Shown: in pieces, positions 1 to 64,000 of the stretch
Position numbering within the stretch: position 1 is the first letter of the stretch
Layout of the letters: the number at the start of each line of letters is the position of its first letter
Assembly (NCBI RefSeq): GCF_011927725.1
Contig: NZ_JAATJC010000001.1
Location: forward strand, 434,001-498,000
Length of the DNA: 64,000 nucleotides
Direction of reading: 5' to 3'
DNA from: Sphingomonas kaistensis
Lineage (GTDB): Bacteria > Pseudomonadota > Alphaproteobacteria > Sphingomonadales > Sphingomonadaceae
The notes under the pieces: generated by a model
Seen by the model: the letters and a program-made list of their open reading frames with translations, nothing else
Told to the model about the DNA's origin: nothing
Database searches by the model: none
Position numbers and translations under genes: made by a program

Positions 1-910
1 ACGGCAGCCCGTAGAAGCGCGGGCCATGCTCGGACGCGAAGCCTTCGAATCGATCCAGCGCGCCTTCCTCGTCGAACACGGTCGCGTAGCTTTCGAGCGC
101 GTGGGGCGCGTTCCAGATACCGGCACAGCCGCAGTCGCTTTCCTTGGCTTCCTTCAGGTGCGGCGCGCTGTCGGTGCCGAGAAAGAATTTCGGGCTGCCC
201 GAGACGGCCGCGGCGCGGACGGCCAGCCGGTGCCGCTCGCGCTTCACCACCGGCAGGCAATAAGCGTGGGGACGCAGACCGCCGTCGAACAGGGCATTGC
301 GGTTGAGGTGCAAGTGCTGCGGCGTGATCGTCGCGGCGAGATTGGGTTCGGCGTCGCGGACGAAGTCGGCGCTGTCGGCGGTGGTGATATGCTCGAGCAC
401 GATCCTGAGCCCGGGAAAGTCGCGCAGCACCGGGGTCAGCACGCGCTCCAGGAACACCGCCTCGCGGTCGAAGATGTCGATGGCGGGGTCCGTGACCTCG
501 CCGTGGACGCACAGCACCATGCCGATCTTCTCCATCCGCTCGAGCGCCGGATAGATGTGGCGGACGTCAGTGACGCCGCTGTGGCTGTTGGTGGTGGCGC
601 CGGCGGGATAGAGCTTGGCGGCGACCCACGCGCCTTCGCGATGCCCGCGCTCCAGCTCGTCGGGATCGATGCTATCGGTAAGGTAGCAGGTCATCAGCGG
701 CTCGAACCCCGGCCCGGCCGCCCGCCGGATCCTGTCACGATAAGCGCACGCCGCGTCGACCGTTGTCACCGGCGGCACCAGGTTCGGCATGATGATCGCC
801 CGCGCGAACTGCCGCGCGCTATAGGGCGCGACCGCCTCCAGCATCGCTCCGTCGCGCAGGTGCAGGTGCCAATCGTCGGGGCGGCGGATGGTCAGGCTTT
901 GCGTTTGCAT
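1..910 (-). CDS. pyrC: dihydroorotase PyrC (3' end outside window)
   Basis: Pyrimidine biosynthesis: cyclises N-carbamoyl-aspartate to dihydroorotate with a binuclear zinc centre in the cytosol. It reads on the minus strand from the ATG at 908-910 ([21 protein letters not shown]). H15 and H17 form the HxH metal motif. Further in come [12 protein letters not shown] (the lysine that is carbamylated in the family), [16 protein letters not shown] and FLGTDSAPH, all typical of the short, homodimeric E. coli-type PyrC. About 303 codons are visible. E. coli PyrC has about 348 residues, so roughly 45 C-terminal residues lie beyond base 1. The divergent neighbour ygfZ starts 23 bp away. Confidence 0.95.
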
Positions 911-933
911 GGGCGGCTTCTTAGCTAAGGGTC

Positions 934-1638
934 ATGCCTGCCACTACCCTTGAGAACCGCGCCCTCATCCGCCTGTCCGGAGAGGACGTGCGCGGCTTCC
1001 TCCAGGGCCTCGTCACCAACGACGTGAGCGGCGCGCTGCCGGTGTGGGCGGGCCTGCTCAGCGCGCAGGGCAAATGCCTGTTCGATTTCCTGGTGTGGGC
1101 GGACGGCGAGGACCTGCTGATCGATTGCGAGGCGGACGCGGCGGAGGAGCTCGCCAAGCGGCTACGCATGTATCGGCTGCGGCGCCCGATCGAGATCGCG
1201 CCCGAGCCCGCGCTCGCGGTGCATTGGTCGGCAGAGGGCGACGAGGGTGTGACCGATCCGCGCCTTGCCGCTCTCGGCCGCCGCTGGATCGCGCCGGCGG
1301 ACGGGACCGCGACCGGCTGGCTCGCCCATCGCCTGTCGCTTGGCGTGTGCGAAGGCCGCGGCGAGCTCGGCGACCTTCTCTGGCTCGAATGCAATGCCGC
1401 CGAACTGAACGGCGTCAGCTTCACCAAGGGTTGCTACGTCGGCCAAGAGAATACCGCCCGGATGAACTGGCGGCAGAAGGTCAATCGCCGGCTGGTCATC
1501 GTCCCCGCCAGCGAGCCCGGCCCGCGTACCAAGGCCTTTTACCCGGACCTTGGCCTGGCGGTGGAGCATCGCCGGGTCGACGATCTCGCGGGCGTGGCGC
1601 TCCCGGCGTGGCTGCAAGCCGCGCTTGCCGAGGCTTAG
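934..1638 (+). CDS. ygfZ: YgfZ/GcvT-domain folate-binding protein
   Basis: Member of the YgfZ/IBA57/CAF17 family of tetrahydrofolate-dependent helpers of iron-sulfur cluster assembly or repair. The signature KGCYVGQE lies near residues 165-172, followed by ARMNWRQKVNRRL as usual in this family. The N-terminus (RALIRLSGEDVRGFLQGLVTND) is the GcvT-like beginning. It has 234 residues, short for the family (E. coli YgfZ about 326) but normal for alphaproteobacterial members. It diverges from pyrC, and its stop overlaps the stop of the convergent small membrane protein. The role is inferred from the family. Confidence 0.88.
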   Translation: MPATTLENRALIRLSGEDVRGFLQGLVTNDVSGALPVWAGLLSAQGKCLFDFLVWADGEDLLIDCEADAAEELAKRLRMYRLRRPIEIAPEPALAVHWSAEGDEGVTDPRLAALGRRWIAPADGTATGWLAHRLSLGVCEGRGELGDLLWLECNAAELNGVSFTKGCYVGQENTARMNWRQKVNRRLVIVPASEPGPRTKAFYPDLGLAVEHRRVDDLAGVALPAWLQAALAEA

Positions 1639-1894
1639 GCTTCCGCCTTCTTCCGGTTCGAGGCGATGCGGATTAGCGCGACAATCCCGATTCCCGCCCA
1701 GATCACATTCAGCACCGCCGACGGCCACGCCTTGAAGTAGCCCGAGTTGATGATGAAGCCGATCGCGCCGAGCACGTTCATCGCCTGGTACAGCGGCGAC
1801 TTCGCATCGACCTTCCCCGCCGTCAGCAGCGCATAGCCGCCAAGGATCAGCAGGGCGGCGGCCCACCCTGCGATATCCACGAAAAGGCGCTCCA

Positions 1895-1895
<1 letters not shown>
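1635..1895 (-). CDS. small CBU_0592-like membrane protein
   Basis: An 86-residue protein with three likely hydrophobic helices: about 5-27 (IAGWAAALLILGGYALLTAG), 40-52 and 58-76, ending in a short basic/acidic tail (RIASNRKKAEA). It resembles the small inner-membrane proteins of the CBU_0592 type, which have no established function. Its start codon overlaps the acnA stop as ATGA, so it is probably co-transcribed and translationally coupled with aconitase. The function is unknown. Confidence 0.75.
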
Positions 1896-4573
<2,678 letters not shown>

Positions 4574-4645
4574 GGCAAACTCGCTTGTTTCGAAGAATGG
4601 GATTGCCGCGGCCCTTAGCAAGCCTTTCCCGCACCGGCAAAGGGG

Positions 4646-5101
4646 CTAGCGGCCGTCGCCGACCTGCTCGATCGCGCGCTTGGCCCGTTCGCCATCGGCG
4701 ATGTCGTTGGTCCGCTTGGCTGCCGCCTCGACCAATTCCTTGGCTTCCTCGCGAAGCTCGCGGATTTCCTTCTCGTCCAGCTCTTCCTCGATCCCGGCCA
4801 TCTCGTCGCGGGCGCGCTTGGTCGCGTGGATCAGCTCGTCGAGTTTTGCATGCATCGCGACATCGCGGCGGTGTGCTTCGGCCTCCCGGTCATACTGGCC
4901 GTTGAGCACCATCTGCGCGAGGGTGATGGCAAGGATCGACAGCGCGGCGGTCAGAAGATCGGTCGGCAGTCCCACCGCGAACCAGGCACAGCAGAAGATG
5001 ATCACCACGATGTGCATGATCGGGTGCGCGAACAGCCGCGCCACCGCTTCCGACAAGCGGTCGCCAGCCTGCACTAGCCACGAGCGTTTCCGACCCTTCA
5101 T
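4646..5101 (-). CDS. low-affinity iron permease family protein
   Basis: A 151-residue protein starting at MKGRKRSWLVQAGDRLSE. Two hydrophobic helices (about 26-66: PIMHIVVIIFCCAWFAVG and LLTAALSILAITLAQMVLNGQYD) are followed by a long charged helix rich in Glu and Lys (HRRDVAMHAKLDELIHATKR, then EEELDEKEIRELREEAKEL). This matches the bacterial 'low affinity iron permease' family, named after yeast Fet4 but shorter and of unproven transport function. An in-frame ATG 84 codons upstream reads through unconserved sequence and was rejected as the start. Confidence 0.8.
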   Translation of the reverse strand: MKGRKRSWLVQAGDRLSEAVARLFAHPIMHIVVIIFCCAWFAVGLPTDLLTAALSILAITLAQMVLNGQYDREAEAHRRDVAMHAKLDELIHATKRARDEMAGIEEELDEKEIRELREEAKELVEAAAKRTNDIADGERAKRAIEQVGDGR

Positions 5102-5258
5102 GCCGCCGTAACGACCCCGGAGCGCGATTGTTGCGAGCGGGCAATGACCGTGTCGCCATTGTGCCGTGAAAAGAATCACCTGGGTGGGAACATCCGTGTG
5201 CCCGGGCGGTTGATGCGGGGGTTCCGGCGTCAGGCCGTGACCTGCGCGGGGAAAAGCC

Positions 5259-5456
5259 ATGTCGTTCACAAGCCCGACCTTCGACCGCCGCCTCGCCGCT
5301 TTCGAGCGCGCCGAAGCCGGTCGTTCGGGCCTTCCGCTGGGTGATCTCAGCATGGCCCGGATAGCGCTTGCACGCCGCCTCGCCGCCTCCAGCCAGCCGG
5401 TCGTCGCCGATGCTGCGGCGATGTCCTCCGGCTCGGCCTTCCTGCTCCGCGCCTAG
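5259..5456 (+). CDS. small hypothetical protein (65 aa)
   Basis: A 65-residue frame starting MSFTSPTFDRRLAAFERAEA, preceded by a GGGGAA purine run about six bases upstream of the ATG. It is predicted soluble, with alternating Arg/Ala-rich helices. Its TAG overlaps the TAG of the convergent corA by two bases, an arrangement repeated many times in this compact genome and mild support for a real gene. I recognise no family. Confidence 0.45.
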   Translation: MSFTSPTFDRRLAAFERAEAGRSGLPLGDLSMARIALARRLAASSQPVVADAAAMSSGSAFLLRA

Positions 5457-6424
5457 ATCCAGCCCCGCCGCTTCAGGATCCACAGCGGCAACACCGCGCT
5501 GACCAGCATCAACCCCAGGCTCATCGGATAGCCCCACACTTCGTCCAGTTCGGGCATGTGGACGAAATTCATGCCGAAGATGCCGGCGATCAGCGTCGGC
5601 GGCAGGAACACGACCGCCATCCAGCTGAACAGCTTCATGGCCGCATTCTGCTCGATGCTGATGAGGCCAAGGCTGGCGTCGAGCAGGAAGGTCAGCTGCC
5701 CCGACAGGAAGGCGCTGTGGTCGATCAGTGCCGCGACGTCGGTGCTGAGACTGGAAATGAGGTCGCGGGTCCGCTCGCACTCCGGACCATGCAATCGGTC
5801 GGACGCCGCCAGGAAGCCCAGCGCCCGCGCGGTACTGACCGCGGTGATCCGGATCTTGGCGATCAAATTCTGGACTTGTCCGATCCGCCGCAACACCGCT
5901 TCCAGCTGCTTGGTCGAGATCCGCTCATAATCGTTGCTGCGGAAAGTATCGTGGGAGAGCCGCTCGATCTCGGCCCCTGCCACCTCCAGCTCGTCGGCCA
6001 ACCGGTCGACCACCGCATCGAGTAGCCGGGTCAGCGCGGTCGTCGCGTCCCTCACCAGCGCGATCTCGCTCCGCGCCTCGCGGCTGAAGGCAAGCCACGG
6101 CTTGGGCGTTACATAGCGTACCGTCACCAGCTTGCCGCCCTTGAGGAGAAAGCTGATCGGCTCGCTTTGCGGATGGCCTTCCTGCACCCCGAACAATACG
6201 CTCACCGTCATCACCAGCGCCCCGTCGCGCTCGTAGAGGCGGCTCGACGGCTCGATCTCGACCATGTCGTCTCGGGTCGGCACTGCGAAGCCCAGCGATC
6301 GCTCGACCATCTCCTCCTCCTCGCGGGTCGGCTCCTCGAGGTCGATCCAGGTCGCAGTGGCGGGGATGCTGCCTTCGGCGGTGATGACCGAACCATCGCA
6401 ATCGGGACCGTAAGCACGCAGCAT
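5453..6424 (-). CDS. corA: CorA-family magnesium/divalent cation transporter
   Basis: Pentameric inner-membrane Mg2+ (Co2+/Ni2+) channel. The start at MLRAYGPDCDGSVITAEG gives 323 residues. A long soluble alpha/beta and coiled-helix domain is followed by two C-terminal membrane helices. The first ends in the diagnostic YGMN-type loop, here IAGIFGMNFVHMPE with GMN near residues 284-286. The second is YPMSLGLMLVSAVLPLWILKRR. An upstream ATG (12 codons earlier) lies in a poorly conserved region. It is divergent from the CDF exporter, with 67 bp between them. No magnesium riboswitch is evident. Confidence 0.92.
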   Translation of the reverse strand: MLRAYGPDCDGSVITAEGSIPATATWIDLEEPTREEEEMVERSLGFAVPTRDDMVEIEPSSRLYERDGALVMTVSVLFGVQEGHPQSEPISFLLKGGKLVTVRYVTPKPWLAFSREARSEIALVRDATTALTRLLDAVVDRLADELEVAGAEIERLSHDTFRSNDYERISTKQLEAVLRRIGQVQNLIAKIRITAVSTARALGFLAASDRLHGPECERTRDLISSLSTDVAALIDHSAFLSGQLTFLLDASLGLISIEQNAAMKLFSWMAVVFLPPTLIAGIFGMNFVHMPELDEVWGYPMSLGLMLVSAVLPLWILKRRGWI

Positions 6425-6491
6425 GGACGCTTCTTGGGCCCTGCATCTCCGCCTTGGCAAGAGTCCGGCGCTGCCCTAGCCACGAGGGGCA

Positions 6492-7379
6492 ATGCCGACC
6501 CATGCGCACGACTTCCTCGGGCACGCCCACGACCGCAACGCCCGGCGCACCCGCTGGGTAGTGGTACTTAGCGCCGTCATGATGGTGGCGGAGATCGTCA
6601 CCGGGACCCTGGCCGGTTCGATGGCGCTGGTCGCCGACGGCTGGCACATGGCGACCCACACCCTTGCGCTCGGGGTCAGCGCACTCGCCTACAGCTTTGC
6701 CCGTCGCAACAATGGCGACGAGCGGTACAGCTGGGGCACCGGCAAGGTCGGCAGCCTCGCCGGCTTCGCCTCCGCCCTCGGCCTCGCCGCAGTGGCGCTC
6801 GGCATCCTCTACGAAAGCGGCGTCCGCCTGTTCGAGCCGCGCACGGTGGCCTACGGCGACGCGCTGATCGTGGCGGTGATCGGCCTGATCGTGAATCTCG
6901 CCAGCGCTGCGCTGCTGGGTCACGGTCACAGCCACGACCACGACCATGCCCACGATCACGGCCACTCCCACGGAAGCGACCACAACCTCCGCGCGGCCTA
7001 TCTCCATGTCCTTGCCGACGCGCTGACCAGCGTCCTGGCGATCGCCGCCCTCGCCGCGGGCTGGTGGTATGGGGTCGGCTGGCTCGATGCCGCGGTCGGG
7101 GTGGTCGGTGCTCTCGTGATCCTCAACTGGAGCCGCGGCCTCGTCGCGGAAACCGCCGCGGTGCTTCTCGACAAGGTCCCCGACCAGCATCTGTGCGACG
7201 ATCTCAAGCGCCGGATCGAAGGACCGGGTGACGTCATCGTCCACGACTGGCACTTGTGGGCTGTCGGGCCCGGCCGCTACGCCGCCATCGTCTCCGCCAC
7301 CGGCGCGCCCGCCAGCGAGATCCGCCGCCGCCTCGGCGACGACAAGAGGATTGCCCATCTGACCGTGGAATGCGCGTGA
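6492..7379 (+). CDS. dmeF: DmeF-type CDF cation efflux transporter
   Basis: A 295-residue cation diffusion facilitator that exports divalent metals (Co2+/Ni2+/Zn2+ in relatives) in exchange for protons. It has six membrane segments. The metal-site motif ALVADGWHMATHTLALG lies in TM2 and VLADALTSVLA in TM5. A histidine-rich cytoplasmic loop near residues 140-160 (HGHSHDHDHAHDHGHSHG) separates TM4 and TM5. The N-terminus (MPTHAHDFLGHAHDRNARRT) is also His-rich, as in DmeF. It overlaps the next gene by ten bases. The substrate is inferred from the family only. Confidence 0.88.
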   Translation: MPTHAHDFLGHAHDRNARRTRWVVVLSAVMMVAEIVTGTLAGSMALVADGWHMATHTLALGVSALAYSFARRNNGDERYSWGTGKVGSLAGFASALGLAAVALGILYESGVRLFEPRTVAYGDALIVAVIGLIVNLASAALLGHGHSHDHDHAHDHGHSHGSDHNLRAAYLHVLADALTSVLAIAALAAGWWYGVGWLDAAVGVVGALVILNWSRGLVAETAAVLLDKVPDQHLCDDLKRRIEGPGDVIVHDWHLWAVGPGRYAAIVSATGAPASEIRRRLGDDKRIAHLTVECA

Positions 7380-7930
7380 GCAAGAAAGCCCGGCCGTTCG
7401 TCGCCACTGCCCTCGTCGTCCTCGCCGCCGCCGCCATCCTGTGGCTGATGGGCCGTCCGCTCACCTACAAGGGCGGGCTGATCGAACTGTGGGGCCCGGT
7501 CGGCGCGAAGCAGAGCCAGATGCTGCTCGACTGGTACAGTGCAAGCCACGTCGTTCACGGCTTCCTCTTCTATGGCCTCCTCCATCTCGTCGCGAAGCGG
7601 TGGCAGCCAGGGCAGAAGCTGCTCGCCGCGACGCTGGTCGAGGCGGCGTGGGAAATCGTCGAAAACTCCCCGGTGATCATCAACCGCTACCGCGAGGCGA
7701 CCATCGCGCTCGGCTATCGCGGCGATTCGGTGCTCAATTCGGTCAGCGACATTGCGATGATGATCGCCGGCTTCCTGGTTGCGGCGCGGGTGCCGGTCTG
7801 GGCCAGCGTGATGATCGTGCTGGTGCTCGAGCTCATTTCGCTAGCGATCATCCGCGACAATCTGACGCTCAACATTTGGATGCTGCTCAGCCCCGACGAT
7901 GCCGTGCGGGCCTGGCAGGCAAGGGCCTGA
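7370..7930 (+). CDS. DUF2585 (UPF0314) membrane protein
   Basis: A 186-residue protein from ATG 7370 (MRVSKKARPFVAT), overlapping the end of dmeF by ten bases; a GTG at 7376 is a possible alternative start. About four hydrophobic segments are seen. The conserved stretches are LYDWYSASH-like LLDWYSASHVVHGFLFY, EAAWEIVENSPVIINRYREAT and GDSVLNSVSDI, which define the DUF2585 family. The function is unknown. Coupling to the metal exporter is suggested only by the overlap. Confidence 0.85.
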   Translation: MRVSKKARPFVATALVVLAAAAILWLMGRPLTYKGGLIELWGPVGAKQSQMLLDWYSASHVVHGFLFYGLLHLVAKRWQPGQKLLAATLVEAAWEIVENSPVIINRYREATIALGYRGDSVLNSVSDIAMMIAGFLVAARVPVWASVMIVLVLELISLAIIRDNLTLNIWMLLSPDDAVRAWQARA

Positions 7931-7931
7931 G

Positions 7932-8432
7932 CTACCTCCGAACGATGTGATCGAGGTGCCCGCGGACCACCGGCACCGTGGCCGCCGCCACCCCGCGCAT
8001 CTGCGGCACGTCGCCGCGGCGCGCATATCGATCCATCAGTGCCAGCGCCTGCCGGTGGCTGGTGACCTGCTGGGCGCGATAGGTGGCATCGAAAGTTGGT
8101 GAGCGCGAAAGGGCGCTCAGCATGTCGAGGTGCATCGGCAGCATCTGCGTCGGCACACCGAAACCCGCGCTTGCCGCGGCCGCGCGCAGCTGCGCGCTGG
8201 TGTTGGTGTGGTCGCGGATCATCAGTTCGGCATGCATCCGGATCCCGGGGTCGCGGCTGCGCTGGAGGGCCAGCCGGCTGCTTTCCACCTCGAACAGGTC
8301 GGTCGACGCCGCCATCGCGATGAAGGCGGGCGCGACCCGCGGGGTCGTCGTCATGCCTGGCGCGGTGGCGCAGCCGGCGAGGCCCAGGCCGCCCAGCGCT
8401 GCGACAAGGGCAAAGGGGAGGAGACGACGCAT
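7932..8432 (-). CDS. DUF4142 lipoprotein
   Basis: A 166-residue exported protein. The start at MRRLLPFALVAALGGLGLAG places a lipobox LAGC at about residues 18-21, so it is a predicted lipoprotein. The mature part contains the DUF4142 pattern: FIAMAASTDLFEVESSRLA, then a metal-binding-like helical bundle with HAELMIRDHTNTSAQL. Ferritin-like DUF4142 proteins are periplasmic or outer-membrane attached and of unclear role. Its stop lies two bases beyond the stop of the convergent DUF2585 gene. Confidence 0.85.
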   Translation of the reverse strand: MRRLLPFALVAALGGLGLAGCATAPGMTTTPRVAPAFIAMAASTDLFEVESSRLALQRSRDPGIRMHAELMIRDHTNTSAQLRAAAASAGFGVPTQMLPMHLDMLSALSRSPTFDATYRAQQVTSHRQALALMDRYARRGDVPQMRGVAAATVPVVRGHLDHIVRR

Positions 8433-8552
8433 CGAGGCACTCCATTTAGGCAGGGGCATCATGAATGCTGAAGCCTCCATCGGCAATGCAGTTCCCCATG
8501 CCGGGCGTCTCAAGTGCTTGGCGTCCAAGCGCTTTCAGACCTATGAGGGGCG

Positions 8553-9065
8553 ATGATCAGATCCGCATTGCTGCTTGCCGCCGTCCTGTGCGTCCCCTCC
8601 GCTGCCTCCGCCGCCGAGGTCTTCGCCGGCCTCCACGCCCATGGCGTCAAGACGCCGCTCAGCCTCAACTCCGACCGCGAAGGCGGTGCGGACGTCAGTG
8701 CGGGCATCCGTGGCGGGCGCATCGCCGGCACGCCGCTGCAGCCCTATGTCTTCGGCCAGCTCAACACCGACGGCGGCACCAACTTCCTCGCTGCCGGCCT
8801 GTCGGCGCGGTTCGGTGACCGCCTCTACGTCCGGCCGGGGGTCGGGCTCGCGGTGCACGACGGGTCGGCGTCGAAGGTCGACCTCCCCGATCGCCTCGCG
8901 CTCGGCAGCCGGGTGCTGTTCGCGCCCGAGGTTGCGATCGGCGCCCGACTCAGCGACAGTGTCGGGGTGGAGGCGAGCTGGGTCCACTTCAGCCACGCCC
9001 AGCTGGCGGGCAAGCAGAACCCCGGCATCGACAACCTCGGCGTTCGGCTGAATTTCCGCCTCTAG
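8553..9065 (+). CDS. acyloxyacyl hydrolase / PagL-like outer-membrane protein
   Basis: A 170-residue beta-barrel protein with a Sec signal peptide (residues 1-20, ending AASAAE). The C-terminus has the PagL-type motif WVHFSHAQLAGKQNPGIDNL followed by a final beta-strand GVRLNFRL ending in an aromatic/hydrophobic pattern. In PagL, His-Ser-Glu form the deacylase triad that removes the 3-O acyl chain of lipid A. Here the HxS is present, but the acidic residue is an Asp one position further along, as I align it. It may modify lipid A, or glycosphingolipid-associated lipids if LPS is absent. Activity is not proven by sequence. Confidence 0.75.
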   Translation: MIRSALLLAAVLCVPSAASAAEVFAGLHAHGVKTPLSLNSDREGGADVSAGIRGGRIAGTPLQPYVFGQLNTDGGTNFLAAGLSARFGDRLYVRPGVGLAVHDGSASKVDLPDRLALGSRVLFAPEVAIGARLSDSVGVEASWVHFSHAQLAGKQNPGIDNLGVRLNFRL

Positions 9066-9391
9066 CGGGTCAGCGCCAGGCCCAGCGCAAGCCCGGCCAG
9101 CGATCCGGCAATCGTCAGGCCGGCATAAAGCAGCGCGGTGCCGGGCGCGCGGGTCCACAGCAGCACCGTGTCCAGCGCAAACGCGCTCATGGTGGTGAAC
9201 CCGCCGAGCAACCCCACTCCCAGCAGCAGCCGCGCCTGCTCGGCTCCGCCGCTCCGACCGAGCACCCCGGCGAGCAGCCCCATCGCCAGGCAACCGATCA
9301 GGTTTACCGCCAGTGTTCCCCACGGGCTCGCCACCAGCCCGCCGAGCCACCAGCGGAGCATCGCCCCGCTGCCGCCACCGACGAAGACCAA
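9062..9391 (-). CDS. crcB: fluoride exporter CrcB
   Basis: A small dual-topology fluoride channel (Fluc) with four membrane helices. Motifs are GGGSGAMLRWWLG at the N-terminus, VNLIGCLAMG and GGFTTMSAFALDTV, the counterpart of the GFCGGLTTFS signature. No ATG lies near the conserved beginning. I use the TTG at 9389-9391 (about 109 residues); CTG at 9401-9403 is the other candidate. It follows the DUF808 gene, whose stop is at 9400-9402. No fluoride riboswitch is visible because the upstream region is coding. Confidence 0.85.
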   Translation of the reverse strand: MVFVGGGSGAMLRWWLGGLVASPWGTLAVNLIGCLAMGLLAGVLGRSGGAEQARLLLGVGLLGGFTTMSAFALDTVLLWTRAPGTALLYAGLTIAGSLAGLALGLALTR

Positions 9392-9399
9392 TAGGGCGC

Positions 9400-10362
9400 T
9401 CAGTGCGCGCCCGCCTCGACTTCGGGGGCCTTGCGGCTTGGCAGGAGGCCCAGCAGCGCGACGATGACGCCGCCGACCACGATGCCCGCGACCGCGCCGC
9501 CAAGCGCGTTCAGCACCCATTCCCAAACCGGCACCGCGAACCCGATGCCCTCGGCAATGCTGTGGGACGCGTCATGGACGAAGTGCGGGATCGCCGCGGC
9601 GATGTTCAGGTCCTCGAGCCCGTGAAGCAGGATCTGCCCGCCGACCCACAGCATCGCCGCGGTTCCGATCACCGCCAGCGCGGCCAGCAGCTTGGGGACT
9701 CCCCGAACCAGCGCGCGGCCGAAGCTCTGCGCGAAGCTTGGCCCGCGCTCGGCCAGGTGCAGCCCGATATCGTCCAGCTTCACGATCAGCCCGACGACAC
9801 CGTAAACGCCGATCGTGATGGCGATCGCCACCACTGCAAGGATTCCGGCCTGCGTCCCGATGCTGTTGGCTTCCACTTCCGCAAGGGCGATGGCCATGAT
9901 CTCGGCGGACAGGATGAAGTCCGTCCGGACCGCGCCCTTGACCTGCCGGTCCTCCAGCTCGCCGGGATCGGAGACATCGATCAGTTCCTCGGCCGTATGG
10001 CTGTGCCCACTAACCTTTTCCCAGATCTTGTGGGTCGCTTCATAGGCAAGGAAGGCGCCGCCGATCATCAGCAGGGGCGTGACCGCCCATGGCGCGAACG
10101 CCGCGAGCAGCAGCGCGGCGGGGAGCAGGATGACGAGCTTATTGAAAAGCGATCCACGTGCGATCTTCAGAATGATCGGCAGTTCGCGGGCGGGGCTGAG
10201 CCCGGTGACGTAGCGCGGGGTGACCGCCGTATCGTCGATCACCACCCCGGCCGCCTTCATCCCGGCGCGCCCGGCGGCGGCGCCGACATCGTCGACACTG
10301 GCAGCGGCAAGCTTGGCAATGGTCGCCACATCGTCGAGCAGCGCGGCAAGTCCGGAAGGCAT
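9400..10362 (-). CDS. DUF808 (YedI-like) membrane protein
   Basis: A 320-residue inner-membrane protein starting MPSGLAALLDDVATIAKLAA with a GGGGA ribosome site. It has about seven hydrophobic segments. Family stretches include LAAASVDDVGAAAGRAGMKAAGVVIDD, VTPRYVTGLSPARELPI, GGAFLAYEATHKIWE and AVRTDFILSAEIMAIAL. The last two identify DUF808/YedI, whose function is unknown. It is followed closely by crcB, with which it probably shares a transcript. Confidence 0.88.
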   Translation of the reverse strand: MPSGLAALLDDVATIAKLAAASVDDVGAAAGRAGMKAAGVVIDDTAVTPRYVTGLSPARELPIILKIARGSLFNKLVILLPAALLLAAFAPWAVTPLLMIGGAFLAYEATHKIWEKVSGHSHTAEELIDVSDPGELEDRQVKGAVRTDFILSAEIMAIALAEVEANSIGTQAGILAVVAIAITIGVYGVVGLIVKLDDIGLHLAERGPSFAQSFGRALVRGVPKLLAALAVIGTAAMLWVGGQILLHGLEDLNIAAAIPHFVHDASHSIAEGIGFAVPVWEWVLNALGGAVAGIVVGGVIVALLGLLPSRKAPEVEAGAH

Positions 10363-10472
10363 GTGATCCCCTTGTTTGTCGCCCGACTGCAAAGACGCAA
10401 GGCGAGTGCCGGTCAAGCCTCGGGAGGTCGCAGAGGTTGCGTCGCGGGACGCAATCGCGCATCCGCCACCCC

Positions 10473-11732
10473 ATGCTGGACCTCGCTTTCCTCCGCCAGA
10501 ACCGCGACCTCGTCGCCCGCGCTGCTAGCCAAAAGAACGTAGCGGTGGACCTCGACGCCATCCTCGCGCTTGAGGCGGAGGTCCGCGCCAACAAGACCGA
10601 CATCGACCGCCTGAGGGCCGAGCGCAACGCCATTTCGGCCGGCTTCAAGACCGCCGCGCCGGAGGAAAAGGCCGAACTGGGCCGCCGTGCCAAGGAAGCC
10701 GGGGCGAAAGCGTCCGAGCTCGAAGCTGGGATCGCCGACAAGGAAGCCGAGCTTCGTGACGCCCTGCTCCGCCTGCCCAACATTCCGTGGGAGGGCGCTC
10801 CGGTCGGGCCGGACGAGAACAGCAACGTCGTCATGCGCACCGAGGGCAAGCTGCCCGACTTCGGCTTCACGCCGCGCGACCATGTCGAGCTGTGCGAGAT
10901 GAACGACTGGGCCGACCTTGGCCGCATCGTCCAGGTCTCGGGCAGCCGCCAATATTGCCTCAAGGGCCGCCTCGCCCTGCTCGAGGCCAATCTGATGGCC
11001 TGGGCGCTGGGCAAGATCGCCGCCGCCGGCTTCACTCCGATCACCGTCCCCGCGCTGGTCCGCGAGGAGGCGTTCGTCCGCCAGGGCCAGTTCCCCGGCC
11101 ACAAGGAGGAAACCTACCAGCTTCCCAACGACGACCTGTGGCTGGCGGGCACCGCCGAGGTGGCGCTGACCTCGCTTCATTCGGGCGAGATTCTCGACCT
11201 CTCGAAGGGCCCGGTGCTCTATGCCGGCTATTCGCCCTGTTTCCGCCGCGAGGCAGGCAGCGCGGGCCGTGACGTTCGCGGCCTGCTGCGGGTCCACCAG
11301 TTCGCCAAGGTCGAACAGTTCGTCATCTGCGAAGCCGACGAGGCGGTGTCCGCCGACTGGCACGCCAAGCTGCTCGGCCTCGCCGAAGCGCTGCTGGCCG
11401 ACCTCGAAATCCCCTATCAGGTGATCGAGACTTCGACCGGCGACATGGGCCTCGGCAAATTCCGGATGAATGATATCGAGAGCTGGGTGCCGAGCCTCGG
11501 CAAATATCGCGAAACGCACAGCTGCTCGACCCTGCACGACTGGCAGGCCCGCCGCGCGAACCTCCGCTACCGCGATGCCGAGGGCAAGGTTCGCGTCGCC
11601 CACACCCTCAACAACACCGCGCTGGCGAGCCCGCGGATCCTCGTGCCCCTGCTGGAGAACCACCAGACCGAGGACGGCCGGGTGCGCCTGCCCAAGGCGC
11701 TGCAGGGCCTGATGGGCGGGGAGTGGCTCTGA
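10473..11732 (+). CDS. serS: seryl-tRNA synthetase
   Basis: Class II aminoacyl-tRNA synthetase that charges tRNA-Ser (and tRNA-Sec where present). The ATG at 10473 gives 419 residues. The N-terminal two-helix coiled-coil arm spans about 25-105, from ARAASQKNVAVDLDAILALE to ELRDALLRLPN. The catalytic core shows motif 2 (FRREAGSAGRDVRGLLRVHQF) and motif 3 (NNTALASPRILVPLLENHQ). The GTG start of the next gene lies inside the end of serS. Divergent from DUF808. Confidence 0.97.
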   Translation: MLDLAFLRQNRDLVARAASQKNVAVDLDAILALEAEVRANKTDIDRLRAERNAISAGFKTAAPEEKAELGRRAKEAGAKASELEAGIADKEAELRDALLRLPNIPWEGAPVGPDENSNVVMRTEGKLPDFGFTPRDHVELCEMNDWADLGRIVQVSGSRQYCLKGRLALLEANLMAWALGKIAAAGFTPITVPALVREEAFVRQGQFPGHKEETYQLPNDDLWLAGTAEVALTSLHSGEILDLSKGPVLYAGYSPCFRREAGSAGRDVRGLLRVHQFAKVEQFVICEADEAVSADWHAKLLGLAEALLADLEIPYQVIETSTGDMGLGKFRMNDIESWVPSLGKYRETHSCSTLHDWQARRANLRYRDAEGKVRVAHTLNNTALASPRILVPLLENHQTEDGRVRLPKALQGLMGGEWL

Positions 11733-12436
11733 ACGGGCGCGATCATCTCGCCCCTCCGGGCTATCGCCGCCTGACCGAGGCGCTGAGCCTTGCGCCGCGG
11801 CTCCTCAACGGCTTCGGCCATCTCGGACCCCGGGGACCGGTCGACGGACCCCCCGCGCTGGTGATCCCCGGTTTCGTCGCCACTGACCGAACCACCCTGG
11901 AGCTTCGCCGCGCCTTTGCCGAGGCAGGGTTCCGTACCCACCCCTGGGCGCTCGGCCTCAACCGCGGGGCCCGTGTCGATACGCTTGAGCGGCTCGAACG
12001 GCGGCTGGTCGAAGTTGCTGGCGACGACGGAAAGGTGCTGGTGATCGGCTGGAGCCTCGGCGGCCTGTTCGCGCGCGAACTCGCCCGGCACCGCCCCGAC
12101 CTCGTCAGCGCGGTGGTGACCCTCGGCTCGCCCTTTTCGGGCGACCTGCGCGCCAACAACGTCTGGCGGCTCTACGAACTGGTCGCCGGCCACAAGGTCG
12201 ACAATCCGCCGCTTCCGCGCATCTGCGACAAGCCGCCGGTTCCCGCCCTCGCCCTCTGGTCGCGCCGCGACGGCATCGTCGCCCCGGCCTCGGCCCGCGG
12301 CCAGCCGGAAGAGAGCGACGAGGCGGTCGAGCTTGGCTGCAATCACATGGGGTTCGGCGTGTCCCGCCCGGCCACCCGCGACGTGGTGCGACAGACGCTG
12401 CGCTTCCTTGGCAGCCGCGGCCTGCCGACCCCCTAG
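11723..12436 (+). CDS. alpha/beta-fold hydrolase, lipase-like
   Basis: A 237-residue protein starting at GTG 11723, overlapping the serS stop. It has an alpha/beta-hydrolase core with the nucleophile elbow GWSLGG near residue 112 (predicted Ser nucleophile), oxyanion strand ALVIPGF, acid candidate in LWSRRDGIVAP and a possible catalytic His in CNHMGFG. No signal peptide is seen, so it is probably cytoplasmic. The substrate is unknown; esterase or lipase activity is a family-level inference. Its stop overlaps that of the convergent thioesterase gene. Confidence 0.75.
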   Translation: MALNGRDHLAPPGYRRLTEALSLAPRLLNGFGHLGPRGPVDGPPALVIPGFVATDRTTLELRRAFAEAGFRTHPWALGLNRGARVDTLERLERRLVEVAGDDGKVLVIGWSLGGLFARELARHRPDLVSAVVTLGSPFSGDLRANNVWRLYELVAGHKVDNPPLPRICDKPPVPALALWSRRDGIVAPASARGQPEESDEAVELGCNHMGFGVSRPATRDVVRQTLRFLGSRGLPTP

Positions 12437-12867
12437 GCCTGCTGGGTCGGGATTACCGCCAGCGTGATCCGCGACAGGCAGACCAGCTTGCCGCGCTCGT
12501 CGGTGATTCGGATCGTCCAGATCTGCGTGGTCCGCCCGATCGCCTCAGCGCTCGCCCGAGCGGTGACCAGACCGTCGCGCACCGGGCGGATGTGGTTGGC
12601 GTTGATCTCCAGTCCGACCACCACCTTGTGTGCCGGGTCGACCGTCATCGCCCCGGCCATGCTCGCCACCGTCTCGGCCAGCGCGACGCTGGCGCCGCCG
12701 TGAAGCCGTCCGAACGGCTGGTGGGTGCGATGATCGACCGGCATGGTCGCCTCGACCCAGTCCTCGCCGCGCGCGGTGAACACCATGCCGAGGTGCCCGG
12801 GCATGGTCGCCCCGCCCAGGCGGGTGAAATTAGCGGCGTCGAAGTCGGGGGAATGCCAGATGCTCAT
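12433..12867 (-). CDS. hotdog-fold thioesterase (PaaI/EntH type)
   Basis: A 144-residue single hotdog-domain protein. The motif RLHGGASVALAETVASMAG carries the HGG and acidic (Glu) catalytic features of the PaaI/YbdB/MenI group, which hydrolyse acyl-CoA or acyl-carrier thioesters. Following strands are VVVGLEINANHIRPVRDG and GRTTQIWTIRITDERGKLVC. It lies just downstream of phhA on the same strand (38 bp), so it could serve aromatic catabolism, but substrate specificity cannot be read from sequence. Confidence 0.85.
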   Translation of the reverse strand: MSIWHSPDFDAANFTRLGGATMPGHLGMVFTARGEDWVEATMPVDHRTHQPFGRLHGGASVALAETVASMAGAMTVDPAHKVVVGLEINANHIRPVRDGLVTARASAEAIGRTTQIWTIRITDERGKLVCLSRITLAVIPTQQA

Positions 12868-12905
12868 ACGCCAATGCTAAGCAGAAGCACCGCCCCCGCG
12901 CCAGC

Positions 12906-13664
12906 CTAGGGCAGCGGCCCTTCCAGCGCCTCGACCACCTCGTCCATGCCGTCGGCGACCAGGTAAAGCGGCTGCATCGCATCGTGCCGGTAGGGCGTCG
13001 CCACCGCCGTTGCCGGCGTGAACCGCCGCCGCTCGATCGCCGGATCCTCGAGGCTCTTGGCGGCTTCCCCGAAGCTCGACGCCAACCCCGCGCCAAGGAT
13101 GCGGGTCTCGCCCTCCTCCCGGACCAGCCCGAACTCGATCGTGTGCCAGTACATCCGTGCGACCTTGTCGCCCTCACCCGCCGCAATCGCCCTCACGCCC
13201 ATTTCGCCGAACGTCCGCATCGCGTCGGCCACCGCCCGGTCGGCCAGCATCGGCACATGGCCGTAGATGTCGTGGAAGCAGTCGGGCTCCTCGAGATAGT
13301 CGAGCTCGGCGCGGGTGCGGATGAAATTGCCGATCGGGAACACCCGCTCACCCAGCATCGCGAAGAACGCCTCGTCGGGTACCAGCCCGGCCACCGCCAC
13401 GCAGCGCCACCCGGTCAGCGGCTGCAGCCTGTCGTTCAGGCGTCCGAGTTCGGGAATCCCGCCGTCACCGAGCCCGATCCTGCCGAGCCCGTCCATGAAC
13501 CGCGACACGATCCGCCCCTGCAGCAGCGCGGTCTGGCGGTCGTGCAGGATGTCCCACGTCTCGTGATCCTCGGCGCTGAACCGGTCCCAGCCCTGGTCCA
13601 CCACATAGGCCTGCCAGCCCGGCAGCTGCGGGTTGGCCTCGGCACGATGGAATTGCTTGAGCAT
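12906..13664 (-). CDS. phhA: phenylalanine 4-monooxygenase
   Basis: Hydroxylates L-phenylalanine to L-tyrosine with tetrahydropterin and non-heme iron. It has 252 residues, the size of monomeric bacterial enzymes such as Chromobacterium PAH. The iron facial triad is H131 and H136 (CFHDIYGHVPML) and E177 (YWHTIEFGL). The start MLKQFHRAEANPQLPG was chosen over a GTG/ATG-like start nine codons upstream because the leader terminator ends just before it. PhhB, which recycles the pterin, is encoded 0.7 kb away, and HPPD follows. Expression appears to be controlled by attenuation: a terminator and a Tyr-containing leader peptide precede the gene. Confidence 0.95.
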   Translation of the reverse strand: MLKQFHRAEANPQLPGWQAYVVDQGWDRFSAEDHETWDILHDRQTALLQGRIVSRFMDGLGRIGLGDGGIPELGRLNDRLQPLTGWRCVAVAGLVPDEAFFAMLGERVFPIGNFIRTRAELDYLEEPDCFHDIYGHVPMLADRAVADAMRTFGEMGVRAIAAGEGDKVARMYWHTIEFGLVREEGETRILGAGLASSFGEAAKSLEDPAIERRRFTPATAVATPYRHDAMQPLYLVADGMDEVVEALEGPLP

Positions 13665-13691
13665 GTTGGACGGTCCTCGAGAAACGAACAC

Positions 13692-13723
13692 AAAAAAACC
13701 CGCCTGGCGGTGGCCGGGCGGGG
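13692..13723 (-). terminator. attenuator terminator in the phhA leader
   Basis: Read on the minus strand, CCCGCC (13722-13717), a 12-base loop and GGCGGG (13704-13699) form a GC-rich hairpin followed at once by seven T residues (13698-13692). This is an intrinsic terminator lying between the leader peptide and the phhA start 28 bases further on. There is no gene for it to end on this strand other than the leader. Confidence 0.8.
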
Positions 13724-13753
13724 TGGCGGAAAGCTGGTCCTGTCAGACGCGCG

Positions 13754-13813
13754 TCAGCCGATCCCCACCTCGTGGCGATAATAAGGAGCGGCGATGGCGA
13801 CGTGCGCGGTCAT
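13754..13813 (-). CDS. putative phhA leader peptide with Tyr-Tyr codons
   Basis: A 19-residue frame, MTAHVAIAAPYYRHEVGIG, ends in TGA about 30 bases before the terminator hairpin of phhA. Codons 11-12 are two consecutive TAT tyrosine codons; tyrosine is the product of PhhA. No purine-rich ribosome site precedes the ATG. A CATAAG -10-like element (13822-13827) lies only eight bases upstream, so the transcript may be leaderless, as known for trpL of Sinorhizobium. Codons 15-17 contain GGTGGGG, which can pair (one G-U) with CCCCGCC in the ascending arm of the terminator. The attenuation role is inference. Confidence 0.6.
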   Translation of the reverse strand: MTAHVAIAAPYYRHEVGIG

Positions 13814-13891
13814 GGGCGGAGCTTATGCGCGTTCGAACCTGAATGGAAGCCGACCCTTTCGAACCGCCTCCTCGCTCCCCATCTCGGCCCC

Positions 13892-14221
13892 ATGGCGATC
13901 CCGAGCGACTTCCACGTCCACCTCTATTTCGATCCGCAAGAGGTCGATCTCGCCCGCACGGTCGCGGCCGAGGTGGCGGAGCAGTTCGGTGCCTCGGTCG
14001 GCCACTTCCACACCGTTCCGGTCGGGCCGCATCCGCGCGGATCGGTCCAGTTGACGGTGGCGCCCAATCGCTTCGGCGAGGCCGCCTGCTGGCTCCCGCT
14101 CAACCGCCGTGGGCTGACCGTGTTTGCGCACCCCTCCACCGGCAACGATCGTTCGGACCACACCCAGCACGTGATCTGGTTCGGGCCGAGCGAGCCGCTC
14201 GCCACCGCGATGTTCGACTGA
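13892..14221 (+). CDS. DOPA 4,5-dioxygenase family protein
   Basis: A 109-residue protein starting MAIPSDFHVHLYFDPQEV. His residues in HVHLYF, GHFHTVPVGPHPRGS and FAHPSTG/DHTQHVIWFG match the small DOPA 4,5-dioxygenase family, non-heme iron extradiol enzymes that cleave the catechol ring of DOPA. A frame extending upstream (to 13772) crosses the phhA leader on the other strand and is not conserved. Its position next to phhA, phhB and hppD fits aromatic amino-acid metabolism; the physiological substrate is unknown. Confidence 0.82.
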   Translation: MAIPSDFHVHLYFDPQEVDLARTVAAEVAEQFGASVGHFHTVPVGPHPRGSVQLTVAPNRFGEAACWLPLNRRGLTVFAHPSTGNDRSDHTQHVIWFGPSEPLATAMFD

Positions 14222-14235
14222 AAGGAACAACGACT

Positions 14236-14385
14236 ATGACCGACGAAGGCAAGCGCCTTACCAAATATGCGGCCGTTGGCGCCCTGATCGCCATTCCGCT
14301 GCCCTTTGCAATGCCGGTCGGCGCCCTGATCGGTGCTGCACTCGGCGCCCGCAAGAATCGGCAGATCAGCGGTCGCTACTACTGA
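14236..14385 (+). CDS. small Gly/Ala-rich membrane-like peptide (49 aa)
   Basis: A 49-residue protein starting [20 protein letters not shown], 14 bases after the DOPA-dioxygenase stop, with AAAGGAAC as a good ribosome site. One hydrophobic segment (about 11-41) contains Gly/Pro breaks and resembles glycine-zipper helices, followed by a basic tail. It probably inserts in a membrane. I recognise no family. Its stop overlaps the 3' end of phhB on the other strand. Confidence 0.7.
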
Positions 14386-14612
14386 GCCGCAAGTCGGTCG
14401 ATTACCTCCGCCAGCGCGCGATCTCGGTCGGTTACCCCGCCCGCGTCGTGGCTGGTCAGGCGGAAGTCGACCCGGTTCCAGACGCTGGTGAACTCGGGAT
14501 GGTGATCGACCTTCTCGGCATGCAGCGCGACCCGCGTCAGGAAGCCGAACGCCTCGCTGAAATCGGCGAAGCGGAAGCTCCGATGCAGCGCGCCGTCCCG
14601 TTCTTCCCACAT
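14379..14612 (-). CDS. phhB: pterin-4a-carbinolamine dehydratase
   Basis: Dehydrates the 4a-hydroxy-tetrahydropterin made by PhhA so that the cofactor can be reduced again. The motif [19 protein letters not shown] with the catalytic His pair and [13 protein letters not shown] is diagnostic. The start [13 protein letters not shown] has GGGGTGA upstream and gives 77 residues. An ATG at 14648 would give 89. Family members usually have about 95-100 residues with an extra N-terminal helix, which I cannot find here in either version. It is divergent from hppD and near phhA but not contiguous with it. Confidence 0.82.
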
Positions 14613-14686
14613 GCCCGTCACCCCTTGCAAAGCTTGAAAAGGGACCATGCCCGGCGCAAGGGACCGGTGACAAGGAGATCCCCCCA

Positions 14687-15772
14687 ATGGCTACCGCCAC
14701 GCTCGAAAAGGGGCCGCTCGGCCTCGAGAACCCGATGGGCACCGACGGCTTCGAGTTCGTCGAATATGCCGCCCCCGAACCCCAGCTGTTGCGCGACCTG
14801 TTCGCCAAGCTGGGCTTCCCGGCCGTGGCCAGGCATCGCACGCAGGACATTACCCTGCACCGCCAGGGCGACATCAACTTCCTGATCAACGCGCATGACG
14901 AAAGCCATGCCGCCGACTTCTCGAAGGAGCATGGCCCCTCGGCGGTCGCCATGGCCTTTCGGGTCAAGGACGCCGCCGCCGCCCACGCCCGCGCGCTGGA
15001 ACTCGGCGCCACCGACGTCACCGCCAAGGGCCTCGGCTGGCCCGCGATCGAGGGCATCGGCGGCTCGCTGCTCTATCTGATCGACCAGTACGGCGATCAC
15101 GGCGACGCCTATGCCGACCTGTTCGACTATCTGCCCGGCCACGAAGAGGCGATGCAGGCGTCGGCCAGCCACCTCACCTATCTCGACCACCTGACCCACA
15201 ACGTCCGCCGCGGGCGGATGAACCATTGGGCCGAATTCTACGAGAAGCTCTTCAACTTCCGCGAGATTCGCTATTTCGACATCGAGGGCAAGGTCACCGG
15301 CCTGTTCTCCAAGGCCATGACCAGCCCCTGCGGAAAGATCCGCATTCCGCTGAACGAGAGCCAGGACGACAAGAGCCAGATCGAGGAGTTCCTCCGCAAG
15401 TATAACGGCGAAGGCATCCAGCACATCGCGCTCGGCACTACCGACATTTATTCCAGCGTCGACATCCTGAAGTCGCGCGGCATCCCGTTCCAGGATACGC
15501 CCGACACCTATTACGACCTGCTCGACGCCCGCGTGCCGGAGCATGGCGAGCCGATGGAAGAATTGAAGAAGCGCCGCATCCTCCTCGACGGCGCGCCGAC
15601 GGAGGGACAGGGCCTGCTGCTGCAGATTTTCACCCAGGAAGTGATCGGCCCGATCTTCTACGAGCTCATCCAGCGCAAGGGGAACGAGGGCTTCGGCGAG
15701 GGCAACTTCAAGGCCCTGTTCGAGAGCATCGAGCTCGACCAGATCCGCCGCGGGGTGATCAGCGCGGAATGA
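14687..15772 (+). CDS. hppD: 4-hydroxyphenylpyruvate dioxygenase
   Basis: Converts 4-hydroxyphenylpyruvate to homogentisate, the second step of tyrosine catabolism. It is a 361-residue two-domain vicinal-oxygen-chelate protein. Iron ligands sit in YLDHLTHNV (first His), [13 protein letters not shown] (second His) and FYELIQRKG (Glu). The C-terminal helix [21 protein letters not shown] closes the active site as in bacterial HPPDs. AAGGAGAT precedes the ATG. It overlaps the thiolase gene by four bases (ATGA), so the three plus-strand genes to 17402 form an operon. Confidence 0.96.
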
Positions 15773-16971
15773 CCGACGCCTTCATCTGCGATTACGTCCG
15801 CACTCCAATCGGCCGCTATGGCGGCGCCTTGTCCTCGGTCCGTGCCGACGACCTCGCCGCCATCCCCGTCCGCGCGCTCAAGGACCGCAATCCGGGCGTC
15901 GACTGGGCGGCGCTGGACGACATCATCCTCGGCTGCGCCAACCAGGCGGGCGAGGATAATCGCAATCTCGCGCGGATGGCCGGGCTGCTGGCGGGCCTTC
16001 CGCACGACAGCGGCGGCGTGACCCTCAATCGCCTGTGCGGGTCGGGCCTCGACGCGGTGGCGATGGCTGCCCGAGCGATCCGCTCTGACGAGGGCGACCT
16101 GCTCATCGCCGGCGGCTCCGAAAGCATGAGCCGAGCGCCGTTCGTGATGGCCAAGGCGACCTCGGCGTTCGACCGCAACGCCGAGATCTACGACACCACC
16201 ATCGGCTGGCGCTTCGTCAATCCGAAGATGCGCGATGCCTATGGCGACGACACCATGCCCTCGACCGCCGAGAACGTCGCCGACGAGTTCTCGATCAGCC
16301 GCGAGGACCAGGACCTGTTCGCGCTGCGCAGCCAGGAAAAGACCGCCGCCGCGCAGGGCAACGGCCGCTTTGCCGCCGAGATCGTCGGCGTCGATATTCC
16401 CGGCCGCAAGGGCGAGGTGACGACGGTCGACAGGGACGAACATCCGCGCCTGACCCCGCTCGACAAACTGGCCGCGTTGAAGCCCATCGTCCGCAAGGAC
16501 GGCACCGTCACCGCCGGCAATGCCTCGGGCGTCAACGACGGCGCCGCCGCGCTTCTGATCGCATCTGAAGAAACGGCGAAGCGCTTCGGCCTCACGCCCA
16601 AGGCCCGCGTGCTGGGCTGCGCCGTCGCCGGCGTGCCGCCGCGCATCATGGGCATCGGCCCGGCCCCGGCGACCACCAAGCTGCTCGCCCGCCTTGGCCT
16701 GACGCTCGACCAGATGGACGTGATCGAACTCAACGAAGCCTTTGCGGCGCAGGGCATCGCCGTCCTGCGCCAGCTCGGCCTCCCCGACGATGACGCCCGC
16801 GTGAACCCCAATGGCGGTGCCATCGCGCTCGGCCATCCGCTCGGTATGAGCGGTGCGCGCCTCGCCGGAACCGCCGCGTTGCAGCTTGAACAGGCCGGCG
16901 GCCGCTATGCGCTGGCGACCATGTGCATCGGCGTCGGGCAAGGCATTGCGATGGTGATCGAGCGGGTGTGA
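15769..16971 (+). CDS. acetyl-CoA C-acyltransferase (3-oxoadipyl-CoA thiolase type)
   Basis: A 400-residue thiolase. The acyl-accepting nucleophile is C90 (LNRLCGSGLDAV), the His is in GHPLGMSGARL and the second Cys is in TMCIGVGQG. The NEAFA motif is present. The N-terminus (ICDYVRTPIGRYGGALSSVRADDLA) is typical of the PcaF/PaaJ branch, which cleaves 3-oxoadipyl-CoA to succinyl-CoA and acetyl-CoA at the end of aromatic catabolism. Coupling to hppD and to a PaaD-like gene supports an aromatic role; specificity for 3-oxoadipyl-CoA is inferred. Confidence 0.9.
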   Translation: MTDAFICDYVRTPIGRYGGALSSVRADDLAAIPVRALKDRNPGVDWAALDDIILGCANQAGEDNRNLARMAGLLAGLPHDSGGVTLNRLCGSGLDAVAMAARAIRSDEGDLLIAGGSESMSRAPFVMAKATSAFDRNAEIYDTTIGWRFVNPKMRDAYGDDTMPSTAENVADEFSISREDQDLFALRSQEKTAAAQGNGRFAAEIVGVDIPGRKGEVTTVDRDEHPRLTPLDKLAALKPIVRKDGTVTAGNASGVNDGAAALLIASEETAKRFGLTPKARVLGCAVAGVPPRIMGIGPAPATTKLLARLGLTLDQMDVIELNEAFAAQGIAVLRQLGLPDDDARVNPNGGAIALGHPLGMSGARLAGTAALQLEQAGGRYALATMCIGVGQGIAMVIERV

Positions 16972-17402
16972 TGCAGCCGATCTGGGACGTCCTGGCGCAA
17001 GTCCCCGATCCCGAGATCCCGGCCGTCTCGGTGGTCGAACTCGGCATCGTCCGCGACGTCTCGGAAGAGAGGGTGGTCATTACCCCGACCTACTCGGGAT
17101 GCCCCGCGACCTTGTTCATCGAGCAGAGCATCCGCGCCGCGCTCGACGCGGCCGGCTATCGCGGGACGACGATCGAGACCGTGATCAGCCCGCCCTGGAC
17201 CACCGACTGGATCACGCCGGAGGGCCACGAGAAGCTCCGCCGCTACGGCATCGCCCCGCCCCTGCCCTCGGGCGAAGTCCACTGTCCGCAATGCGGCTCA
17301 GCGGATGTCGAAGAAGTCAGCCGCTTCGGCTCGACCCCGTGCAAGAGCCAATGGCGCTGCCGCGACTGCCTGGAGCCGTTCGACCGCTTCAAATGCCACT
17401 AG
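16971..17402 (+). CDS. PaaD-like protein (phenylacetyl-CoA epoxidase maturation subunit)
   Basis: A 143-residue protein. The N-terminal MIP18/DUF59 fold is WDVLAQVPDPEIPAVSVVELGIV followed by TPTYSGCPAT. A C-terminal four-cysteine zinc-ribbon (CPQCGS, CRDC and a final KCH) is characteristic of PaaD, which assists iron loading of the PaaABCE epoxidase. The ATG overlaps the thiolase TGA. The other epoxidase subunits are not in the window, so the protein must act on targets encoded elsewhere or have another Fe/Fe-S maturation role. Confidence 0.85.
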   Translation: MQPIWDVLAQVPDPEIPAVSVVELGIVRDVSEERVVITPTYSGCPATLFIEQSIRAALDAAGYRGTTIETVISPPWTTDWITPEGHEKLRRYGIAPPLPSGEVHCPQCGSADVEEVSRFGSTPCKSQWRCRDCLEPFDRFKCH

Positions 17403-17406
17403 GGCG

Positions 17407-18318
17407 TCAGCCGCACTGTCCCCGGTGCAGCAGCTTGTGATCGGCCAAGACCAGCGCGACCATTGCTTCGACCACCGGCGCGCCCCTGATCCCGACACAT
17501 GGATCGTGCCGCCCGCCGATGCCGATGCTGCTGGTCGGCTTGAACGCAGCGCGGAGGCGGATCGGATGACCGGTCGCGATTCCGCCGTCGATGCCGCTGG
17601 CCTGCATCAGCGGAAGGCTCGCCCGCCCGCTCGCCCGGCCGGCCGCAAAGCCCTCCCCAATCTCGACGCCCTTCACCGCGTTGATCCCCATCACCGCCGC
17701 CGCAAGGTCGGCATCGAGCTTGGCGTAGATGGGCGCCCCCCAGCCGGGCGACGCGCCCTCGGCGACGCACTCGATCACCGCGCCAAGGCTGTCCTGGTTG
17801 CCGCGCGCCTCGTCGAGCAGACTTTCCCACCGCTCTGGATCCGCCTCGCCGCCGAGCTCGGCCACGGAGGCGGTCACCGTCACCTCGGGAATGATCAGTC
17901 GCGCGATGGCGCCTGCCGCGACCCGCATCGCGGTTTCGCGCGCGCTTGCCCGGCCACCCCCGCGCGGATCGCGGAAGCCGTATTTCGCGTCATAGGCGGC
18001 GTCTGCGTGCCCCGGCCGCGGCGGCAGGCCGGCGTAATCCTTTGAGCGCTGGTCGACATTCTCGATCATCATCGCGATCGGCGTGCCGGTCGTCCGCCCC
18101 TCGTACAGCCCCGACAGGATCCGCACCCGGTCGGGCTCCTGCCGCGGCGACACGTTCTTGCCCGTTCCCGGCCGACGCTGGTCGAGGAAGCCCTGCACAT
18201 GCGCTTCATCGAGCGCGAGGCCCGGTGGGCAGCCGTCCACCACGACGCCGATCGCCGGCCCGTGGCTCTCGCCCCAGCTGGTGAAGCGGAAAAGCCGCCC
18301 GAAGCTGTTCCAACTCAC
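17407..18318 (-). CDS. aroC: chorismate synthase, unusually short
   Basis: Makes chorismate from 5-enolpyruvylshikimate-3-phosphate using reduced FMN. The start is GTG at 18316-18318 ([20 protein letters not shown]), overlapping the aroA stop. Catalytic His residues are in [11 protein letters not shown] and [32 protein letters not shown] and KPTSS...[10 protein letters not shown] are conserved. It has only 303 residues, against about 355-365 in most bacteria. Loops are shortened in the middle (around residues 150-170), after VEIGEGF, and between KPTSS and GRHDPC. The usual SNHAGG is replaced by LMQASG. The frame is intact, so it looks like a compact enzyme rather than a pseudogene. Confidence 0.88.
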
Positions 18319-19604
18319 GTCGCCACCTCTTCGATCTTCGCGCCGAGGGCCCGCATCGCGTCGCGGAACGTCGGGAAGCTGGTCCCGATCATCTCGGCCT
18401 CATCGACCGTGATCGGCGCCTGTGCGGCGAGCCCCAGCACCAGGTGGCTCATCGCGATGCGGTGATCGCCCTCGGTCCGCACCTGGCCGCCGCCGCGGAT
18501 CTGACCGCCCTGGATCACCAGCGCATCGCCCTCGGCCCGCGCATCGACGCCGCAGGCGCTCAGCCCCTCGGCCATCAGCGCCAGCCGGTCGCTTTCCTTG
18601 TGGCGAAGCTCGTCGAGGCCTTCGATCCGAGTCTCGCCCCGCGCCCCGGCGGCGACTACCGCCAGCATCGGGATCTCGTCCACCATCGAAGGGATTTCCT
18701 CGGCCGTGAACTCGGCCCCGAACAGCGGTCCGAACCGCACCCGCACGTCGCCGATCGTCTCGCCGCCGCGCCCGCGGATGTTGGACATCGCCAGGTCCGC
18801 CCCGATCCGCTGCAGCGCCATGACGAACCCCGAGCGGTGCGGATTGAGCAGTACGTCCTTCACGCTCACCTCTGACCCCGGCACAATCGCCGCCGCGCCC
18901 AGCGCGAACGCAGCCGACGAGGGATCGCCGCTGACCTCGACCAGCCGCGCTTCCAAAGTCCGCTTCGCGCCCAGCCGGGCGATCTGCCCCTCGCGCGCAA
19001 CGTCGACCCCGAACTCGGCCAGCATGATCTCGGTATGATCACGGCTCGGCACCGGCTCACCCACCTCGACCGACTGGTCAGTTCCCAACCCCGCCAGCAG
19101 CACCGCCGATTTCACCTGCGCACTCGCTGGCACATTGAGGTGCGCGATACCCCGCGTCACCGGTCCCTCGACCGTCAGCGGCAGCCGGTCGCCGCCCTCG
19201 ATCCGCACCCCCATCGCCTCGAGCGGCCCGGTCACCCGCCGCATCGGCCGCTTCGACAGCGACGCATCGCCGGTAAAGGTCGCGCGCACGCCCTGTCCTG
19301 CCGCCGCGCCCATCAGCAGCCGCACCGCGGTCCCGCTGTTGCCGCAATCGATTGGCGCATCGGGCGAGCGCCACTTGCCCCCGATCACCCGCCAGCGCCC
19401 CGGCCCGAACTGCTCCACCCTGACCCCGAACGCCCGCAGCGCGTCGGCGGTAGCCAGCACGTCGGCGCTTTCCAGCAGCCCGGCGATCACCGTCTCCCCC
19501 TCCGCCAGCGCGCCGAAGATCAGCGCGCGGTGCGACAGCGACTTGTCGCCCGGGACGGGAAAGGCGCCGGCCAGCGGGCCCGAGGGGCGGCTGCGCAGTT
19601 TCAG
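18315..19604 (-). CDS. aroA: EPSP synthase (3-phosphoshikimate 1-carboxyvinyltransferase)
   Basis: Transfers enolpyruvyl from PEP to shikimate-3-phosphate. The conserved N-terminus ([23 protein letters not shown]) lies upstream of any ATG, GTG or TTG in frame. The best start is CTG at 19602-19604, overlapping the TGA of the SDR gene as CTGA and giving 429 residues, the normal length. Other motifs: [27 protein letters not shown] and [13 protein letters not shown]. Starting at the first ATG (19490) would delete the K21/S22/R26 substrate site. Coupled by GTGA to aroC downstream. Confidence 0.92.
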
Positions 19605-20473
19605 CCGAGTGCCTTGCCGAGCTCGACCTGGCCCTGCTCCATCCCGCTCGCGGGCACGGTGGCGGTGGACAGCTCGCCGATCTCGTCCAGCCGCTGCAGG
19701 ATGACCGACGCGGCCTCCAGGTCGTCCAGTCCCTTAATCGAAATGCCCTTGGTCAGCGTGATGTGCGCCTGCTCGACGCCCTGCGCGCCAGCCGCCAGAA
19801 TGGTCCGGGTCGGCGCTTCCTCGTCCACCAGCGCGAGCAGCGCGGGGCTGACATATTCGGGGCCGAGCAGCTCCAGCGCCTGCGGGGGCAGCAGATTCTC
19901 GGTCATCGCGGTGCGCGCGGTCGGCGCCAGCGCATTCACGCGGATGTTGTTCTTGGCGCCCTCGATGGCGAGGGTCTGCATGAAGCCGACCAGCGCCATC
20001 TTCGCCGCGCCATAATTGGTCTGGCCGAAATTGCCGTACAGGCCCGAGCTCGACGTCGTCATGACGATCCGGCCGTAATTGCGCTCCCGCATCCCGTCCC
20101 ACACCGCCTTGGTGCAGATGACGCTGCCCATCAGATGGACGTCCATCACCAGCCGGAATTCGTCCAGGGTCATTTTGGCGAAGCTCTTGTCGCGCAGGAT
20201 ACCGGCATTGTTGACGAGGATGTCGACCGCGCCCGCCTTGGCCACCATTTCGGCCACCGCGTCCTCGTTGGTGACGCTTGCACCGAACGCCGAGGCCTGC
20301 CCGCCCGCGGAGCGGATTTCGTCCATCACCGCTTCGGCCTGGGCGATATTCTGGGGCACGTCGTTGACGATCACCGTCGCCCCGGCCCGCGCCAGCAGCA
20401 GCGCGTGGGTGCGGCCAAGGCCCCCACCGGCTCCGGTGACGATAGCGGTGCGGCCTGCAAGCGATACGGGCAT
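19601..20473 (-). CDS. SDR-family oxidoreductase (MFE-2 hydroxyacyl-CoA dehydrogenase-like)
   Basis: A 290-residue short-chain dehydrogenase. The cofactor motif is TGAGGGLGRTHALLLA (residues 13-28). NNAGILRDKSF and the catalytic Ser/Tyr/Lys in TSSSGLYGNFGQTNYGAAK follow. The pattern GILRDKSF plus GLYGNFGQxNYGAAK is typical of the (3R)-hydroxyacyl-CoA dehydrogenase domain of peroxisomal multifunctional enzyme type 2 and its bacterial relatives. It sits between trpA and aroA and is coupled to aroA, but a link to aromatic synthesis is not evident from its family. Confidence 0.87.
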   Translation of the reverse strand: MPVSLAGRTAIVTGAGGGLGRTHALLLARAGATVIVNDVPQNIAQAEAVMDEIRSAGGQASAFGASVTNEDAVAEMVAKAGAVDILVNNAGILRDKSFAKMTLDEFRLVMDVHLMGSVICTKAVWDGMRERNYGRIVMTTSSSGLYGNFGQTNYGAAKMALVGFMQTLAIEGAKNNIRVNALAPTARTAMTENLLPPQALELLGPEYVSPALLALVDEEAPTRTILAAGAQGVEQAHITLTKGISIKGLDDLEAASVILQRLDEIGELSTATVPASGMEQGQVELGKALG

Positions 20474-20483
20474 TGCTTTCCCC

Positions 20484-21275
20484 TTACTGGTTCAGGAGGC
20501 CAGTAGCGCCCTTGAGGGCGGTGACAAGTTCGCCGAGCGCGTCGGCGTCCGCGCCGCACTTCACCAGCGCCGATCCGGCGATCACTCCCACCGCGCCGCT
20601 GGCCAGTGCCTGGCGGACCTGCTCCGGCGTCGAGATGCCGAAGCCGAGCACCGGCGGCGGTGCTCCCGCCTCGGCGAGGCCGGCGAACAGGGCGTCATGA
20701 TCAAGTGCAAGCGTGGTGCTGGTCCCGGTCACCCCGGCCCGGGCCACGCAATAGGTGTAGCCGCCCGACAGCGCCGCGATTCGCTGCAGCACCGGCGGAG
20801 GCGTGTTGGGCGCGGCGATCATCACCAGTTCCAGCCCCGCCGCTCTGGCCGCCTCGCTGTAGGGGATCGCCTCAAGGCTCGGCACGTCGGCCACGAGGAT
20901 CGAATCCGCCCCCGCTTCGGCAGCGTCGGCCATGAACTTCTCCCGCCCGCGGGCGTGGAGGATGTTGGCATAGGTGAGGATGCCGATCGGCACCGCCGGA
21001 TTCCGTTCGCGAAGCCCGCGGATCAGGTCGAAACTGTCGTCGACCCGCATCCCTGCCGCCAGCGCCCGCTCGGACGCGGCCTGGATCACCGGACCATCGG
21101 CGACCGGGTCGCTGTAGGGGATGCCGACCTCGACCATGTCCGCGCCAGCCTCGACCACGCGATCGAGCAGGCGCGCGCTGGTTTCCTTGTCGGGATCGCC
21201 CAGCATCAGGAAAACACCGAACGCCCCTTCATTACGCTGCTTCAGTCGTTCGAACATCTGCGCGTAGCGGCTCAT
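20484..21275 (-). CDS. trpA: tryptophan synthase alpha subunit
   Basis: Cleaves indole-3-glycerol phosphate to indole, which tunnels to TrpB. It has 263 residues, starting [20 protein letters not shown]. The catalytic Glu is in [20 protein letters not shown], which also holds the Asp. [12 protein letters not shown] and GVIAGSALV bind phosphate. The N-terminal GDPS-like loop reads MLGDPDKET. The start overlaps the trpB stop (ATGA), as expected for a coupled alpha/beta pair. Confidence 0.97.
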
Positions 21276-22456
21276 TGCGCGGCCTCCGGCTTCAGCAGCT
21301 TGACCGCGCTGGCCATGTCCTTGTCCCCCCGGCCCGACAGGTTAACCAGGATGATCGTGTCCTTCTCCGCCCGCTCCGCTTCGGCCAGGGCAAAGGCGAT
21401 CGCATGGGCGCTTTCGAAGGCGGGGATGATCCCCTCCGATCGCGATAGCGCCTGGAACGCCGCCAGCGCATCGGCGTCGGTGATCCCGACATATTCCGCC
21501 CGCTCGCTCTCCTTGAGAAACGCATGCTCCGGTCCGACGCCGGGATAGTCGAGCCCGGCCGACATCGACCAGGTGTCCGCGATCTGCCCGTCGCTGTCCT
21601 GCAGCAGCAGGGTCTCGGTCCCGTGCAGGATGCCCGGCGTGCCCTTGAGGATGGTCGCGCCATGCTCGTGCCCGTGCAGTCCCTTGCCCGCCGCCTCGCA
21701 GCCGACCAGCCGTACGCCGTCGTCGGCGACGAAGTCGGCGAACATGCCGATCGCGTTGGACCCGCCGCCGACGCAGGCGGTGACCACGTCGGGCAGGCGG
21801 CCCTCGATTTCCAGCACCTGGGCGCGCGCCTCCTTGCCGATCACCCGCTGGAACTGGCGGACCATGGTCGGGAAAGGGTGCGGCCCGGCGGCGGTGCCGA
21901 GCAGATAATGGGTGTCGGCAAAGGTCGCGGTCCAGTCGCGCAGCGCTTCGTTGACCGCGTCCTTGAGCGTCCGGTCGCCGGCGGTGACCGGCACCACCTT
22001 GGCCCCCATCAGCTCCATCCGGAACACGTTCAGCTGCTGCCGGGCGACATCGTCCGCACCCATGAAGATCTCGGTTTCCAGCCCGAACAGGGCGCCCGCA
22101 AGCGCCGTCGCAACGCCATGCTGGCCAGCGCCCGTCTCGGCGATCAGCCGGCGCTTGCCCATCCGCTTGGCCAGCAGGGCCTGGCCGAGCACCTGGTTGG
22201 TCTTGTGCGCACCGCCGTGAAGGAGGTCCTCGCGCTTGAGATAGATGCGCGCTTGCGTGCCCTTGCCGAGGTTGCGGCAGCGGGTCAGCGGGGTCGGCCG
22301 CCCGGCATAAGTGGTAAGCAGTTCCTCAAGCTCTGACTGGAAGGCGGCGTCGCCCTCGGCTTCGAGGAAGGCCGCTTCCAATTGCTCGAGTGCGGGGACC
22401 AGGATTTCGGGCACGAAGCATCCCCCGAACCGGCCGAAACGTCCGTCATGCTTCAT
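21272..22456 (-). CDS. trpB: tryptophan synthase beta subunit
   Basis: PLP enzyme that condenses indole and serine. It has 394 residues from [17 protein letters not shown]. The PLP lysine is in [19 protein letters not shown], the Glu in [12 protein letters not shown], the phosphate loop in [15 protein letters not shown] and the C-terminal Ser/Arg segment in [10 protein letters not shown]. The ATG lies inside the end of trpCF, an 11-base overlap. It belongs to the leader-controlled trpDCFBA operon. Confidence 0.97.
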
Positions 22457-23813
22457 CAGAAATTCTCCGGTCGGGAAGTCGCAGCGCGTCGAACAGCGCC
22501 CGTATCTTGTCGTGATCCTTGATGCCCGGCGCCGATTCGAGCCGCGAGCTGGCATCGAGGCCATAGACCCCTGTCGCCTGCGCCGCGCGGGCGTTGTCGG
22601 GGCCGATTCCCCCGGCCAGGAAGGCGCTGGCCCTGGCCGGGTGCGCGGCGACCGCGCCCCAGTCGCAGCTCGCGCCGGTCCCGCCGCCGGGCGAATCGAA
22701 CAGGAGGCGGTCGCCGCCGCGCTCCTCGAAGCCAGCGGTCCAGATCTCGCCCTCGAAGCCGTTGCGCAGTTCGGCCACCGCCGAGGGCGTTTCCTGGCCG
22801 TGGAGCTGCACCACCGCGAGATCGAGAGCCTGTGCGACCACCGCGGCATCGCGCGGTTCCTCGTTGCGGAACACGTAGGTCGGCTTCATCCCCGCGCCGC
22901 GGATCGCCTCCGCCAGGGCGCGGGCCTGCTCTCGGGCGACGGCCCGCGGCGTGCCGGGCACGACGATGATCCCGGCATGGGTCGAGCCGGCTGCAGCCAC
23001 CGCTGCGACGTCCTCCAACCTGGTCAGCCCGCAAACCTTTACCCGCCCGAACACCAATGCGCGGGCCGCCTCGAACACGTTGTCCGCCGCCATCAGCGAC
23101 GATCCGACCAGGAAGGCGTCGGCATGGGCGCCAAGCCGTTCGACGTCGGCCCGCGTCGCCACTCCCGATTCGCTGACCAAGGTGACATGGTCCGGCACAA
23201 GCTTCGCCAGCCGCTCGGTCACCGCCAGATCGGTGGTCAGCGTCTTCAAGTCACGGTTGTTGATCCCGACCAATGTCGCGCCTAGGCCAAGCGCGCGGGC
23301 AAGCTCCGCCTCGTCATGGACCTCGACCAGAACGTCCATGCCAAGCCGCTCGGCCTCCGCCATCACGCCGCGCGCTTCGTCGTCGCCCAGCACCGACAGC
23401 ATGCACAGCACCGCGTCCGCGCCATGCCGCCGCGCCTCGGCCACCTGGCGGGGGTCGACCACGAAATCCTTGGCCAGCAGCGGTCCGTCGAACCGCGCGC
23501 GGACCGTCTCCAGCGCATGGAACGAGCCACCGAAGAAGCGCTGGTCGGTCAGGCAGCTCACCCCGTCGGCGACCCCCGCATAGGCCTCGATCGCCGTCTC
23601 CACCGAGTGCGGCGAGCGATGGCCCGAGGGCGAAGCGCGCTTCACTTCCATCAGGAAGCGGGCGCCCGGCCGGCCCAGCGCCGCACGCAGGCTGCGGGTG
23701 GTCGGCGCAATCCCGGTCGGGTCGAAGCCGCGCAGCCGGGCCGCCACCTCCGTCCGCTTGTGCGCGATGATCTGCCCGAGCACGTCAGCCACGGGTCGCC
23801 TCGACGAAACCAT
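22446..23813 (-). CDS. trpCF: fused indole-3-glycerol phosphate synthase / phosphoribosylanthranilate isomerase
   Basis: A single open frame of about 455 residues carrying two TIM barrels. TrpC (about 1-245) shows [31 protein letters not shown] and VSESGV. TrpF (about 250-450) shows [33 protein letters not shown] and [13 protein letters not shown]. Together they run phosphoribosylanthranilate to indole-3-glycerol phosphate. TrpC and TrpF are separate proteins in most Alphaproteobacteria; the C-F fusion is familiar from enteric bacteria. Start: ATG 23813, or GTG at 23792, which has a better GAGG site and a shorter overlap with trpD. Confidence 0.93.
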
Positions 23814-24855
23814 GCAGTGTCCGCCCCGCCGCGCCCGTGACGAGCAGGTCGAGCGCCTTGCCCGCGCCTCCGGCAAAGCTTGGCGCCAGCCCGGCGGTCC
23901 ACAGCAAGGCGCCCGCGTTCAGCGCTACCGCCTGCTGCTCCGCCCGGCTTCCGCCGCCCTCCAGCAGATCGCGCAGCCGCTTCGCATTATCGGCCGGATC
24001 GCCGCCCTCGAGCGCTTTCAAGGGCATCCGTTCAAAGCCGGCATCCTCGGGGGTCAGCACCAGCTCCTCGAGCTCGCCGTCCCTCAGCCGGATCGCGCGG
24101 GTTTCCGCGTGCAGCGCCACCTCGTCCAGTCCCGCGCCATGCACCACCAGCGCATGGCTGACCCCCAGCGCCTGAAGCACCTGCGCGATCCGCCGCAGCA
24201 TCCGGGCGTCCGCAACGCCCAGCAGCTGCACCGGCGGCCGGGCCGGGTTCACGCAGGGGCCGAGCAGGTTCATCACCGTCCGCACGCTGAGTTGCCGGCG
24301 CACGATTGCCGCATGCTTCATTCCCGAATGGTAGGCGGGCGCGAAGAGAAAGGTGAAGCCGGTCTCGTCGAGCACTTGCCGCGCCTGCGCCGGGTCGAGC
24401 TCGATCCGCGCCCCAAGCGCCTCGAGGACGTCGGCCGACCCGCAGCGGCTGGAGACCGAGCGATTGCCATGCTTGGCGACTTTGAGCCCGCCCGCCGCCG
24501 CGACAAAGCCCGCCGCCGTCGACACGTTGATCGTCCCCGACCCGTCTCCCCCAGTGCCGCAACAGTCGGCGAACAGGCCGTCCGGCCGTTCGAACGGGGT
24601 CGCCGCCGCCAGCAGCGCCTGCGCCGCGCCGATCATCTCCTCGGGCGTCTCGCCCTTCATTCGGAGCGCGATCAGCATGCCGCCGATCTCGCCCGGCTCG
24701 AGCCGTCCCAGCACCAGCCGCTCGAATAGGTGCTGGCTGTCGTCGGCGCTCAGATCCTCGCCCGCCAGCAGGCGCGGCAAGGGATTGGGAACGGGCCCGG
24801 CGTCGACCGGCGGGGTGGCCGGAATGACGGCGGTATAGTGGGCGGTCTGGGTCAT
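23785..24855 (-). CDS. trpD: anthranilate phosphoribosyltransferase
   Basis: Adds phosphoribose from PRPP to anthranilate. It has 356 residues from MTQTAHYTAVIPATPPVDAG, with GAGG as ribosome site. The PRPP loop CCGTGGDGSGTINVSTAAGFV, KHGNRSVSSRCGSADVLEALG, the anthranilate-side stretch FAPAYHSGMKHAAIVRRQLSVRTVMNLLGP and HGAGLDE are all conserved. It is not fused to a glutamine amidotransferase. First structural gene after the trp leader; trpE and trpG are not in the window. Confidence 0.96.
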   Translation of the reverse strand: MTQTAHYTAVIPATPPVDAGPVPNPLPRLLAGEDLSADDSQHLFERLVLGRLEPGEIGGMLIALRMKGETPEEMIGAAQALLAAATPFERPDGLFADCCGTGGDGSGTINVSTAAGFVAAAGGLKVAKHGNRSVSSRCGSADVLEALGARIELDPAQARQVLDETGFTFLFAPAYHSGMKHAAIVRRQLSVRTVMNLLGPCVNPARPPVQLLGVADARMLRRIAQVLQALGVSHALVVHGAGLDEVALHAETRAIRLRDGELEELVLTPEDAGFERMPLKALEGGDPADNAKRLRDLLEGGGSRAEQQAVALNAGALLWTAGLAPSFAGGAGKALDLLVTGAAGRTLHGFVEATRG

Positions 24856-24877
24856 GGATCTGGCCTCGAGGAACAAC

Positions 24878-24902
24878 AAAAAACCCGCCGGGTGAGGGCG
24901 GG
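24878..24902 (-). terminator. attenuator terminator of the trp operon
   Basis: On the minus strand CCCGCC (24902-24897), a 7-base loop and GGCGGG (24889-24884) are followed by six T residues (24883-24878). This intrinsic terminator lies between the Trp leader peptide and the trpD start codon 23 bases downstream. Its stem is the same as in the phhA leader. Confidence 0.9.
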
Positions 24903-24943
24903 TCGCATCTGGTGTGGTCAAACTGGTGGAAGGTGCAGGTGGC

Positions 24944-25006
24944 CTACCGCCAGCGCCATCGCGCCGCCGTCTGGATATTCCGCCAGTGATGCCAGGTCCG
25001 GAGCAT
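24944..25006 (-). CDS. trpL: trp operon leader peptide
   Basis: A 20-residue peptide, MLRTWHHWRNIQTAARWRWR, with four Trp codons (positions 5, 8, 17 and 19) and a TAG stop about 40 bases before the terminator hairpin. This is the classic architecture for ribosome-mediated attenuation by Trp-tRNA. The final codons contain GGCGG, able to pair with the CCGCC arm of the terminator. A perfect TTGACA lies 32 bases upstream of the ATG, so transcription should start within about two bases of the start codon (leaderless). Confidence 0.92.
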   Translation of the reverse strand: MLRTWHHWRNIQTAARWRWR

Positions 25007-25044
25007 TGCCCCGCGTCTTTCCGGCCAAGCGACCGCCTTGTCAA
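25007..25044 (-). promoter_or_regulatory. trp operon promoter
   Basis: On the minus strand a consensus -35 TTGACA occupies 25044-25039. After 17-18 bases comes a weak -10 (GAAAGA or AAAGAC, 25021-25015), leaving only 8-9 bases before the trpL ATG at 25006. It lies between the divergent trpL and ketopantoate-reductase genes. The -10 assignment is tentative. Confidence 0.65.
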
Positions 25045-25072
25045 CCGGTGGTCCAAAGGCCACCACCGGGGC

Positions 25073-26068
25073 GTGAGCGGAAAGATCGTCATCGCCGGGG
25101 CCGGAAGCATCGGCTGCTTCATCGGTGGCCTGCTCGCCCTTGGCGGTGCCGAGGTCGTCCTGCTGGCCCGCCCGCGCATCGCCGACGAGATCACCGCCGG
25201 TGGCCTTACCCTCACCAGCTTCGAAGGGTGGAGCGAGCGGCTGGAGCCCGGCCGGATCAGGGTCGACACCGATCCCGCCGCAGCGTTGACCGGGGCCGGG
25301 CTCGTGCTGGTCACGGTGAAGAGCGGCGACACGGCCGGGATGGCCGAACTGATCGCCGCCCATGCGCCCGCTGACGCCGCCGTGATCAGTCTCCAGAACG
25401 GGCTTGGCAATGCCGACCTGCTGCGCGCCGCGCTTCCGGGCCGCGAGGTCCATGCCGGCATGGTCAGCTTCAATGTGCTGCACCGGGGCCACGGCCGGTT
25501 CCATCGCGGCACCTCCGGTCCGCTGGTGATCGCGGCCGATGCGCCGCCCCTCGTCGCCCCCCATCTCGACATCATTGCCCATGACGACATGGCCGCGGTG
25601 CTTGCGGGCAAGCTCGTCTACAACCTCAACAATGCACTGAACGCCCTGTCCGGCCTGACCCTGCGCGAACAGCTTGGCGACCGTCGCTGGCGCCGCATCC
25701 TCGCCGCCGCGCAGGACGAGGCGCTGGCGGTGTTGCGGGCCGAGGGGATCGCCCCGTGGAGCCTCGGCAAGATTCCGGTCACTCGATTCCCGCGCCTGCT
25801 GCGCCTGCCCGACTTCCTGTTCCGAATCGTCGCCAGGCGCGGGGTCCGGATCGACGCCGCCGCGCGTTCCTCGATGTGGGAAGATCTCCAGCGCGGCCGG
25901 TTGACCGAGATCGACGAGCTGCAAGGCACCGTGGTCGCTCGGGCCGCCGCACTTGGCCTTCCCGCACCGGTCAACCGGGCCATTGCCGAGGCGATCCGCG
26001 GCGCCGAACGCGCTGCCGAGGGCAGTCCGCGGCTCGATCCGAACCTGCTTCTGGCCCGGCTTTCTTAA
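25073..26068 (+). CDS. ketopantoate reductase family protein (PanE/ApbA)
   Basis: A 331-residue NADPH-dependent reductase starting at GTG 25073 (MSGKIVIAGAGSIGCFIGG) after a GGGG site. The N-terminal Rossmann motif is GAGSIGCFIGGLLALGGAEV. The substrate lysine region KLVYNLNNALNALSG and the catalytic C-terminal helix domain are of the 2-dehydropantoate 2-reductase family, which makes pantoate for coenzyme A. The family has many paralogues with other 2-oxo acid substrates, so panE is not assigned with certainty. Divergent from the trp leader. Confidence 0.85.
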   Translation: MSGKIVIAGAGSIGCFIGGLLALGGAEVVLLARPRIADEITAGGLTLTSFEGWSERLEPGRIRVDTDPAAALTGAGLVLVTVKSGDTAGMAELIAAHAPADAAVISLQNGLGNADLLRAALPGREVHAGMVSFNVLHRGHGRFHRGTSGPLVIAADAPPLVAPHLDIIAHDDMAAVLAGKLVYNLNNALNALSGLTLREQLGDRRWRRILAAAQDEALAVLRAEGIAPWSLGKIPVTRFPRLLRLPDFLFRIVARRGVRIDAAARSSMWEDLQRGRLTEIDELQGTVVARAAALGLPAPVNRAIAEAIRGAERAAEGSPRLDPNLLLARLS

Positions 26069-26124
26069 CTCCGTCTCAACCCAGAAGTCCTAACTCCTGT
26101 TCGTTCAGGAGTCTCAGCGAGCCG

Positions 26125-28458
26125 ATGTACGAAGCCCCCGACCGTTACAAGCGAATGATCGCCGCTCGGCTTCCCGACGGCGAATCGGCTGGATTTGCCC
26201 GCGAAAGCGGCTCTGCGGCGTCTCCGCTGAAGGATGTGCAGCTGATCGCCCGCGGCCAGCTCGCCCCCTTCTTCGCGCTCACCAACATCGCCGCGGCCTG
26301 CCTGTTCACGGCAGCCCTGTGGGGTTCGATCTCGCCGGTGCTGCTGCTCGGCTGGGCGGGCCTCGTCGCGGCGGCGAACTACCTCGCCATGCGCTGGAGC
26401 CAGAGCCAGGCGGTGACCTGCGTCGGGCGGGCCGGCCAATCGGTGCCGCTGACCATGATGATCGGCGACGTGGTGCTCCGCGCCGGCCTGTGGCTGAGCC
26501 TTCCGGTCTATCTCTTCCCGACCCTGTCGACGACCGGGCAGATCATTGCCGGAACCCTGATCGCCGGGGTCGGTATCGCCGGGCTCGGCCTGGTCGTGGT
26601 GTTCGCCTGTGCGGTGGCTTGGATGAGTGCCTTCACCGCCGGTCTGGTGATTGCCCTGCTGTTCATGCATTCGACGATCGAGCTCCAGCAATTGCTGGCC
26701 ATGCTGTTCGTACCGGGCGTGTCGATCATCGGCATCCTCACCGTCGCGCGGTGGGCCGCCGCCCAGCTCAAGACCAGCGCCGACATGGGCTCGCAATCCG
26801 AAAGCGCCTCGCTGCTGCTGCAGGAATATGAGCAGCGCGGTGTCGGCTGGCTGTGGCAGGTCGATGCCGACAACCGCGTCATCTACATCTCCAGCCGGAT
26901 GGGCTCGCTGATCGGCAAGCCGTCGACCCAGATCCTCGGCCATTCGCTGCCGTCGCTGCTCGGCGGCCATTCCGACCTCGGCCAGGTCCTGCTCGACAAG
27001 CAGACCTTCACCAACCTCGAGATGGAGTTGCGCACCGCGCGCGGCAATCGCTGGATCTCGCTGTCGGGCGACCCGATCATCGACACCGCCGGCCGGTTCG
27101 AAGGCTTCCGCGGCGTCGGGCTCGACATCACCGACGTCCGCCACACCCAGGAACGGCTGACCCACCTCGCCAATGTCGACGTGCTATCGGGCCTGCCCAA
27201 CCGTGGCCGGGTCCGCCAGCTGCTCGGCGATGCGCTGCGCGGCGCCACCGCGGGCAATGTCCCCTGCGCGATCATGTTCCTCGACCTCGACGGGTTCAAG
27301 CCGGTCAACGACACCTTCGGCCACCCCAAGGGCGACGCGGTGCTGCAGGCGGTCGCCAAGCGGCTGTGCGACGAAGTCGCGGCCGACGGCCATGTCGGGC
27401 GCCTCGGCGGCGACGAATTCGCGATCGTCATTCCCGACGGGCAAAGCCGCCGCAAGGTCGAGCAGCTTGCCGACCGGATCATCGTCGCCATCGCCGAGCC
27501 TTATTCGATCGACGGCACCGAAATCCGCATCGGCGTATCGGTCGGCTGCGCGTTCGGCCCGATCGACGGCGCCACCGTCGACGACCTCATCCTCAAGGCC
27601 GACCTCGCGCTGTATCAAGCCAAGGACGCCGGCCGCGGGGTGGTGCGCTATTTCAGTTCCGAACTGCAGAGCGAGCAGGAAGACCGGGTCCGGCTCGAGG
27701 CCGACCTCCGCGCCGCGCTTGAATCACGCCAATTCTACCTCGCCTTCCAGCCCTTGGTCAGCGCCAAGAATCAGAAGTTGGTCGGGTTCGAGGCGCTGGT
27801 CCGCTGGAACCACCCGCGCCGCGGCTTCGTGCCGCCCAACGTGTTCATCCCCGTGGCCGAGGAATGCGGCCTGATGGGTCCGCTCGGCGAGCTGATCATT
27901 GAGGAAGCCTGCCGCGCCGCCGCGACCTGGCCCGCCCCGATCACCGTCGCGCTGAACGTCAGCCCCAAGCAGATCATCCTGCCCAACCTGCCCAACGTGG
28001 TCAGCCAGGCGCTTGCCCGCCACAAGCTGCCGGGCAACCGGATCGAGCTGGAAGTGACCGAAGGCGTGTTCCTCGACAGCTCGAGCCGCAGCCTCGACAT
28101 CCTTGGCCGCCTCCGCGCGCTTGGCGTCGGAATCGCGCTGGACGATTTCGGGACCGGCTATTCCTCGATCGGCTATTTGAACAAGGCGGTGTTCCATAAA
28201 CTGAAGATCGACGGCAGCTTCGTGCGCGATGCCGGCACCCGCCCGGGCAACGTCGCGATCATCAAGTCGATCGTCCAGCTCGCCAAGGACTTCCGCATGT
28301 CGGTCACCGCCGAAGGTGTCGAGACGGCCGAGGATTTCGAGCGGATGCGCGAACTGGGCTGCGACACCATCCAAGGCTATCTGTTCGGCAAGCCCTTGTC
28401 CTACGACCGCGCCAACCAGCTGGTCATGGGCCTCGACGCCCGCAAGCTCGCCAGCTAG
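26125..28458 (+). CDS. membrane-anchored PAS-GGDEF-EAL protein (c-di-GMP turnover)
   Basis: A 777-residue signalling protein. About five hydrophobic segments (residues 55-205) form an N-terminal membrane sensor. A PAS domain (about 235-345, GWLWQVDADNRVIYIS) follows, then a GGDEF domain with the intact active motif GRLGGDEFAIV. Last is an EAL domain with GFEALVRWNHP, NVSPKQ, LEVTEGVF and DDFGTGYSSIGYL...KLKIDGSFV, all catalytic elements present. Both c-di-GMP synthesis and breakdown are therefore possible. It is convergent with the hybrid kinase (4-base overlap at the stops) and lies near an adhesin, which fits control of surface attachment. Net activity is unknown. Confidence 0.93.
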   Translation: MYEAPDRYKRMIAARLPDGESAGFARESGSAASPLKDVQLIARGQLAPFFALTNIAAACLFTAALWGSISPVLLLGWAGLVAAANYLAMRWSQSQAVTCVGRAGQSVPLTMMIGDVVLRAGLWLSLPVYLFPTLSTTGQIIAGTLIAGVGIAGLGLVVVFACAVAWMSAFTAGLVIALLFMHSTIELQQLLAMLFVPGVSIIGILTVARWAAAQLKTSADMGSQSESASLLLQEYEQRGVGWLWQVDADNRVIYISSRMGSLIGKPSTQILGHSLPSLLGGHSDLGQVLLDKQTFTNLEMELRTARGNRWISLSGDPIIDTAGRFEGFRGVGLDITDVRHTQERLTHLANVDVLSGLPNRGRVRQLLGDALRGATAGNVPCAIMFLDLDGFKPVNDTFGHPKGDAVLQAVAKRLCDEVAADGHVGRLGGDEFAIVIPDGQSRRKVEQLADRIIVAIAEPYSIDGTEIRIGVSVGCAFGPIDGATVDDLILKADLALYQAKDAGRGVVRYFSSELQSEQEDRVRLEADLRAALESRQFYLAFQPLVSAKNQKLVGFEALVRWNHPRRGFVPPNVFIPVAEECGLMGPLGELIIEEACRAAATWPAPITVALNVSPKQIILPNLPNVVSQALARHKLPGNRIELEVTEGVFLDSSSRSLDILGRLRALGVGIALDDFGTGYSSIGYLNKAVFHKLKIDGSFVRDAGTRPGNVAIIKSIVQLAKDFRMSVTAEGVETAEDFERMRELGCDTIQGYLFGKPLSYDRANQLVMGLDARKLAS

Positions 28459-30788
28459 CCCCCGCTCAGCACCTTGCGGACGCAGGCGGCCAGCGCTTCG
28501 GTCCGGAACGGCTTGGCAAGCAGTGCGGCGCCGGGCGCCGCGGCCCTGATCGCATCGGTTTCGTTATAGCCTGACACGAACAGGATCCGCTGCTCGGGCG
28601 CGGCCTGGCGGATCTCGCGGGCGACGTCGGCCCCCGACATGCCGGGCATCAGATAATCGAGCACCACCAGGTCGGGCATTTCGCGCCGGTATTCCGTCAG
28701 CGCCGCCTCGCCATCTGCCGCTTCGGCGACTTGGTAGCCAAGGTCCTCAAGGCTCGCGACGACGAAGCCGCGGACGTCGGGATCGTCGTCGACCACCAGC
28801 ACCCGCGCCGCAGGTTCGGCCGCCTGGTCCTCGCTTTCCTCGGCGACCGCTTCCGCTTCCAGCTTCGCCTGCGAACCCTCGGCATGACGGAAGTACAGGC
28901 GAACGGTGGTTCCTTCGCCCGGCCGGCTCTCGATCCGCGCCGTGCCGCCCGACTGGCGCGCGACGCCATAGACCATCGACAGGCCGAGCCCGGTGCCCTT
29001 GCCCACTTCCTTGGTCGTGAAGAACGGCTCGAACGCGCGGGCGACCACTTCCTCAGGCATGCCCGATCCGGTGTCGCCGATGCTCAGCTCGACATAGTCG
29101 CCCGCCTCCAGCTCGGGATCGTCGCTGACAGTCACCGGCGACGTGGTGATGCTCAACAGACCGCCTTCGGGCATCGCGTCGCGGGCATTGATCGCAAGAT
29201 TGAGCACCGCAAGCTCGAGCTGGGTCGGATCGGCCAGCACCGGGATGGCGGCATCGTCGAGCTGGATCCGTTTCTCGATCCCCGGCCCCAGCACGTTGCG
29301 CAGCAATGGGCGCATGTTTGCGATCAATGGCGCCACCAGGGTCGGTCGCACCTCGAGCCGCTGGACGCGGCTGAACGCCAGCAATTGCGCCGTCAGCCGC
29401 GCACCGCGCTCGGCCGCCTCAAGCGCATTCTTGGCGTAGCGCTGCAGCTTGGGGTCCTCGGCCCGGCGGACGATCAGGTCGAGCCCGCCGACCACCACCG
29501 TCAGGAGGTTGTTGAAGTCGTGCGCGATACCGCCGGTCAGCTGGCCCAGCGCTTCCATCTTCTGGCTCTGGCGAAGCTGCTCCTGCGCGGCCTTGAGCTC
29601 GGTGACGTCGCGCGCTTCGAACAGGATGTACATGACCGACCCGTCACGGTCGGCGACCGGGCGGAAGGACACGTCAAGATAAGCCGTAGGCGAGCCCGCC
29701 CGCTCGAGAATGATGTCGCGCGTGACCGGCACCCCGGTCGCCGCCAGTGCAATGGCGCCGCTGACGGCCTCCTTATGCTCCGGGTAGGCGGAGAGGGTCG
29801 GAGCTTCCCACAATTTCTTGCCGATTGCCTCGTCGGCGCGCTTGTCGCGCCAGCTCGCTTCGGTGCGGTTGAGCTGGATCACAGTCCCGTCGGGCTCGAG
29901 CAGCACCACCACTTCGCGCACGCTGTCGAAGATGGCGCGGAGACGGACTTCGCTTTCGCGGACCTCGGCGGTGCGCTCGTCGACCTGCTGGCGAAGCTCG
30001 CGCTCGGCCTCCTTGGCCACCGTGACGTCGAAGGCCGCACCGATGAACCCGATCAGCTCCCCGTCCGGCCCGAACCGGGGCGAGGACACCGAACTCAGCC
30101 AGCGATAGGCCCCGTCCGCCCTCTTGTAGCGCGCTTCCAGGCTGAAGGGCCGCCGGCTGGCCTCGCCGGCCATGCTTTCCACCACCACTCGCTCGAAATC
30201 GTCGGGATGGATGAAGTCGCGCCATTCGTGCGCATTGACCTGGTCGCGGGCGACCCCGGTAAAACTGAGATATTCGTCGTTGACGAACTCGCGGTGCCGG
30301 TCGAGCCGGGTCACCCACATGATCACCGGGGCATTGTTGGCGATCCGCCGGAAGCGCGCCTCGGATTCGCGCAAGGCCCGCTCGGCGACCCGTTGCTCGG
30401 TCACGTCGGTGACCAGGATCACGATCCCCGAGATCGACCCGTCGGCCTCGACCTGCGGAAGATACTGGGTCTGGATTGCCACCGTGCCGCGGCTGGGGTG
30501 ATCATACTGCGCGGCGAACCACTGCCGCTCGCCCTTCAGCGCGGCGGCGATCAGCGGCTTGCGGATCTCGTAGGCCGCCTTGCCGATCACCTCGCCGATC
30601 CCATGCCCGAGAATGTCGCTCCGCGGCCGTTCCAGGAATTCGGCCAGCGCCTGGTTGCAGAACAGGTAGCGCTCGTTGCGGTCGATCAGCGCCAGCGGCA
30701 TCGGCAGGGCATCGGCAATGCCGAGGATGCGCTTGAAGTCGAACCCTCCAAGCGCTTCTGTCAGCAAGTCCCCGCCCTTGTTCGCCAT
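28455..30788 (-). CDS. hybrid sensor histidine kinase with three PAS domains and a receiver
   Basis: A 777-residue protein without obvious membrane helices. PAS domains lie at about 20-130, 140-260 and 280-400. A HisKA domain has the phosphoacceptor H423 (GGIAHDFNNLLTV). The HATPase domain shows NLAINARDAMP, GDTGSGMP and GKGTGLGLSMVYG. A C-terminal receiver has phospho-Asp D711 (LVVLDYLMPG). This is the common cytoplasmic hybrid kinase of Alphaproteobacteria, probably sensing redox or light through PAS ligands. The cognate partner is not adjacent; LytTR genes follow but have their own kinase. Confidence 0.93.
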   Translation of the reverse strand: MANKGGDLLTEALGGFDFKRILGIADALPMPLALIDRNERYLFCNQALAEFLERPRSDILGHGIGEVIGKAAYEIRKPLIAAALKGERQWFAAQYDHPSRGTVAIQTQYLPQVEADGSISGIVILVTDVTEQRVAERALRESEARFRRIANNAPVIMWVTRLDRHREFVNDEYLSFTGVARDQVNAHEWRDFIHPDDFERVVVESMAGEASRRPFSLEARYKRADGAYRWLSSVSSPRFGPDGELIGFIGAAFDVTVAKEAERELRQQVDERTAEVRESEVRLRAIFDSVREVVVLLEPDGTVIQLNRTEASWRDKRADEAIGKKLWEAPTLSAYPEHKEAVSGAIALAATGVPVTRDIILERAGSPTAYLDVSFRPVADRDGSVMYILFEARDVTELKAAQEQLRQSQKMEALGQLTGGIAHDFNNLLTVVVGGLDLIVRRAEDPKLQRYAKNALEAAERGARLTAQLLAFSRVQRLEVRPTLVAPLIANMRPLLRNVLGPGIEKRIQLDDAAIPVLADPTQLELAVLNLAINARDAMPEGGLLSITTSPVTVSDDPELEAGDYVELSIGDTGSGMPEEVVARAFEPFFTTKEVGKGTGLGLSMVYGVARQSGGTARIESRPGEGTTVRLYFRHAEGSQAKLEAEAVAEESEDQAAEPAARVLVVDDDPDVRGFVVASLEDLGYQVAEAADGEAALTEYRREMPDLVVLDYLMPGMSGADVAREIRQAAPEQRILFVSGYNETDAIRAAAPGAALLAKPFRTEALAACVRKVLSGG

Positions 30789-30837
30789 GACCGCAATCTA
30801 TCGTATAGGGGCCGGGCGGCAACCAGCGTGCCGCCCC

Positions 30838-31644
30838 CTAGTGGACGAAACGCGCCACCACGTCGCGATAGCTGCGGCTGACCTTCACCTGCGCGCCCGA
30901 GTTCAGCACCAGGAAGCATTCGCCATTGGTGTGCGGCTTGACCTGCCGGACGAGGTCGAGGTTGACGATGGTCGACCGGTGGACGCGCTGGAACCGACGC
31001 GGGTCGAGACGCTTCTCCAAATCCTTCATCGTCTCGCGAAGGATCAGGGTATTGTCTCCGGTCTGGATGCACATGTAGTCGCCGGCGGCATCGATCCGCT
31101 CGATCGTGTCGACATCGACACGGAAGATCTGCCCCTGGTCCTTGATGTTGATCATCTTCTCGAACCGGCCGGATTCGGGCGCTGCGGCCGGAGCGCTCTC
31201 GCCAATCTCCTCGGCGGCTTCGGGGGCATGTTCGGCCAGCGCCTCGGCCAGCCGTTCGGCGTGCTGCTGCGCGCCGCGCTCGGCCATCCGTTGGCGGACC
31301 CGCTCCATGGTTGTCGCAAGCCGGTCCTCGAGCACCGGCTTTTCGAGATAATCCACCGCCTGGACCTCGAACGCACGCAGGGCATGCTCCGAATAAGCGG
31401 TGACGAAGACGAACAAGGGCGGATCGACGTCCATCAGCCCCTGGATCACCGAGAATCCGTCGAACCCCGGCATCTGGATGTCGAGAAAGACGAGGTCGGG
31501 CTTGTGGGTCTTGATCGCGCGGATCGCCTCGCGGCCGTTGCTGGCGGTGGCGATCACCTCGACATCGTCATGCGCCTGAAGCCGTAGCATCAGCCCCTGG
31601 GTGGCCAGCGGCTCATCGTCGACGAGGATGGTGCGAATGGTCAT
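30838..31644 (-). CDS. LytTR-family response regulator
   Basis: A 268-residue regulator: receiver domain (1-120) with D55 as phospho-acceptor (DLVFLDIQMPG) and the switch lysine in YLEKP, an Ala/Glu-rich linker (about 130-165), and a LytTR DNA-binding domain (about 165-265) with RVHRSTIVNLDLV and VKVSRSYRDVV. The start MTIRTILVDDEPLATQGL was chosen at the conserved receiver beginning. It is 28 bases downstream of its LytS-type kinase. The target is unknown, but the adhesin gene lies next to the pair on the same strand. Confidence 0.93.
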   Translation of the reverse strand: MTIRTILVDDEPLATQGLMLRLQAHDDVEVIATASNGREAIRAIKTHKPDLVFLDIQMPGFDGFSVIQGLMDVDPPLFVFVTAYSEHALRAFEVQAVDYLEKPVLEDRLATTMERVRQRMAERGAQQHAERLAEALAEHAPEAAEEIGESAPAAAPESGRFEKMINIKDQGQIFRVDVDTIERIDAAGDYMCIQTGDNTLILRETMKDLEKRLDPRRFQRVHRSTIVNLDLVRQVKPHTNGECFLVLNSGAQVKVSRSYRDVVARFVH

Positions 31645-31672
31645 GCAGGTCCTTTTTTGGGTTCGCCGCCGG

Positions 31673-32836
31673 TCACAGCCCGAGCGGCCGTGCATCGAGC
31701 GGAATCTCGACGATAACGCTGAATCCCCCTTGTTCGTTCTTGCGTGTCGCGAAACGGTGGCGCTCGCCATAGGCTTGCGCCAGACGGTCGCGGGTGTTCG
31801 CCAGACCGACACCGGTCGACTGGGTGGCGACCAGCGCATCCTGCCCGCCAGCGCCATTGTCGGCCACCTCGATCCGGACGTTGTCCCCCTCCGGAATGGC
31901 GGTGACCCAGATGTCGGCGCCCGTTTCACTCGGCGTCACCGCATATTTGATCGCATTCTCGACCAAAGGCTGGAGCAGCAGGCTCGGCAACCGCACCCCG
32001 ATGGTCTGCGCCTCGATCCGGAAATGCGGGCGAAGCCGATCCTCGAATCGCATCTTCTCGATCTCGAGGTACAGCTTCAGCGTCTCCACCTCCTGCGCCA
32101 GCGTGACCTGGGCGGTGGGTTCGTTGGCGAGGGTGTAGCGCAGGAAGCTCGACAGGCGCGCAAGCATCGCATTGGCCCGCTCGGTCTGCTTCAACAGCAC
32201 CAGGGTCGAGATGCTGTTCAGCGTGTTGAACAGGAAATGCGGATTGAGCTGGTAGCGCAGCATCGCCAGCTGCGCGCTCGACGCCTGGCTTTCCAGCCGG
32301 GTCCGCTGGTCGATCTCCTCTTCCAGCAGCAGGTAATAGTTGATCCCGTAATAAAGCGCCGACCAGGCCGCCAGCAGCGCGAAGTTGAGCAGGATCGGGC
32401 CGAGCAATTGCACCCCAACCGGGTTCGCCCCCGGCCGCACGAATGTGGCATGGCTCCACGTCTCGATCACCGAGAAGCAGCCCGAGGCGATGCCGACCGC
32501 CGCAAGGCTCAGGATCACCGTATAGATCGCCCGCATGGTGATCAGCCGCCGGTACAGGCTCGCCAGCAGCAGGGTCAGCGAATAGCCGGTGGCGGTCAGC
32601 AGCAGCGTGTGGACGACGAACATCGCCGGCACCGCATTGGCGATGCCCGACAGCGTCCGGAGCATGAAATAGCCGACCCAGCCGGCCGATTGCAGCACCC
32701 AGAAGGCGCGGTTCTTGTCGGCGAAGAAGGGCGCGTCGAGCCCGACCGTGCGCGCGATCGGCCCCTTGCGCGGGGTCAGCGCCCGTGCCCGCCGGCGCGG
32801 CGGCGGTTCGGACAGGAGGGCGCTGTCGGTGGCCAT
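31673..32836 (-). CDS. LytS/YehU-type sensor histidine kinase
   Basis: A 387-residue membrane kinase. Four hydrophobic segments are predicted between about 45 and 165. A His_kinase domain follows with the phosphoacceptor in YQLNPHFLFNTLNSISTL, and an HATPase domain with LPSLLLQPLVENAIKYAV and GVGLANTRDRL. It pairs with the LytTR regulator that follows. The signal is unknown. Confidence 0.93.
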   Translation of the reverse strand: MATDSALLSEPPPRRRARALTPRKGPIARTVGLDAPFFADKNRAFWVLQSAGWVGYFMLRTLSGIANAVPAMFVVHTLLLTATGYSLTLLLASLYRRLITMRAIYTVILSLAAVGIASGCFSVIETWSHATFVRPGANPVGVQLLGPILLNFALLAAWSALYYGINYYLLLEEEIDQRTRLESQASSAQLAMLRYQLNPHFLFNTLNSISTLVLLKQTERANAMLARLSSFLRYTLANEPTAQVTLAQEVETLKLYLEIEKMRFEDRLRPHFRIEAQTIGVRLPSLLLQPLVENAIKYAVTPSETGADIWVTAIPEGDNVRIEVADNGAGGQDALVATQSTGVGLANTRDRLAQAYGERHRFATRKNEQGGFSVIVEIPLDARPLGL

Positions 32837-32903
32837 GGCTGCGACATATAGCTTGCCGCCCCCGTCATTGCGAGCGGGCCCTGGTTTTGGACGCAGGGGA
32901 AGC

Positions 32904-32935
32904 GGGGCGAGGAGACGGCTTGCGGCCTCCTCCCC
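32904..32935. repeat. inverted repeat downstream of the adhesin gene
   Basis: GGGGCGAGGAG (32904-32914) faces CTCCTCCCC (32927-32935) across a 12-base loop, a GC-rich hairpin with one bulge. It lies 12 bases past the adhesin stop, in the 111-bp spacer before the kinase. It has no T-run on the minus side, so it may act as an mRNA 3' stabiliser or a weak terminator. Confidence 0.45.
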
Positions 32936-32947
32936 GCCCGCGCCGGG

Positions 32948-35233
32948 TCAGAACTGGATGCCTGCCCCGCCGCTTGCACCCACCTTGCTGTTGCTGTCGT
33001 AGGTGACGCCGATCCGGAACACGGCCTTGCCGTTTTCCGTGCGATGCGACCCGCCGATCGCAATCGCCGTCTTGCCGCCGTAGGTCCCGACCCCGGCCGC
33101 GAGCATGTTGGCGCCAGCGTCCATCGCCTGCGGCATGCCCGCCGCGGCAAGTGCCGCCGCAGCGCCCGCCCGGGCTTCCTTGCGCGCTTCGCCGAGGTCG
33201 AAACTGAACGCGGCGAGGCGCTGGTCGGTATAGTTGTTGGCCGACCGAAGCGCAGTGTCGGCAAGGTCGCGGACCTGGTTGAGGTTCACCGCGTCGGTCC
33301 CGAGCGTCCCCGCCGCGACATTGCGCAGCTGTACCGCCTGGCTCGCCCCCGATCCGCCCAGCGTCACGCTGGTCCGGGCCGAACTGTCATAGGCGACCGC
33401 ATTCTGACTTGCCTGCAGGGCCTGGGTGGCGGTCTGCTGGGCCGCCGCGACGGTGACGTTGGTGGCCGCCAGCTGGCCGCCGTTGACCGCATCGGTCGAT
33501 CCCGCGGCGACTACGCCGGCCGCGACATTGTGCACCCGCACCGGTCCCGGCGCTGCCCCGACCAGAGTCACGTCGTTGGTCGGCGTGCCGCCATTGTCCT
33601 GCGTCGGGGTCGCCGCATTGCTGTAGCGGACCGGCCCCGCATTGCCGAGATCGAGGTCGGCGACCGTCTGCGCGAGTGCATCGAGGTCGGCACGAACGTC
33701 GAGCATCACGTCCTCGAGCTGGCCGATGTCGGCAGTGTTGCCGGCCACGTCGATCGACAGATTGGTGATCGCGGTGGTGTTTCCACTGACACTGGTCTGG
33801 AGATTGGCGATCGAGGTGGTGTTGCCCGCTACGTTGGTCTGGAGGCTGGTGATCGCGCTGCTGTTGCCCGCGACATTGGCTTCGAGATTGGTGATCGCCG
33901 TGGTATTTCCGGCGACGGCCGTCTGCAGGCTGGTGATGGCGGTGGTGTTTCCGCCCACCGTCGCCTGCAGGTTGCTGATCGCCGTGGTGTTGCTCGAGAC
34001 GCTGGTCTGGATCGCTCCGACGTTGGTCTGGAGGTTGCTGACCGCGACATTGGTCGTGGCGAGGCCAGACTGCAGGTTGGTGATCGCGGTGGTGTTGCCC
34101 GCAACGTTGGTCTGCAGGTTGCTGACGTCGGTCTGCAGCGTCGTGATGGCGGACGTGTTCCCGGCGACACTCGTCTGCAGGTTGGTGATCGCCGAGCTGT
34201 TGTTCGCGACGTCGGTCTGGAGCTGGCTGACATCACCCTGGAGCGTGGTGATATTGGTCGTGTTGCCCGCGACCAGCTGGTTGGTGGCGAACAGCTGCGA
34301 CCCGTTCACCGCATCGCTCGACGATGCCGTCACCGCACCGGCCGCGACATTGCTGACGGTGGTCCCGCCCGCCCCGGCCAGCACGACGCTGGTATTGCTG
34401 CTGTTGCTGTACTGGACGGCGTTGTTCGACAGCTGGGCGGCGATCGCCTGGAGCTGACCGACCGTTGCGGCATCGCTGGCGGCGGTGCCGTCGGCGACGT
34501 TGGTGATCTGGCGGAACGCTCCCGGCGCGCCGACCGACACTTCGCCGGCCGACCCCGCCTGGGGTCCGCGCGACGCGATCGAACCGGCCCCCAGCGCAAC
34601 GCTGTTGGCAACGGTGACCGAGGCGCCCCGGCCGAACGCGATCGAGCCGGTCCCGCCGGCGCCGACACTGGCGTCGGTCCCGAGCGCGATCGAACCCAGC
34701 GCAAGGGCATCGGTCCCAGCGCGGTTGCCGATGGCGATGGAATTGATCTCGCCGGCGACCGCTTCCTCGCCCGACGCACCGAGACCGGTGATCGCATTGC
34801 CGCCGATCGACACGCCCTTGGGGTTAGTCAGGATGAAGCTGTCGGCCTGCGCATTGCAGGGGTCGCCAGGCCCGATGAGGGTGCCGTCATTGGCGATCGC
34901 CCTGAGCCTGATGTTTGATCCGCTCGCGGCGGAGGTGCGAAGTCCGTTGACGTCGACGCTGAGCGGCGCCGGAAGTCCGGTGATGCCCAGCAGCGGATTG
35001 GTCAGCACCGCAAGCGTGCCGTTGAGATTGGTTTCGATTGGCGCATAGATGCCGGTCACGACCGGGTCGATGATCGAGGTCACGACCGACCGCGGCAGGC
35101 TTACACCAGAGCAGACGCTGATGATCGTATCGGGGGTGGCCTGCGCCTGTGCCGGTGAGGCGGGCAGGACCAGCAGGAGCGAAATTACTGCGACGGACGT
35201 GGTAGCACGAGTGTCGGCTGCATATGAACGCAT
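32948..35233 (-). CDS. trimeric autotransporter adhesin (YadA-like)
   Basis: A 761-residue surface adhesin. A Sec signal peptide (1-30, cut near AQAQA) is followed by a globular N-terminal part with two Cys. YadA head repeats come next (NSIAIGNRAG, SIALGTDASVG, SIAFGRGASV, SVALGAGSIA) and then neck motifs (ITNVADGTAASDAATVGQLQ and SSSDAVNGSQLFATNQ). A long stalk of 14-residue N-T-T-A-I-T-N-L-Q repeats leads to more necks and the C-terminal four-strand YadA anchor (about 690-761), ending in Phe (GGAGIQF). It should form a trimer in the outer membrane. It lies beside a LytS/LytTR pair and near c-di-GMP genes. Confidence 0.92.
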   Translation of the reverse strand: MRSYAADTRATTSVAVISLLLVLPASPAQAQATPDTIISVCSGVSLPRSVVTSIIDPVVTGIYAPIETNLNGTLAVLTNPLLGITGLPAPLSVDVNGLRTSAASGSNIRLRAIANDGTLIGPGDPCNAQADSFILTNPKGVSIGGNAITGLGASGEEAVAGEINSIAIGNRAGTDALALGSIALGTDASVGAGGTGSIAFGRGASVTVANSVALGAGSIASRGPQAGSAGEVSVGAPGAFRQITNVADGTAASDAATVGQLQAIAAQLSNNAVQYSNSSNTSVVLAGAGGTTVSNVAAGAVTASSSDAVNGSQLFATNQLVAGNTTNITTLQGDVSQLQTDVANNSSAITNLQTSVAGNTSAITTLQTDVSNLQTNVAGNTTAITNLQSGLATTNVAVSNLQTNVGAIQTSVSSNTTAISNLQATVGGNTTAITSLQTAVAGNTTAITNLEANVAGNSSAITSLQTNVAGNTTSIANLQTSVSGNTTAITNLSIDVAGNTADIGQLEDVMLDVRADLDALAQTVADLDLGNAGPVRYSNAATPTQDNGGTPTNDVTLVGAAPGPVRVHNVAAGVVAAGSTDAVNGGQLAATNVTVAAAQQTATQALQASQNAVAYDSSARTSVTLGGSGASQAVQLRNVAAGTLGTDAVNLNQVRDLADTALRSANNYTDQRLAAFSFDLGEARKEARAGAAAALAAAGMPQAMDAGANMLAAGVGTYGGKTAIAIGGSHRTENGKAVFRIGVTYDSNSKVGASGGAGIQF
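33736..34266. repeat. 42-bp degenerate tandem repeats coding the adhesin stalk
   Basis: About eleven in-frame units, mostly 42 bp, encode the pattern N-[TS]-[TS]-x-I-x-x-L-Q-[TA]-x-V-x-[GNS] within the adhesin. Some units are extended by 7 or more residues (SQLQTDV, SNLQTNV). Units are similar at DNA level (repeated GGTGATCGC and GTGGTGTTGCCCGC), so they may gain or lose copies by recombination. Confidence 0.8.
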
Positions 35234-35479
35234 GACGTTGCCATCCTTTGTTTAAGCCGAGCAGGAGGAGATTCGCAAGATTCCGTAAATTTATGATTAC
35301 AAAGGGGTTTTCGGCTGTTGCTGGAAAGTCGCTGTTGGCCGCCCAAAGCACCGAACTTGCCTTGGCAGCGGGCCTCGGCCATCGCCGCAACAGGCCCATA
35401 TTCAGGTTGGGCGAAGTAGACAGGATCCATCCGCAGGCGTTCGGCAGCAGCCCGCCTGCCTGTTCGGCAAGAGAGATTC

Positions 35480-37369
35480 ATGACCCGCCTCGCCCTCCTC
35501 CTCGCGTCCGCCATTGCCCTCTCGGGCTGCCAGACACTTCCTTCCGGAACCTCCTCGGCCCCCGCGACGTCTCCGGTTCTCGCCACCGCCGACGCCGCCG
35601 ATCCCCACAGTTTCGCCCGGCCGCTCGAGGCGCGGGTCACGCATGTCGACCTCGACCTCCGCTTCGATTTCGCCGCCAGGGCGGTGGCAGGGACCGCGAC
35701 CCTCGACATCGACCGCCGGCCGACCGCCAGGGAGATCATTCTCGACAGCGACGGCTATCAGGTCAGCGCCGTCACCGACGCCGCGACCGGCGCACCGCTC
35801 GCCTTCGCGTTCGGCGCCGCGCAGAATGCGATCGGGCGGCCGCTGACGATCCAGCTTGCGCCCGGCACCCGCAAGATCCGCATCGCCTACACCGCCCGTG
35901 ATGCCGCCGCCCTGCAGTGGCTGACCCCCGAACAGACCGCCGGCAAGCGCCAGCCGTTCCTGTTCAGCCAGGGCCAGGCGATTCTCAACCGCAGCTGGAT
36001 CCCCACCCAGGACAGCCCCGGCATCCGCCAGACATGGGCGGCGCGCATCACGGTTCCGATGGGTCTCACCGCGGTGATGAGCGGCCTGAAGTCGGACGAG
36101 ATCATCGTCAGCACCGGCGGCACGCAGACCTTCGACTTCCGCATGGACAAGCCGGTCGCGCCCTATCTGATCGCGATCGCCATCGGCGACCTCAAGTTCC
36201 AGTCGCTTGGCGCCCGAACCGGCGTGTGGGCCGAGCCCGCCACGTTGCCCGCCGCGGCCCGGGAGCTCGAGGACACGGAAAAGATGGTCGAGACCGCCGA
36301 GCGGTTGTTCGGTCCCTATCGCTGGGGTCGCTACGACATGATCGTGCTGCCGCCCTCCTTCCCCTTCGGCGGGATGGAGAACCCGACCCTCACTTTCCTC
36401 ACCCCGACCTTCATCGCCGGCGACAAGAGCCTGGTCAGCCTGATCGCGCACGAACTGGCGCACAGCTGGTCGGGCAATCTTGCCACCAACGCGACCTGGG
36501 CCGACTTCTGGCTCAACGAGGGCACCACCACCTACGCCACCAGCCGAGTCGTCGAGGCGATTTACGGCAAGCGAGTCGCCGACCAGCAGATCGCGCTCGG
36601 GATCGACAGCCTCAACGGCGAGCTGAAGAACCTGCCAACCGCCGACACAAGGCTGGCGATCGATTTGCGTGGCCGCAGCCCCGACGACGGGCTGACCGAC
36701 ATCGCTTATGAAAAGGGCGCCGCCTTCCTGCGCATGATCGAGTCCAACGTCGGGCGCGATCGCTTCGACCCGTTCCTGCGCAAATGGTTCGACGAGCACG
36801 CGTTCCAGCCGGTCACCAGCGCGCAATTCCTCGCCGCCGTTCGCCGCGACCTGGTCCGCGGCGATGCCGCGCTCGAGCAGCTGCTCCAGCTCGACCGCTG
36901 GGTCTATGAGCCCGGCCTCCCCGCCAACGCCGTCCCGGCCGACGCCCAGGCCTTTGCCGAGGTCGACGCCGCCGTCGCGGCCCATGCCGGCGGCACCCTT
37001 CCGACCGCCGCCTGGGCCCGCTGGACCACCGACGAGCGGCTGCGCTTCCTCAATCGCCTGCCGCGCAAACAGGGCCGCGCCCGCCTCGACGCCCTCGACC
37101 GCGCGTTCGGGCTGGACGGGGTCGGCAATATGGAGGTGAAGTTCGCCTGGCTCAGCCTGGCGGTCGCCAACCGCTACGATCCGGCCGTGCCCTCGCTCGA
37201 AGCGTTTCTCGCCGCCCAAGGTCGCCGCAAGTTCGTCCGGCCGCTCTACCTCGCACTCAACAAGGACCAGAGCTGGGGCCGCCCGATCGCGCAGCGCACC
37301 TATCCACGCGCCCGGTCGCTCTACCACCCGCTGGTCAGCGGCGAGCTCGACAAGCTGTTCGGGCGCTAG
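35480..37369 (+). CDS. M1-family zinc aminopeptidase lipoprotein
   Basis: A 629-residue lipoprotein. The signal peptide MTRLALLLASAIALSGC has the lipobox LSGC (residues 14-17). The M1 exopeptidase motif is PFGGMENPTLTF, and the zinc motif HELAHSW is followed by the third ligand in WLNEGTTTY. The C-terminal armadillo domain (LTA4-hydrolase-like) is present. Likely periplasmic and used to degrade peptides. It is divergent from the adhesin across 246 bp that contain an AT-rich patch (around 35280-35310) suited to promoters. Confidence 0.93.
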   Translation: MTRLALLLASAIALSGCQTLPSGTSSAPATSPVLATADAADPHSFARPLEARVTHVDLDLRFDFAARAVAGTATLDIDRRPTAREIILDSDGYQVSAVTDAATGAPLAFAFGAAQNAIGRPLTIQLAPGTRKIRIAYTARDAAALQWLTPEQTAGKRQPFLFSQGQAILNRSWIPTQDSPGIRQTWAARITVPMGLTAVMSGLKSDEIIVSTGGTQTFDFRMDKPVAPYLIAIAIGDLKFQSLGARTGVWAEPATLPAAARELEDTEKMVETAERLFGPYRWGRYDMIVLPPSFPFGGMENPTLTFLTPTFIAGDKSLVSLIAHELAHSWSGNLATNATWADFWLNEGTTTYATSRVVEAIYGKRVADQQIALGIDSLNGELKNLPTADTRLAIDLRGRSPDDGLTDIAYEKGAAFLRMIESNVGRDRFDPFLRKWFDEHAFQPVTSAQFLAAVRRDLVRGDAALEQLLQLDRWVYEPGLPANAVPADAQAFAEVDAAVAAHAGGTLPTAAWARWTTDERLRFLNRLPRKQGRARLDALDRAFGLDGVGNMEVKFAWLSLAVANRYDPAVPSLEAFLAAQGRRKFVRPLYLALNKDQSWGRPIAQRTYPRARSLYHPLVSGELDKLFGR

Positions 37370-37393
37370 CGCTAAAGCCGCTTCGACGCAGAC

Positions 37394-37411
37394 ATTCACT
37401 CGTGAGAGAAT
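37394..37411. promoter_or_regulatory. palindrome upstream of the TonB receptor (putative TetR operator)
   Basis: ATTCACTCGTGAGAGAAT is an imperfect inverted repeat (ATTCnCTCnnGAGnGAAT), 79 bases before the receptor ATG. It matches at 13 of 18 positions the palindrome at 44330-44347 beside the TetR gene of the same block. A second short palindrome, GCAAGCTTGC, lies at 37419-37428. Confidence 0.55.
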
Positions 37412-37489
37412 TAGTGTTGCAAGCTTGCGAAAGTTGCGGCACCTTCCTCCCCATGGCGCCGTCTGGCGCTACCTTTGGAGGAGGGGACA

Positions 37490-39745
37490 ATGGGGATCCG
37501 CAATCGCCTGATCGGCGCGTCGATGGTCGCAATCGCCTGGACTGGCACCGCCTCGGCGCAGACGCCGCCGCCGGCTGATCCCGGAGCCTCGACCGAGCAG
37601 GCGGAAGCGCCTGCACCGACGCAGGGCGAGATCATCGTCACCGCCCGCCGCCGCAGCGAGAATCTCCAGCGCACGCCGCTGTCGGGCTCGGTCCTGTCCG
37701 GCACCGACCTTGCCGAAAAGGGCATCAGCAACGTCGATGCACTGCAGTTCGGCACCCCCAGCATCGTGGTCAACAACTTCGGCCAGGGGATCGACTTTAA
37801 CGTCCGCGGTATCGGCAAGGGCGAGCACAACACCCAGACCGCGACCGGCGTCATCACCTATCGCGATGGCGCACCGACCTTCCCCGGCTATTTCCAGCTC
37901 GAACCCTATTACGACGTCGCCAACGTCCAGGTCCTGCGCGGGCCGCAGGGCACGATCGTCGGCCAGAATGCGACCGGCGGCGCGGTGTTCGTCAACTCGA
38001 ACGACCCGATCATCGGCGGCGGCAATCGCGGCTACGTCAGCGCCAATGTCGGCAATTATTCGCAGGCCGGCTTCGAAGGCGCGGTCAACCTGCCGGTCAG
38101 TGACACCTTTGCCGCGCGCGTCGCCGTCTACGGGCTGCGCCGCGACGGCTTCTACGACATCACCGGCCCGGGCGGCGCGCCCTACACCGGCAACAATGGC
38201 GACCAGCGTCACATCGCCGGCCGCCTCAGTCTGTTGTGGAAGCCGTCGAGCCAGTTGACGATCCTGTCCAAGACCGACCTCGTCTACCTCGACATGGGCG
38301 GTTATCCGGCCACCCCGTTCCGCGATTATTACAAGAATTTCCCGATCGGCTCGTCGACGCCCAACCCGACCTATCGCGACCTCTACGACATCAGCCTCAA
38401 TTCGCCGCAGGAAGCCCGCGACAAATTCTACCGCACTATCCTGCGGGTGAATTACGAGTTCGCCGGCGGGATGCAGCTGCGCTCGGTCAGCGGCTATTCC
38501 AAGGGCAACACCAAATATCGTGCCGACCTCGACGGCACCGCCGCACTCACGCCCGTCACCGCCGACCGGACCTTCTTCGACAGCGTCGACGAGCGCCAGT
38601 TCAGCCAGGAAGTGACGCTGATCTCGCCCGACACCAGCCGCTTCACCTACCTGATCGGGGCCTTCGGGGCCTGGAACAAGTATGACTTCAAGGCTCCGTT
38701 CCAGTTCGTCAGCGACAACAGTTCGGCCCCAGGCGCGGCCAGCGAATATCGCCTGCAGGGCATCAACCCCAACCGCTCACTCGCAGCCTTCGGTCAGATC
38801 GGCTTCGCGCTGACCCCGCAGCTCAAGGTCGAACTGGGCGGTCGCTACACCGCCAGCCGCAGCCGCAACGACGTCGACATCCTGCAGTTCGGCGTGCCGC
38901 TGGTCGCCGAGCAGCTCACCAAGTCGGACGACTTTTCCTACAAGGCGTCGCTCGGCTGGGAAGCGAGCCGCGACCATTATGTTTATGGCTTCATCGCCAC
39001 CGGCTTCAAGCCGGGCGGCCTCAACGTTCCGGTGGGCCTCGGCACGCCGGCACCGTTCGGCCCCGAGACCGTGACCTCCTACGAGCTCGGCTGGAAGGGC
39101 TATTTCGCCAATCGCCGGATCCGCACCACCGTTGCGGCCTTCCACAACAGCTACAAGGACTTCCAGGTCATCATCGGCAACCCGACTCTGCCGGTGTTCG
39201 GGCTGGAAGTGAACGTGCCGGGCACGACCAAGATCACCGGCATCGAGGGCGAGATCGAGGCCCGCTTCGGCGCGCTCAGCCTCGGCCTCGGCATGAACGT
39301 GCTGAACAGCAAGATCGGCCGCTTCTTCGCGCTCGACCAGCGCGGGACGCTCAGCCTGTCGCCATGCCTCCCCGAGAGCGGCCCGGAAACCACGCTGTGC
39401 CGCAACCTCCAAGGCAACGACCAGACCTATGCGCCGAACTTCACCTTCAACGCCAATGCAAGCTACGACTTTGCGCTCGGCGGCGACACGGTGCTGACTC
39501 CGCGGGTGAATTTCGGACACATCGGCAAGCAGTGGGCGACCCTGTTCCAGAATCCTGCCCGCGGCGACCGGATCCCGGAGCGCAACATCGTCAACGCCCA
39601 GGTCGCGCTTCGCAGCGGCACCCTGACGCTGACCGCTTACTCGACCAATCTCACGGATCAGCATTTTCCGGCGGCGCTGAACAGCGGGCTCTATTTCGCG
39701 GGATCGCCGCGGCAATATGGCCTGAAAGTGCAGAAGTCCTTCTAA
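37490..39745 (+). CDS. TonB-dependent receptor
   Basis: A 751-residue outer-membrane active transporter. The start MGIRNRLIGASMVAIAW has GGAGGAGGGG just upstream. A signal peptide ends near ASAQ (about residue 24), and a TonB-box-like segment GEIIVTARRR lies at about 46-55. The plug domain (about 55-180) contains VQVLRGPQGTIVGQNATGGAV. The 22-strand barrel ends in Phe (GLKVQKSF). Of the sphingomonad type that often imports plant- or xenobiotic-derived organic molecules. The acyl-CoA synthetase gene follows after 67 bp. Confidence 0.93.
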   Translation: MGIRNRLIGASMVAIAWTGTASAQTPPPADPGASTEQAEAPAPTQGEIIVTARRRSENLQRTPLSGSVLSGTDLAEKGISNVDALQFGTPSIVVNNFGQGIDFNVRGIGKGEHNTQTATGVITYRDGAPTFPGYFQLEPYYDVANVQVLRGPQGTIVGQNATGGAVFVNSNDPIIGGGNRGYVSANVGNYSQAGFEGAVNLPVSDTFAARVAVYGLRRDGFYDITGPGGAPYTGNNGDQRHIAGRLSLLWKPSSQLTILSKTDLVYLDMGGYPATPFRDYYKNFPIGSSTPNPTYRDLYDISLNSPQEARDKFYRTILRVNYEFAGGMQLRSVSGYSKGNTKYRADLDGTAALTPVTADRTFFDSVDERQFSQEVTLISPDTSRFTYLIGAFGAWNKYDFKAPFQFVSDNSSAPGAASEYRLQGINPNRSLAAFGQIGFALTPQLKVELGGRYTASRSRNDVDILQFGVPLVAEQLTKSDDFSYKASLGWEASRDHYVYGFIATGFKPGGLNVPVGLGTPAPFGPETVTSYELGWKGYFANRRIRTTVAAFHNSYKDFQVIIGNPTLPVFGLEVNVPGTTKITGIEGEIEARFGALSLGLGMNVLNSKIGRFFALDQRGTLSLSPCLPESGPETTLCRNLQGNDQTYAPNFTFNANASYDFALGGDTVLTPRVNFGHIGKQWATLFQNPARGDRIPERNIVNAQVALRSGTLTLTAYSTNLTDQHFPAALNSGLYFAGSPRQYGLKVQKSF

Positions 39746-39812
39746 GCCGCACCCTCTTCCGGGATGCGCACGCCCTTCGCGGCGCATCCCGGTCATCCTC
39801 CGGGCGAGCACC

Positions 39813-41351
39813 ATGCAAGACTATCCGCTGACGGTAGATCGCTTCCTGACGCATGCCGCCAAATGGTTCGGCACGCGGCACATCGTGTCGGCCCGCCCCG
39901 ACGGCGCGGCCGAGCGCACCACCTATGCCGAGGTGCAGAAACACGCCAATCGGCTGTCGGGGGCGCTTGCCGGCCTTGGCGTCGGCGAGGGAAGCCGGGT
40001 GGCGTCGCTGGCCTGGAACAGCCGCCACCATTTCGAGCTCTACTTCGCGGTGATGGGAATGGGCGCGGTCTGCCACACGCTCAACCCGCGCCTGACCGCC
40101 GCCCAGCTTGCGGCCATGGTGACCGAAGCCGACGACAGGGTTCTCGCCGTTGCCGCTGACCTCCTGCCGCTTGGCGAGGAGCTGATGGCGCTGTGCGCCG
40201 GGCTCCGCCACCTGATCATCCTCGATAAAAGCGGCGCCGGCTCGCTCGACGAACTGCTGGAACAGTCCGGCAGCCCCTATGCCTGGGGCCGGTTCGACGA
40301 GCAGACGATGGCCGGCCTCTGCTACACGTCGGGGACGACCGGGGCGCCGAAGGGCGTTCCCTACACCCACCGCTCCAATTACCTCCACACCCTGCGCGCG
40401 CTCGGTGCCGACGTGGTCGGCCTGACCGCCAGCGACACCCTGCTGCTCGCGGTGCCGATGTTCCACGCCAATGGCTGGGGCCTGCCCTTCGCAGCGCCTG
40501 CGGTGGGGGCCAAGCTGGTGCTCCCCGGCCGCCAGCTCGACGGCGCCAGCCTCGCCCGGCTGATGTCCGAGGAAGAGGTCACGGTCGCGGTCGGCGTGCA
40601 GACCGTATGGCTCGGCTTGCTCGACCATCTCGAGCGCAGCGGGACTAGTTTACCGAAGCTGGAGCGCGTGCTGATCGGCGGCTCCAATTGCCCCGAAGCG
40701 CTGCTCCGCCGGCTCGAGCAAGGGCTTGGCGCGCGGGTCCAGACCAGCTGGGGAATGACCGAGCTATCGCCGATCGGGACCATGTCGCCGCCCGGCGAAG
40801 CGGCCACCGCAGGGACCTCCGGACGACCCGCCATCGGCCTCGACCTCAAGCTGACCGACGAGCATGGCGCGACGCTGGCCGACCAGCGCGGGCAACAGGG
40901 CCACCTCAAGGTCCGCGGTGCAAGCGTCCTAGACCGCTACCTCGGCGCCGACAGCGACGCGTTGGACGACGAGGGCTATTTCGACACCGGTGACCTCGCC
41001 CTGATCGACGAGAGCGGCAACCTCATCATCTGCGGTCGCTCCAAGGATTTGATCAAATCGGGCGGCGAGTGGATCAATCCCGCCGAGATCGAGGCGATCG
41101 TCGGGGACCATCCGTCGATCCGGCACGTCGCGGTGATCGGCCGGAGCGATCCGCGCTGGGGCGAACGTCCGCTGATGGTGGTCGAACGCTCGGCCGGCGG
41201 CGAGGTGGCGGAGCTGCTCGCCCTGCTCAAGGGCCGGGTCGCCGACTGGTGGATCCCGGACCGGGTGATCGAGGTCGCTGCCATGCCGCTCGCCACCACC
41301 GGCAAGATCGACAAGCAGCGCCTGCGCGCCGACTACGCCAGCGCGGCCTGA
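39813..41351 (+). CDS. AMP-forming acyl-CoA synthetase
   Basis: A 512-residue ANL-superfamily ligase that activates a carboxylic acid through an acyl-AMP to its CoA thioester. The P-loop is CYTSGTTGAPKGVPYTHRS (near residues 170-188). Further motifs are SWGMTELSPIG, GYFDTGDLALID, GRSKDLIKSGGEWINPAEIE and the C-terminal catalytic lysine in ATTGKIDKQRL. It resembles medium/long-chain fatty-acid or aromatic-acid ligases. Being in a block with a receptor, an MFS transporter and an esterase, it may activate the acid released by ester hydrolysis. Confidence 0.9.
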   Translation: MQDYPLTVDRFLTHAAKWFGTRHIVSARPDGAAERTTYAEVQKHANRLSGALAGLGVGEGSRVASLAWNSRHHFELYFAVMGMGAVCHTLNPRLTAAQLAAMVTEADDRVLAVAADLLPLGEELMALCAGLRHLIILDKSGAGSLDELLEQSGSPYAWGRFDEQTMAGLCYTSGTTGAPKGVPYTHRSNYLHTLRALGADVVGLTASDTLLLAVPMFHANGWGLPFAAPAVGAKLVLPGRQLDGASLARLMSEEEVTVAVGVQTVWLGLLDHLERSGTSLPKLERVLIGGSNCPEALLRRLEQGLGARVQTSWGMTELSPIGTMSPPGEAATAGTSGRPAIGLDLKLTDEHGATLADQRGQQGHLKVRGASVLDRYLGADSDALDDEGYFDTGDLALIDESGNLIICGRSKDLIKSGGEWINPAEIEAIVGDHPSIRHVAVIGRSDPRWGERPLMVVERSAGGEVAELLALLKGRVADWWIPDRVIEVAAMPLATTGKIDKQRLRADYASAA

Positions 41352-41353
41352 AC

Positions 41354-42967
41354 TCAGCAGCCGGCGGCGGGCGGCGCGATCTCCGGCGCAAGCACACCGA
41401 CGTTCCAGTTCCAGCCGTCCTTGCCTGCCGCGCGGCGGCGGCACATCACCGTCTCGTTGAACTCGAACATGCCCGGGAACAGGTCGCGCTCGATCGTCGG
41501 TGTTTGCGCGAACCACAGGTAATTCTGCGCCGTGCCATAAGCCGGCCAGGCGGGCGCCCCTTGGGCTACCGGCCGGCCGGTGCGCACGAAGCTGGTCCAA
41601 TAGTCGATCATGGTGTCCGACAAGCGCCGCTCTGCCGCCGTTGCCGGCACCTTGGGCCAGCGCGGCGGCGTCCCGTCGAAGGTGCCCCAGGTGTAGGGCA
41701 GCTCGGACGCGTGAAAGGCATGCAACCCGGCCTCGTCCGCAGCCGGATAGCCATGATCGAACAGGTAGAGATAAGCGCGCTGACCGACTGCGGTCTGCTT
41801 GCGCGCAAGCCGCTCGGAGGTCCAGCCGTACAGGCTGTCGCGGGTCGCGGCGATCGTGCTTTCGGCATGGTCGGCGCTCGGGTAGAGCCGGAGGAAGGCG
41901 GGCGCGAGGTCGCGATAGCGGCCCGTGATCTCGCGCTCATAGTCGGCCGGACTGGCGGCGTTCTTCGGAGCCAGCATCCGCAGCGAGCGGATTTCGCCCT
42001 GGTTGAAGCCGGCCAGCACCGGCACCCGCGCCTGTTGTCCGCGGTCGAAGGCGTCGACCATCTGCTGCGGCAGGACCTCGCCATCGACCACGCCGAACGG
42101 AAAGAACCCGCCCGCGGTCGCCGCGATGGTCAGCGCCGCCGGGTCCAGTTTGCGCATCTGCGCGATGGATGGGGCCTTTAGCGCCTGGCCGAGCAACTGG
42201 CCGCCGACCTCCCACGCCGGAAGCCCGAAGCGCGCGCGCTTCAGCTCGGGCATGGAGATCATGTAGGAGCTTTGCGCGATCGCCCCGCGAAACAGTCCGC
42301 GCGCCTGCGGCGAGGTCATCAGGTAGAGCGCGCTGAGGCCGCCCGCGGATTCGCCCGCAATCGTCACCTTGGCCGGATCGCCGCCGAACGCCGCGATGTT
42401 TTTCCGCACCCAGCGCAGGGCCGCGATCTGGTCCATCAGCCCGTAATTGCCCGACCGGCCGGTCGCATTCTCCTTGCCGAGGTCGGGATGGGCGAGCCAC
42501 CCGAGCACGCCGAGGCGATAATTGATCGAGACTACCACGATGCCGCGCTCGGCCAGCCGCTGCCCGTCGTACAGCGCCTCGCGGCTGCTTCCGGTCAGCA
42601 GCGATCCGCCGTGAATCCACACCATCACCGGCGCGTTGCGGGCCTTGGCCGGGGTCCAGATGTTGAGCGACAGGCAATCCTCGCTCATCGGCAAGGTGAC
42701 GCCATTGTAGATGTTGGGCGCACCGCCCGACGGCTGCACGCAGGCCGGTCCGAAGGCGGTCGTGGCACGCTCGCCGCTCCACCGCTCGAGCGCCGCGGGC
42801 GGGCGCCAGCGCAGGTCGCCGACCGGCGGCTTGGCATAGGGAATGCCCTTGAACACGCTAAGGCTGCCCGAGGTCGTGCCGCGCACGGTCCCGGCCGGGG
42901 CGTTCACGACCTGCGCCGCGGCAGGACTCGCGGCGATCATCGCGAGGGAAAACAGCAGCTTGCTCAT
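41354..42967 (-). CDS. type-B carboxylesterase, exported
   Basis: A 537-residue carboxylesterase. The signal peptide MSKLLFSLAMIAASPAAAQ targets it to the periplasm. Motifs are the oxyanion-hole VWIHGGSL, the nucleophile elbow GESAGG (Ser near residue 200), EDCLSLNIWTP, and the acidic and His residues in the C-terminal half (ASELPYTW). It hydrolyses carboxylic esters. Its ATG overlaps the MFS stop (ATGA), so the transporter and esterase form one operon divergent from the tetR gene. Confidence 0.92.
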   Translation of the reverse strand: MSKLLFSLAMIAASPAAAQVVNAPAGTVRGTTSGSLSVFKGIPYAKPPVGDLRWRPPAALERWSGERATTAFGPACVQPSGGAPNIYNGVTLPMSEDCLSLNIWTPAKARNAPVMVWIHGGSLLTGSSREALYDGQRLAERGIVVVSINYRLGVLGWLAHPDLGKENATGRSGNYGLMDQIAALRWVRKNIAAFGGDPAKVTIAGESAGGLSALYLMTSPQARGLFRGAIAQSSYMISMPELKRARFGLPAWEVGGQLLGQALKAPSIAQMRKLDPAALTIAATAGGFFPFGVVDGEVLPQQMVDAFDRGQQARVPVLAGFNQGEIRSLRMLAPKNAASPADYEREITGRYRDLAPAFLRLYPSADHAESTIAATRDSLYGWTSERLARKQTAVGQRAYLYLFDHGYPAADEAGLHAFHASELPYTWGTFDGTPPRWPKVPATAAERRLSDTMIDYWTSFVRTGRPVAQGAPAWPAYGTAQNYLWFAQTPTIERDLFPGMFEFNETVMCRRRAAGKDGWNWNVGVLAPEIAPPAAGC

Positions 42968-44262
42968 GCCCGGGCTTCCTCTTGCCGCCCAAGAGTTCGT
43001 GCGAGGCGCAGGAACAAGGCGATGGCGATCACGTAGAAGGGTGTCAGCGTGTACAGCGCAAGCTGCAGGCTGTTGGTGGACCCGCGCGCCGCGAACCAGT
43101 CGCTCGCCGCGCCCACCCAGGTCGGCCCGAGCCCGAGGCCGATAAAGTTCATCACCAGCAGCAGCAGGGCCCCCGCCAGCACGCGCCGGTTGGGGGCGCT
43201 TTCCTCCTGCACAAGCGTGACCGAGCAGGACAGGTAGAAATAGTTGAAGAACATGACCACCGTCAGCAGCGCCAGCGCAAGCGGCCACGACGGCGCCCAC
43301 ACGAAGGCGAGATAGAAGGGCATGGCGATTGCCAGCGAGGCGGCGGGCAGGATCGCGAAGCCGCGGCGGCTGGCCCGCGTCACCTTGTCGATGATCCGAC
43401 CCGACGCCAGCATCCCGCCGCCCATGCCGACCACAATCACCAGCGCATACCAGATCGCGACTTCGGACAGGGTCATGCCCTTTTCCCGCATCAGGAACAG
43501 CACCGCGAAATTGCCCAGGCCATAAGTCACGAACTGGGTCGCGCCGCTGCCGAAGGCGGCGAGGCTCAGCACCGGATTGGCGAAGAAGGACTTCACCGTA
43601 CCCCAGAAGGGCGCATGGCCCATCGGCTCACCGACCCGCCCGTCGCTCGCGCCCTTGGCCGGTTCGGGCACCAAGAACGGCAGCGCCAGCGCGGTGACGA
43701 TCCCGACCACCCCGATCCCGATAAAGGCATCGCGCCAGTTGAAGGCGGCGGCGATCGACGCGCCCAGCGCGATTCCCAGCGCGGCCCCGATCGGCGGTCC
43801 CAGATTGTAGATTCCGAACGCCATGCCGCGGCGGCCCGGCGGGAAGGTATCGGTGATCAGCGCATAGGAGGGCGGAACGCCGCCAGCCTCGCCGAACCCG
43901 ACCGTCATTCGCGCCAGCGCCAGCTGCGGATAGGTCCGCGCCAGCCCGCAGGCGATCGTCGCCGCGCTCCAGATCCCGCAGGCTAGGCTCAGCACCGCGA
44001 CCCGGTTGGTGCGGTCGGCAACCCAGCTGACCGGGATGGCGATGAAGCAATAGAACATCGCGAAATAGAGCCCGCCCAGAAGCCCCAATTGCCCGTCGGT
44101 GATCTGCAATTCGTCCTGGATCGGCTTGGCGAGGATCGCCAGCAGCTGCCGGTCGAGGAAGTTCAGCACGTATACAAAGGTGAGGGTGATCAGGATCACG
44201 CTCGGGCTTCGGCGCCGGGCCGGTGCCGCGCCTGTGCCTATCTGCTCCGCCTGAACGCTCAT
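42964..44262 (-). CDS. MFS transporter (spinster-like)
   Basis: A 432-residue protein with 12 predicted membrane helices. The N-terminal signature is YVLNFLDRQLLAILAKPIQDEL, the intracellular loop 2-3 motif is GLYFAMFYCFIAIPVSWVADRTNR, and FGEAGGVPPSYALITDTFPPGRRG follows. This branch is common in sphingomonads next to catabolic genes, where it imports organic acids or related compounds. First gene of an operon with the exported esterase, with its promoter and a TetR-type palindrome upstream. Confidence 0.9.
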   Translation of the reverse strand: MSVQAEQIGTGAAPARRRSPSVILITLTFVYVLNFLDRQLLAILAKPIQDELQITDGQLGLLGGLYFAMFYCFIAIPVSWVADRTNRVAVLSLACGIWSAATIACGLARTYPQLALARMTVGFGEAGGVPPSYALITDTFPPGRRGMAFGIYNLGPPIGAALGIALGASIAAAFNWRDAFIGIGVVGIVTALALPFLVPEPAKGASDGRVGEPMGHAPFWGTVKSFFANPVLSLAAFGSGATQFVTYGLGNFAVLFLMREKGMTLSEVAIWYALVIVVGMGGGMLASGRIIDKVTRASRRGFAILPAASLAIAMPFYLAFVWAPSWPLALALLTVVMFFNYFYLSCSVTLVQEESAPNRRVLAGALLLLVMNFIGLGLGPTWVGAASDWFAARGSTNSLQLALYTLTPFYVIAIALFLRLARTLGRQEEARA

Positions 44263-44293
44263 AAGCCGCCGACGCCTCCACTGCCTTCGGGCG

Positions 44294-44324
44294 ATAATGG
44301 ACAGCAGCCGACTGCCTAAGTCAA
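44294..44324 (-). promoter_or_regulatory. promoter of the MFS-esterase operon
   Basis: On the minus strand TTGACT (44324-44319) and CATTAT (44299-44294) are spaced by 19 bases, leaving about 30 bases to the MFS start codon at 44262. The putative TetR operator lies six bases upstream of the -35. The spacing is longer than ideal, so the assignment is tentative. Confidence 0.45.
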
Positions 44325-44329
44325 TGCAC

Positions 44330-44347
44330 GCTCACTCGCGTGTGAAT
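44330..44347. promoter_or_regulatory. palindrome between MFS and tetR genes (putative TetR operator)
   Basis: GCTCACTCGCGTGTGAAT contains TCACnCG/CGnGTGA dyad symmetry and matches the site at 37394-37411 at 13 of 18 bases. It sits in the divergent intergenic region of the MFS operon and the TetR gene, the usual place for an autoregulated TetR operator. Confidence 0.6.
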
Positions 44348-44406
44348 ATCTTTTGAAGCGGCTCAGGCGGCTTGACCAATGCTGCGGCGCAGCACAGGAC
44401 AGGGGC

Positions 44407-45084
44407 GTGACCGAGGCAGTCAAACCCGTTCGCCGCTCCCGCAAGGCCGAGCAACGCGCCGAGACGATGGAAGCCATCTACGACGCCGCCGAAGAGCTGT
44501 TTTCCAAGCACGGGCTGCACGGCGTCACCTTGAAGGACGTCGCCAAGCAGGTCGGGGTCCACCACACGCTGCTCAACTATTATTTCAGCGACAAGAAGGC
44601 GCTGTTCGACGCCGTCTTCGCCCGCCGCGCGGTGGTCACCAGCGATCGGCGAATGAAGGCGCTCGACGATTACGAGGCCTCGGTCGGCGACAAGGTCACG
44701 GTGGAAGGCGCGCTTCACGCGTTTCTGGATACCGACCTCGACACCTACATCAGCGGCGGCGAGGGGTGGCGCAATTATGCCAAGCTCGGCGCGCAGGTCG
44801 CCAACACCCCGGAATGGGGCGCCGACCTGATGGACCAGCATTTCGATCCCGTCGTCCTGCGGCTGATCGACCTGCTGCAGCGGGCGCTGCCGAACTGTTC
44901 CCGCTCCGACATCTTCTGGGGCTATCACTTCGTCACCGGCGCGCTGATGCTGACCCTCGCCCGCACCGGCCGCATCGACAAGCTATCGGGTGGCCTGTGC
45001 CGGTCGGACGACTTCCACGCGGTAAAGGACCGCATGGCCCGCTTCATGGCCGCCGGCTTCCGCGAGATCTGCGCGCAGGACTAG
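44407..45084 (+). CDS. TetR/AcrR-family transcriptional regulator
   Basis: A 225-residue regulator starting at GTG 44407 (MTEAVKPVRRSRKAEQRAET); an in-frame TTG at 44353 is a less likely start. The N-terminal helix-turn-helix (about 18-65) reads FSKHGLHGVTLKDVAKQVGVHHTLLNYYFSDKKALF. The ligand-binding domain carries no recognised signature. It is divergent from the MFS-esterase operon. A shared palindrome suggests it controls that operon, itself and the TonB receptor operon. Confidence 0.9.
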   Translation: MTEAVKPVRRSRKAEQRAETMEAIYDAAEELFSKHGLHGVTLKDVAKQVGVHHTLLNYYFSDKKALFDAVFARRAVVTSDRRMKALDDYEASVGDKVTVEGALHAFLDTDLDTYISGGEGWRNYAKLGAQVANTPEWGADLMDQHFDPVVLRLIDLLQRALPNCSRSDIFWGYHFVTGALMLTLARTGRIDKLSGGLCRSDDFHAVKDRMARFMAAGFREICAQD

Positions 45085-45088
45085 GCGA

Positions 45089-45886
45089 TCAGCTCCGGCT
45101 CCACTCGCCGAGCGACCGGCCGGACAGCGTTTCCATCCTGACCCGGTCGAACCGGGCGGAGATCAGGCAGGCCGGCTGGTCGCCAGCGGGCGAATCGACG
45201 CAGGTGATCGCCTTTCCCGACCCGGCGCGTTCGAGGCGGCCCTGGAGGATGAGGTCGATCGCCTCGGGCGCCTCGCCTTCCGCCAGCTCCTCGGTGATGC
45301 TGTAGGGGCGCGAGCCGCGCTGGTCGGCGCGTCGGTCCTCGGGCCCGAACAGCTGGGCGATCCCGACCATCTGCCGCACAGGCGGCGCCGGCGGCTGGCC
45401 TTCCGCCGGAGCTTGCGCGGCCGCGCGCGGGCAGCCGGGTTGGAGGAAATAAGGATGCGGGATCCAGAAGCCCTCCACCGCCACGGCCTGCGGGCTCACC
45501 TGCCGGACGATCGCGCTGTCCATCGCCAGGTCGGGTTTGACCTCGACCTTGAGGACCCTTCTCGCCTCGTCGAACGATTGGGCGAGATTGGCAGCATCGC
45601 CGCACAGCCGGATGCGGAGGGTAAAGGTGCGGCCGTCTAGCTTCTGTTGCTCGGCCTTGTCGTCGAGTCCGAGCGCATGATTGCTGCCGGCCTCCGCGAC
45701 GGCAAGCAGCAGGTCGCGCCGTTCGAGCGGCCGGTCGACCGTCGGAAGCGAGGCCTCGCCGGACTCCGCCGGCCGAATTATCGGCGTTGCGGCCTGATCA
45801 TTTTCCGGGCTGTTCTGGGGCGATCCGCAGGCCGCCAGTGCAAGCGACGCGAACAGGATCGGCGACAATCGGGCGGAACGAAGCAT
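45089..45886 (-). CDS. hypothetical lipoprotein
   Basis: A 265-residue predicted lipoprotein: signal MLRSARLSPILFASLALAAC with lipobox LAAC (residues 17-20) and Ser/Asn next to the Cys. The mature part has an acidic, low-complexity start (SPQNSPENDQAAT), four further Cys spread over the chain (LRIRLCGDA, LQPGCPRA, ITCVDSP, PACLIS) that could pair as disulfides, and a Pro/Ala-rich loop (QAPAEGQPPAPPV). I recognise no family. It ends four bases from the tetR stop. Confidence 0.75.
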   Translation of the reverse strand: MLRSARLSPILFASLALAACGSPQNSPENDQAATPIIRPAESGEASLPTVDRPLERRDLLLAVAEAGSNHALGLDDKAEQQKLDGRTFTLRIRLCGDAANLAQSFDEARRVLKVEVKPDLAMDSAIVRQVSPQAVAVEGFWIPHPYFLQPGCPRAAAQAPAEGQPPAPPVRQMVGIAQLFGPEDRRADQRGSRPYSITEELAEGEAPEAIDLILQGRLERAGSGKAITCVDSPAGDQPACLISARFDRVRMETLSGRSLGEWSRS

Positions 45887-45962
45887 CGTGGCATCCGTAG
45901 CATGCCCAGCGCACCTGTGTAACAGAGCCGCCTCGGGCCCAGGGAGAAGTGACGATCAACGG

Positions 45963-47273
45963 ATGACGGCGGCCCAGGCCCTGACGCTTTTCGTGCTCGT
46001 TGCGGTGGTGGCCGCGCTGATCATGGACCGGACGCGCTCCGACGTCGTCGCGCTGACCGGCGCAGCGGTGCTTCTGGCGGCCGGCGTGGTCCGGCCGGTG
46101 GAGGTCCAGGCGGCTTTCGCCAGCCCGGCGATCATCGCCCTCGCCTCCCTCTTCGTGATCGCCTACGCGATGGAATTGTCGGGGCTGCTCGATGCCGCGA
46201 TCGACCGCCTGCGGGCCTTGTGCCAGCGGATCGGCCGGGCCGGCCTGTGGCTGATGATCGCGCTGTGCGGCAGCGCCTCGGCCTTTCTCAACAACACACC
46301 CATCGTGGTGCTTGCGGCCCCGGTGGTGCGCGACGTCGCGCAGTCGCTCGGCTTTTCCGCAAAGCGCTTCCTGATCCCCTTGTCCTACGCCGCTGTGCTG
46401 GGAGGGGGGTGCACCCTGATCGGCACCTCGACCAACCTGCTGGTCAACGACATGGCGTCGCTGGCCGGGCAGCCGCGCTTCACCATGTTCGAGATCACCC
46501 CCGTCGGCGTCTGCGTCGCGCTCGCCGGCGGTGTCTATCTGCTGTTGTTCAGCCGCTTGCTGGTTCGCGGCGCCGACTCCGAGGATGCCGACGACCGTGC
46601 AACCGGGCGGATGGACGAGCCGGGCCTTGCCGGAGGCCAGATCGGCGTTGCGGCGGCCTTTGCCGAGCGGCGGCCCCTGCAGCGGGCCAAGGCCGCGGCG
46701 GCGCTCCTCGTGTTCGTCAGCGTGGTGGCGGTTGCCGCCTGGGGCGCGGCCCCGATCGCCGCCTCGGCCTTTGCCGGCGCGATCCTCCTGATCCTGTTGC
46801 GGGTGATTACGGCGGACGAGGCCTACCAGGGGCTTCGTCCCGACGTGCTGATGCTGATCGCCGGCATGGTGGTGCTCGGCATCGCGCTGGAGGAAACCGG
46901 CCTCGCCCAGTCGGCGACGGAGGTGATGATCGGCTCGCTCGACGGCTTGAGCCCGCTGCTGGCCCTGATCCTGCTCTACGGAGCGACCCTGTTCGCGACC
47001 GAGATCCTGTCCAACGCCACGGTGGCGGTGCTGTTCACACCCCTCGCGGTGTCGGTGGCGGAGGCGATGAGCGTCAGCCCACGGCCCTTCCTGGTCGCCG
47101 TGATGATCGCCGGAAGCGCGGCCTTTGCGACGCCGTTCGGCTACCAGACCAACGTGCTGGTCTATCGGATGGGCAACTACACCTACATGGATTTCGTGCG
47201 GCTCGGCATCCCGCTGAACCTGCTGACCTGGGTCGTGGCGGTGATCGCCATCCACGCTTTCTTCCCGTTCTGA
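45963..47273 (+). CDS. SLC13-family permease
   Basis: A 436-residue membrane transporter of the DASS/ArsB superfamily with about 11 helices and two symmetrical re-entrant motifs: NNTPIVVLAAPVV plus GTSTNLLVNDM in the first half, and SNATVAVLFTPLA plus FATPFGYQTNVLVYRMG in the second. Such SNT/NNT motifs bind sodium and dicarboxylate in CitT/SdcS homologues. A central loop (about residues 210-245) lacks the two TrkA-C (RCK) domains found in longer members. The substrate is not predictable beyond anions such as dicarboxylates or sulfate. Confidence 0.88.
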   Translation: MTAAQALTLFVLVAVVAALIMDRTRSDVVALTGAAVLLAAGVVRPVEVQAAFASPAIIALASLFVIAYAMELSGLLDAAIDRLRALCQRIGRAGLWLMIALCGSASAFLNNTPIVVLAAPVVRDVAQSLGFSAKRFLIPLSYAAVLGGGCTLIGTSTNLLVNDMASLAGQPRFTMFEITPVGVCVALAGGVYLLLFSRLLVRGADSEDADDRATGRMDEPGLAGGQIGVAAAFAERRPLQRAKAAAALLVFVSVVAVAAWGAAPIAASAFAGAILLILLRVITADEAYQGLRPDVLMLIAGMVVLGIALEETGLAQSATEVMIGSLDGLSPLLALILLYGATLFATEILSNATVAVLFTPLAVSVAEAMSVSPRPFLVAVMIAGSAAFATPFGYQTNVLVYRMGNYTYMDFVRLGIPLNLLTWVVAVIAIHAFFPF

Positions 47274-47398
47274 CGCCGGATCCGCTCCGCGTCGCGGTCG
47301 GTTCGTTCGGAACAGCCACGGCGGGTTGTCGTTCATCCTTTGCGACGCCGGCGCCGGCCGCGTGCCTGTTCCCCCTTTCACGACGCACCGCGAGGACC

Positions 47399-48124
47399 AT
47401 GCCCCTACCCACGCCGCCGCCGACCTTGCTGCGGGACGCTGCCCTGTTCCTCGATTTCGACGGCACCCTTGTCCCGATCGCCGACCGGCCCGACGCGATC
47501 ACGATCGCGCCCGGGCTGCTGCCGCTGCTGGAGCGGCTGCAGGCGGCGCTGGCCGGGCGCCTGACCCTGGTCAGCGGCCGGGCGGCGGCCGACGTCCGCC
47601 GCTGGATCGCGCCGCTGGAGGTCGCGGTGGCCGGAAGCCACGGGCTCGAACTCGGCACGAAAACGGCGCCCCGCTCCGCCGCCCTTGAGGAAGGACTTCG
47701 CCACCTGCGCGGGTTGCAGGCCGAGCATGCCGGCGTGCTGCTCGAGGAGAAGCCGTTGGGCGCGGCCCTCCATTACCGCGAGGCACCCGGCGCCGAAGAC
47801 GCCTGCCGCGCCGCCGTCACGCGTGTCGCGCTCAGCACGGGGATGGAGGTCCAGCCGGGCAAGATGGTGTTCGAGATCAAGCCGGCCGACGGCGACAAGG
47901 GGACCGCGATCCAGACCCTGATGCAGCGGCCCGATCATGCCGGGCACCGCCCGGTCTTCATCGGCGACGACCTGACCGACGAGCATGGCTTTGCCGTGGT
48001 GCGCGACCTTGGCGGGTCCGGTATCCTGGTCGGGGAAGAACGCGACACGGCCGCGACCCACCGGCTGCGCGACGTAGCCGAGGTCCACCGCTGGCTGAAC
48101 GATGCATGCGAGGAAATGTCATGA
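47399..48124 (+). CDS. otsB: trehalose-6-phosphate phosphatase
   Basis: HAD-superfamily enzyme removing phosphate from trehalose 6-phosphate. It has 241 residues from MPLPTPPPTLLRDAALFLDF. The HAD motif I is FLDFDGTLVPI (two Asp), motif II lies in LTLVSGRAAADV, GSHGLEL is family-specific and motif IV is VFIGDDLTDEHGF. First gene of an otsB-GH15-otsA operon with ATGA overlaps between all three. Confidence 0.94.
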   Translation: MPLPTPPPTLLRDAALFLDFDGTLVPIADRPDAITIAPGLLPLLERLQAALAGRLTLVSGRAAADVRRWIAPLEVAVAGSHGLELGTKTAPRSAALEEGLRHLRGLQAEHAGVLLEEKPLGAALHYREAPGAEDACRAAVTRVALSTGMEVQPGKMVFEIKPADGDKGTAIQTLMQRPDHAGHRPVFIGDDLTDEHGFAVVRDLGGSGILVGEERDTAATHRLRDVAEVHRWLNDACEEMS

Positions 48125-49902
48125 GTTCGCTCGATCTCTGGCCGATCGGCAATTGCCAGGTCAGCGCGCTGGTCGACCGCGCGGGCGCGATGGTCTGGGC
48201 CTGCGTGCCCCGGGTCGATGGCGATCCCTTGTTCTCCAGCCTGCTCGGCGGCGAACAGGCGGAGCGCGGCATGTGGGCGATCGACCTCGACGGGGAATCC
48301 AGCGTCGAGCAGTCCTACGTCCGCAACACCCCGATCCTGGTCACCCGCAAGACCGACGCCGCCGGCAACGCGATCGAGATCACCGACTTCTGCCCCCGCT
48401 TCCGGCGGCTCGGGCGGACCTACCGCCCGGCTGCGTTCGTGCGCCTGGTGCGGCCGGTCAGCGGCAGTCCGCGGATCAGGATGCGGCTGCGCCCGACCCA
48501 GAATTGGGGCGAGTCTGCCGAGCCGCTGCCCGGCGGGTCCAACCATATCCGCTTCGCACTGCCCACCCTGCCGATGCGCCTGACCACCGACGCGCCGGTG
48601 ACCCTGGTGCGCGAGGAACGGCTGTTCCGGCTCGAGCGCCCGCTGACCTTCTTCCTCGGCCCCGACGAGCCTTTCACCGACGACCTGTCGCGCTCGACCA
48701 GCGAGATGCTCGCCAGCACCGCCGGGGAATGGCAGGAATGGGTCCGCGGCCTGGCGACCCCGGTCGAATGGCAGGAAGCGGTGATCCGCGCCGCCATCAC
48801 CCTCAAGCTGTGCCAGCATGAGGAATCGGGCGCGATCGTCGCTGCGCTGACCACCTCCATCCCCGAACATGCCGGATCGCAGCGCAACTGGGACTATCGC
48901 CATTGCTGGATCCGCGACGCTTATTACACTGTGCAGGCGCTCAACCGGCTGGGCGCGCTGGACGTGCTCGAAGGCTATCTCGGCTACTTGCGCAACATCG
49001 TCGACGATGCGCGCGGGGGACATATCCAGCCGCTTTACGGGCTGAGCGGCGAGGCTCGGCTGGAAGAGCGGATCGAGAATGGTCTCCCCGGCTATCGCGG
49101 CATGGGACCGGTGCGGGTCGGCAACCAGGCCTATGAACAGGTGCAGCACGACGCCTACGGGCAGATCGTCCTGTCCAACGTGCAGGCCTTTTTCGACCAC
49201 CGCCTGCTCCGCATGGCGACGGCCGAGGATTTCGCTTCGCTGGAACGGGTCGGCGACCGGGCATTCGAACTGTTCGACCAGCCCGATGCCGGCCTGTGGG
49301 AGCTTCGCACGCGGCGCCACGTCCACACCTATTCCGCCGCCATGTGCTGGGCGGCCTGCGACCGGCTGGCCCATGCCGCCGCCGCGCTCGGCCTCGACGA
49401 GCGGGCCGGCCACTGGTCCGGGCGCGCGACCGCCGTCCGGGCGCGGATCGAGGAGGCCGCCTGGCGCGAGGACACCCAGCGCATCTCCGCCACCTTCGAG
49501 GGCGACGACCTCGATGCAAGCCTGATCCAGCTGCTCGACCTGCGCTTCTTCACCCCCGACGACCCGCGCTTCACGGGCACGCTGAAAGCGGTCGAACAGG
49601 GGCTCCGGCGCGGCTCGCACATGCTGCGCTACGCCACCGAGGACGATTTCGGGCTGCCGGAAACCGCCTTCAACGTCTGCACCTTCTGGCTGATCGAGGC
49701 GCTCCAGGCGACCGGACGCGAGGCCGACGCCCGCGCGCTGTTCGAGGAAATGCTGTCGCGCCGGACCGGCGCCGGCCTTTTGTCGGAAGACATCGACCCG
49801 CAAACCGGCGAGTTGTGGGGCAATTACCCGCAAACCTATTCGCTGGTCGGGACCATCAACTGCGCCGTCCTGCTCAGCAAGCCATGGAGCTCCATCCGAT
49901 GA
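48121..49902 (+). CDS. glycoside hydrolase family 15 protein
   Basis: A 593-residue protein starting MSSLDLWPIGNCQVSALVDR. It has the GH15 (alpha/alpha)6-barrel layout: N-terminal beta domain (about 1-210), then ALTTSIPEHAGSQRNWDYRHCWIRDAYY. A second catalytic segment follows near the C-terminus (TFEGDDLDASLIQLLDL to GNYPQTYSLVGTINCAVLL). Family members are glucoamylases, glucodextranases or trehalases. Its location between otsB and otsA points to trehalose or a related glucan as substrate. No signal peptide is seen, so it is cytoplasmic. Confidence 0.92.
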   Translation: MSSLDLWPIGNCQVSALVDRAGAMVWACVPRVDGDPLFSSLLGGEQAERGMWAIDLDGESSVEQSYVRNTPILVTRKTDAAGNAIEITDFCPRFRRLGRTYRPAAFVRLVRPVSGSPRIRMRLRPTQNWGESAEPLPGGSNHIRFALPTLPMRLTTDAPVTLVREERLFRLERPLTFFLGPDEPFTDDLSRSTSEMLASTAGEWQEWVRGLATPVEWQEAVIRAAITLKLCQHEESGAIVAALTTSIPEHAGSQRNWDYRHCWIRDAYYTVQALNRLGALDVLEGYLGYLRNIVDDARGGHIQPLYGLSGEARLEERIENGLPGYRGMGPVRVGNQAYEQVQHDAYGQIVLSNVQAFFDHRLLRMATAEDFASLERVGDRAFELFDQPDAGLWELRTRRHVHTYSAAMCWAACDRLAHAAAALGLDERAGHWSGRATAVRARIEEAAWREDTQRISATFEGDDLDASLIQLLDLRFFTPDDPRFTGTLKAVEQGLRRGSHMLRYATEDDFGLPETAFNVCTFWLIEALQATGREADARALFEEMLSRRTGAGLLSEDIDPQTGELWGNYPQTYSLVGTINCAVLLSKPWSSIR

Positions 49903-51284
49903 GCCGACTGATCGTCATCTCCAATCGCGTGTCCGCCGCAACCGGGGGCGCGGCCGGCGCGCAGGGCGGGCTGTCGGTGGCGCTGACCTCGGCGCTGCGC
50001 GAAAGCGGCGGGCTGTGGTTCGGCTGGTCGGGCGAGGTGACGGACGAATTCACCGGCCAGATTAGCTTTCACCGGGACGACGGGGTGACCACCGCCACCG
50101 TCGACCTCGAGGAGCAGGACGTCGAGGAATATTACAACGGCTACGCCAATCGCACCTTGTGGCCGCTGTTCCATTATCGCGTCGACCTCGCCGAATATGA
50201 ACGCGGCTATGCCGGCGGCTACCAGCGCGCCAATGAGCGCTTCGCCGAGACGGTGGTGCCGCTGATCGAGCCCGACGACATGGTGTGGGTGCAGGATTAT
50301 CACATGATCCCGCTGGGCCAGGAGCTGCGCAAGCGCGGCTGCCGCAACCGGGTGGGGTTCTTCCTCCATACCCCCTGGCCGCCCCGCCGCCTCCTCCTGA
50401 CGCTGCCCGAGGCGACCGAGCTGGTCGCCACCATGTTCGCTTATGACGTGATCGGCTTCCACACCGAGGAGTGGCTGCAGTCCTTTGTCGATTTCGTGGT
50501 GCTGGAAAGCGGCGGCAATTATGCCGATGGCATCCTCCGCCTCGAAGGGCGCCAGATCCGCCTGATCACCTGCCCGATCGGGATCGACAGCGACGAGTTC
50601 GCGACGCTCGCCAAGGGCGAGGAAGCGCAGCGCACGATGCGCCAGATGCACGAAAGCGCCAACGGCCGGGCGATGATCGTCGGGGTCGACCGGCTGGATT
50701 ATTCCAAGGGCCTGGAGGAACGCTTCCTCGGCTACGAGCGCTTCTTGATCGAGAATCCCGAGGAGCGGAAGGAAGTCTTCCTGCTGCAGATCGCGCCGCC
50801 TTCGCGCGCTACGGTGGAAAGCTACCAGCGGATCCGAAGCACGCTGGAAGGGCTGTCCGGCCGGATCAACGGGGCCCATGCCGATCTCGACTGGGTGCCG
50901 ATCCGCTACGTCAACCAGGGCTATTCGCGGGCCGTGCTGGCCGGGGTCTATCGCGCCGCTCGGATCGCGCTGGTCACCCCGATCCGCGACGGGATGAACC
51001 TCGTCGCCAAGGAATTCGTCGCCGCGCAGGACCCGGCCGATCCCGGCGTGCTGATCCTGTCCCGCTTCGCCGGCGCGGCGGCCCAGCTGACCGAGGCGCT
51101 ATTGATCAATCCCTATAGCGCCGAGGAGATGTCCGACGCCATCCGCACCGCGCTGGCCATGCCCCAGGCCGAACGGATTCGCCGCTGGCAGGCGATGTTC
51201 ACCGTGATCTGCGAGCAGGACGTCCTGTGGTGGCGCCGCCGCTTCACCGACGCCCTCGAACAGCACGAGCCATCGCCGGCTTAG
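49899..51284 (+). CDS. otsA: trehalose-6-phosphate synthase
   Basis: GT20 enzyme joining UDP-glucose and glucose-6-phosphate. It has 461 residues from MSRLIVISNRVSAATG. The substrate loop is GGLSVALTSALRESGGLWFGWSG, followed by WVQDYHMIPLGQELR, FFLHTPWPPRRLLLTLP, VGVDRLDYSKGLEERFLGYE and the nucleotide-sugar site TPIRDGMNLVAKEFVAAQ. OtsA and OtsB make the osmoprotectant trehalose; the GH15 gene between them may control its level. The operon ends here, 40 bp before the convergent sulfur operon. Confidence 0.95.
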   Translation: MSRLIVISNRVSAATGGAAGAQGGLSVALTSALRESGGLWFGWSGEVTDEFTGQISFHRDDGVTTATVDLEEQDVEEYYNGYANRTLWPLFHYRVDLAEYERGYAGGYQRANERFAETVVPLIEPDDMVWVQDYHMIPLGQELRKRGCRNRVGFFLHTPWPPRRLLLTLPEATELVATMFAYDVIGFHTEEWLQSFVDFVVLESGGNYADGILRLEGRQIRLITCPIGIDSDEFATLAKGEEAQRTMRQMHESANGRAMIVGVDRLDYSKGLEERFLGYERFLIENPEERKEVFLLQIAPPSRATVESYQRIRSTLEGLSGRINGAHADLDWVPIRYVNQGYSRAVLAGVYRAARIALVTPIRDGMNLVAKEFVAAQDPADPGVLILSRFAGAAAQLTEALLINPYSAEEMSDAIRTALAMPQAERIRRWQAMFTVICEQDVLWWRRRFTDALEQHEPSPA

Positions 51285-51324
51285 GAGGCGGGAAGGAGCC
51301 GGCAGCGCAGCGGCAATCCGGGGC

Positions 51325-52104
51325 TTAGAAGATCGTCCCCGCGCTCTTCCACAGCATGTAGGCCGCGACCACGAAGATGAGGACGGCGAAGATGCCGGTC
51401 AGGTGGCCAGAGCTCGACAGACGCCTGGCGACGCGTGTGCCCGCAAGGCTTCCGATCACGCCGCCGGCGATGAAGACGCCTGCAAGCACCCAGTCGACAA
51501 GGCCCGAAAAGGCATAGTTTGCGGCCGTGGTGAGCCCGAACGCCGTCACCGCGACGAGGCTGGTGCCGACCGCGTTGATCATCGGCATGCCGGTCGAGGC
51601 GATCAGGCCGGGCACGATGAGGAAGCCGCCGCCGATCCCGAAGAATCCGGAAAAGCCACCGGTGCCGAGGCCGGCGCCCAGCACCTTGCCGGCATTGGAG
51701 CGCTGGCACAGGGCGTCCGCATCGCCCTCATGCTTGCGGCGGCGAAGCATCAGGATTCCGACGACGATCATCACGATCGCGAACAGGAACAGTAGCTTCT
51801 GCCCGTCGAACGCCTTGCCGGCGGTCGATCCGAAGAAAGCGCCGATGACGCCCGCACCGGCGTACATCAGGCCGCAGCGCCATTTCACCGTGCCGGCCCG
51901 GGCATGGTTGGCGAGGCCCATCGCGGCGTTGACGGCCACTGCGAAGGCGCTGGTGCCGATGGCGACATGGGGATTTTGAACGCCGACCAGATACACCATC
52001 AAGGGGACGGCGAGGATCGAGCCCCCCCCACCGACGAGCCCGAGGGTGAAGCCGACCAGGCTGCCGGACAGGAGGCCCAGGGCATAGTGGAGGGTGTCGA
52101 GCAT
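51325..52104 (-). CDS. TauE/SafE-family sulfite/sulfur-anion exporter
   Basis: A 259-residue membrane protein with 7-8 helices, starting MLDTLHYALGLLSGSLVGFT. Family signatures: GLVGGGGSILAVPLMVYLVG, GTSAFAVAVNAAMG and GIGGGFLIVPGLI near residues 160-175. TauE/SafE proteins export sulfite, sulfoacetate or thiosulfate-like anions. It is last in the bigR operon, coupled to the preceding gene by ATGA, so it probably removes oxidised sulfur produced by persulfide oxidation. Confidence 0.9.
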   Translation of the reverse strand: MLDTLHYALGLLSGSLVGFTLGLVGGGGSILAVPLMVYLVGVQNPHVAIGTSAFAVAVNAAMGLANHARAGTVKWRCGLMYAGAGVIGAFFGSTAGKAFDGQKLLFLFAIVMIVVGILMLRRRKHEGDADALCQRSNAGKVLGAGLGTGGFSGFFGIGGGFLIVPGLIASTGMPMINAVGTSLVAVTAFGLTTAANYAFSGLVDWVLAGVFIAGGVIGSLAGTRVARRLSSSGHLTGIFAVLIFVVAAYMLWKSAGTIF

Positions 52105-52553
52105 CAGCCGCTCGAACCGTCGGCATCGGCCCTGCCATCCTCCCGCGACAGGCGCTGGCGGAAGGGCTCGAGATCGAAGCCTTCCTTGCCGGCGATCCCG
52201 ATCCGCTCGTCGACGGTGAGGTTGGCCTGGTTGGCCAGGGCCCACAGCAGCGCGGCGCGGGTGCCGCTGCGACAGAAGACGGCGATCGGCTTCGGCAGCG
52301 TTTCCAGCGAGCGCCTGAACTCTTCGACCTGCTGGTCGGTGATCTGGCCTATGACGACCGGGATGTGCCGGGCCTCGAGCCCGTGCGCGGCCGCCGCCGC
52401 TTCCAGCTCGGTCCAGGCGGGCTGGTCATCGCTTTCGCCTTCGGGGCGATTACCGATGATCGAGCGGTAGCCGCGGCGGGCGAGCTCGGCGATGTCGTTG
52501 GCCGAGGGCTGGGCCAGGGCGGTGACATTGGGGGTGAGAACGGCGAGCTTCAT
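52104..52553 (-). CDS. TIGR01244-type sulfur transferase / beta-lactamase-hydrolase-like phosphatase domain
   Basis: A 149-residue protein, dual-specificity-phosphatase-like fold, with the catalytic loop AVFCRSGTRAALLW (Cys near residue 94). The start LAVLTPNVTALAQPSANDIAELARRGYRSIIGNRPEGE is diagnostic of the TIGR01244 domain, which in Blh proteins is fused to the metallo-beta-lactamase domain. Here it is a separate gene in the same operon. It probably handles sulfane sulfur. Confidence 0.9.
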   Translation of the reverse strand: MKLAVLTPNVTALAQPSANDIAELARRGYRSIIGNRPEGESDDQPAWTELEAAAAAHGLEARHIPVVIGQITDQQVEEFRRSLETLPKPIAVFCRSGTRAALLWALANQANLTVDERIGIAGKEGFDLEPFRQRLSREDGRADADGSSG

Positions 52554-52556
52554 GAT

Positions 52557-53006
52557 TCAGGATCCTTGCGGTGCAAGCGCCCGGCGGCCCTCGGGAATCA
52601 GACGGGCGGCGGCCATGCCGACCAGCATGGCGGCCAGGAACGGAAGGACGGCGGCGGGCGCCAGCGCGAGAGAAGCGACGGCTGGCCCGGGGCACAGGCC
52701 GGCGATGCCCCAGCCGATGCCGAATAGAGAGGAGCCGGCAATCAGCTTGCCATCGAGGTCGGTCCGGTCCGGCAGGGCGAAGCGCTCACCGAACAAAGGC
52801 CGGGCCATCCTCGCCTGCAGGCGCCAGGCGATTGCCATGACGATGACGGCGCCGCCCATGACGAAGGCAAGCGTCGGATCCCACGCGCCGAACAGGTTGA
52901 GGAAGCCGCGCACCCGCGCCGGGTCAGTCATCCCGCCGATGCTCAGGCCACCGCCGAACAGGGCGCCGGACAGGAGCGGCGGGAGGAAGCGTCGAGCGAC
53001 ATGCAT
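52557..53006 (-). CDS. DUF6691 / YeeE-YedE-like half transporter
   Basis: A 149-residue membrane protein with four hydrophobic helices: GALFGGGLSIGGMTDPARVRGFLNLFGAWDPTLAFVMGGAV and LFGIGWGIAGLCPGPAVASLALAP. The two halves resemble YeeE/YedE (TsuA) proteins that take up thiosulfate, with the conserved Cys in LCPGPA. It pairs with the next gene upstream, coupled through ATGA; the two together equal a full-length YeeE. Confidence 0.9.
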   Translation of the reverse strand: MHVARRFLPPLLSGALFGGGLSIGGMTDPARVRGFLNLFGAWDPTLAFVMGGAVIVMAIAWRLQARMARPLFGERFALPDRTDLDGKLIAGSSLFGIGWGIAGLCPGPAVASLALAPAAVLPFLAAMLVGMAAARLIPEGRRALAPQGS

Positions 53007-53443
53007 CACACAGCTCCCGCGAGATTGGTGAAGGCGACGGTGGCGATCCCCGCCGCCATGAAGGTGGCGGTGGCGATCATCGAGCGCTGGGACAGCCGAC
53101 TGACGCCGCACACGCCGTGACCGCTGGTGCAGCCGCTCCCCATCCGAGTGCCGATGCCGACCAGCAGACCGGCAACGACCAGCATTGGCCAAGAACCGAA
53201 CTCGGCTTGTCCCGCTCCGGTGAGGGCTGCGGCAAGGAGGGCTCCAAGGGGCAAGCCGATCAGGAACATCCAGGCGCTGCTGCGCGACATGCCACTGTCG
53301 GCAAGCCCGGTGGCGCGCGCCGTGATGCCCGACACACCGGCGATCCTGCCGGCCCCGAGCAGCATCAGCGCCGCCGCAAGGCCGATCATTACGCCGCCGA
53401 CGAGGCCGTGAAGCGGCTGCGCATGGGCGAACAGGTCGCTCAT
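53006..53443 (-). CDS. YeeE/YedE-family half transporter
   Basis: A 145-residue membrane protein starting MSDLFAHAQPLHGLVGGVMI, with four helices. Conserved Cys sites are in GIGTRMGSGCTSGHGVCGVSRLSQRSMIAT (GCTSGHGVCG loop), used in thiosulfate relay by YeeE proteins. It is the N-terminal-half partner of the DUF6691 protein. It overlaps the persulfide dioxygenase gene by ATGA. Confidence 0.92.
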   Translation of the reverse strand: MSDLFAHAQPLHGLVGGVMIGLAAALMLLGAGRIAGVSGITARATGLADSGMSRSSAWMFLIGLPLGALLAAALTGAGQAEFGSWPMLVVAGLLVGIGTRMGSGCTSGHGVCGVSRLSQRSMIATATFMAAGIATVAFTNLAGAV

Positions 53444-54381
53444 AGCAGGTCGATCGGTTGCTTGAGGTAGCGCACGCCATTGTCCTCGGGCTCGGGCAGG
53501 TGCCCGCCGCGCATGTTCACCTGCAGCGAGGGCAGGATGAGCCTGGGCATCGACAGCGTCGCGTCGCGCTGGGTGCGCATGGCGACAAAATCGTCCTCGC
53601 TCACGCCCTCGTGGATGTGAACGTTGGCGGTGCGCTCGGCGAGCATGGTGGTTTCCCACACAAACTCGTCGCGGTTTGGCGCCTTGTAATCGTGGCACAG
53701 GAATACGCGGGTTTCATCCGGCAGCTTCATCAGCCGGCGGACCGAGCGATAGAGCTGGCGCGCGTCACCGCCCGGAAAGTCGGCGCGGGCCGAGCCATAG
53801 TCCGGCATGAACATCGTATCGCCGGTGAACAGCGCGTCGCCGACGACATAGGCCATGTCGGCCGGAGTGTGCCCGGGAACGTGCAGCGCGATCAGCGGGA
53901 TGCCGCCGACGGCGAGCACGTCGCCATCCTCGAGCAGGCTGTCGAACTGCGACCCGTCGCGGGCGAAGCCGGTGCCCTCGTTGAAGATCTTCCCGAAGAC
54001 GCCCTGCACCGTCACGATCTCGTGCCCGATCGCCATCCTCCCACCCAGCTTCTGCTGGAGGTAGGGCGCCGCCGACAGATGGTCGGCATGGGCGTGCGTC
54101 TCCAGGATCCAGTCGACCGACAGGCCCTGCGCCTCGACATAGGCGACGATCCTGTCGGCGCTGTCGAAGCTGGTGCGGCCCGAGGCCTGGTCGAAGTTCC
54201 AGACGCTGTCGATGATCGCCGCGCGCCTGGTCGCGGGGTCGCTGACGACATAGCTGACGGTGAAGGTCGACTCGTCGAAGAAGGCCTTCACCTGCGGTGC
54301 GCGACGCTTGCCGTGAAGCACGTCCGCGACTTGCGCGACGGCGTGGTCGAGGTGGCGATCGCTGATCGAAGCGGTGGTCAT
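53440..54381 (-). CDS. MBL-fold persulfide dioxygenase-like hydrolase (Blh/ETHE1 type)
   Basis: A 313-residue metallo-beta-lactamase-fold enzyme. Iron/zinc ligands are in ETHAHADHLSAAPYLQQ, HVPGHTPADMAY and LFTGDTMFMPDYGSAR, with a further His in FLCHDYK. The combination is typical of the persulfide dioxygenase (ETHE1/SdoA/Blh) group, which oxidises glutathione persulfide to sulfite. First structural gene after bigR; the start MTTASISDRHLDHAVAQV lies four bases from the regulator stop. Confidence 0.92.
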   Translation of the reverse strand: MTTASISDRHLDHAVAQVADVLHGKRRAPQVKAFFDESTFTVSYVVSDPATRRAAIIDSVWNFDQASGRTSFDSADRIVAYVEAQGLSVDWILETHAHADHLSAAPYLQQKLGGRMAIGHEIVTVQGVFGKIFNEGTGFARDGSQFDSLLEDGDVLAVGGIPLIALHVPGHTPADMAYVVGDALFTGDTMFMPDYGSARADFPGGDARQLYRSVRRLMKLPDETRVFLCHDYKAPNRDEFVWETTMLAERTANVHIHEGVSEDDFVAMRTQRDATLSMPRLILPSLQVNMRGGHLPEPEDNGVRYLKQPIDLL

Positions 54382-54385
54382 CCGA

Positions 54386-54721
54386 CTAGCTCCTGCTGGT
54401 CGTGGACGCCCCAAGCTCGGGGCAGAAAAGATCGTGGAGAAGCGCCAGAACCTGCTGCGCCTTGGGGTCGCAGACGCTGTAGAAAACGGTCTGCGATTCC
54501 TTGCGGGTGGCGACGAGCCTCTCCTCGCGCAGCTTGGCGAGGTGTTGCGACAGGGCCGATTGACCCAGCCCGACGCGATCCTGCAGCTGCCCGACCGACA
54601 GCTCGCCCTCGGCCGCCAGGTGACAGAGCACCAGCAGCCGGCATTCGTTGGCCATCGACTTGAGCAGCCTCACGGCCTTCGCGGCCTGAGCACCGAATTG
54701 AGCGAGAAGCTCCGGATCCAT
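54386..54721 (-). CDS. bigR: ArsR-family persulfide-sensing repressor (BigR/SqrR type)
   Basis: A 111-residue winged-helix repressor from ATG 54721, preceded by GGAG. The HTH reads LSVGQLQDRVGLGQSALSQHLAKLREERLV. Cys residues lie in SMANECRLLVLCHLAA (C27 and C33) and LLHDLFCPELG (C99). The first region and the C-terminal Cys correspond to the pair that forms a polysulfide bridge in BigR and SqrR and so releases DNA. It leads the operon for the dioxygenase, YeeE pair, sulfur transferase and exporter and is probably autoregulated. Confidence 0.92.
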   Translation of the reverse strand: MDPELLAQFGAQAAKAVRLLKSMANECRLLVLCHLAAEGELSVGQLQDRVGLGQSALSQHLAKLREERLVATRKESQTVFYSVCDPKAQQVLALLHDLFCPELGASTTSRS

Positions 54722-54744
54722 GCGACTCTCCGTAAGAAGTCGCT

Positions 54745-54772
54745 TATTTAGGTTTTTCTTATATTAAGTCAA
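54745..54772 (-). promoter_or_regulatory. bigR operon promoter and AT-rich operator region
   Basis: On the minus strand TTGACT (54772-54767) and TAAATA (54750-54745) are 16 bases apart, 24 bases before the bigR ATG. The spacer carries CTTAATATAAG, a near-palindrome in an AT-rich island unlike the surrounding DNA, a plausible binding site for the regulator. Confidence 0.6.
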
Positions 54773-54839
54773 GCAGGCGGCAGGCGGCGCCGGAGAGCGG
54801 TCCTGATGCTGAGGACCGACATCGTCTATTCGGGGAAAA

Positions 54840-54930
54840 TGGCGGAGCGGGAGGGATTCGAACCCTCGATACGGTTTTGCCGTATACTCACTTTCCAGGC
54901 GAGCGCCTTCGACCACTCGGCCACCGCTCC
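54840..54930 (-). tRNA. tRNA-Ser (anticodon GGA)
   Basis: A 91-base type II tRNA read on the minus strand. The acceptor stem GGAGCGG pairs with CCGCTCC, followed by discriminator G and an encoded CCA (54842-54840). The D-loop contains TGGCCGAGTGG, the anticodon loop CTGGAAA gives GGA, the long variable arm is TATACGGCAAAACCGTAT-like and the T-arm is GGGTTCGAATCCC. It decodes UCC and UCU serine codons. It ends in TTTT-like sequence just downstream. Confidence 0.97.
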
Positions 54931-55022
54931 GCACTTGGTTGTGCCTGGACTGGGCGGGCTCTTAGGGGCTTGCAGCCAAAGGAACAACCCGGCTTGGGGC
55001 CTGCGCGCCCACGCGCTACACG

Positions 55023-55427
55023 GTGGCGATGCGTGCCTTCGGTCCTGCCCCCAGCCTCGGCGAAATCGAAGCGCTTGCCCGTGCGGCGCTGGATCGCCTG
55101 CCCGAACCGTTCCTGGCCACCGCGCGCGAGGTCGTCCTGCGGGTCGAGGAATATGCCGACGACGACACGCTGCGCGAGATGGGGATGGACGATCCCTACG
55201 AGCTGACCGGCCTCTACGTCGGCCGTCCCCTGACCGAGCGCAACGTCGATGAATCCGGCCGCTTCCCCGACCAGGTGTTCCTTTACCGCTCACCGATCCT
55301 GCTTGAATGGAGCGAAAGCGAGGAAACGCTCGAACACCTCGTCGCCCATATCCTGATCCACGAGATCGGGCATCATTTCGGGCTCAGCGACGAGGACATG
55401 AACGCTTTCGAGGAAGCCGCGGGTTGA
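55023..55427 (+). CDS. small zincin-like metallopeptidase
   Basis: A 134-residue protein starting at GTG 55023 or ATG 55029. The zinc motif HEIGHHFG (HExxH, about residues 114-121) lies near the C-terminus, preceded by LLEWSESEETLEHLVAHILI. The N-terminus (LARAALDRLPEPFLATAREVVLRVEEYAD) matches the small 'metallopeptidase family' proteins of about 120-135 residues. Soluble; substrate unknown. Its stop overlaps the TTG start of ccmA. Confidence 0.88.
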   Translation: MAMRAFGPAPSLGEIEALARAALDRLPEPFLATAREVVLRVEEYADDDTLREMGMDDPYELTGLYVGRPLTERNVDESGRFPDQVFLYRSPILLEWSESEETLEHLVAHILIHEIGHHFGLSDEDMNAFEEAAG

Positions 55428-55984
55428 GCCTGCTCGCCTTGCACAATGTCGCCTGCTGGCGCGGCGGGCGGCTGTTGTTCGACGGCCTGGACCTCGTCCT
55501 GCAGGCGGGCGACGCGATGCTGGTGACCGGGCCCAACGGCACCGGCAAATCGAGCCTCCTGCGCCTCGCCGCCGGGCTGCTCCGGCCGCTTGGCGGAAGG
55601 GTCGAGGCCGCCCGCTGCGCGCTCGCCGACGAACGCCCCGCGCTCGATCCCGAACTGCCGCTCGCCGCGGCGCTGGCCTTCTGGGCGCCGGCCGGCGGCG
55701 CTGTCCCCGCGGCCCTCACGGCGGCCGGGCTCGACGCGCTGGCCGAGGTCCCGGTCAGGCTGCTCTCGACCGGCCAGCTGCGGCGCGCCTCGCTGGCCCG
55801 GGTGAGCCTCAGCGGCGCGCCCTTGTGGCTGCTCGACGAGCCGGCCAACGGCCTCGACGCCGGGTCGCTCGACCTCCTCGCGGCGCTGGTCGCACGTCAC
55901 CTAGCGGACGGCGGGGCGATCCTTGCCGCATCGCACCAGCCGCTCGGCGGGGCCCGGTGGCAGACGCTGGAGCTGGCGCGGTGA
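55424..55984 (+). CDS. ccmA: heme exporter ATP-binding protein CcmA
   Basis: A 186-residue ABC ATPase of the cytochrome c maturation system I, where CcmABCD release holo-CcmE. The TTG start at 55424 overlaps the previous stop. Walker A is GPNGTGKSS, the signature LSTGQLRRASLAR and Walker B LWLLDEPANGLD, with the switch His in AASHQP. Coupled by GTGA to ccmB. The other ccm genes are not adjacent. Confidence 0.93.
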   Translation: MSLLALHNVACWRGGRLLFDGLDLVLQAGDAMLVTGPNGTGKSSLLRLAAGLLRPLGGRVEAARCALADERPALDPELPLAAALAFWAPAGGAVPAALTAAGLDALAEVPVRLLSTGQLRRASLARVSLSGAPLWLLDEPANGLDAGSLDLLAALVARHLADGGAILAASHQPLGGARWQTLELAR

Positions 55985-56619
55985 TCGGCCGGCTGATCCG
56001 CCGCGACCTGCGCCGCACGCTCACCGGCAATGCGCTGCTTCCGATCCTGTTCTTCCTGCTGGTCGCGGCGATGATGCCGTTCGCGGTGGGGCCCGACGCG
56101 AAGCTGCTCGGACGGGTCGGCCCGGGCCTGCTGTGGGTCGCCGCGCTGACCGCCGCCCTGCTCCCGATCGAGCGGCTGGTCGAGCCCGACCGCGCTTCGG
56201 GCCACCTCGACCAATTGGCGCTTGCCGGGCTGCGGATGGAGGAAGTCGCCTTCGCGCGGATGGTCGCCCACTGGCTCGGCTTAGGACCGCCGCTGCTGAT
56301 CGCGGCTTTTCCCGCCTCCGCCCTGCTCGGCATGTCGGGGGAAGCACTGGCGCGGACGCTGCTGACGCTGGCGATCGGGACCCCCGGGCTCGCCGCCCTC
56401 GCCGTCGCCGTCGCCAGCATGACCGCCGGGCTGCGACAGGCTTCGGCCTTGGGCGCGCTGCTGCTTCTGCCGCTCGCCATTCCCTTGCTGATCTTCGCCG
56501 CTTCCGCCGCCGGCGACCCGCGCGCCGGTGCGTTGCAGCTCGAAGCCGCCGTCAGCCTGTTCCTGGTCGTCGGAGCGCCGTTCGTCGCCGGAGCGGCGCT
56601 GCGGGCGGCGCGGACCTGA
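55981..56619 (+). CDS. ccmB: heme exporter permease CcmB
   Basis: A 212-residue permease with six membrane helices from GTG 55981. RRDLRRTLTGNALLPILFFLLVAAMMPFAVGPD at the N-terminus is the CcmB signature, with ALLPIERLVEPDRASGHLDQLALAGL and the C-terminal LPLAIPLLIFA. It works with CcmA. ccmC, ccmD and ccmE do not follow; the next gene is on the other strand 24 bp away. Confidence 0.93.
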   Translation: MIGRLIRRDLRRTLTGNALLPILFFLLVAAMMPFAVGPDAKLLGRVGPGLLWVAALTAALLPIERLVEPDRASGHLDQLALAGLRMEEVAFARMVAHWLGLGPPLLIAAFPASALLGMSGEALARTLLTLAIGTPGLAALAVAVASMTAGLRQASALGALLLLPLAIPLLIFAASAAGDPRAGALQLEAAVSLFLVVGAPFVAGAALRAART

Positions 56620-56643
56620 TCGCCGGCCCTCCGGGCCTGTGGC

Positions 56644-57507
56644 CTAGTCCCGCACCCAGCGCGCGAACAGCGCGGTCGGCAGGAGCAGGCCCCGGGCCTC
56701 CTCGCGCATCGCCATCTCGCCGACCTCGATCCGGCCGCCGAGGTGGCCAAGCGTCTGCCGCAGCAGTTCGCCCAGGCTGATGGCGCTCATCCGCACGGCA
56801 TAGACGGTCAGCACCAGGAACCGGCTGTTCTCGTCGAGCAGGCGGCCGCAATCCTCGATCAGGCCGGGCAGATGCTCTTCCAGCCGCCACACCTCGCCGG
56901 TCGGGCCGCGCCCGAATTTGGGCGGATCGAGCAGGATCCCATCATAGCGCCGCCCCCGCCGCACTTCGCGCGCGGTGAACTTGGCGGCGTCGTCGATCAT
57001 CCAGCGGACCGGCCGCTCGTCGAGTTCGGAAAGGTGGGCGTTGTTCTTGCCCTGCTCGACGCTCTTCTTGGACGCGTCGACGTGGGTCAGCTTGGCCCCC
57101 GCCTCGCTCAACAGCAGAGTGCCGACGCCGGTATAGCCGAACAGGTTCATGATCTCCGCGCCCTCGGAGCGGGCCCGCATCCAGTCCCATTGCGGGGCCA
57201 TGTCGGGGAAGAAGGCGAGGTGGCGGAAAGGGGTCAGGCTGGCTTCGAAGCGGACGCCGTCGCGGCTGAGCGGCCAGCTGCGCGGGACCGGGCGGTGCTG
57301 GACCCAGCGCCCGCCGCCGTCCTCGTCGCTGCCGGGCACGAAGGTCGCATCCGGGTCCCAATCGTCGCGCGCCGGCGCCCACATCGCCTGCGGCTCGGGC
57401 CGGACCACGCGGATGTGGCCGTAGCGCTCATATTTGGCGCCGTTGCCGCAGTCGATCAGGCCCCAGTCGGCCCACGGCTCGGCGATGATGGTCAGAAGGT
57501 CACTCAT
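56644..57507 (-). CDS. class I SAM-dependent methyltransferase (RlmI/RlmK-like)
   Basis: A 287-residue methyltransferase. The SAM-binding motif is IMNLFGYTGVGTLLLSEAGAKLTHVDASKKSVEQGKNN. The catalytic motif is GILLDPPKFGRGPTGE (LDPPKF), typical of the RlmI/RlmK 23S rRNA cytosine/guanosine methyltransferase group, though a PUA domain is absent. The ATG overlaps the M16 peptidase stop. The target RNA is not predictable. Confidence 0.87.
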   Translation of the reverse strand: MSDLLTIIAEPWADWGLIDCGNGAKYERYGHIRVVRPEPQAMWAPARDDWDPDATFVPGSDEDGGGRWVQHRPVPRSWPLSRDGVRFEASLTPFRHLAFFPDMAPQWDWMRARSEGAEIMNLFGYTGVGTLLLSEAGAKLTHVDASKKSVEQGKNNAHLSELDERPVRWMIDDAAKFTAREVRRGRRYDGILLDPPKFGRGPTGEVWRLEEHLPGLIEDCGRLLDENSRFLVLTVYAVRMSAISLGELLRQTLGHLGGRIEVGEMAMREEARGLLLPTALFARWVRD

Positions 57508-58730
57508 GCCGCTTTCGCCGCCGCCACGCCGAAGGTCGCCCGTGCCGGCGCCCCGGCCAGCATCCGGGCGCCCGCCGCGCGGACCTGCTCGACCGTCAGC
57601 GCCGCAAGCCGCTGCCCCAGTTCCTCGCGTCCGATCAACCGGCCATGCACCAGCCACTGCCGCGCCGCCTGCGCGGCCTGGCCCCACGGAGTCTCGAGCG
57701 CCATTGCCTGTCCGGCGCGGACCTGGATCCGGGCGCGATCCAGTTCGCGCTGCTCGAGCCCTGCCGCGGTCTGATGCAGCACGTCCTCGATCAGCGCCTG
57801 CGCGGCCCGGGCCTGGGCGCGAGCGGTTGCGGCATGCACGTGAAGAAGCCCGACCTCGTCATGGCCGTGGAGGCCCGCGCTGACGGTGTAGGCAAGGCCG
57901 CGGTCCTCGCGCACCGCCTGGAACAGCCGCGACGACGCGCCGCCGCCGGCGATATCGGCGAACAGCCGCGCGGCGAGATAATCATCGGCCTTCTGGCCCG
58001 GCCCGGCATAGGCCAGGGTGATCTGCGCCTGGTCGGCCTTGGCTTTCTCGTGCCGCGCCGCTGCGGTGAAGCGGGCGGGCGCGGCGTCGGGGGCGGACCC
58101 GCCGCCGAGCGCCCCCAGATACCGCTGGGCGAGCGCGACCACCGCGTCATGCTCCACTGCACCCGCAGCGCTCAGCACCATCGAGGCCCCGCGATAATGA
58201 CGGTCGCGCCAGGCGAACAGGTCGGCTTCCCGGATCGCCCGGACGCTTTCCTCGCTGCCGAGGATCGAGCGGCCGAGCGCCTGGCCGGAAAAGGCCTGGC
58301 TCCACAGATGGTCGAAGATGATGTCGGACGGCGTATCCTCGGCCTCGGCCAGTTCCTGCAGAACGACCTCCGCCTCGCGTTCCAGTTCGGCCGCTTCGAA
58401 GGCCGGCCGGCAGACGAGGTCGCCGATCAACTCGACGGCCAGGCCGACATGGTCGCTCAGCACCGCGGCGGTGAAGCTGGTCTGGTCGCGCTCGGTGCAG
58501 GCGTTGAGTTCGCCGCCAACATCCTCGATCGCTTCGGAGATTTGCCGTGCCGAGCGCCCGCCCGCGCCCTTGAAGACCATGTGCTCGAACAGGTGGGCGA
58601 GGCCGTTCAGCCTCTCCTCCTCGTGACGCGAGCCGACGTCGGCGAACAGCGCGATGCTGGCGGTCTCAAGCCCCGGCATCGGCCGGGTGATGACGGTCAG
58701 GCCGTTGGCGAGGGTTGCGATCTGCGTCAC
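57504..58730 (-). CDS. M16-family zinc metallopeptidase
   Basis: A 408-residue insulinase-family peptidase from GTG 58730 (VTQIATLANGLTVITRPMPG). The inverted zinc motif HxxEH is HLFEHMVFKG (about residues 47-56). The third ligand lies in LQELAEAEDTPSD, and the N-terminal domain ends in ILGSEESV. The C-terminal domain carries RGLAYTVSAGLHGH. It resembles mitochondrial-processing-peptidase-beta-like bacterial enzymes. It sits in the oxidase-assembly block with GTGA coupling to SURF1. Confidence 0.93.
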   Translation of the reverse strand: MTQIATLANGLTVITRPMPGLETASIALFADVGSRHEEERLNGLAHLFEHMVFKGAGGRSARQISEAIEDVGGELNACTERDQTSFTAAVLSDHVGLAVELIGDLVCRPAFEAAELEREAEVVLQELAEAEDTPSDIIFDHLWSQAFSGQALGRSILGSEESVRAIREADLFAWRDRHYRGASMVLSAAGAVEHDAVVALAQRYLGALGGGSAPDAAPARFTAAARHEKAKADQAQITLAYAGPGQKADDYLAARLFADIAGGGASSRLFQAVREDRGLAYTVSAGLHGHDEVGLLHVHAATARAQARAAQALIEDVLHQTAAGLEQRELDRARIQVRAGQAMALETPWGQAAQAARQWLVHGRLIGREELGQRLAALTVEQVRAAGARMLAGAPARATFGVAAAKAA

Positions 58731-59323
58731 GCCGCGCGCCTCCGCAGGGCCAGCACGTAGATGACCAGCGCGATGGCGGCGAAGGCGAACCATTGCACAG
58801 CATAGCTGCGGTGATTGTTGGGAATGCCCTCGAGGTCGGCCGGAGGATTGGCGGCAAGGCCGGCTAGCGGCGGGTTGGCGACCACCATCGTCCCCGCGGG
58901 ACTGCGATCGAACAACTGGCGAAGCAGTGACCGGCTGTCGGGTGCCTGCGCGAGATAGCCGAGCACCGGCCCGCCAGCCCAGGCCGAGGTCGGTGAAGGC
59001 TGGCGCACCGTGCCAAGCTGCACCGGAAGCGGCGCCGACAGACCGGCCGCGCAATCGGCAATCACGCGAAAGCCGAACTTGCCCGCGCCCGCCAGCCGCG
59101 TCGGGGAACTGCCCGCGCAGTCGACCCGCACCGGGCGAAACAGATTGGCCTGCAGGTCGAGATCGCGGGTCACCGCGGCCGGGGCGGCCCGGACGTTGGC
59201 AGCAATCCGCGCGATGGCGGCTTCCTTTTCGTCCGCACGGCCGAGTTGCCAGATCCCCAGTCCGACCATCGTCGCGACCGCGAGCAAGACAATCAGGGTA
59301 GCGAAGATGGGAGGGCGCTTCAC
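58727..59323 (-). CDS. SURF1-family cytochrome oxidase assembly protein
   Basis: A 198-residue protein from GTG 59323 (MKRPPIFATLIVLLAVATMV), with membrane helices at about 7-27 and 175-192 and a periplasmic domain between. SURF1 features are LGIWQLGRADEKEA at the start, VQLGTVRQ and NNHRSYAVQWFAFAAIALVIYV at the C-terminus. SURF1 helps insert heme a into subunit I of aa3 oxidase. Coupled by GTGA to the M16 gene. Confidence 0.92.
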   Translation of the reverse strand: MKRPPIFATLIVLLAVATMVGLGIWQLGRADEKEAAIARIAANVRAAPAAVTRDLDLQANLFRPVRVDCAGSSPTRLAGAGKFGFRVIADCAAGLSAPLPVQLGTVRQPSPTSAWAGGPVLGYLAQAPDSRSLLRQLFDRSPAGTMVVANPPLAGLAANPPADLEGIPNNHRSYAVQWFAFAAIALVIYVLALRRRAA

Positions 59324-59688
59324 CGGACCGGCCGTCCTTCGTGGGCGGCGTTGCGATATTCGGCGCCGAGCAGCCACGCCTTCGCCAGCCGAAGCCCGCC
59401 CACCGTCAGGGCGGCGCCGACCGGCAGCCAGACGAGGTGCACCCACCAGGCCGGCTCGAACGAGGCATCGACCACCAGCGCACCGACCACCAGCACCGCG
59501 CCGACGATCAGGATCAGGAACGCCGCCGGTCCGTCGCCGACGTTGAATTGCGAGAAATCGAGGCCGCACTGGTTGCAGCGCTCCGCAAAACGAACAGGGC
59601 CGGCAAATAGCCGGCCCTTCTCGCAAGCGGGGCAGGTCCCGGCGAGCCACTGGCCCGCCGAGCCGCCAGGGCTGGTCAGCCGTGCCAC
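59320..59688 (-). CDS. DUF983 zinc-ribbon membrane protein
   Basis: A 122-residue protein. The N-terminal zinc ribbon CPACEKG...CNQCGLDF and two following hydrophobic helices (AFLILIVGAVLVVGALVV and LVWLPVGAALTVGGL) define DUF983, always near the cox genes in Alphaproteobacteria. The GTG at 59688 (VARLTSP) overlaps the subunit III stop. A GTG at 59709 would add seven residues. The role is unknown but linked to oxidase assembly by position. Confidence 0.88.
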   Translation of the reverse strand: MARLTSPGGSAGQWLAGTCPACEKGRLFAGPVRFAERCNQCGLDFSQFNVGDGPAAFLILIVGAVLVVGALVVDASFEPAWWVHLVWLPVGAALTVGGLRLAKAWLLGAEYRNAAHEGRPVR

Positions 59689-60506
59689 TCGGCGCCCCAG
59701 CCACCCCACAGGTAGATGGAGACGAACAGGAACAGCCAGACGACGTCGACGAAGTGCCAGTACCAGGCGGCCGCCTCGAAGCCGAAATGCTTCTGCGGGG
59801 TGAAGTCGCCCTTCACCGCGCGGACGTAGCAGACGATCAGGAAGATGGTGCCGATCAGCACGTGCGCGCCGTGGAAGCCGGTCGCCATCATGAAGGTCGA
59901 GCCATAGACGTTGCCGCCGCTGGCGCTGACGAAGCCGAACGGCGCGTGGGCATATTCATAGGCCTGGATGGCGCTGAAGATGACGCCCAGCACGATCGTC
60001 GCGAGCAGGCCGTTCTTCAGCCCCTGGCGATCGCCGTTGATCAGCGAATGGTGGGCCCAGGTTACCGTGGTGCCCGAGCACAGCAGGATCAGGGTGTTGA
60101 GCAGCGGGAAGCCGAGCGGGTTGATGACCGGCATGTCCTTGGGCGGCCAGACGCCGCCGACGCTTTCCACCGCGCTGGGGAACAGGGCATTGTCGAAGAA
60201 GGCCCAGAACCAGGCAAGGAAGAACATCACTTCCGAGGCGATGAACAGGATCATCCCGTAGCGCAGGTGAAGCTGCACGATCGGGGTGTGGTCGCCCGCA
60301 TGGCTTTCATGCACCACGTCGCGCCACCAGCTGAACATGGTCAGCAGGACGCCCGACAGGCCGGCCAGCAGGACGAACTTGCCGTAGGGGTTGTCGTGCA
60401 TCCACAGCACGCCGCCGGCGGCCAGCGCGAGCGCCGAAAAGCTTCCGATCAGCGGCCAGAGGCTGGGCGGAAGGATGTGATACGGATGGTTGCGGGTCGC
60501 GGCCAT
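59676..60506 (-). CDS. coxC: cytochrome c oxidase subunit III
   Basis: A 276-residue membrane protein with seven helices, starting MAATRNHPYHILPPSLWPLI. Conserved: NPYGKF, WWRDVVHES, LRYGMILFIASEVMFFLAWFWAFF, SSGTTVTWAHHSLI-like CSGTTVTWAHH, GFHGAHVLIGTIF and AAWYWHFVDVVWLFLFVSIYLWG. Part of the aa3-type oxidase that reduces oxygen at the end of the respiratory chain. Subunits I and II are not encoded within the window. Confidence 0.97.
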   Translation of the reverse strand: MAATRNHPYHILPPSLWPLIGSFSALALAAGGVLWMHDNPYGKFVLLAGLSGVLLTMFSWWRDVVHESHAGDHTPIVQLHLRYGMILFIASEVMFFLAWFWAFFDNALFPSAVESVGGVWPPKDMPVINPLGFPLLNTLILLCSGTTVTWAHHSLINGDRQGLKNGLLATIVLGVIFSAIQAYEYAHAPFGFVSASGGNVYGSTFMMATGFHGAHVLIGTIFLIVCYVRAVKGDFTPQKHFGFEAAAWYWHFVDVVWLFLFVSIYLWGGWGAEWHG

Positions 60507-60549
60507 GGGTCCTCGAAAGCTTGTCGCTTAACTGATGATGGACCGCGCT

Positions 60550-61122
60550 CTAGCGGGCCTCTGCGCGCTTTTCCACCGGGTAAAAGGTGTAGGAAAGCGT
60601 GATCTCCTCGATGTGGCGCGTCGCGGGGTCGGTGCGGATCTTCGGATCGACGAAGAACACCACCGGCATTTCGACCTTTTGCCCACCGTGGAGCGTCTGC
60701 TCGGTGAAGCAGAAGCACTCCAGCTTGCTGAAATATTGCCCGGCGATGGCCGGGGTCACGTTGAAGCTGGCGGTGCCCGTGCTTTCGCGCGCGGTCAGGT
60801 TCTTGGCGGTGTAATAGGTGACGATCCGGGCACCCGGGACGACCTTCGTCTTGTTGGTTTCGGGCTTGAACGTCCACGGCAGGGCCGAATTGACGTTGCC
60901 GTCGAAACGCACGCCGACCGGGGCCAGCGCGGCCTGCGCGCCCGGGGCGGCATCGGCCCGCATCGTGGTCCCGCCGAAGCCCGTCACCTGGCAGAAGATC
61001 CGGTACAGCGGCACGGACGCATAGGCGAGGCCGACCATGAACAGCACGAACAGCACCGCGCGGCCCGCGACCTTGCGGTTCCTGGCGGCGAGATCGTCCT
61101 TGGCCACGGTCGCGGTGGTCAC
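60550..61122 (-). CDS. ctaG: cytochrome c oxidase assembly protein CtaG/Cox11
   Basis: A 190-residue copper chaperone from GTG 61122 ([17 protein letters not shown]), anchored by one N-terminal helix (AVLFVLFMVGLAYASVPLYRIFC). The copper-binding motif is CFCF (LECFCFTEQ, about residues 135-138), and VFFVDPKIRTDP and ITLSYTFYP close the domain. It inserts CuB into subunit I. Its start overlaps the small upstream protein by GTGA. Confidence 0.95.
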   Translation of the reverse strand: MTTATVAKDDLAARNRKVAGRAVLFVLFMVGLAYASVPLYRIFCQVTGFGGTTMRADAAPGAQAALAPVGVRFDGNVNSALPWTFKPETNKTKVVPGARIVTYYTAKNLTARESTGTASFNVTPAIAGQYFSKLECFCFTEQTLHGGQKVEMPVVFFVDPKIRTDPATRHIEEITLSYTFYPVEKRAEAR

Positions 61123-61247
61123 CGGTTCACCGTCATCTTGGCGATGGTCACCGCAAAGGTCAGCGCGATGAACGCGAACAGCAGGATCGCGGTGACCCGC
61201 GCCGCCTTGCGCTGCCGGGCGCGCACGACCTCGTCTTCCGGGCTCAC
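61119..61247 (-). CDS. small membrane protein in the cox locus (42 aa)
   Basis: A 42-residue protein from GTG 61247, beginning [20 protein letters not shown], with one hydrophobic helix (about 20-37, [18 protein letters not shown]) and a basic N-terminal half. It is coupled by GTGA to heme o synthase upstream and to Cox11 downstream. Similar tiny proteins, sometimes called CoxF, sit between ctaB and ctaG in other sphingomonads. The function is unproven. Confidence 0.85.
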
Positions 61248-62143
61248 AGGAAACGATCCACGACGAGGGCTCCGAACACGGCGAATTGGTAAAGGATGGA
61301 GAATTTGAACAGCGCCTTTTCCGGGCCCATGCCGGCCGGCTCGGTCGCCTTGTTGGCGAGCACCCGCAGGCTCAGCACCAGGAAGACCGCGCTCAGAACG
61401 CTTGCGACCACGCCGTAGAAGGCGCCGGTAAGGCCTAGCGGCCAGGGCGCGACGGCCACCGCCACCATGGGAAGGGTGTAGAGTGCGATCTGCCGCCGAG
61501 TCGTCTCGAACCCAGCGACCACCGGAAGCATCGGCACGCCGGCATTGGCGTAATCGGTCTTCACGAACAGGCTGAGCGCCCAGAAGTGCGGCGGCGTCCA
61601 CAGGAAGATGTTGAGGAACAGCAGCACCGGCAGGAGTTCGACCTTGCCCGTCGCCGCGACCCAGCCGATCAGCGGCGGAAAGGCCCCGGCGGCGCCGCCG
61701 ATCACGATGTTCTGCGGCGTGCGGCGCTTCAGCCAGGCGGTGTAGATCACTGCATAGAAGAAGATGCTGAAAGCAAGGATGCCGGCAGCCAGGTGATTGG
61801 CGGCAAGGTCCATCAGCACCACGCTGCCAAGGCACAGGCCGACCGCGAACTGGAAGGCGGTCTCGGGCTTCAGGCGCCCGCCCGGAAGCGGCCGCTTGGC
61901 GGTGCGCTTCATCTTGGCGTCGATGTCCGCCTCGTACCACATGTTGAGCGCGCCCGCCCCGCCCGCGCCGACCGCGATGCACAGGACGGCGGTGAACGCC
62001 AATACCGGGTGCATCGAGCCCGGGGCCGCAAGCAGCCCGCACAGGCCGGTGAACACCACCAGCGTCATGACGCGCGGCTTGGTCAGCGCGAACAGGTCGC
62101 GCCAGTCGGCCGGAAGGTCGTGGGTTTGGACAGCGGTGCTCAT
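61244..62143 (-). CDS. ctaB: protoheme IX farnesyltransferase (heme o synthase)
   Basis: UbiA-family membrane enzyme of 299 residues that adds farnesyl to heme b, the first step to heme a. Nine helices. Motifs: [42 protein letters not shown] (Asp-rich prenyl-diphosphate site), and [26 protein letters not shown]. First gene of the assembly operon here; the divergent cyclophilin gene starts 57 bp upstream. Confidence 0.96.
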
Positions 62144-62200
62144 GATTCAGGCGCCTATAGGCCTCTTTGCTCCCCTGCGGAAGCAGCTAGACTAGAGGCC

Positions 62201-62809
62201 ATGATCAACCGAATCGTTCTTGCTTTCAGCGCCTTGGCGCTTCTTGTCCCGGTTTCGGCCGCAGCACAGACCCCCACGGCGCCGGCTGCTGCCACGGCGG
62301 AGGCCAAGGCGGACATCGTCCATGTCCGGCTCGATACCGCCAAGGGGCCGATCCTGCTCGCGCTCGACCGTGGCCGGGCGCCGCTGACGGTCGCCAATTT
62401 CCTCCGCTACGTCGATGCCCGGCGCTATGATGGAATCAGCTTCTACCGGGCGATGCCTTATGGCGAGGGCAATGGGCTGATCCAGGCCGGAATCACCAAG
62501 GACGCCCGCCTGCTGTTCCCGCCGATCGCGCACGAGCCGTCCAGCAAGACCGGCATCAAGCATGAGCCCGGAACCATCCTGCTCGCCAATGCCGGCCCCG
62601 GCACCGGGCGCAGCGAATTCTTCATCACCCTGGGCGCCATTCCCTTTGGCGAGGATTTCGCGCCGTTCGGCAAGGTGGTCGAGGGGATGGAGGTGGTGAA
62701 AGCGATCTTCGCTTCGCCGGTCGATCCCGACAAGGGCGCCGGACCGATGAAGGGCCAGATGCTCTCGCCTCAGGTTCTGATCCGCACGACCCGGACCGTA
62801 ACGCCCTAA
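62201..62809 (+). CDS. exported cyclophilin-type peptidyl-prolyl isomerase
   Basis: A 202-residue protein. The signal peptide MINRIVLAFSALALLVPVSA is cut near AAAQ (residue 23). A cyclophilin domain follows: TVANFLRYVDARRYDGISFYRAM, IQAGITKDA, GTILLANAGPGTGRSEFFITLG and FGKVVEGMEVV. It catalyses prolyl isomerisation in periplasmic folding. AGAGGCC lies just upstream of the ATG. Its stop overlaps that of the J-domain gene. Confidence 0.92.
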   Translation: MINRIVLAFSALALLVPVSAAAQTPTAPAAATAEAKADIVHVRLDTAKGPILLALDRGRAPLTVANFLRYVDARRYDGISFYRAMPYGEGNGLIQAGITKDARLLFPPIAHEPSSKTGIKHEPGTILLANAGPGTGRSEFFITLGAIPFGEDFAPFGKVVEGMEVVKAIFASPVDPDKGAGPMKGQMLSPQVLIRTTRTVTP

Positions 62810-63285
62810 CGCGCCTCGCCTGAAGGAATCGCCGTGGTGTCGACCTTGACCACCGGCGGCGCGACGGGTTCGATCGGCGGGATCGCCGAGGTGGCGGCAA
62901 AGGTAATGGCGGTGACGATCAGCGCCAAAAACAGGATGCTGACCCTGATCTTGTGCGGCGGCGGCTCGACCTCGACGACATAGGCATTGGGCCGTGGCGG
63001 CTGCCAGCCGGGGCCGCGCGGTGGCGACCATTGGCCGGCGGTGAAATTGGGCCTGGCCGACGACCGCGGCGCCGCACGTTGCCGGTCATAGGCCGCGCGC
63101 TCGTCGGGATCGCGCAGGCACGCATAGGCCTCGTTGATCGATTGCGCCTGCGCGGCGGCTTCCTCGGCCCGGTTCACGTCGGGGTGATAGAGCCGCATCA
63201 GCTTTCGATAAGCGACCCGGATCGCCGCATCGTCAGCGCTGCTCTCGACCCCGAGAATCGTGTAATAACAGCCGGAAGCTTCCAT
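62806..63285 (-). CDS. J-domain protein with C-terminal membrane helix
   Basis: A 159-residue protein. A complete J domain occupies residues 5-66 (YTILGVESSADDAAIRVAYR, HPD at about 35-37, INEAYACLRDPDERAAYDR), followed by a Pro-rich linker, one hydrophobic helix (about 114-135, VSILFLALIVTAITFAATSA) and a short tail. The layout suggests a membrane-anchored co-chaperone recruiting Hsp70 (DnaK). No zinc-finger or CTD domains of classical DnaJ are present. Confidence 0.88.
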   Translation of the reverse strand: MEASGCYYTILGVESSADDAAIRVAYRKLMRLYHPDVNRAEEAAAQAQSINEAYACLRDPDERAAYDRQRAAPRSSARPNFTAGQWSPPRGPGWQPPRPNAYVVEVEPPPHKIRVSILFLALIVTAITFAATSAIPPIEPVAPPVVKVDTTAIPSGEAR

Positions 63286-63328
63286 TCTTCAACAGGATAG
63301 CGCCGGGCGCGGCCGGCTCCAATACCTC

Positions 63329-64000
63329 TTAGCGGCGGTCTCCGGCGCTTGCCGCCCGGACGGTCGCAAAGCTGGACCCCGCGGTCCAGCCCGGCCAGGC
63401 GCTGCTGTTCGCGACCATCTGCCCGACCCGGAAAGCGGCAAGCGCTTCCTGCGCGGTCCCGGCAAAGGTCCAGGCGGGCGAGAATTCGTCGCACGGCTGA
63501 TGGTAGCAGCGCTCGTTGTAGGCGCCGACGACCCGCTGCCCGGCGCGGAGGCCACCGACCTTGAGGTCGCGCCCGGCACGGAAGGCCAGCGCCGGGACGC
63601 CGCGCTGGGCGAAGGGATAATGATCGGAGCGGAAGTACCAGCCGGCCTCGGGGCTTGGCTCGGGATCGACCCGCAGGCCCTGCTCGCGGGCGGCGCTGAC
63701 CAGCAGCGACTCAAGGTCGGTCTGGCCCGGACCGATCAGCTCGAGATTGCGGGCGGCGGGCAGGACGACATGGGGATCGAGGTTGATCACCGCCGCGGTG
63801 CGCGCCAGCGAATAGAGCGGATGCTGGGCGTAATATTCGGCGCCGAGCAGCCCCTTCTCCTCGGCGGTCCAGGCCGCGAACACGACCGAGCGTGCAGGGC
63901 GCCTGGCCAAGGCGAAGGCGCGCGCCACCTCCAGCAGTTCGGCGGTGCCGGTGGCATTGTCGACCGCGCCGTTGCGGATCGCGTCGCCGGTCCGGTCGGG
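63329..64000 (-). CDS. M28-family zinc peptidase (5' end outside window)
   Basis: The C-terminal part (about 223 residues visible) of an exported-type M28 aminopeptidase. VDNATGTAELLEVARAF supplies the bridging Asp. The Glu pair is in AAWTAEEKGLLGAEYYAQHP, and the next metal site in INLDPHVV; the final His lies in WYFRSDHYPFAQRGVPALAF. It is still open at base 64000, so the signal peptide and start lie outside. Typically periplasmic, releasing amino acids from peptide N-termini. Confidence 0.9.
   Translation of the reverse strand, partial: PDRTGDAIRNGAVDNATGTAELLEVARAFALARRPARSVVFAAWTAEEKGLLGAEYYAQHPLYSLARTAAVINLDPHVVLPAARNLELIGPGQTDLESLLVSAAREQGLRVDPEPSPEAGWYFRSDHYPFAQRGVPALAFRAGRDLKVGGLRAGQRVVGAYNERCYHQPCDEFSPAWTFAGTAQEALAAFRVGQMVANSSAWPGWTAGSSFATVRAASAGDRR

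Follow-up and report, generated by a model that had tools for sequence, protein, structure and literature searches.

Organization of the phhA locus

PhhA makes tyrosine from phenylalanine. The window, which here means the whole stretch of 64,000 nucleotides from Sphingomonas kaistensis that was analysed, carries a phhA gene on its minus strand. Its product was recognized in a profile search as Biopterin_H (PF00351, E = 7.2e-40), and the closest NCBIfam equivalog was TIGR01267, phenylalanine 4-monooxygenase (1.1e-72, 244 bits, below the 265-bit cut-off). The features of the locus are listed from upstream to downstream of phhA.

14379–14606, minus strand: phhB-like gene for a pterin-4a-carbinolamine dehydratase (cofactor recycling; Pterin_4a PF01329, E = 5.3e-25)
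From 13892, plus strand: DOPA-dioxygenase-like gene (PF08883), divergent from phhA
13840–13843, minus strand: conserved TTCA, 12 nt upstream of the -10-like box, with the same gap in most leaders that have a scored box
13822–13827, minus strand: -10-like CATAAG, eight bases ahead of the leader ATG, read from the sequence
13754–13813, minus strand: leader reading frame MTAHVAIAAPYYRHEVGIG, 19 codons and TGA, read from the sequence (ATG at 13813, TGA ending at 13754)
13778–13783, minus strand: putative control codons TAT TAT (Tyr-Tyr), read from the sequence
13763–13769, minus strand: region 2, GGTGGGG, predicted 5' strand of the antiterminator, within the leader frame and ahead of its stop codon (conserved helix with region 3, with covariation)
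13717–13723, minus strand: region 3, CCCCGCC, predicted 3' strand of the antiterminator, overlapping the 5' arm of the terminator (sequence reading and pairing)
13699–13722, minus strand: terminator hairpin CCCGCC..GGCGGG, with the 3' arm GGCGGG at 13704–13699 (sequence reading and folding)
13692–13698, minus strand: T7 tract of the intrinsic terminator, read from the sequence
12906–13664, minus strand: phhA, phenylalanine 4-hydroxylase, the putatively controlled gene (ATG at 13664, stop ending at 12906)

A preliminary description of this DNA had pointed to a 19-residue frame with two adjacent Tyr codons followed by a hairpin with a T7 tail and then phhA, to a CATAAG element eight bases from the leader ATG, and to a pairing of GGTGGGG with CCCCGCC that includes one G-U. 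All of these can be read directly on the minus strand, with the -10-like element at 13827–13822. The adjacent CCACC is an alternative partner for GGTGG, besides CCCCGCC. The nearest minus-strand gene upstream of the leader is the phhB-like gene, whose end at 14379 is some 570 bases away, with the divergent gene in between; the terminator is thus placed within the 5' region of the phhA message.

A YY leader with its stop codon 10–60 nt before a CCCGCC..GGCGGG-T terminator was found at a single place in the window, and 60 first-order random windows contained no such combination. Compared with dinucleotide shuffles, the leader has an ordinary folding energy (z = -0.24), and a generic promoter and terminator scan (sigma-70), whose terminator rule admits loops of 3–8 only, detected neither element. 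The chief support for the predicted leader is its conservation across species.

The Rfam searches bear on the idea that phhA is controlled by another cis-acting RNA, such as a T-box, a riboswitch or a protein-bound leader. No Rfam family matched at its gathering score, the T-box covariance model had no match in the leader in the strict or the permissive search, and the permissive search gave sRNA matches alone, all below the threshold (BcKCsr7, 22.3 bits where 59 are needed). Such an element would also leave the clustered Tyr codons unexplained, and we regard it as extremely unlikely.

Conservation of the leader

PhhA was searched for in 61 genomes, of which 45 were positive, including 34 of the 37 same-genus genomes (S. 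kaistensis counted) with 37 copies. The proposal of a leader had been tied to the conservation of its Tyr codons and frame in homologues, and it was borne out: a frame with Tyr codons near its end, then a CCCGCC/GGCGGG-type terminator and a T run, is kept ahead of 34 of the 37 same-genus phhA copies, and the pairing covaries. The terminator pattern was matched at all 34 same-genus leader loci. The copies without leader are both of those in G007 and the second one in G010. The C-terminal ends of the leaders read, for example, YYYPDEVGIG, YYYPLEAGTG and YAYIRRAVETS. In other families of the order, none of 10 phhA genes inspected by eye had such a leader (11 genes were found, one of them, L051, without upstream DNA).

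A covariance model (R1) was built from the 34 same-genus leaders and run on 298 genomes of the family. At E < 1e-5 it matched 12 genomes, every time directly ahead of phhA. These comprise all six same-genus genomes, together with G104 and G183 of one genus and G245, G288, G324 and G355 of another, and the Tyr leader with its terminator is accordingly also present in six genomes of two further genera. One of the matched leaders contains YYYYY. Among 45 loci of the family, leader and terminator occurred jointly in nine, all R1 matches, and were absent from the other 36.

Across the order (296 genomes, E up to 1e-4), R1 matched 25 genomes, all of this family: 22 of the same genus, G104, G099 and G501. 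The weak matches in G099 and G501 were discarded as phhA leaders, with no Tyr leader ahead of a phhA-like gene, and so was the match in G022, one of the 22, which is a Trp leader preceding a gene that resembles trpD (identified by eye from its similarity to the trpD of the window). Among the same-genus genomes that were new in this search, the loci of seven were inspected; a phhA relative lies just downstream in all seven, and a simple rule recognized the Tyr frame in six. The same-genus genome G450 had no R1 match in the order search.

Named and MAG records provided 28 more loci. Leader and terminator were found in 7/7 loci with at least 59% identity to the query (Sphingomonas sp. BN140010 twice, S. 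arenae, S. alba and three MAGs) and in 0/21 with at most 50%.

Tyrosine codons and their position

The analyses that follow refer to 43 leaders, namely the 34 of the same genus and nine other R1 matches; L013 and L052 were excluded as near duplicates from the codon counts and the swap tests. Tyr makes up 106 of 615 codons when the last 15 codons of 41 leaders are counted, against 41 of 3070 in 11 genes of the window, and 39 of the 41 leaders have at least two Tyr codons within this stretch. The ratio TAT:TAC is 93:13 in the leaders, 23:18 in the window genes and 117:137 in phhA itself at these loci.

The position of the codons is also constant, since the first Tyr of the last run lies 8–12 codons ahead of the stop codon in 41 of 43 leaders (6 and 15 in the others), with region 2 in between. 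The ribosome footprint is taken as 13 nt past the start of the A-site codon. By geometry alone, a ribosome at the stop codon would cover region 2 and one at the control codons would leave it free.

Pairing between leader and terminator

Regions 2 and 3 can form an uninterrupted helix in 42 of the 43 leaders; it has six to nine pairs, apart from that of L015 (five pairs, out of register). In 27 of the 43 leaders the helix overlaps the 5' arm of the terminator, and in 15 it abuts the arm, no more than three bases away.

Covariation was observed in swap tests and on the tree. Pairing is stronger with the own partner than with a swapped one (mean -18.87 against -15.91 kcal/mol, n = 41), and 0 of 10000 permutations reached the own value, overall and within four clades drawn by hand from the PhhA tree. 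On that tree (43 rows), one pair changed on both sides four times (C-G and G-C), the next two did so once and twice, respectively, and a further pair had nine pair-type changes, some of them one-sided; these counts omit L015, whose helix is out of register, and L039, which has no uninterrupted helix. The counted helices were selected for complementarity, which favours pairing, so the swap tests, which score own and swapped partners identically, outweigh the tree counts. On the same tree, the phhA genes of G003 and G004, labelled as same genus, cluster with the second outgroup genus.

Folding of the leader RNA

The RNA free of the ribosome was folded at equilibrium in three states for the 43 leaders. 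A ribosome placed at the stop codon covers region 2, and all 43 leaders then form the terminator. With the ribosome at the Tyr codons, the pairing of regions 2 and 3 appears in 43/43, yet the terminator pairs persist in most leaders. The expected terminator pairs fall below half of those of the stop-codon state only in L077, L036 and L058, with a partial loss in L059, L065, L074 and a few others. In the leader of the window, region 2 sequesters the terminator arm until the 3' arm has been transcribed, after which the terminator can form alongside a shifted pairing.

Simple base competition in every species was not confirmed by the equilibrium folds, most of which have coexisting hairpins, and the mutual exclusion of both hairpins is clear in a few species only. 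Because both hairpins can coexist, a kinetic or steric block would be needed in many species.

Start of the message and proposed mechanism

A -10-like box lies 6–10 nt ahead of the leader ATG in 33 of the 43 leaders (at 8–9 nt in 26 of the 33), and TTCA is found 12 nt upstream of the box in 29 of those 33. No scored -10-like box was found in the other ten leaders, which include all six of the other two genera. This spacing suggests that transcription could start at the leader ATG, giving a leaderless message, and TTCA may be a part of the promoter. In the portion of PMC7298713 that deals with it, the trpL transcript of Sinorhizobium meliloti is described as beginning with the ATG of the leader.

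Regarding these data, the leader very probably works as a ribosome-mediated transcription attenuator, with charged tRNA-Tyr as its signal and the phenylalanine hydroxylase that supplies tyrosine as its target, on a message that is probably leaderless. Clustered Tyr codons, an intrinsic terminator, a covarying pairing segment and tyrosine as the product of the controlled enzyme are all found at this locus. Transcription would start at or beside the leader ATG, and the ribosome would load on the leaderless message. When charged tRNA-Tyr is ample, the ribosome would reach the stop codon and cover region 2, and the terminator would form. When it is scarce, the ribosome would wait at the Tyr codons and region 2 would pair with region 3, which would lead to less termination and to the synthesis of PhhA.

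The terminator would be equally real if the leader acted mainly in trans, with the terminated RNA and the peptide as products that each have targets of their own. Whenever phhA is off, a leaderless small mRNA bearing a terminator would indeed be made, and there is a precedent in rnTrpL/peTrpL of S. meliloti, as presented in part of PMC7298713. However, the N-terminal half of the peptide diverges, and the C-terminal residues vary together with region 2 (EVGIG, AVETG, RAVFD). This is what selection on the nucleotides instead of the peptide would produce, and an action mainly in trans is very unlikely.

Tyrosine metabolism and the role of PhhA

The preliminary description had also supposed that PhhA is used here for tyrosine supply, and this supposition gained strength from the distribution of TyrA. 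The domain PF02153 was found above the cut-off in only three of the 37 same-genus genomes (G004, G007 and G010), the same three that PF20463 picks, with sub-threshold matches in G018, G026 and G034. TyrA was therefore absent from 34/37, and none was found with either profile in the S. kaistensis genome, for which reason PhhA would serve tyrosine supply in this organism. The absence of TyrA together with the Tyr leader points to this role. PheA, searched for as PF00800 only, was detected in eight of the 37 genomes, that of S. kaistensis included, and chorismate synthase in 26; five of the 11 genomes without the latter are less than 90% complete.

The gene neighbourhood gives further support. 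In G003, G004, G007 and G010, phhA adjoins pheA and aroC, with aroB and/or aroE, and in G010 also tyrA. These surroundings are a biosynthetic neighbourhood. Two of the four phhA copies clustered in this way, those of G003 and G004, carry the leader; TyrA is present in three of these four genomes. In the window, aroC and aroA adjoin each other at 17407–19490 on the minus strand, about 4 kb from phhA. G010 (L042) has two types of phhA; its tyrA and homogentisate dioxygenase genes are split between frames and its aroE appears to shift frame, which may reflect frame errors in the assembly.

In the sample of the family, 33 of 298 genomes had no PF02153 match and two more had sub-threshold matches only (list compiled by hand). 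As phhA is present in 31 of these 33 genomes and in 223 of the 265 others, its presence alone is uninformative. All 12 leader genomes of the family sample fall within the 35 that lack TyrA or have it below the threshold. A constant coupling of the leader to the loss of TyrA was nevertheless rejected: 20 of the 31 TyrA-less genomes with phhA have no leader (L057, L072, L110–L127), and the link is not strict because G004 and G010 hold both TyrA and a leader-bearing phhA.

Degradation of tyrosine is probably possible as well, because HPPD is encoded in the window and homogentisate dioxygenase in 34 of the 37 same-genus genomes. The presence of both enzymes would suit a catabolic phhA behind a constitutive partial terminator, in which case the Tyr leader would only protect or time the transcript, and the equilibrium folds in which the terminator and the hairpin of regions 2 and 3 coexist would fit as well. 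On the other hand, the leaders conserve the Tyr codons, the spacing between these and region 2, and the covarying helix; TyrA is absent, and phhA is clustered with aro and phe genes in four genomes. This makes a constitutive terminator quite improbable, and attenuation by charged tRNA-Tyr remains the preferred explanation.

Chorismate synthase, PheA and TyrA were all undetected in 11 same-genus genomes (G005, G014, G015, G021, G022, G025, G029, G030, G032, G033 and G035), five of them less than 90% complete. Eight of the 11 retain phhA and the Tyr leader, and no phhA was detected in G015, G022 and G032. This pattern suggests phenylalanine uptake and an animal-like supply of tyrosine.

Relation to known systems

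The attenuator of pheA in Escherichia coli senses Phe and controls the chorismate mutase/prephenate dehydratase. Like the one proposed here, it is a ribosome-mediated leader attenuator for an aromatic amino acid, although it senses Phe, whereas the phhA leader uses Tyr codons and its enzyme takes Phe as substrate. Attenuation of pheA is also mentioned in a section of PMC5343134.

The trpL-trpE(G) system of S. meliloti, as far as the relevant text of PMC7298713 describes it, is similar in having codons for the product amino acid in the leader and a terminator before the biosynthetic gene. It differs in its Trp codons and in its target, trpE(G), where the system described here has Tyr codons and phenylalanine hydroxylase. 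Its message starts at ATG, which for the phhA leader is only inferred. Predicted attenuators ahead of tyrA operons, from a prediction database, are collected in part of Table 7 of PMC1173090. They belong to the same tyrosine branch, but phhA is absent among the entries of that part and no Tyr leader frame is given there.

Regarding the enzyme, phenylalanine hydroxylase of bacteria is mostly regarded as catabolic, as is also stated in part of PMC7311316. The same portion presents it as a means of tyrosine biosynthesis in Dyella, Echinicola and Legionella, with no ordinary dehydrogenase identified in Dyella and Legionella. The supply role is the same as that proposed here, and control by a leader is not described in that portion. 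In Pseudomonas, sections of PMC1173090 and PMC5343134 report that phhABC is activated by PhhR for catabolism; the enzyme is the same, but there a protein activator acts for catabolism and here an RNA-based control for supply is proposed.

The preliminary description knew of no attenuation of phhA, and a full-text literature search, with subscription journals mostly outside its scope, agreed with this, as no published phhA attenuator or Tyr-leader attenuator was recognized among the papers listed. This is a known kind of control for an amino acid and a target gene of which no description was found, and leader-peptide attenuation would gain both. We hold only tentatively, as a possibility with the balance against it, the wider claim that this is the first tyrosine-specific leader-peptide attenuator, acting on a leaderless message in a lineage with PhhA in place of TyrA; that tyrosine comes only from taken-up phenylalanine, as in animals, where aroC, pheA and tyrA are undetected; and that antitermination proceeds without base competition where the hairpin abuts the terminator.

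A Tyr-codon attenuator is evidence, drawn from sequence, that the job of PhhA here is tyrosine supply and that the signal is the charging of Tyr-tRNA. The Tyr leader matters since most of the related genomes examined are without the usual tyrosine pathway, and it would mark biosynthetic PhhA in genomes. Moreover, the more than 40 natural leader variants would allow testing of the distance over which an antiterminator hairpin can still block a terminator.

Other leaders in the same genome

In the S. kaistensis genome, R1 also picks leaders rich in Thr/Ile and in Trp, the latter before DAHP synthase and before trpD. The presence of several putative leaders of the same build raises the confidence in the mechanism proposed for phhA.

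The Trp leader of trpD is a second putative attenuator within the window. Its frame, MLRTWHHWRNIQTAARWRWR, has four Trp codons and lies at 24944–25006 on the minus strand; a CCCGCC..GGCGGG-T terminator is located between the frame and trpD, at about 24884–24902, and trpD runs from 24855. Elsewhere in the genome, a Thr/Ile-rich leader with a terminator (L128, 516–641; G000:C1 from 2453515) precedes a gene resembling aspartokinase-homoserine dehydrogenase. Furthermore, Trp leaders with a terminator are found before DAHP synthase, reading WWRW in S. kaistensis (L149, G000:C1:1260310), where the identity of the gene was confirmed, and WW in G016 (L142).
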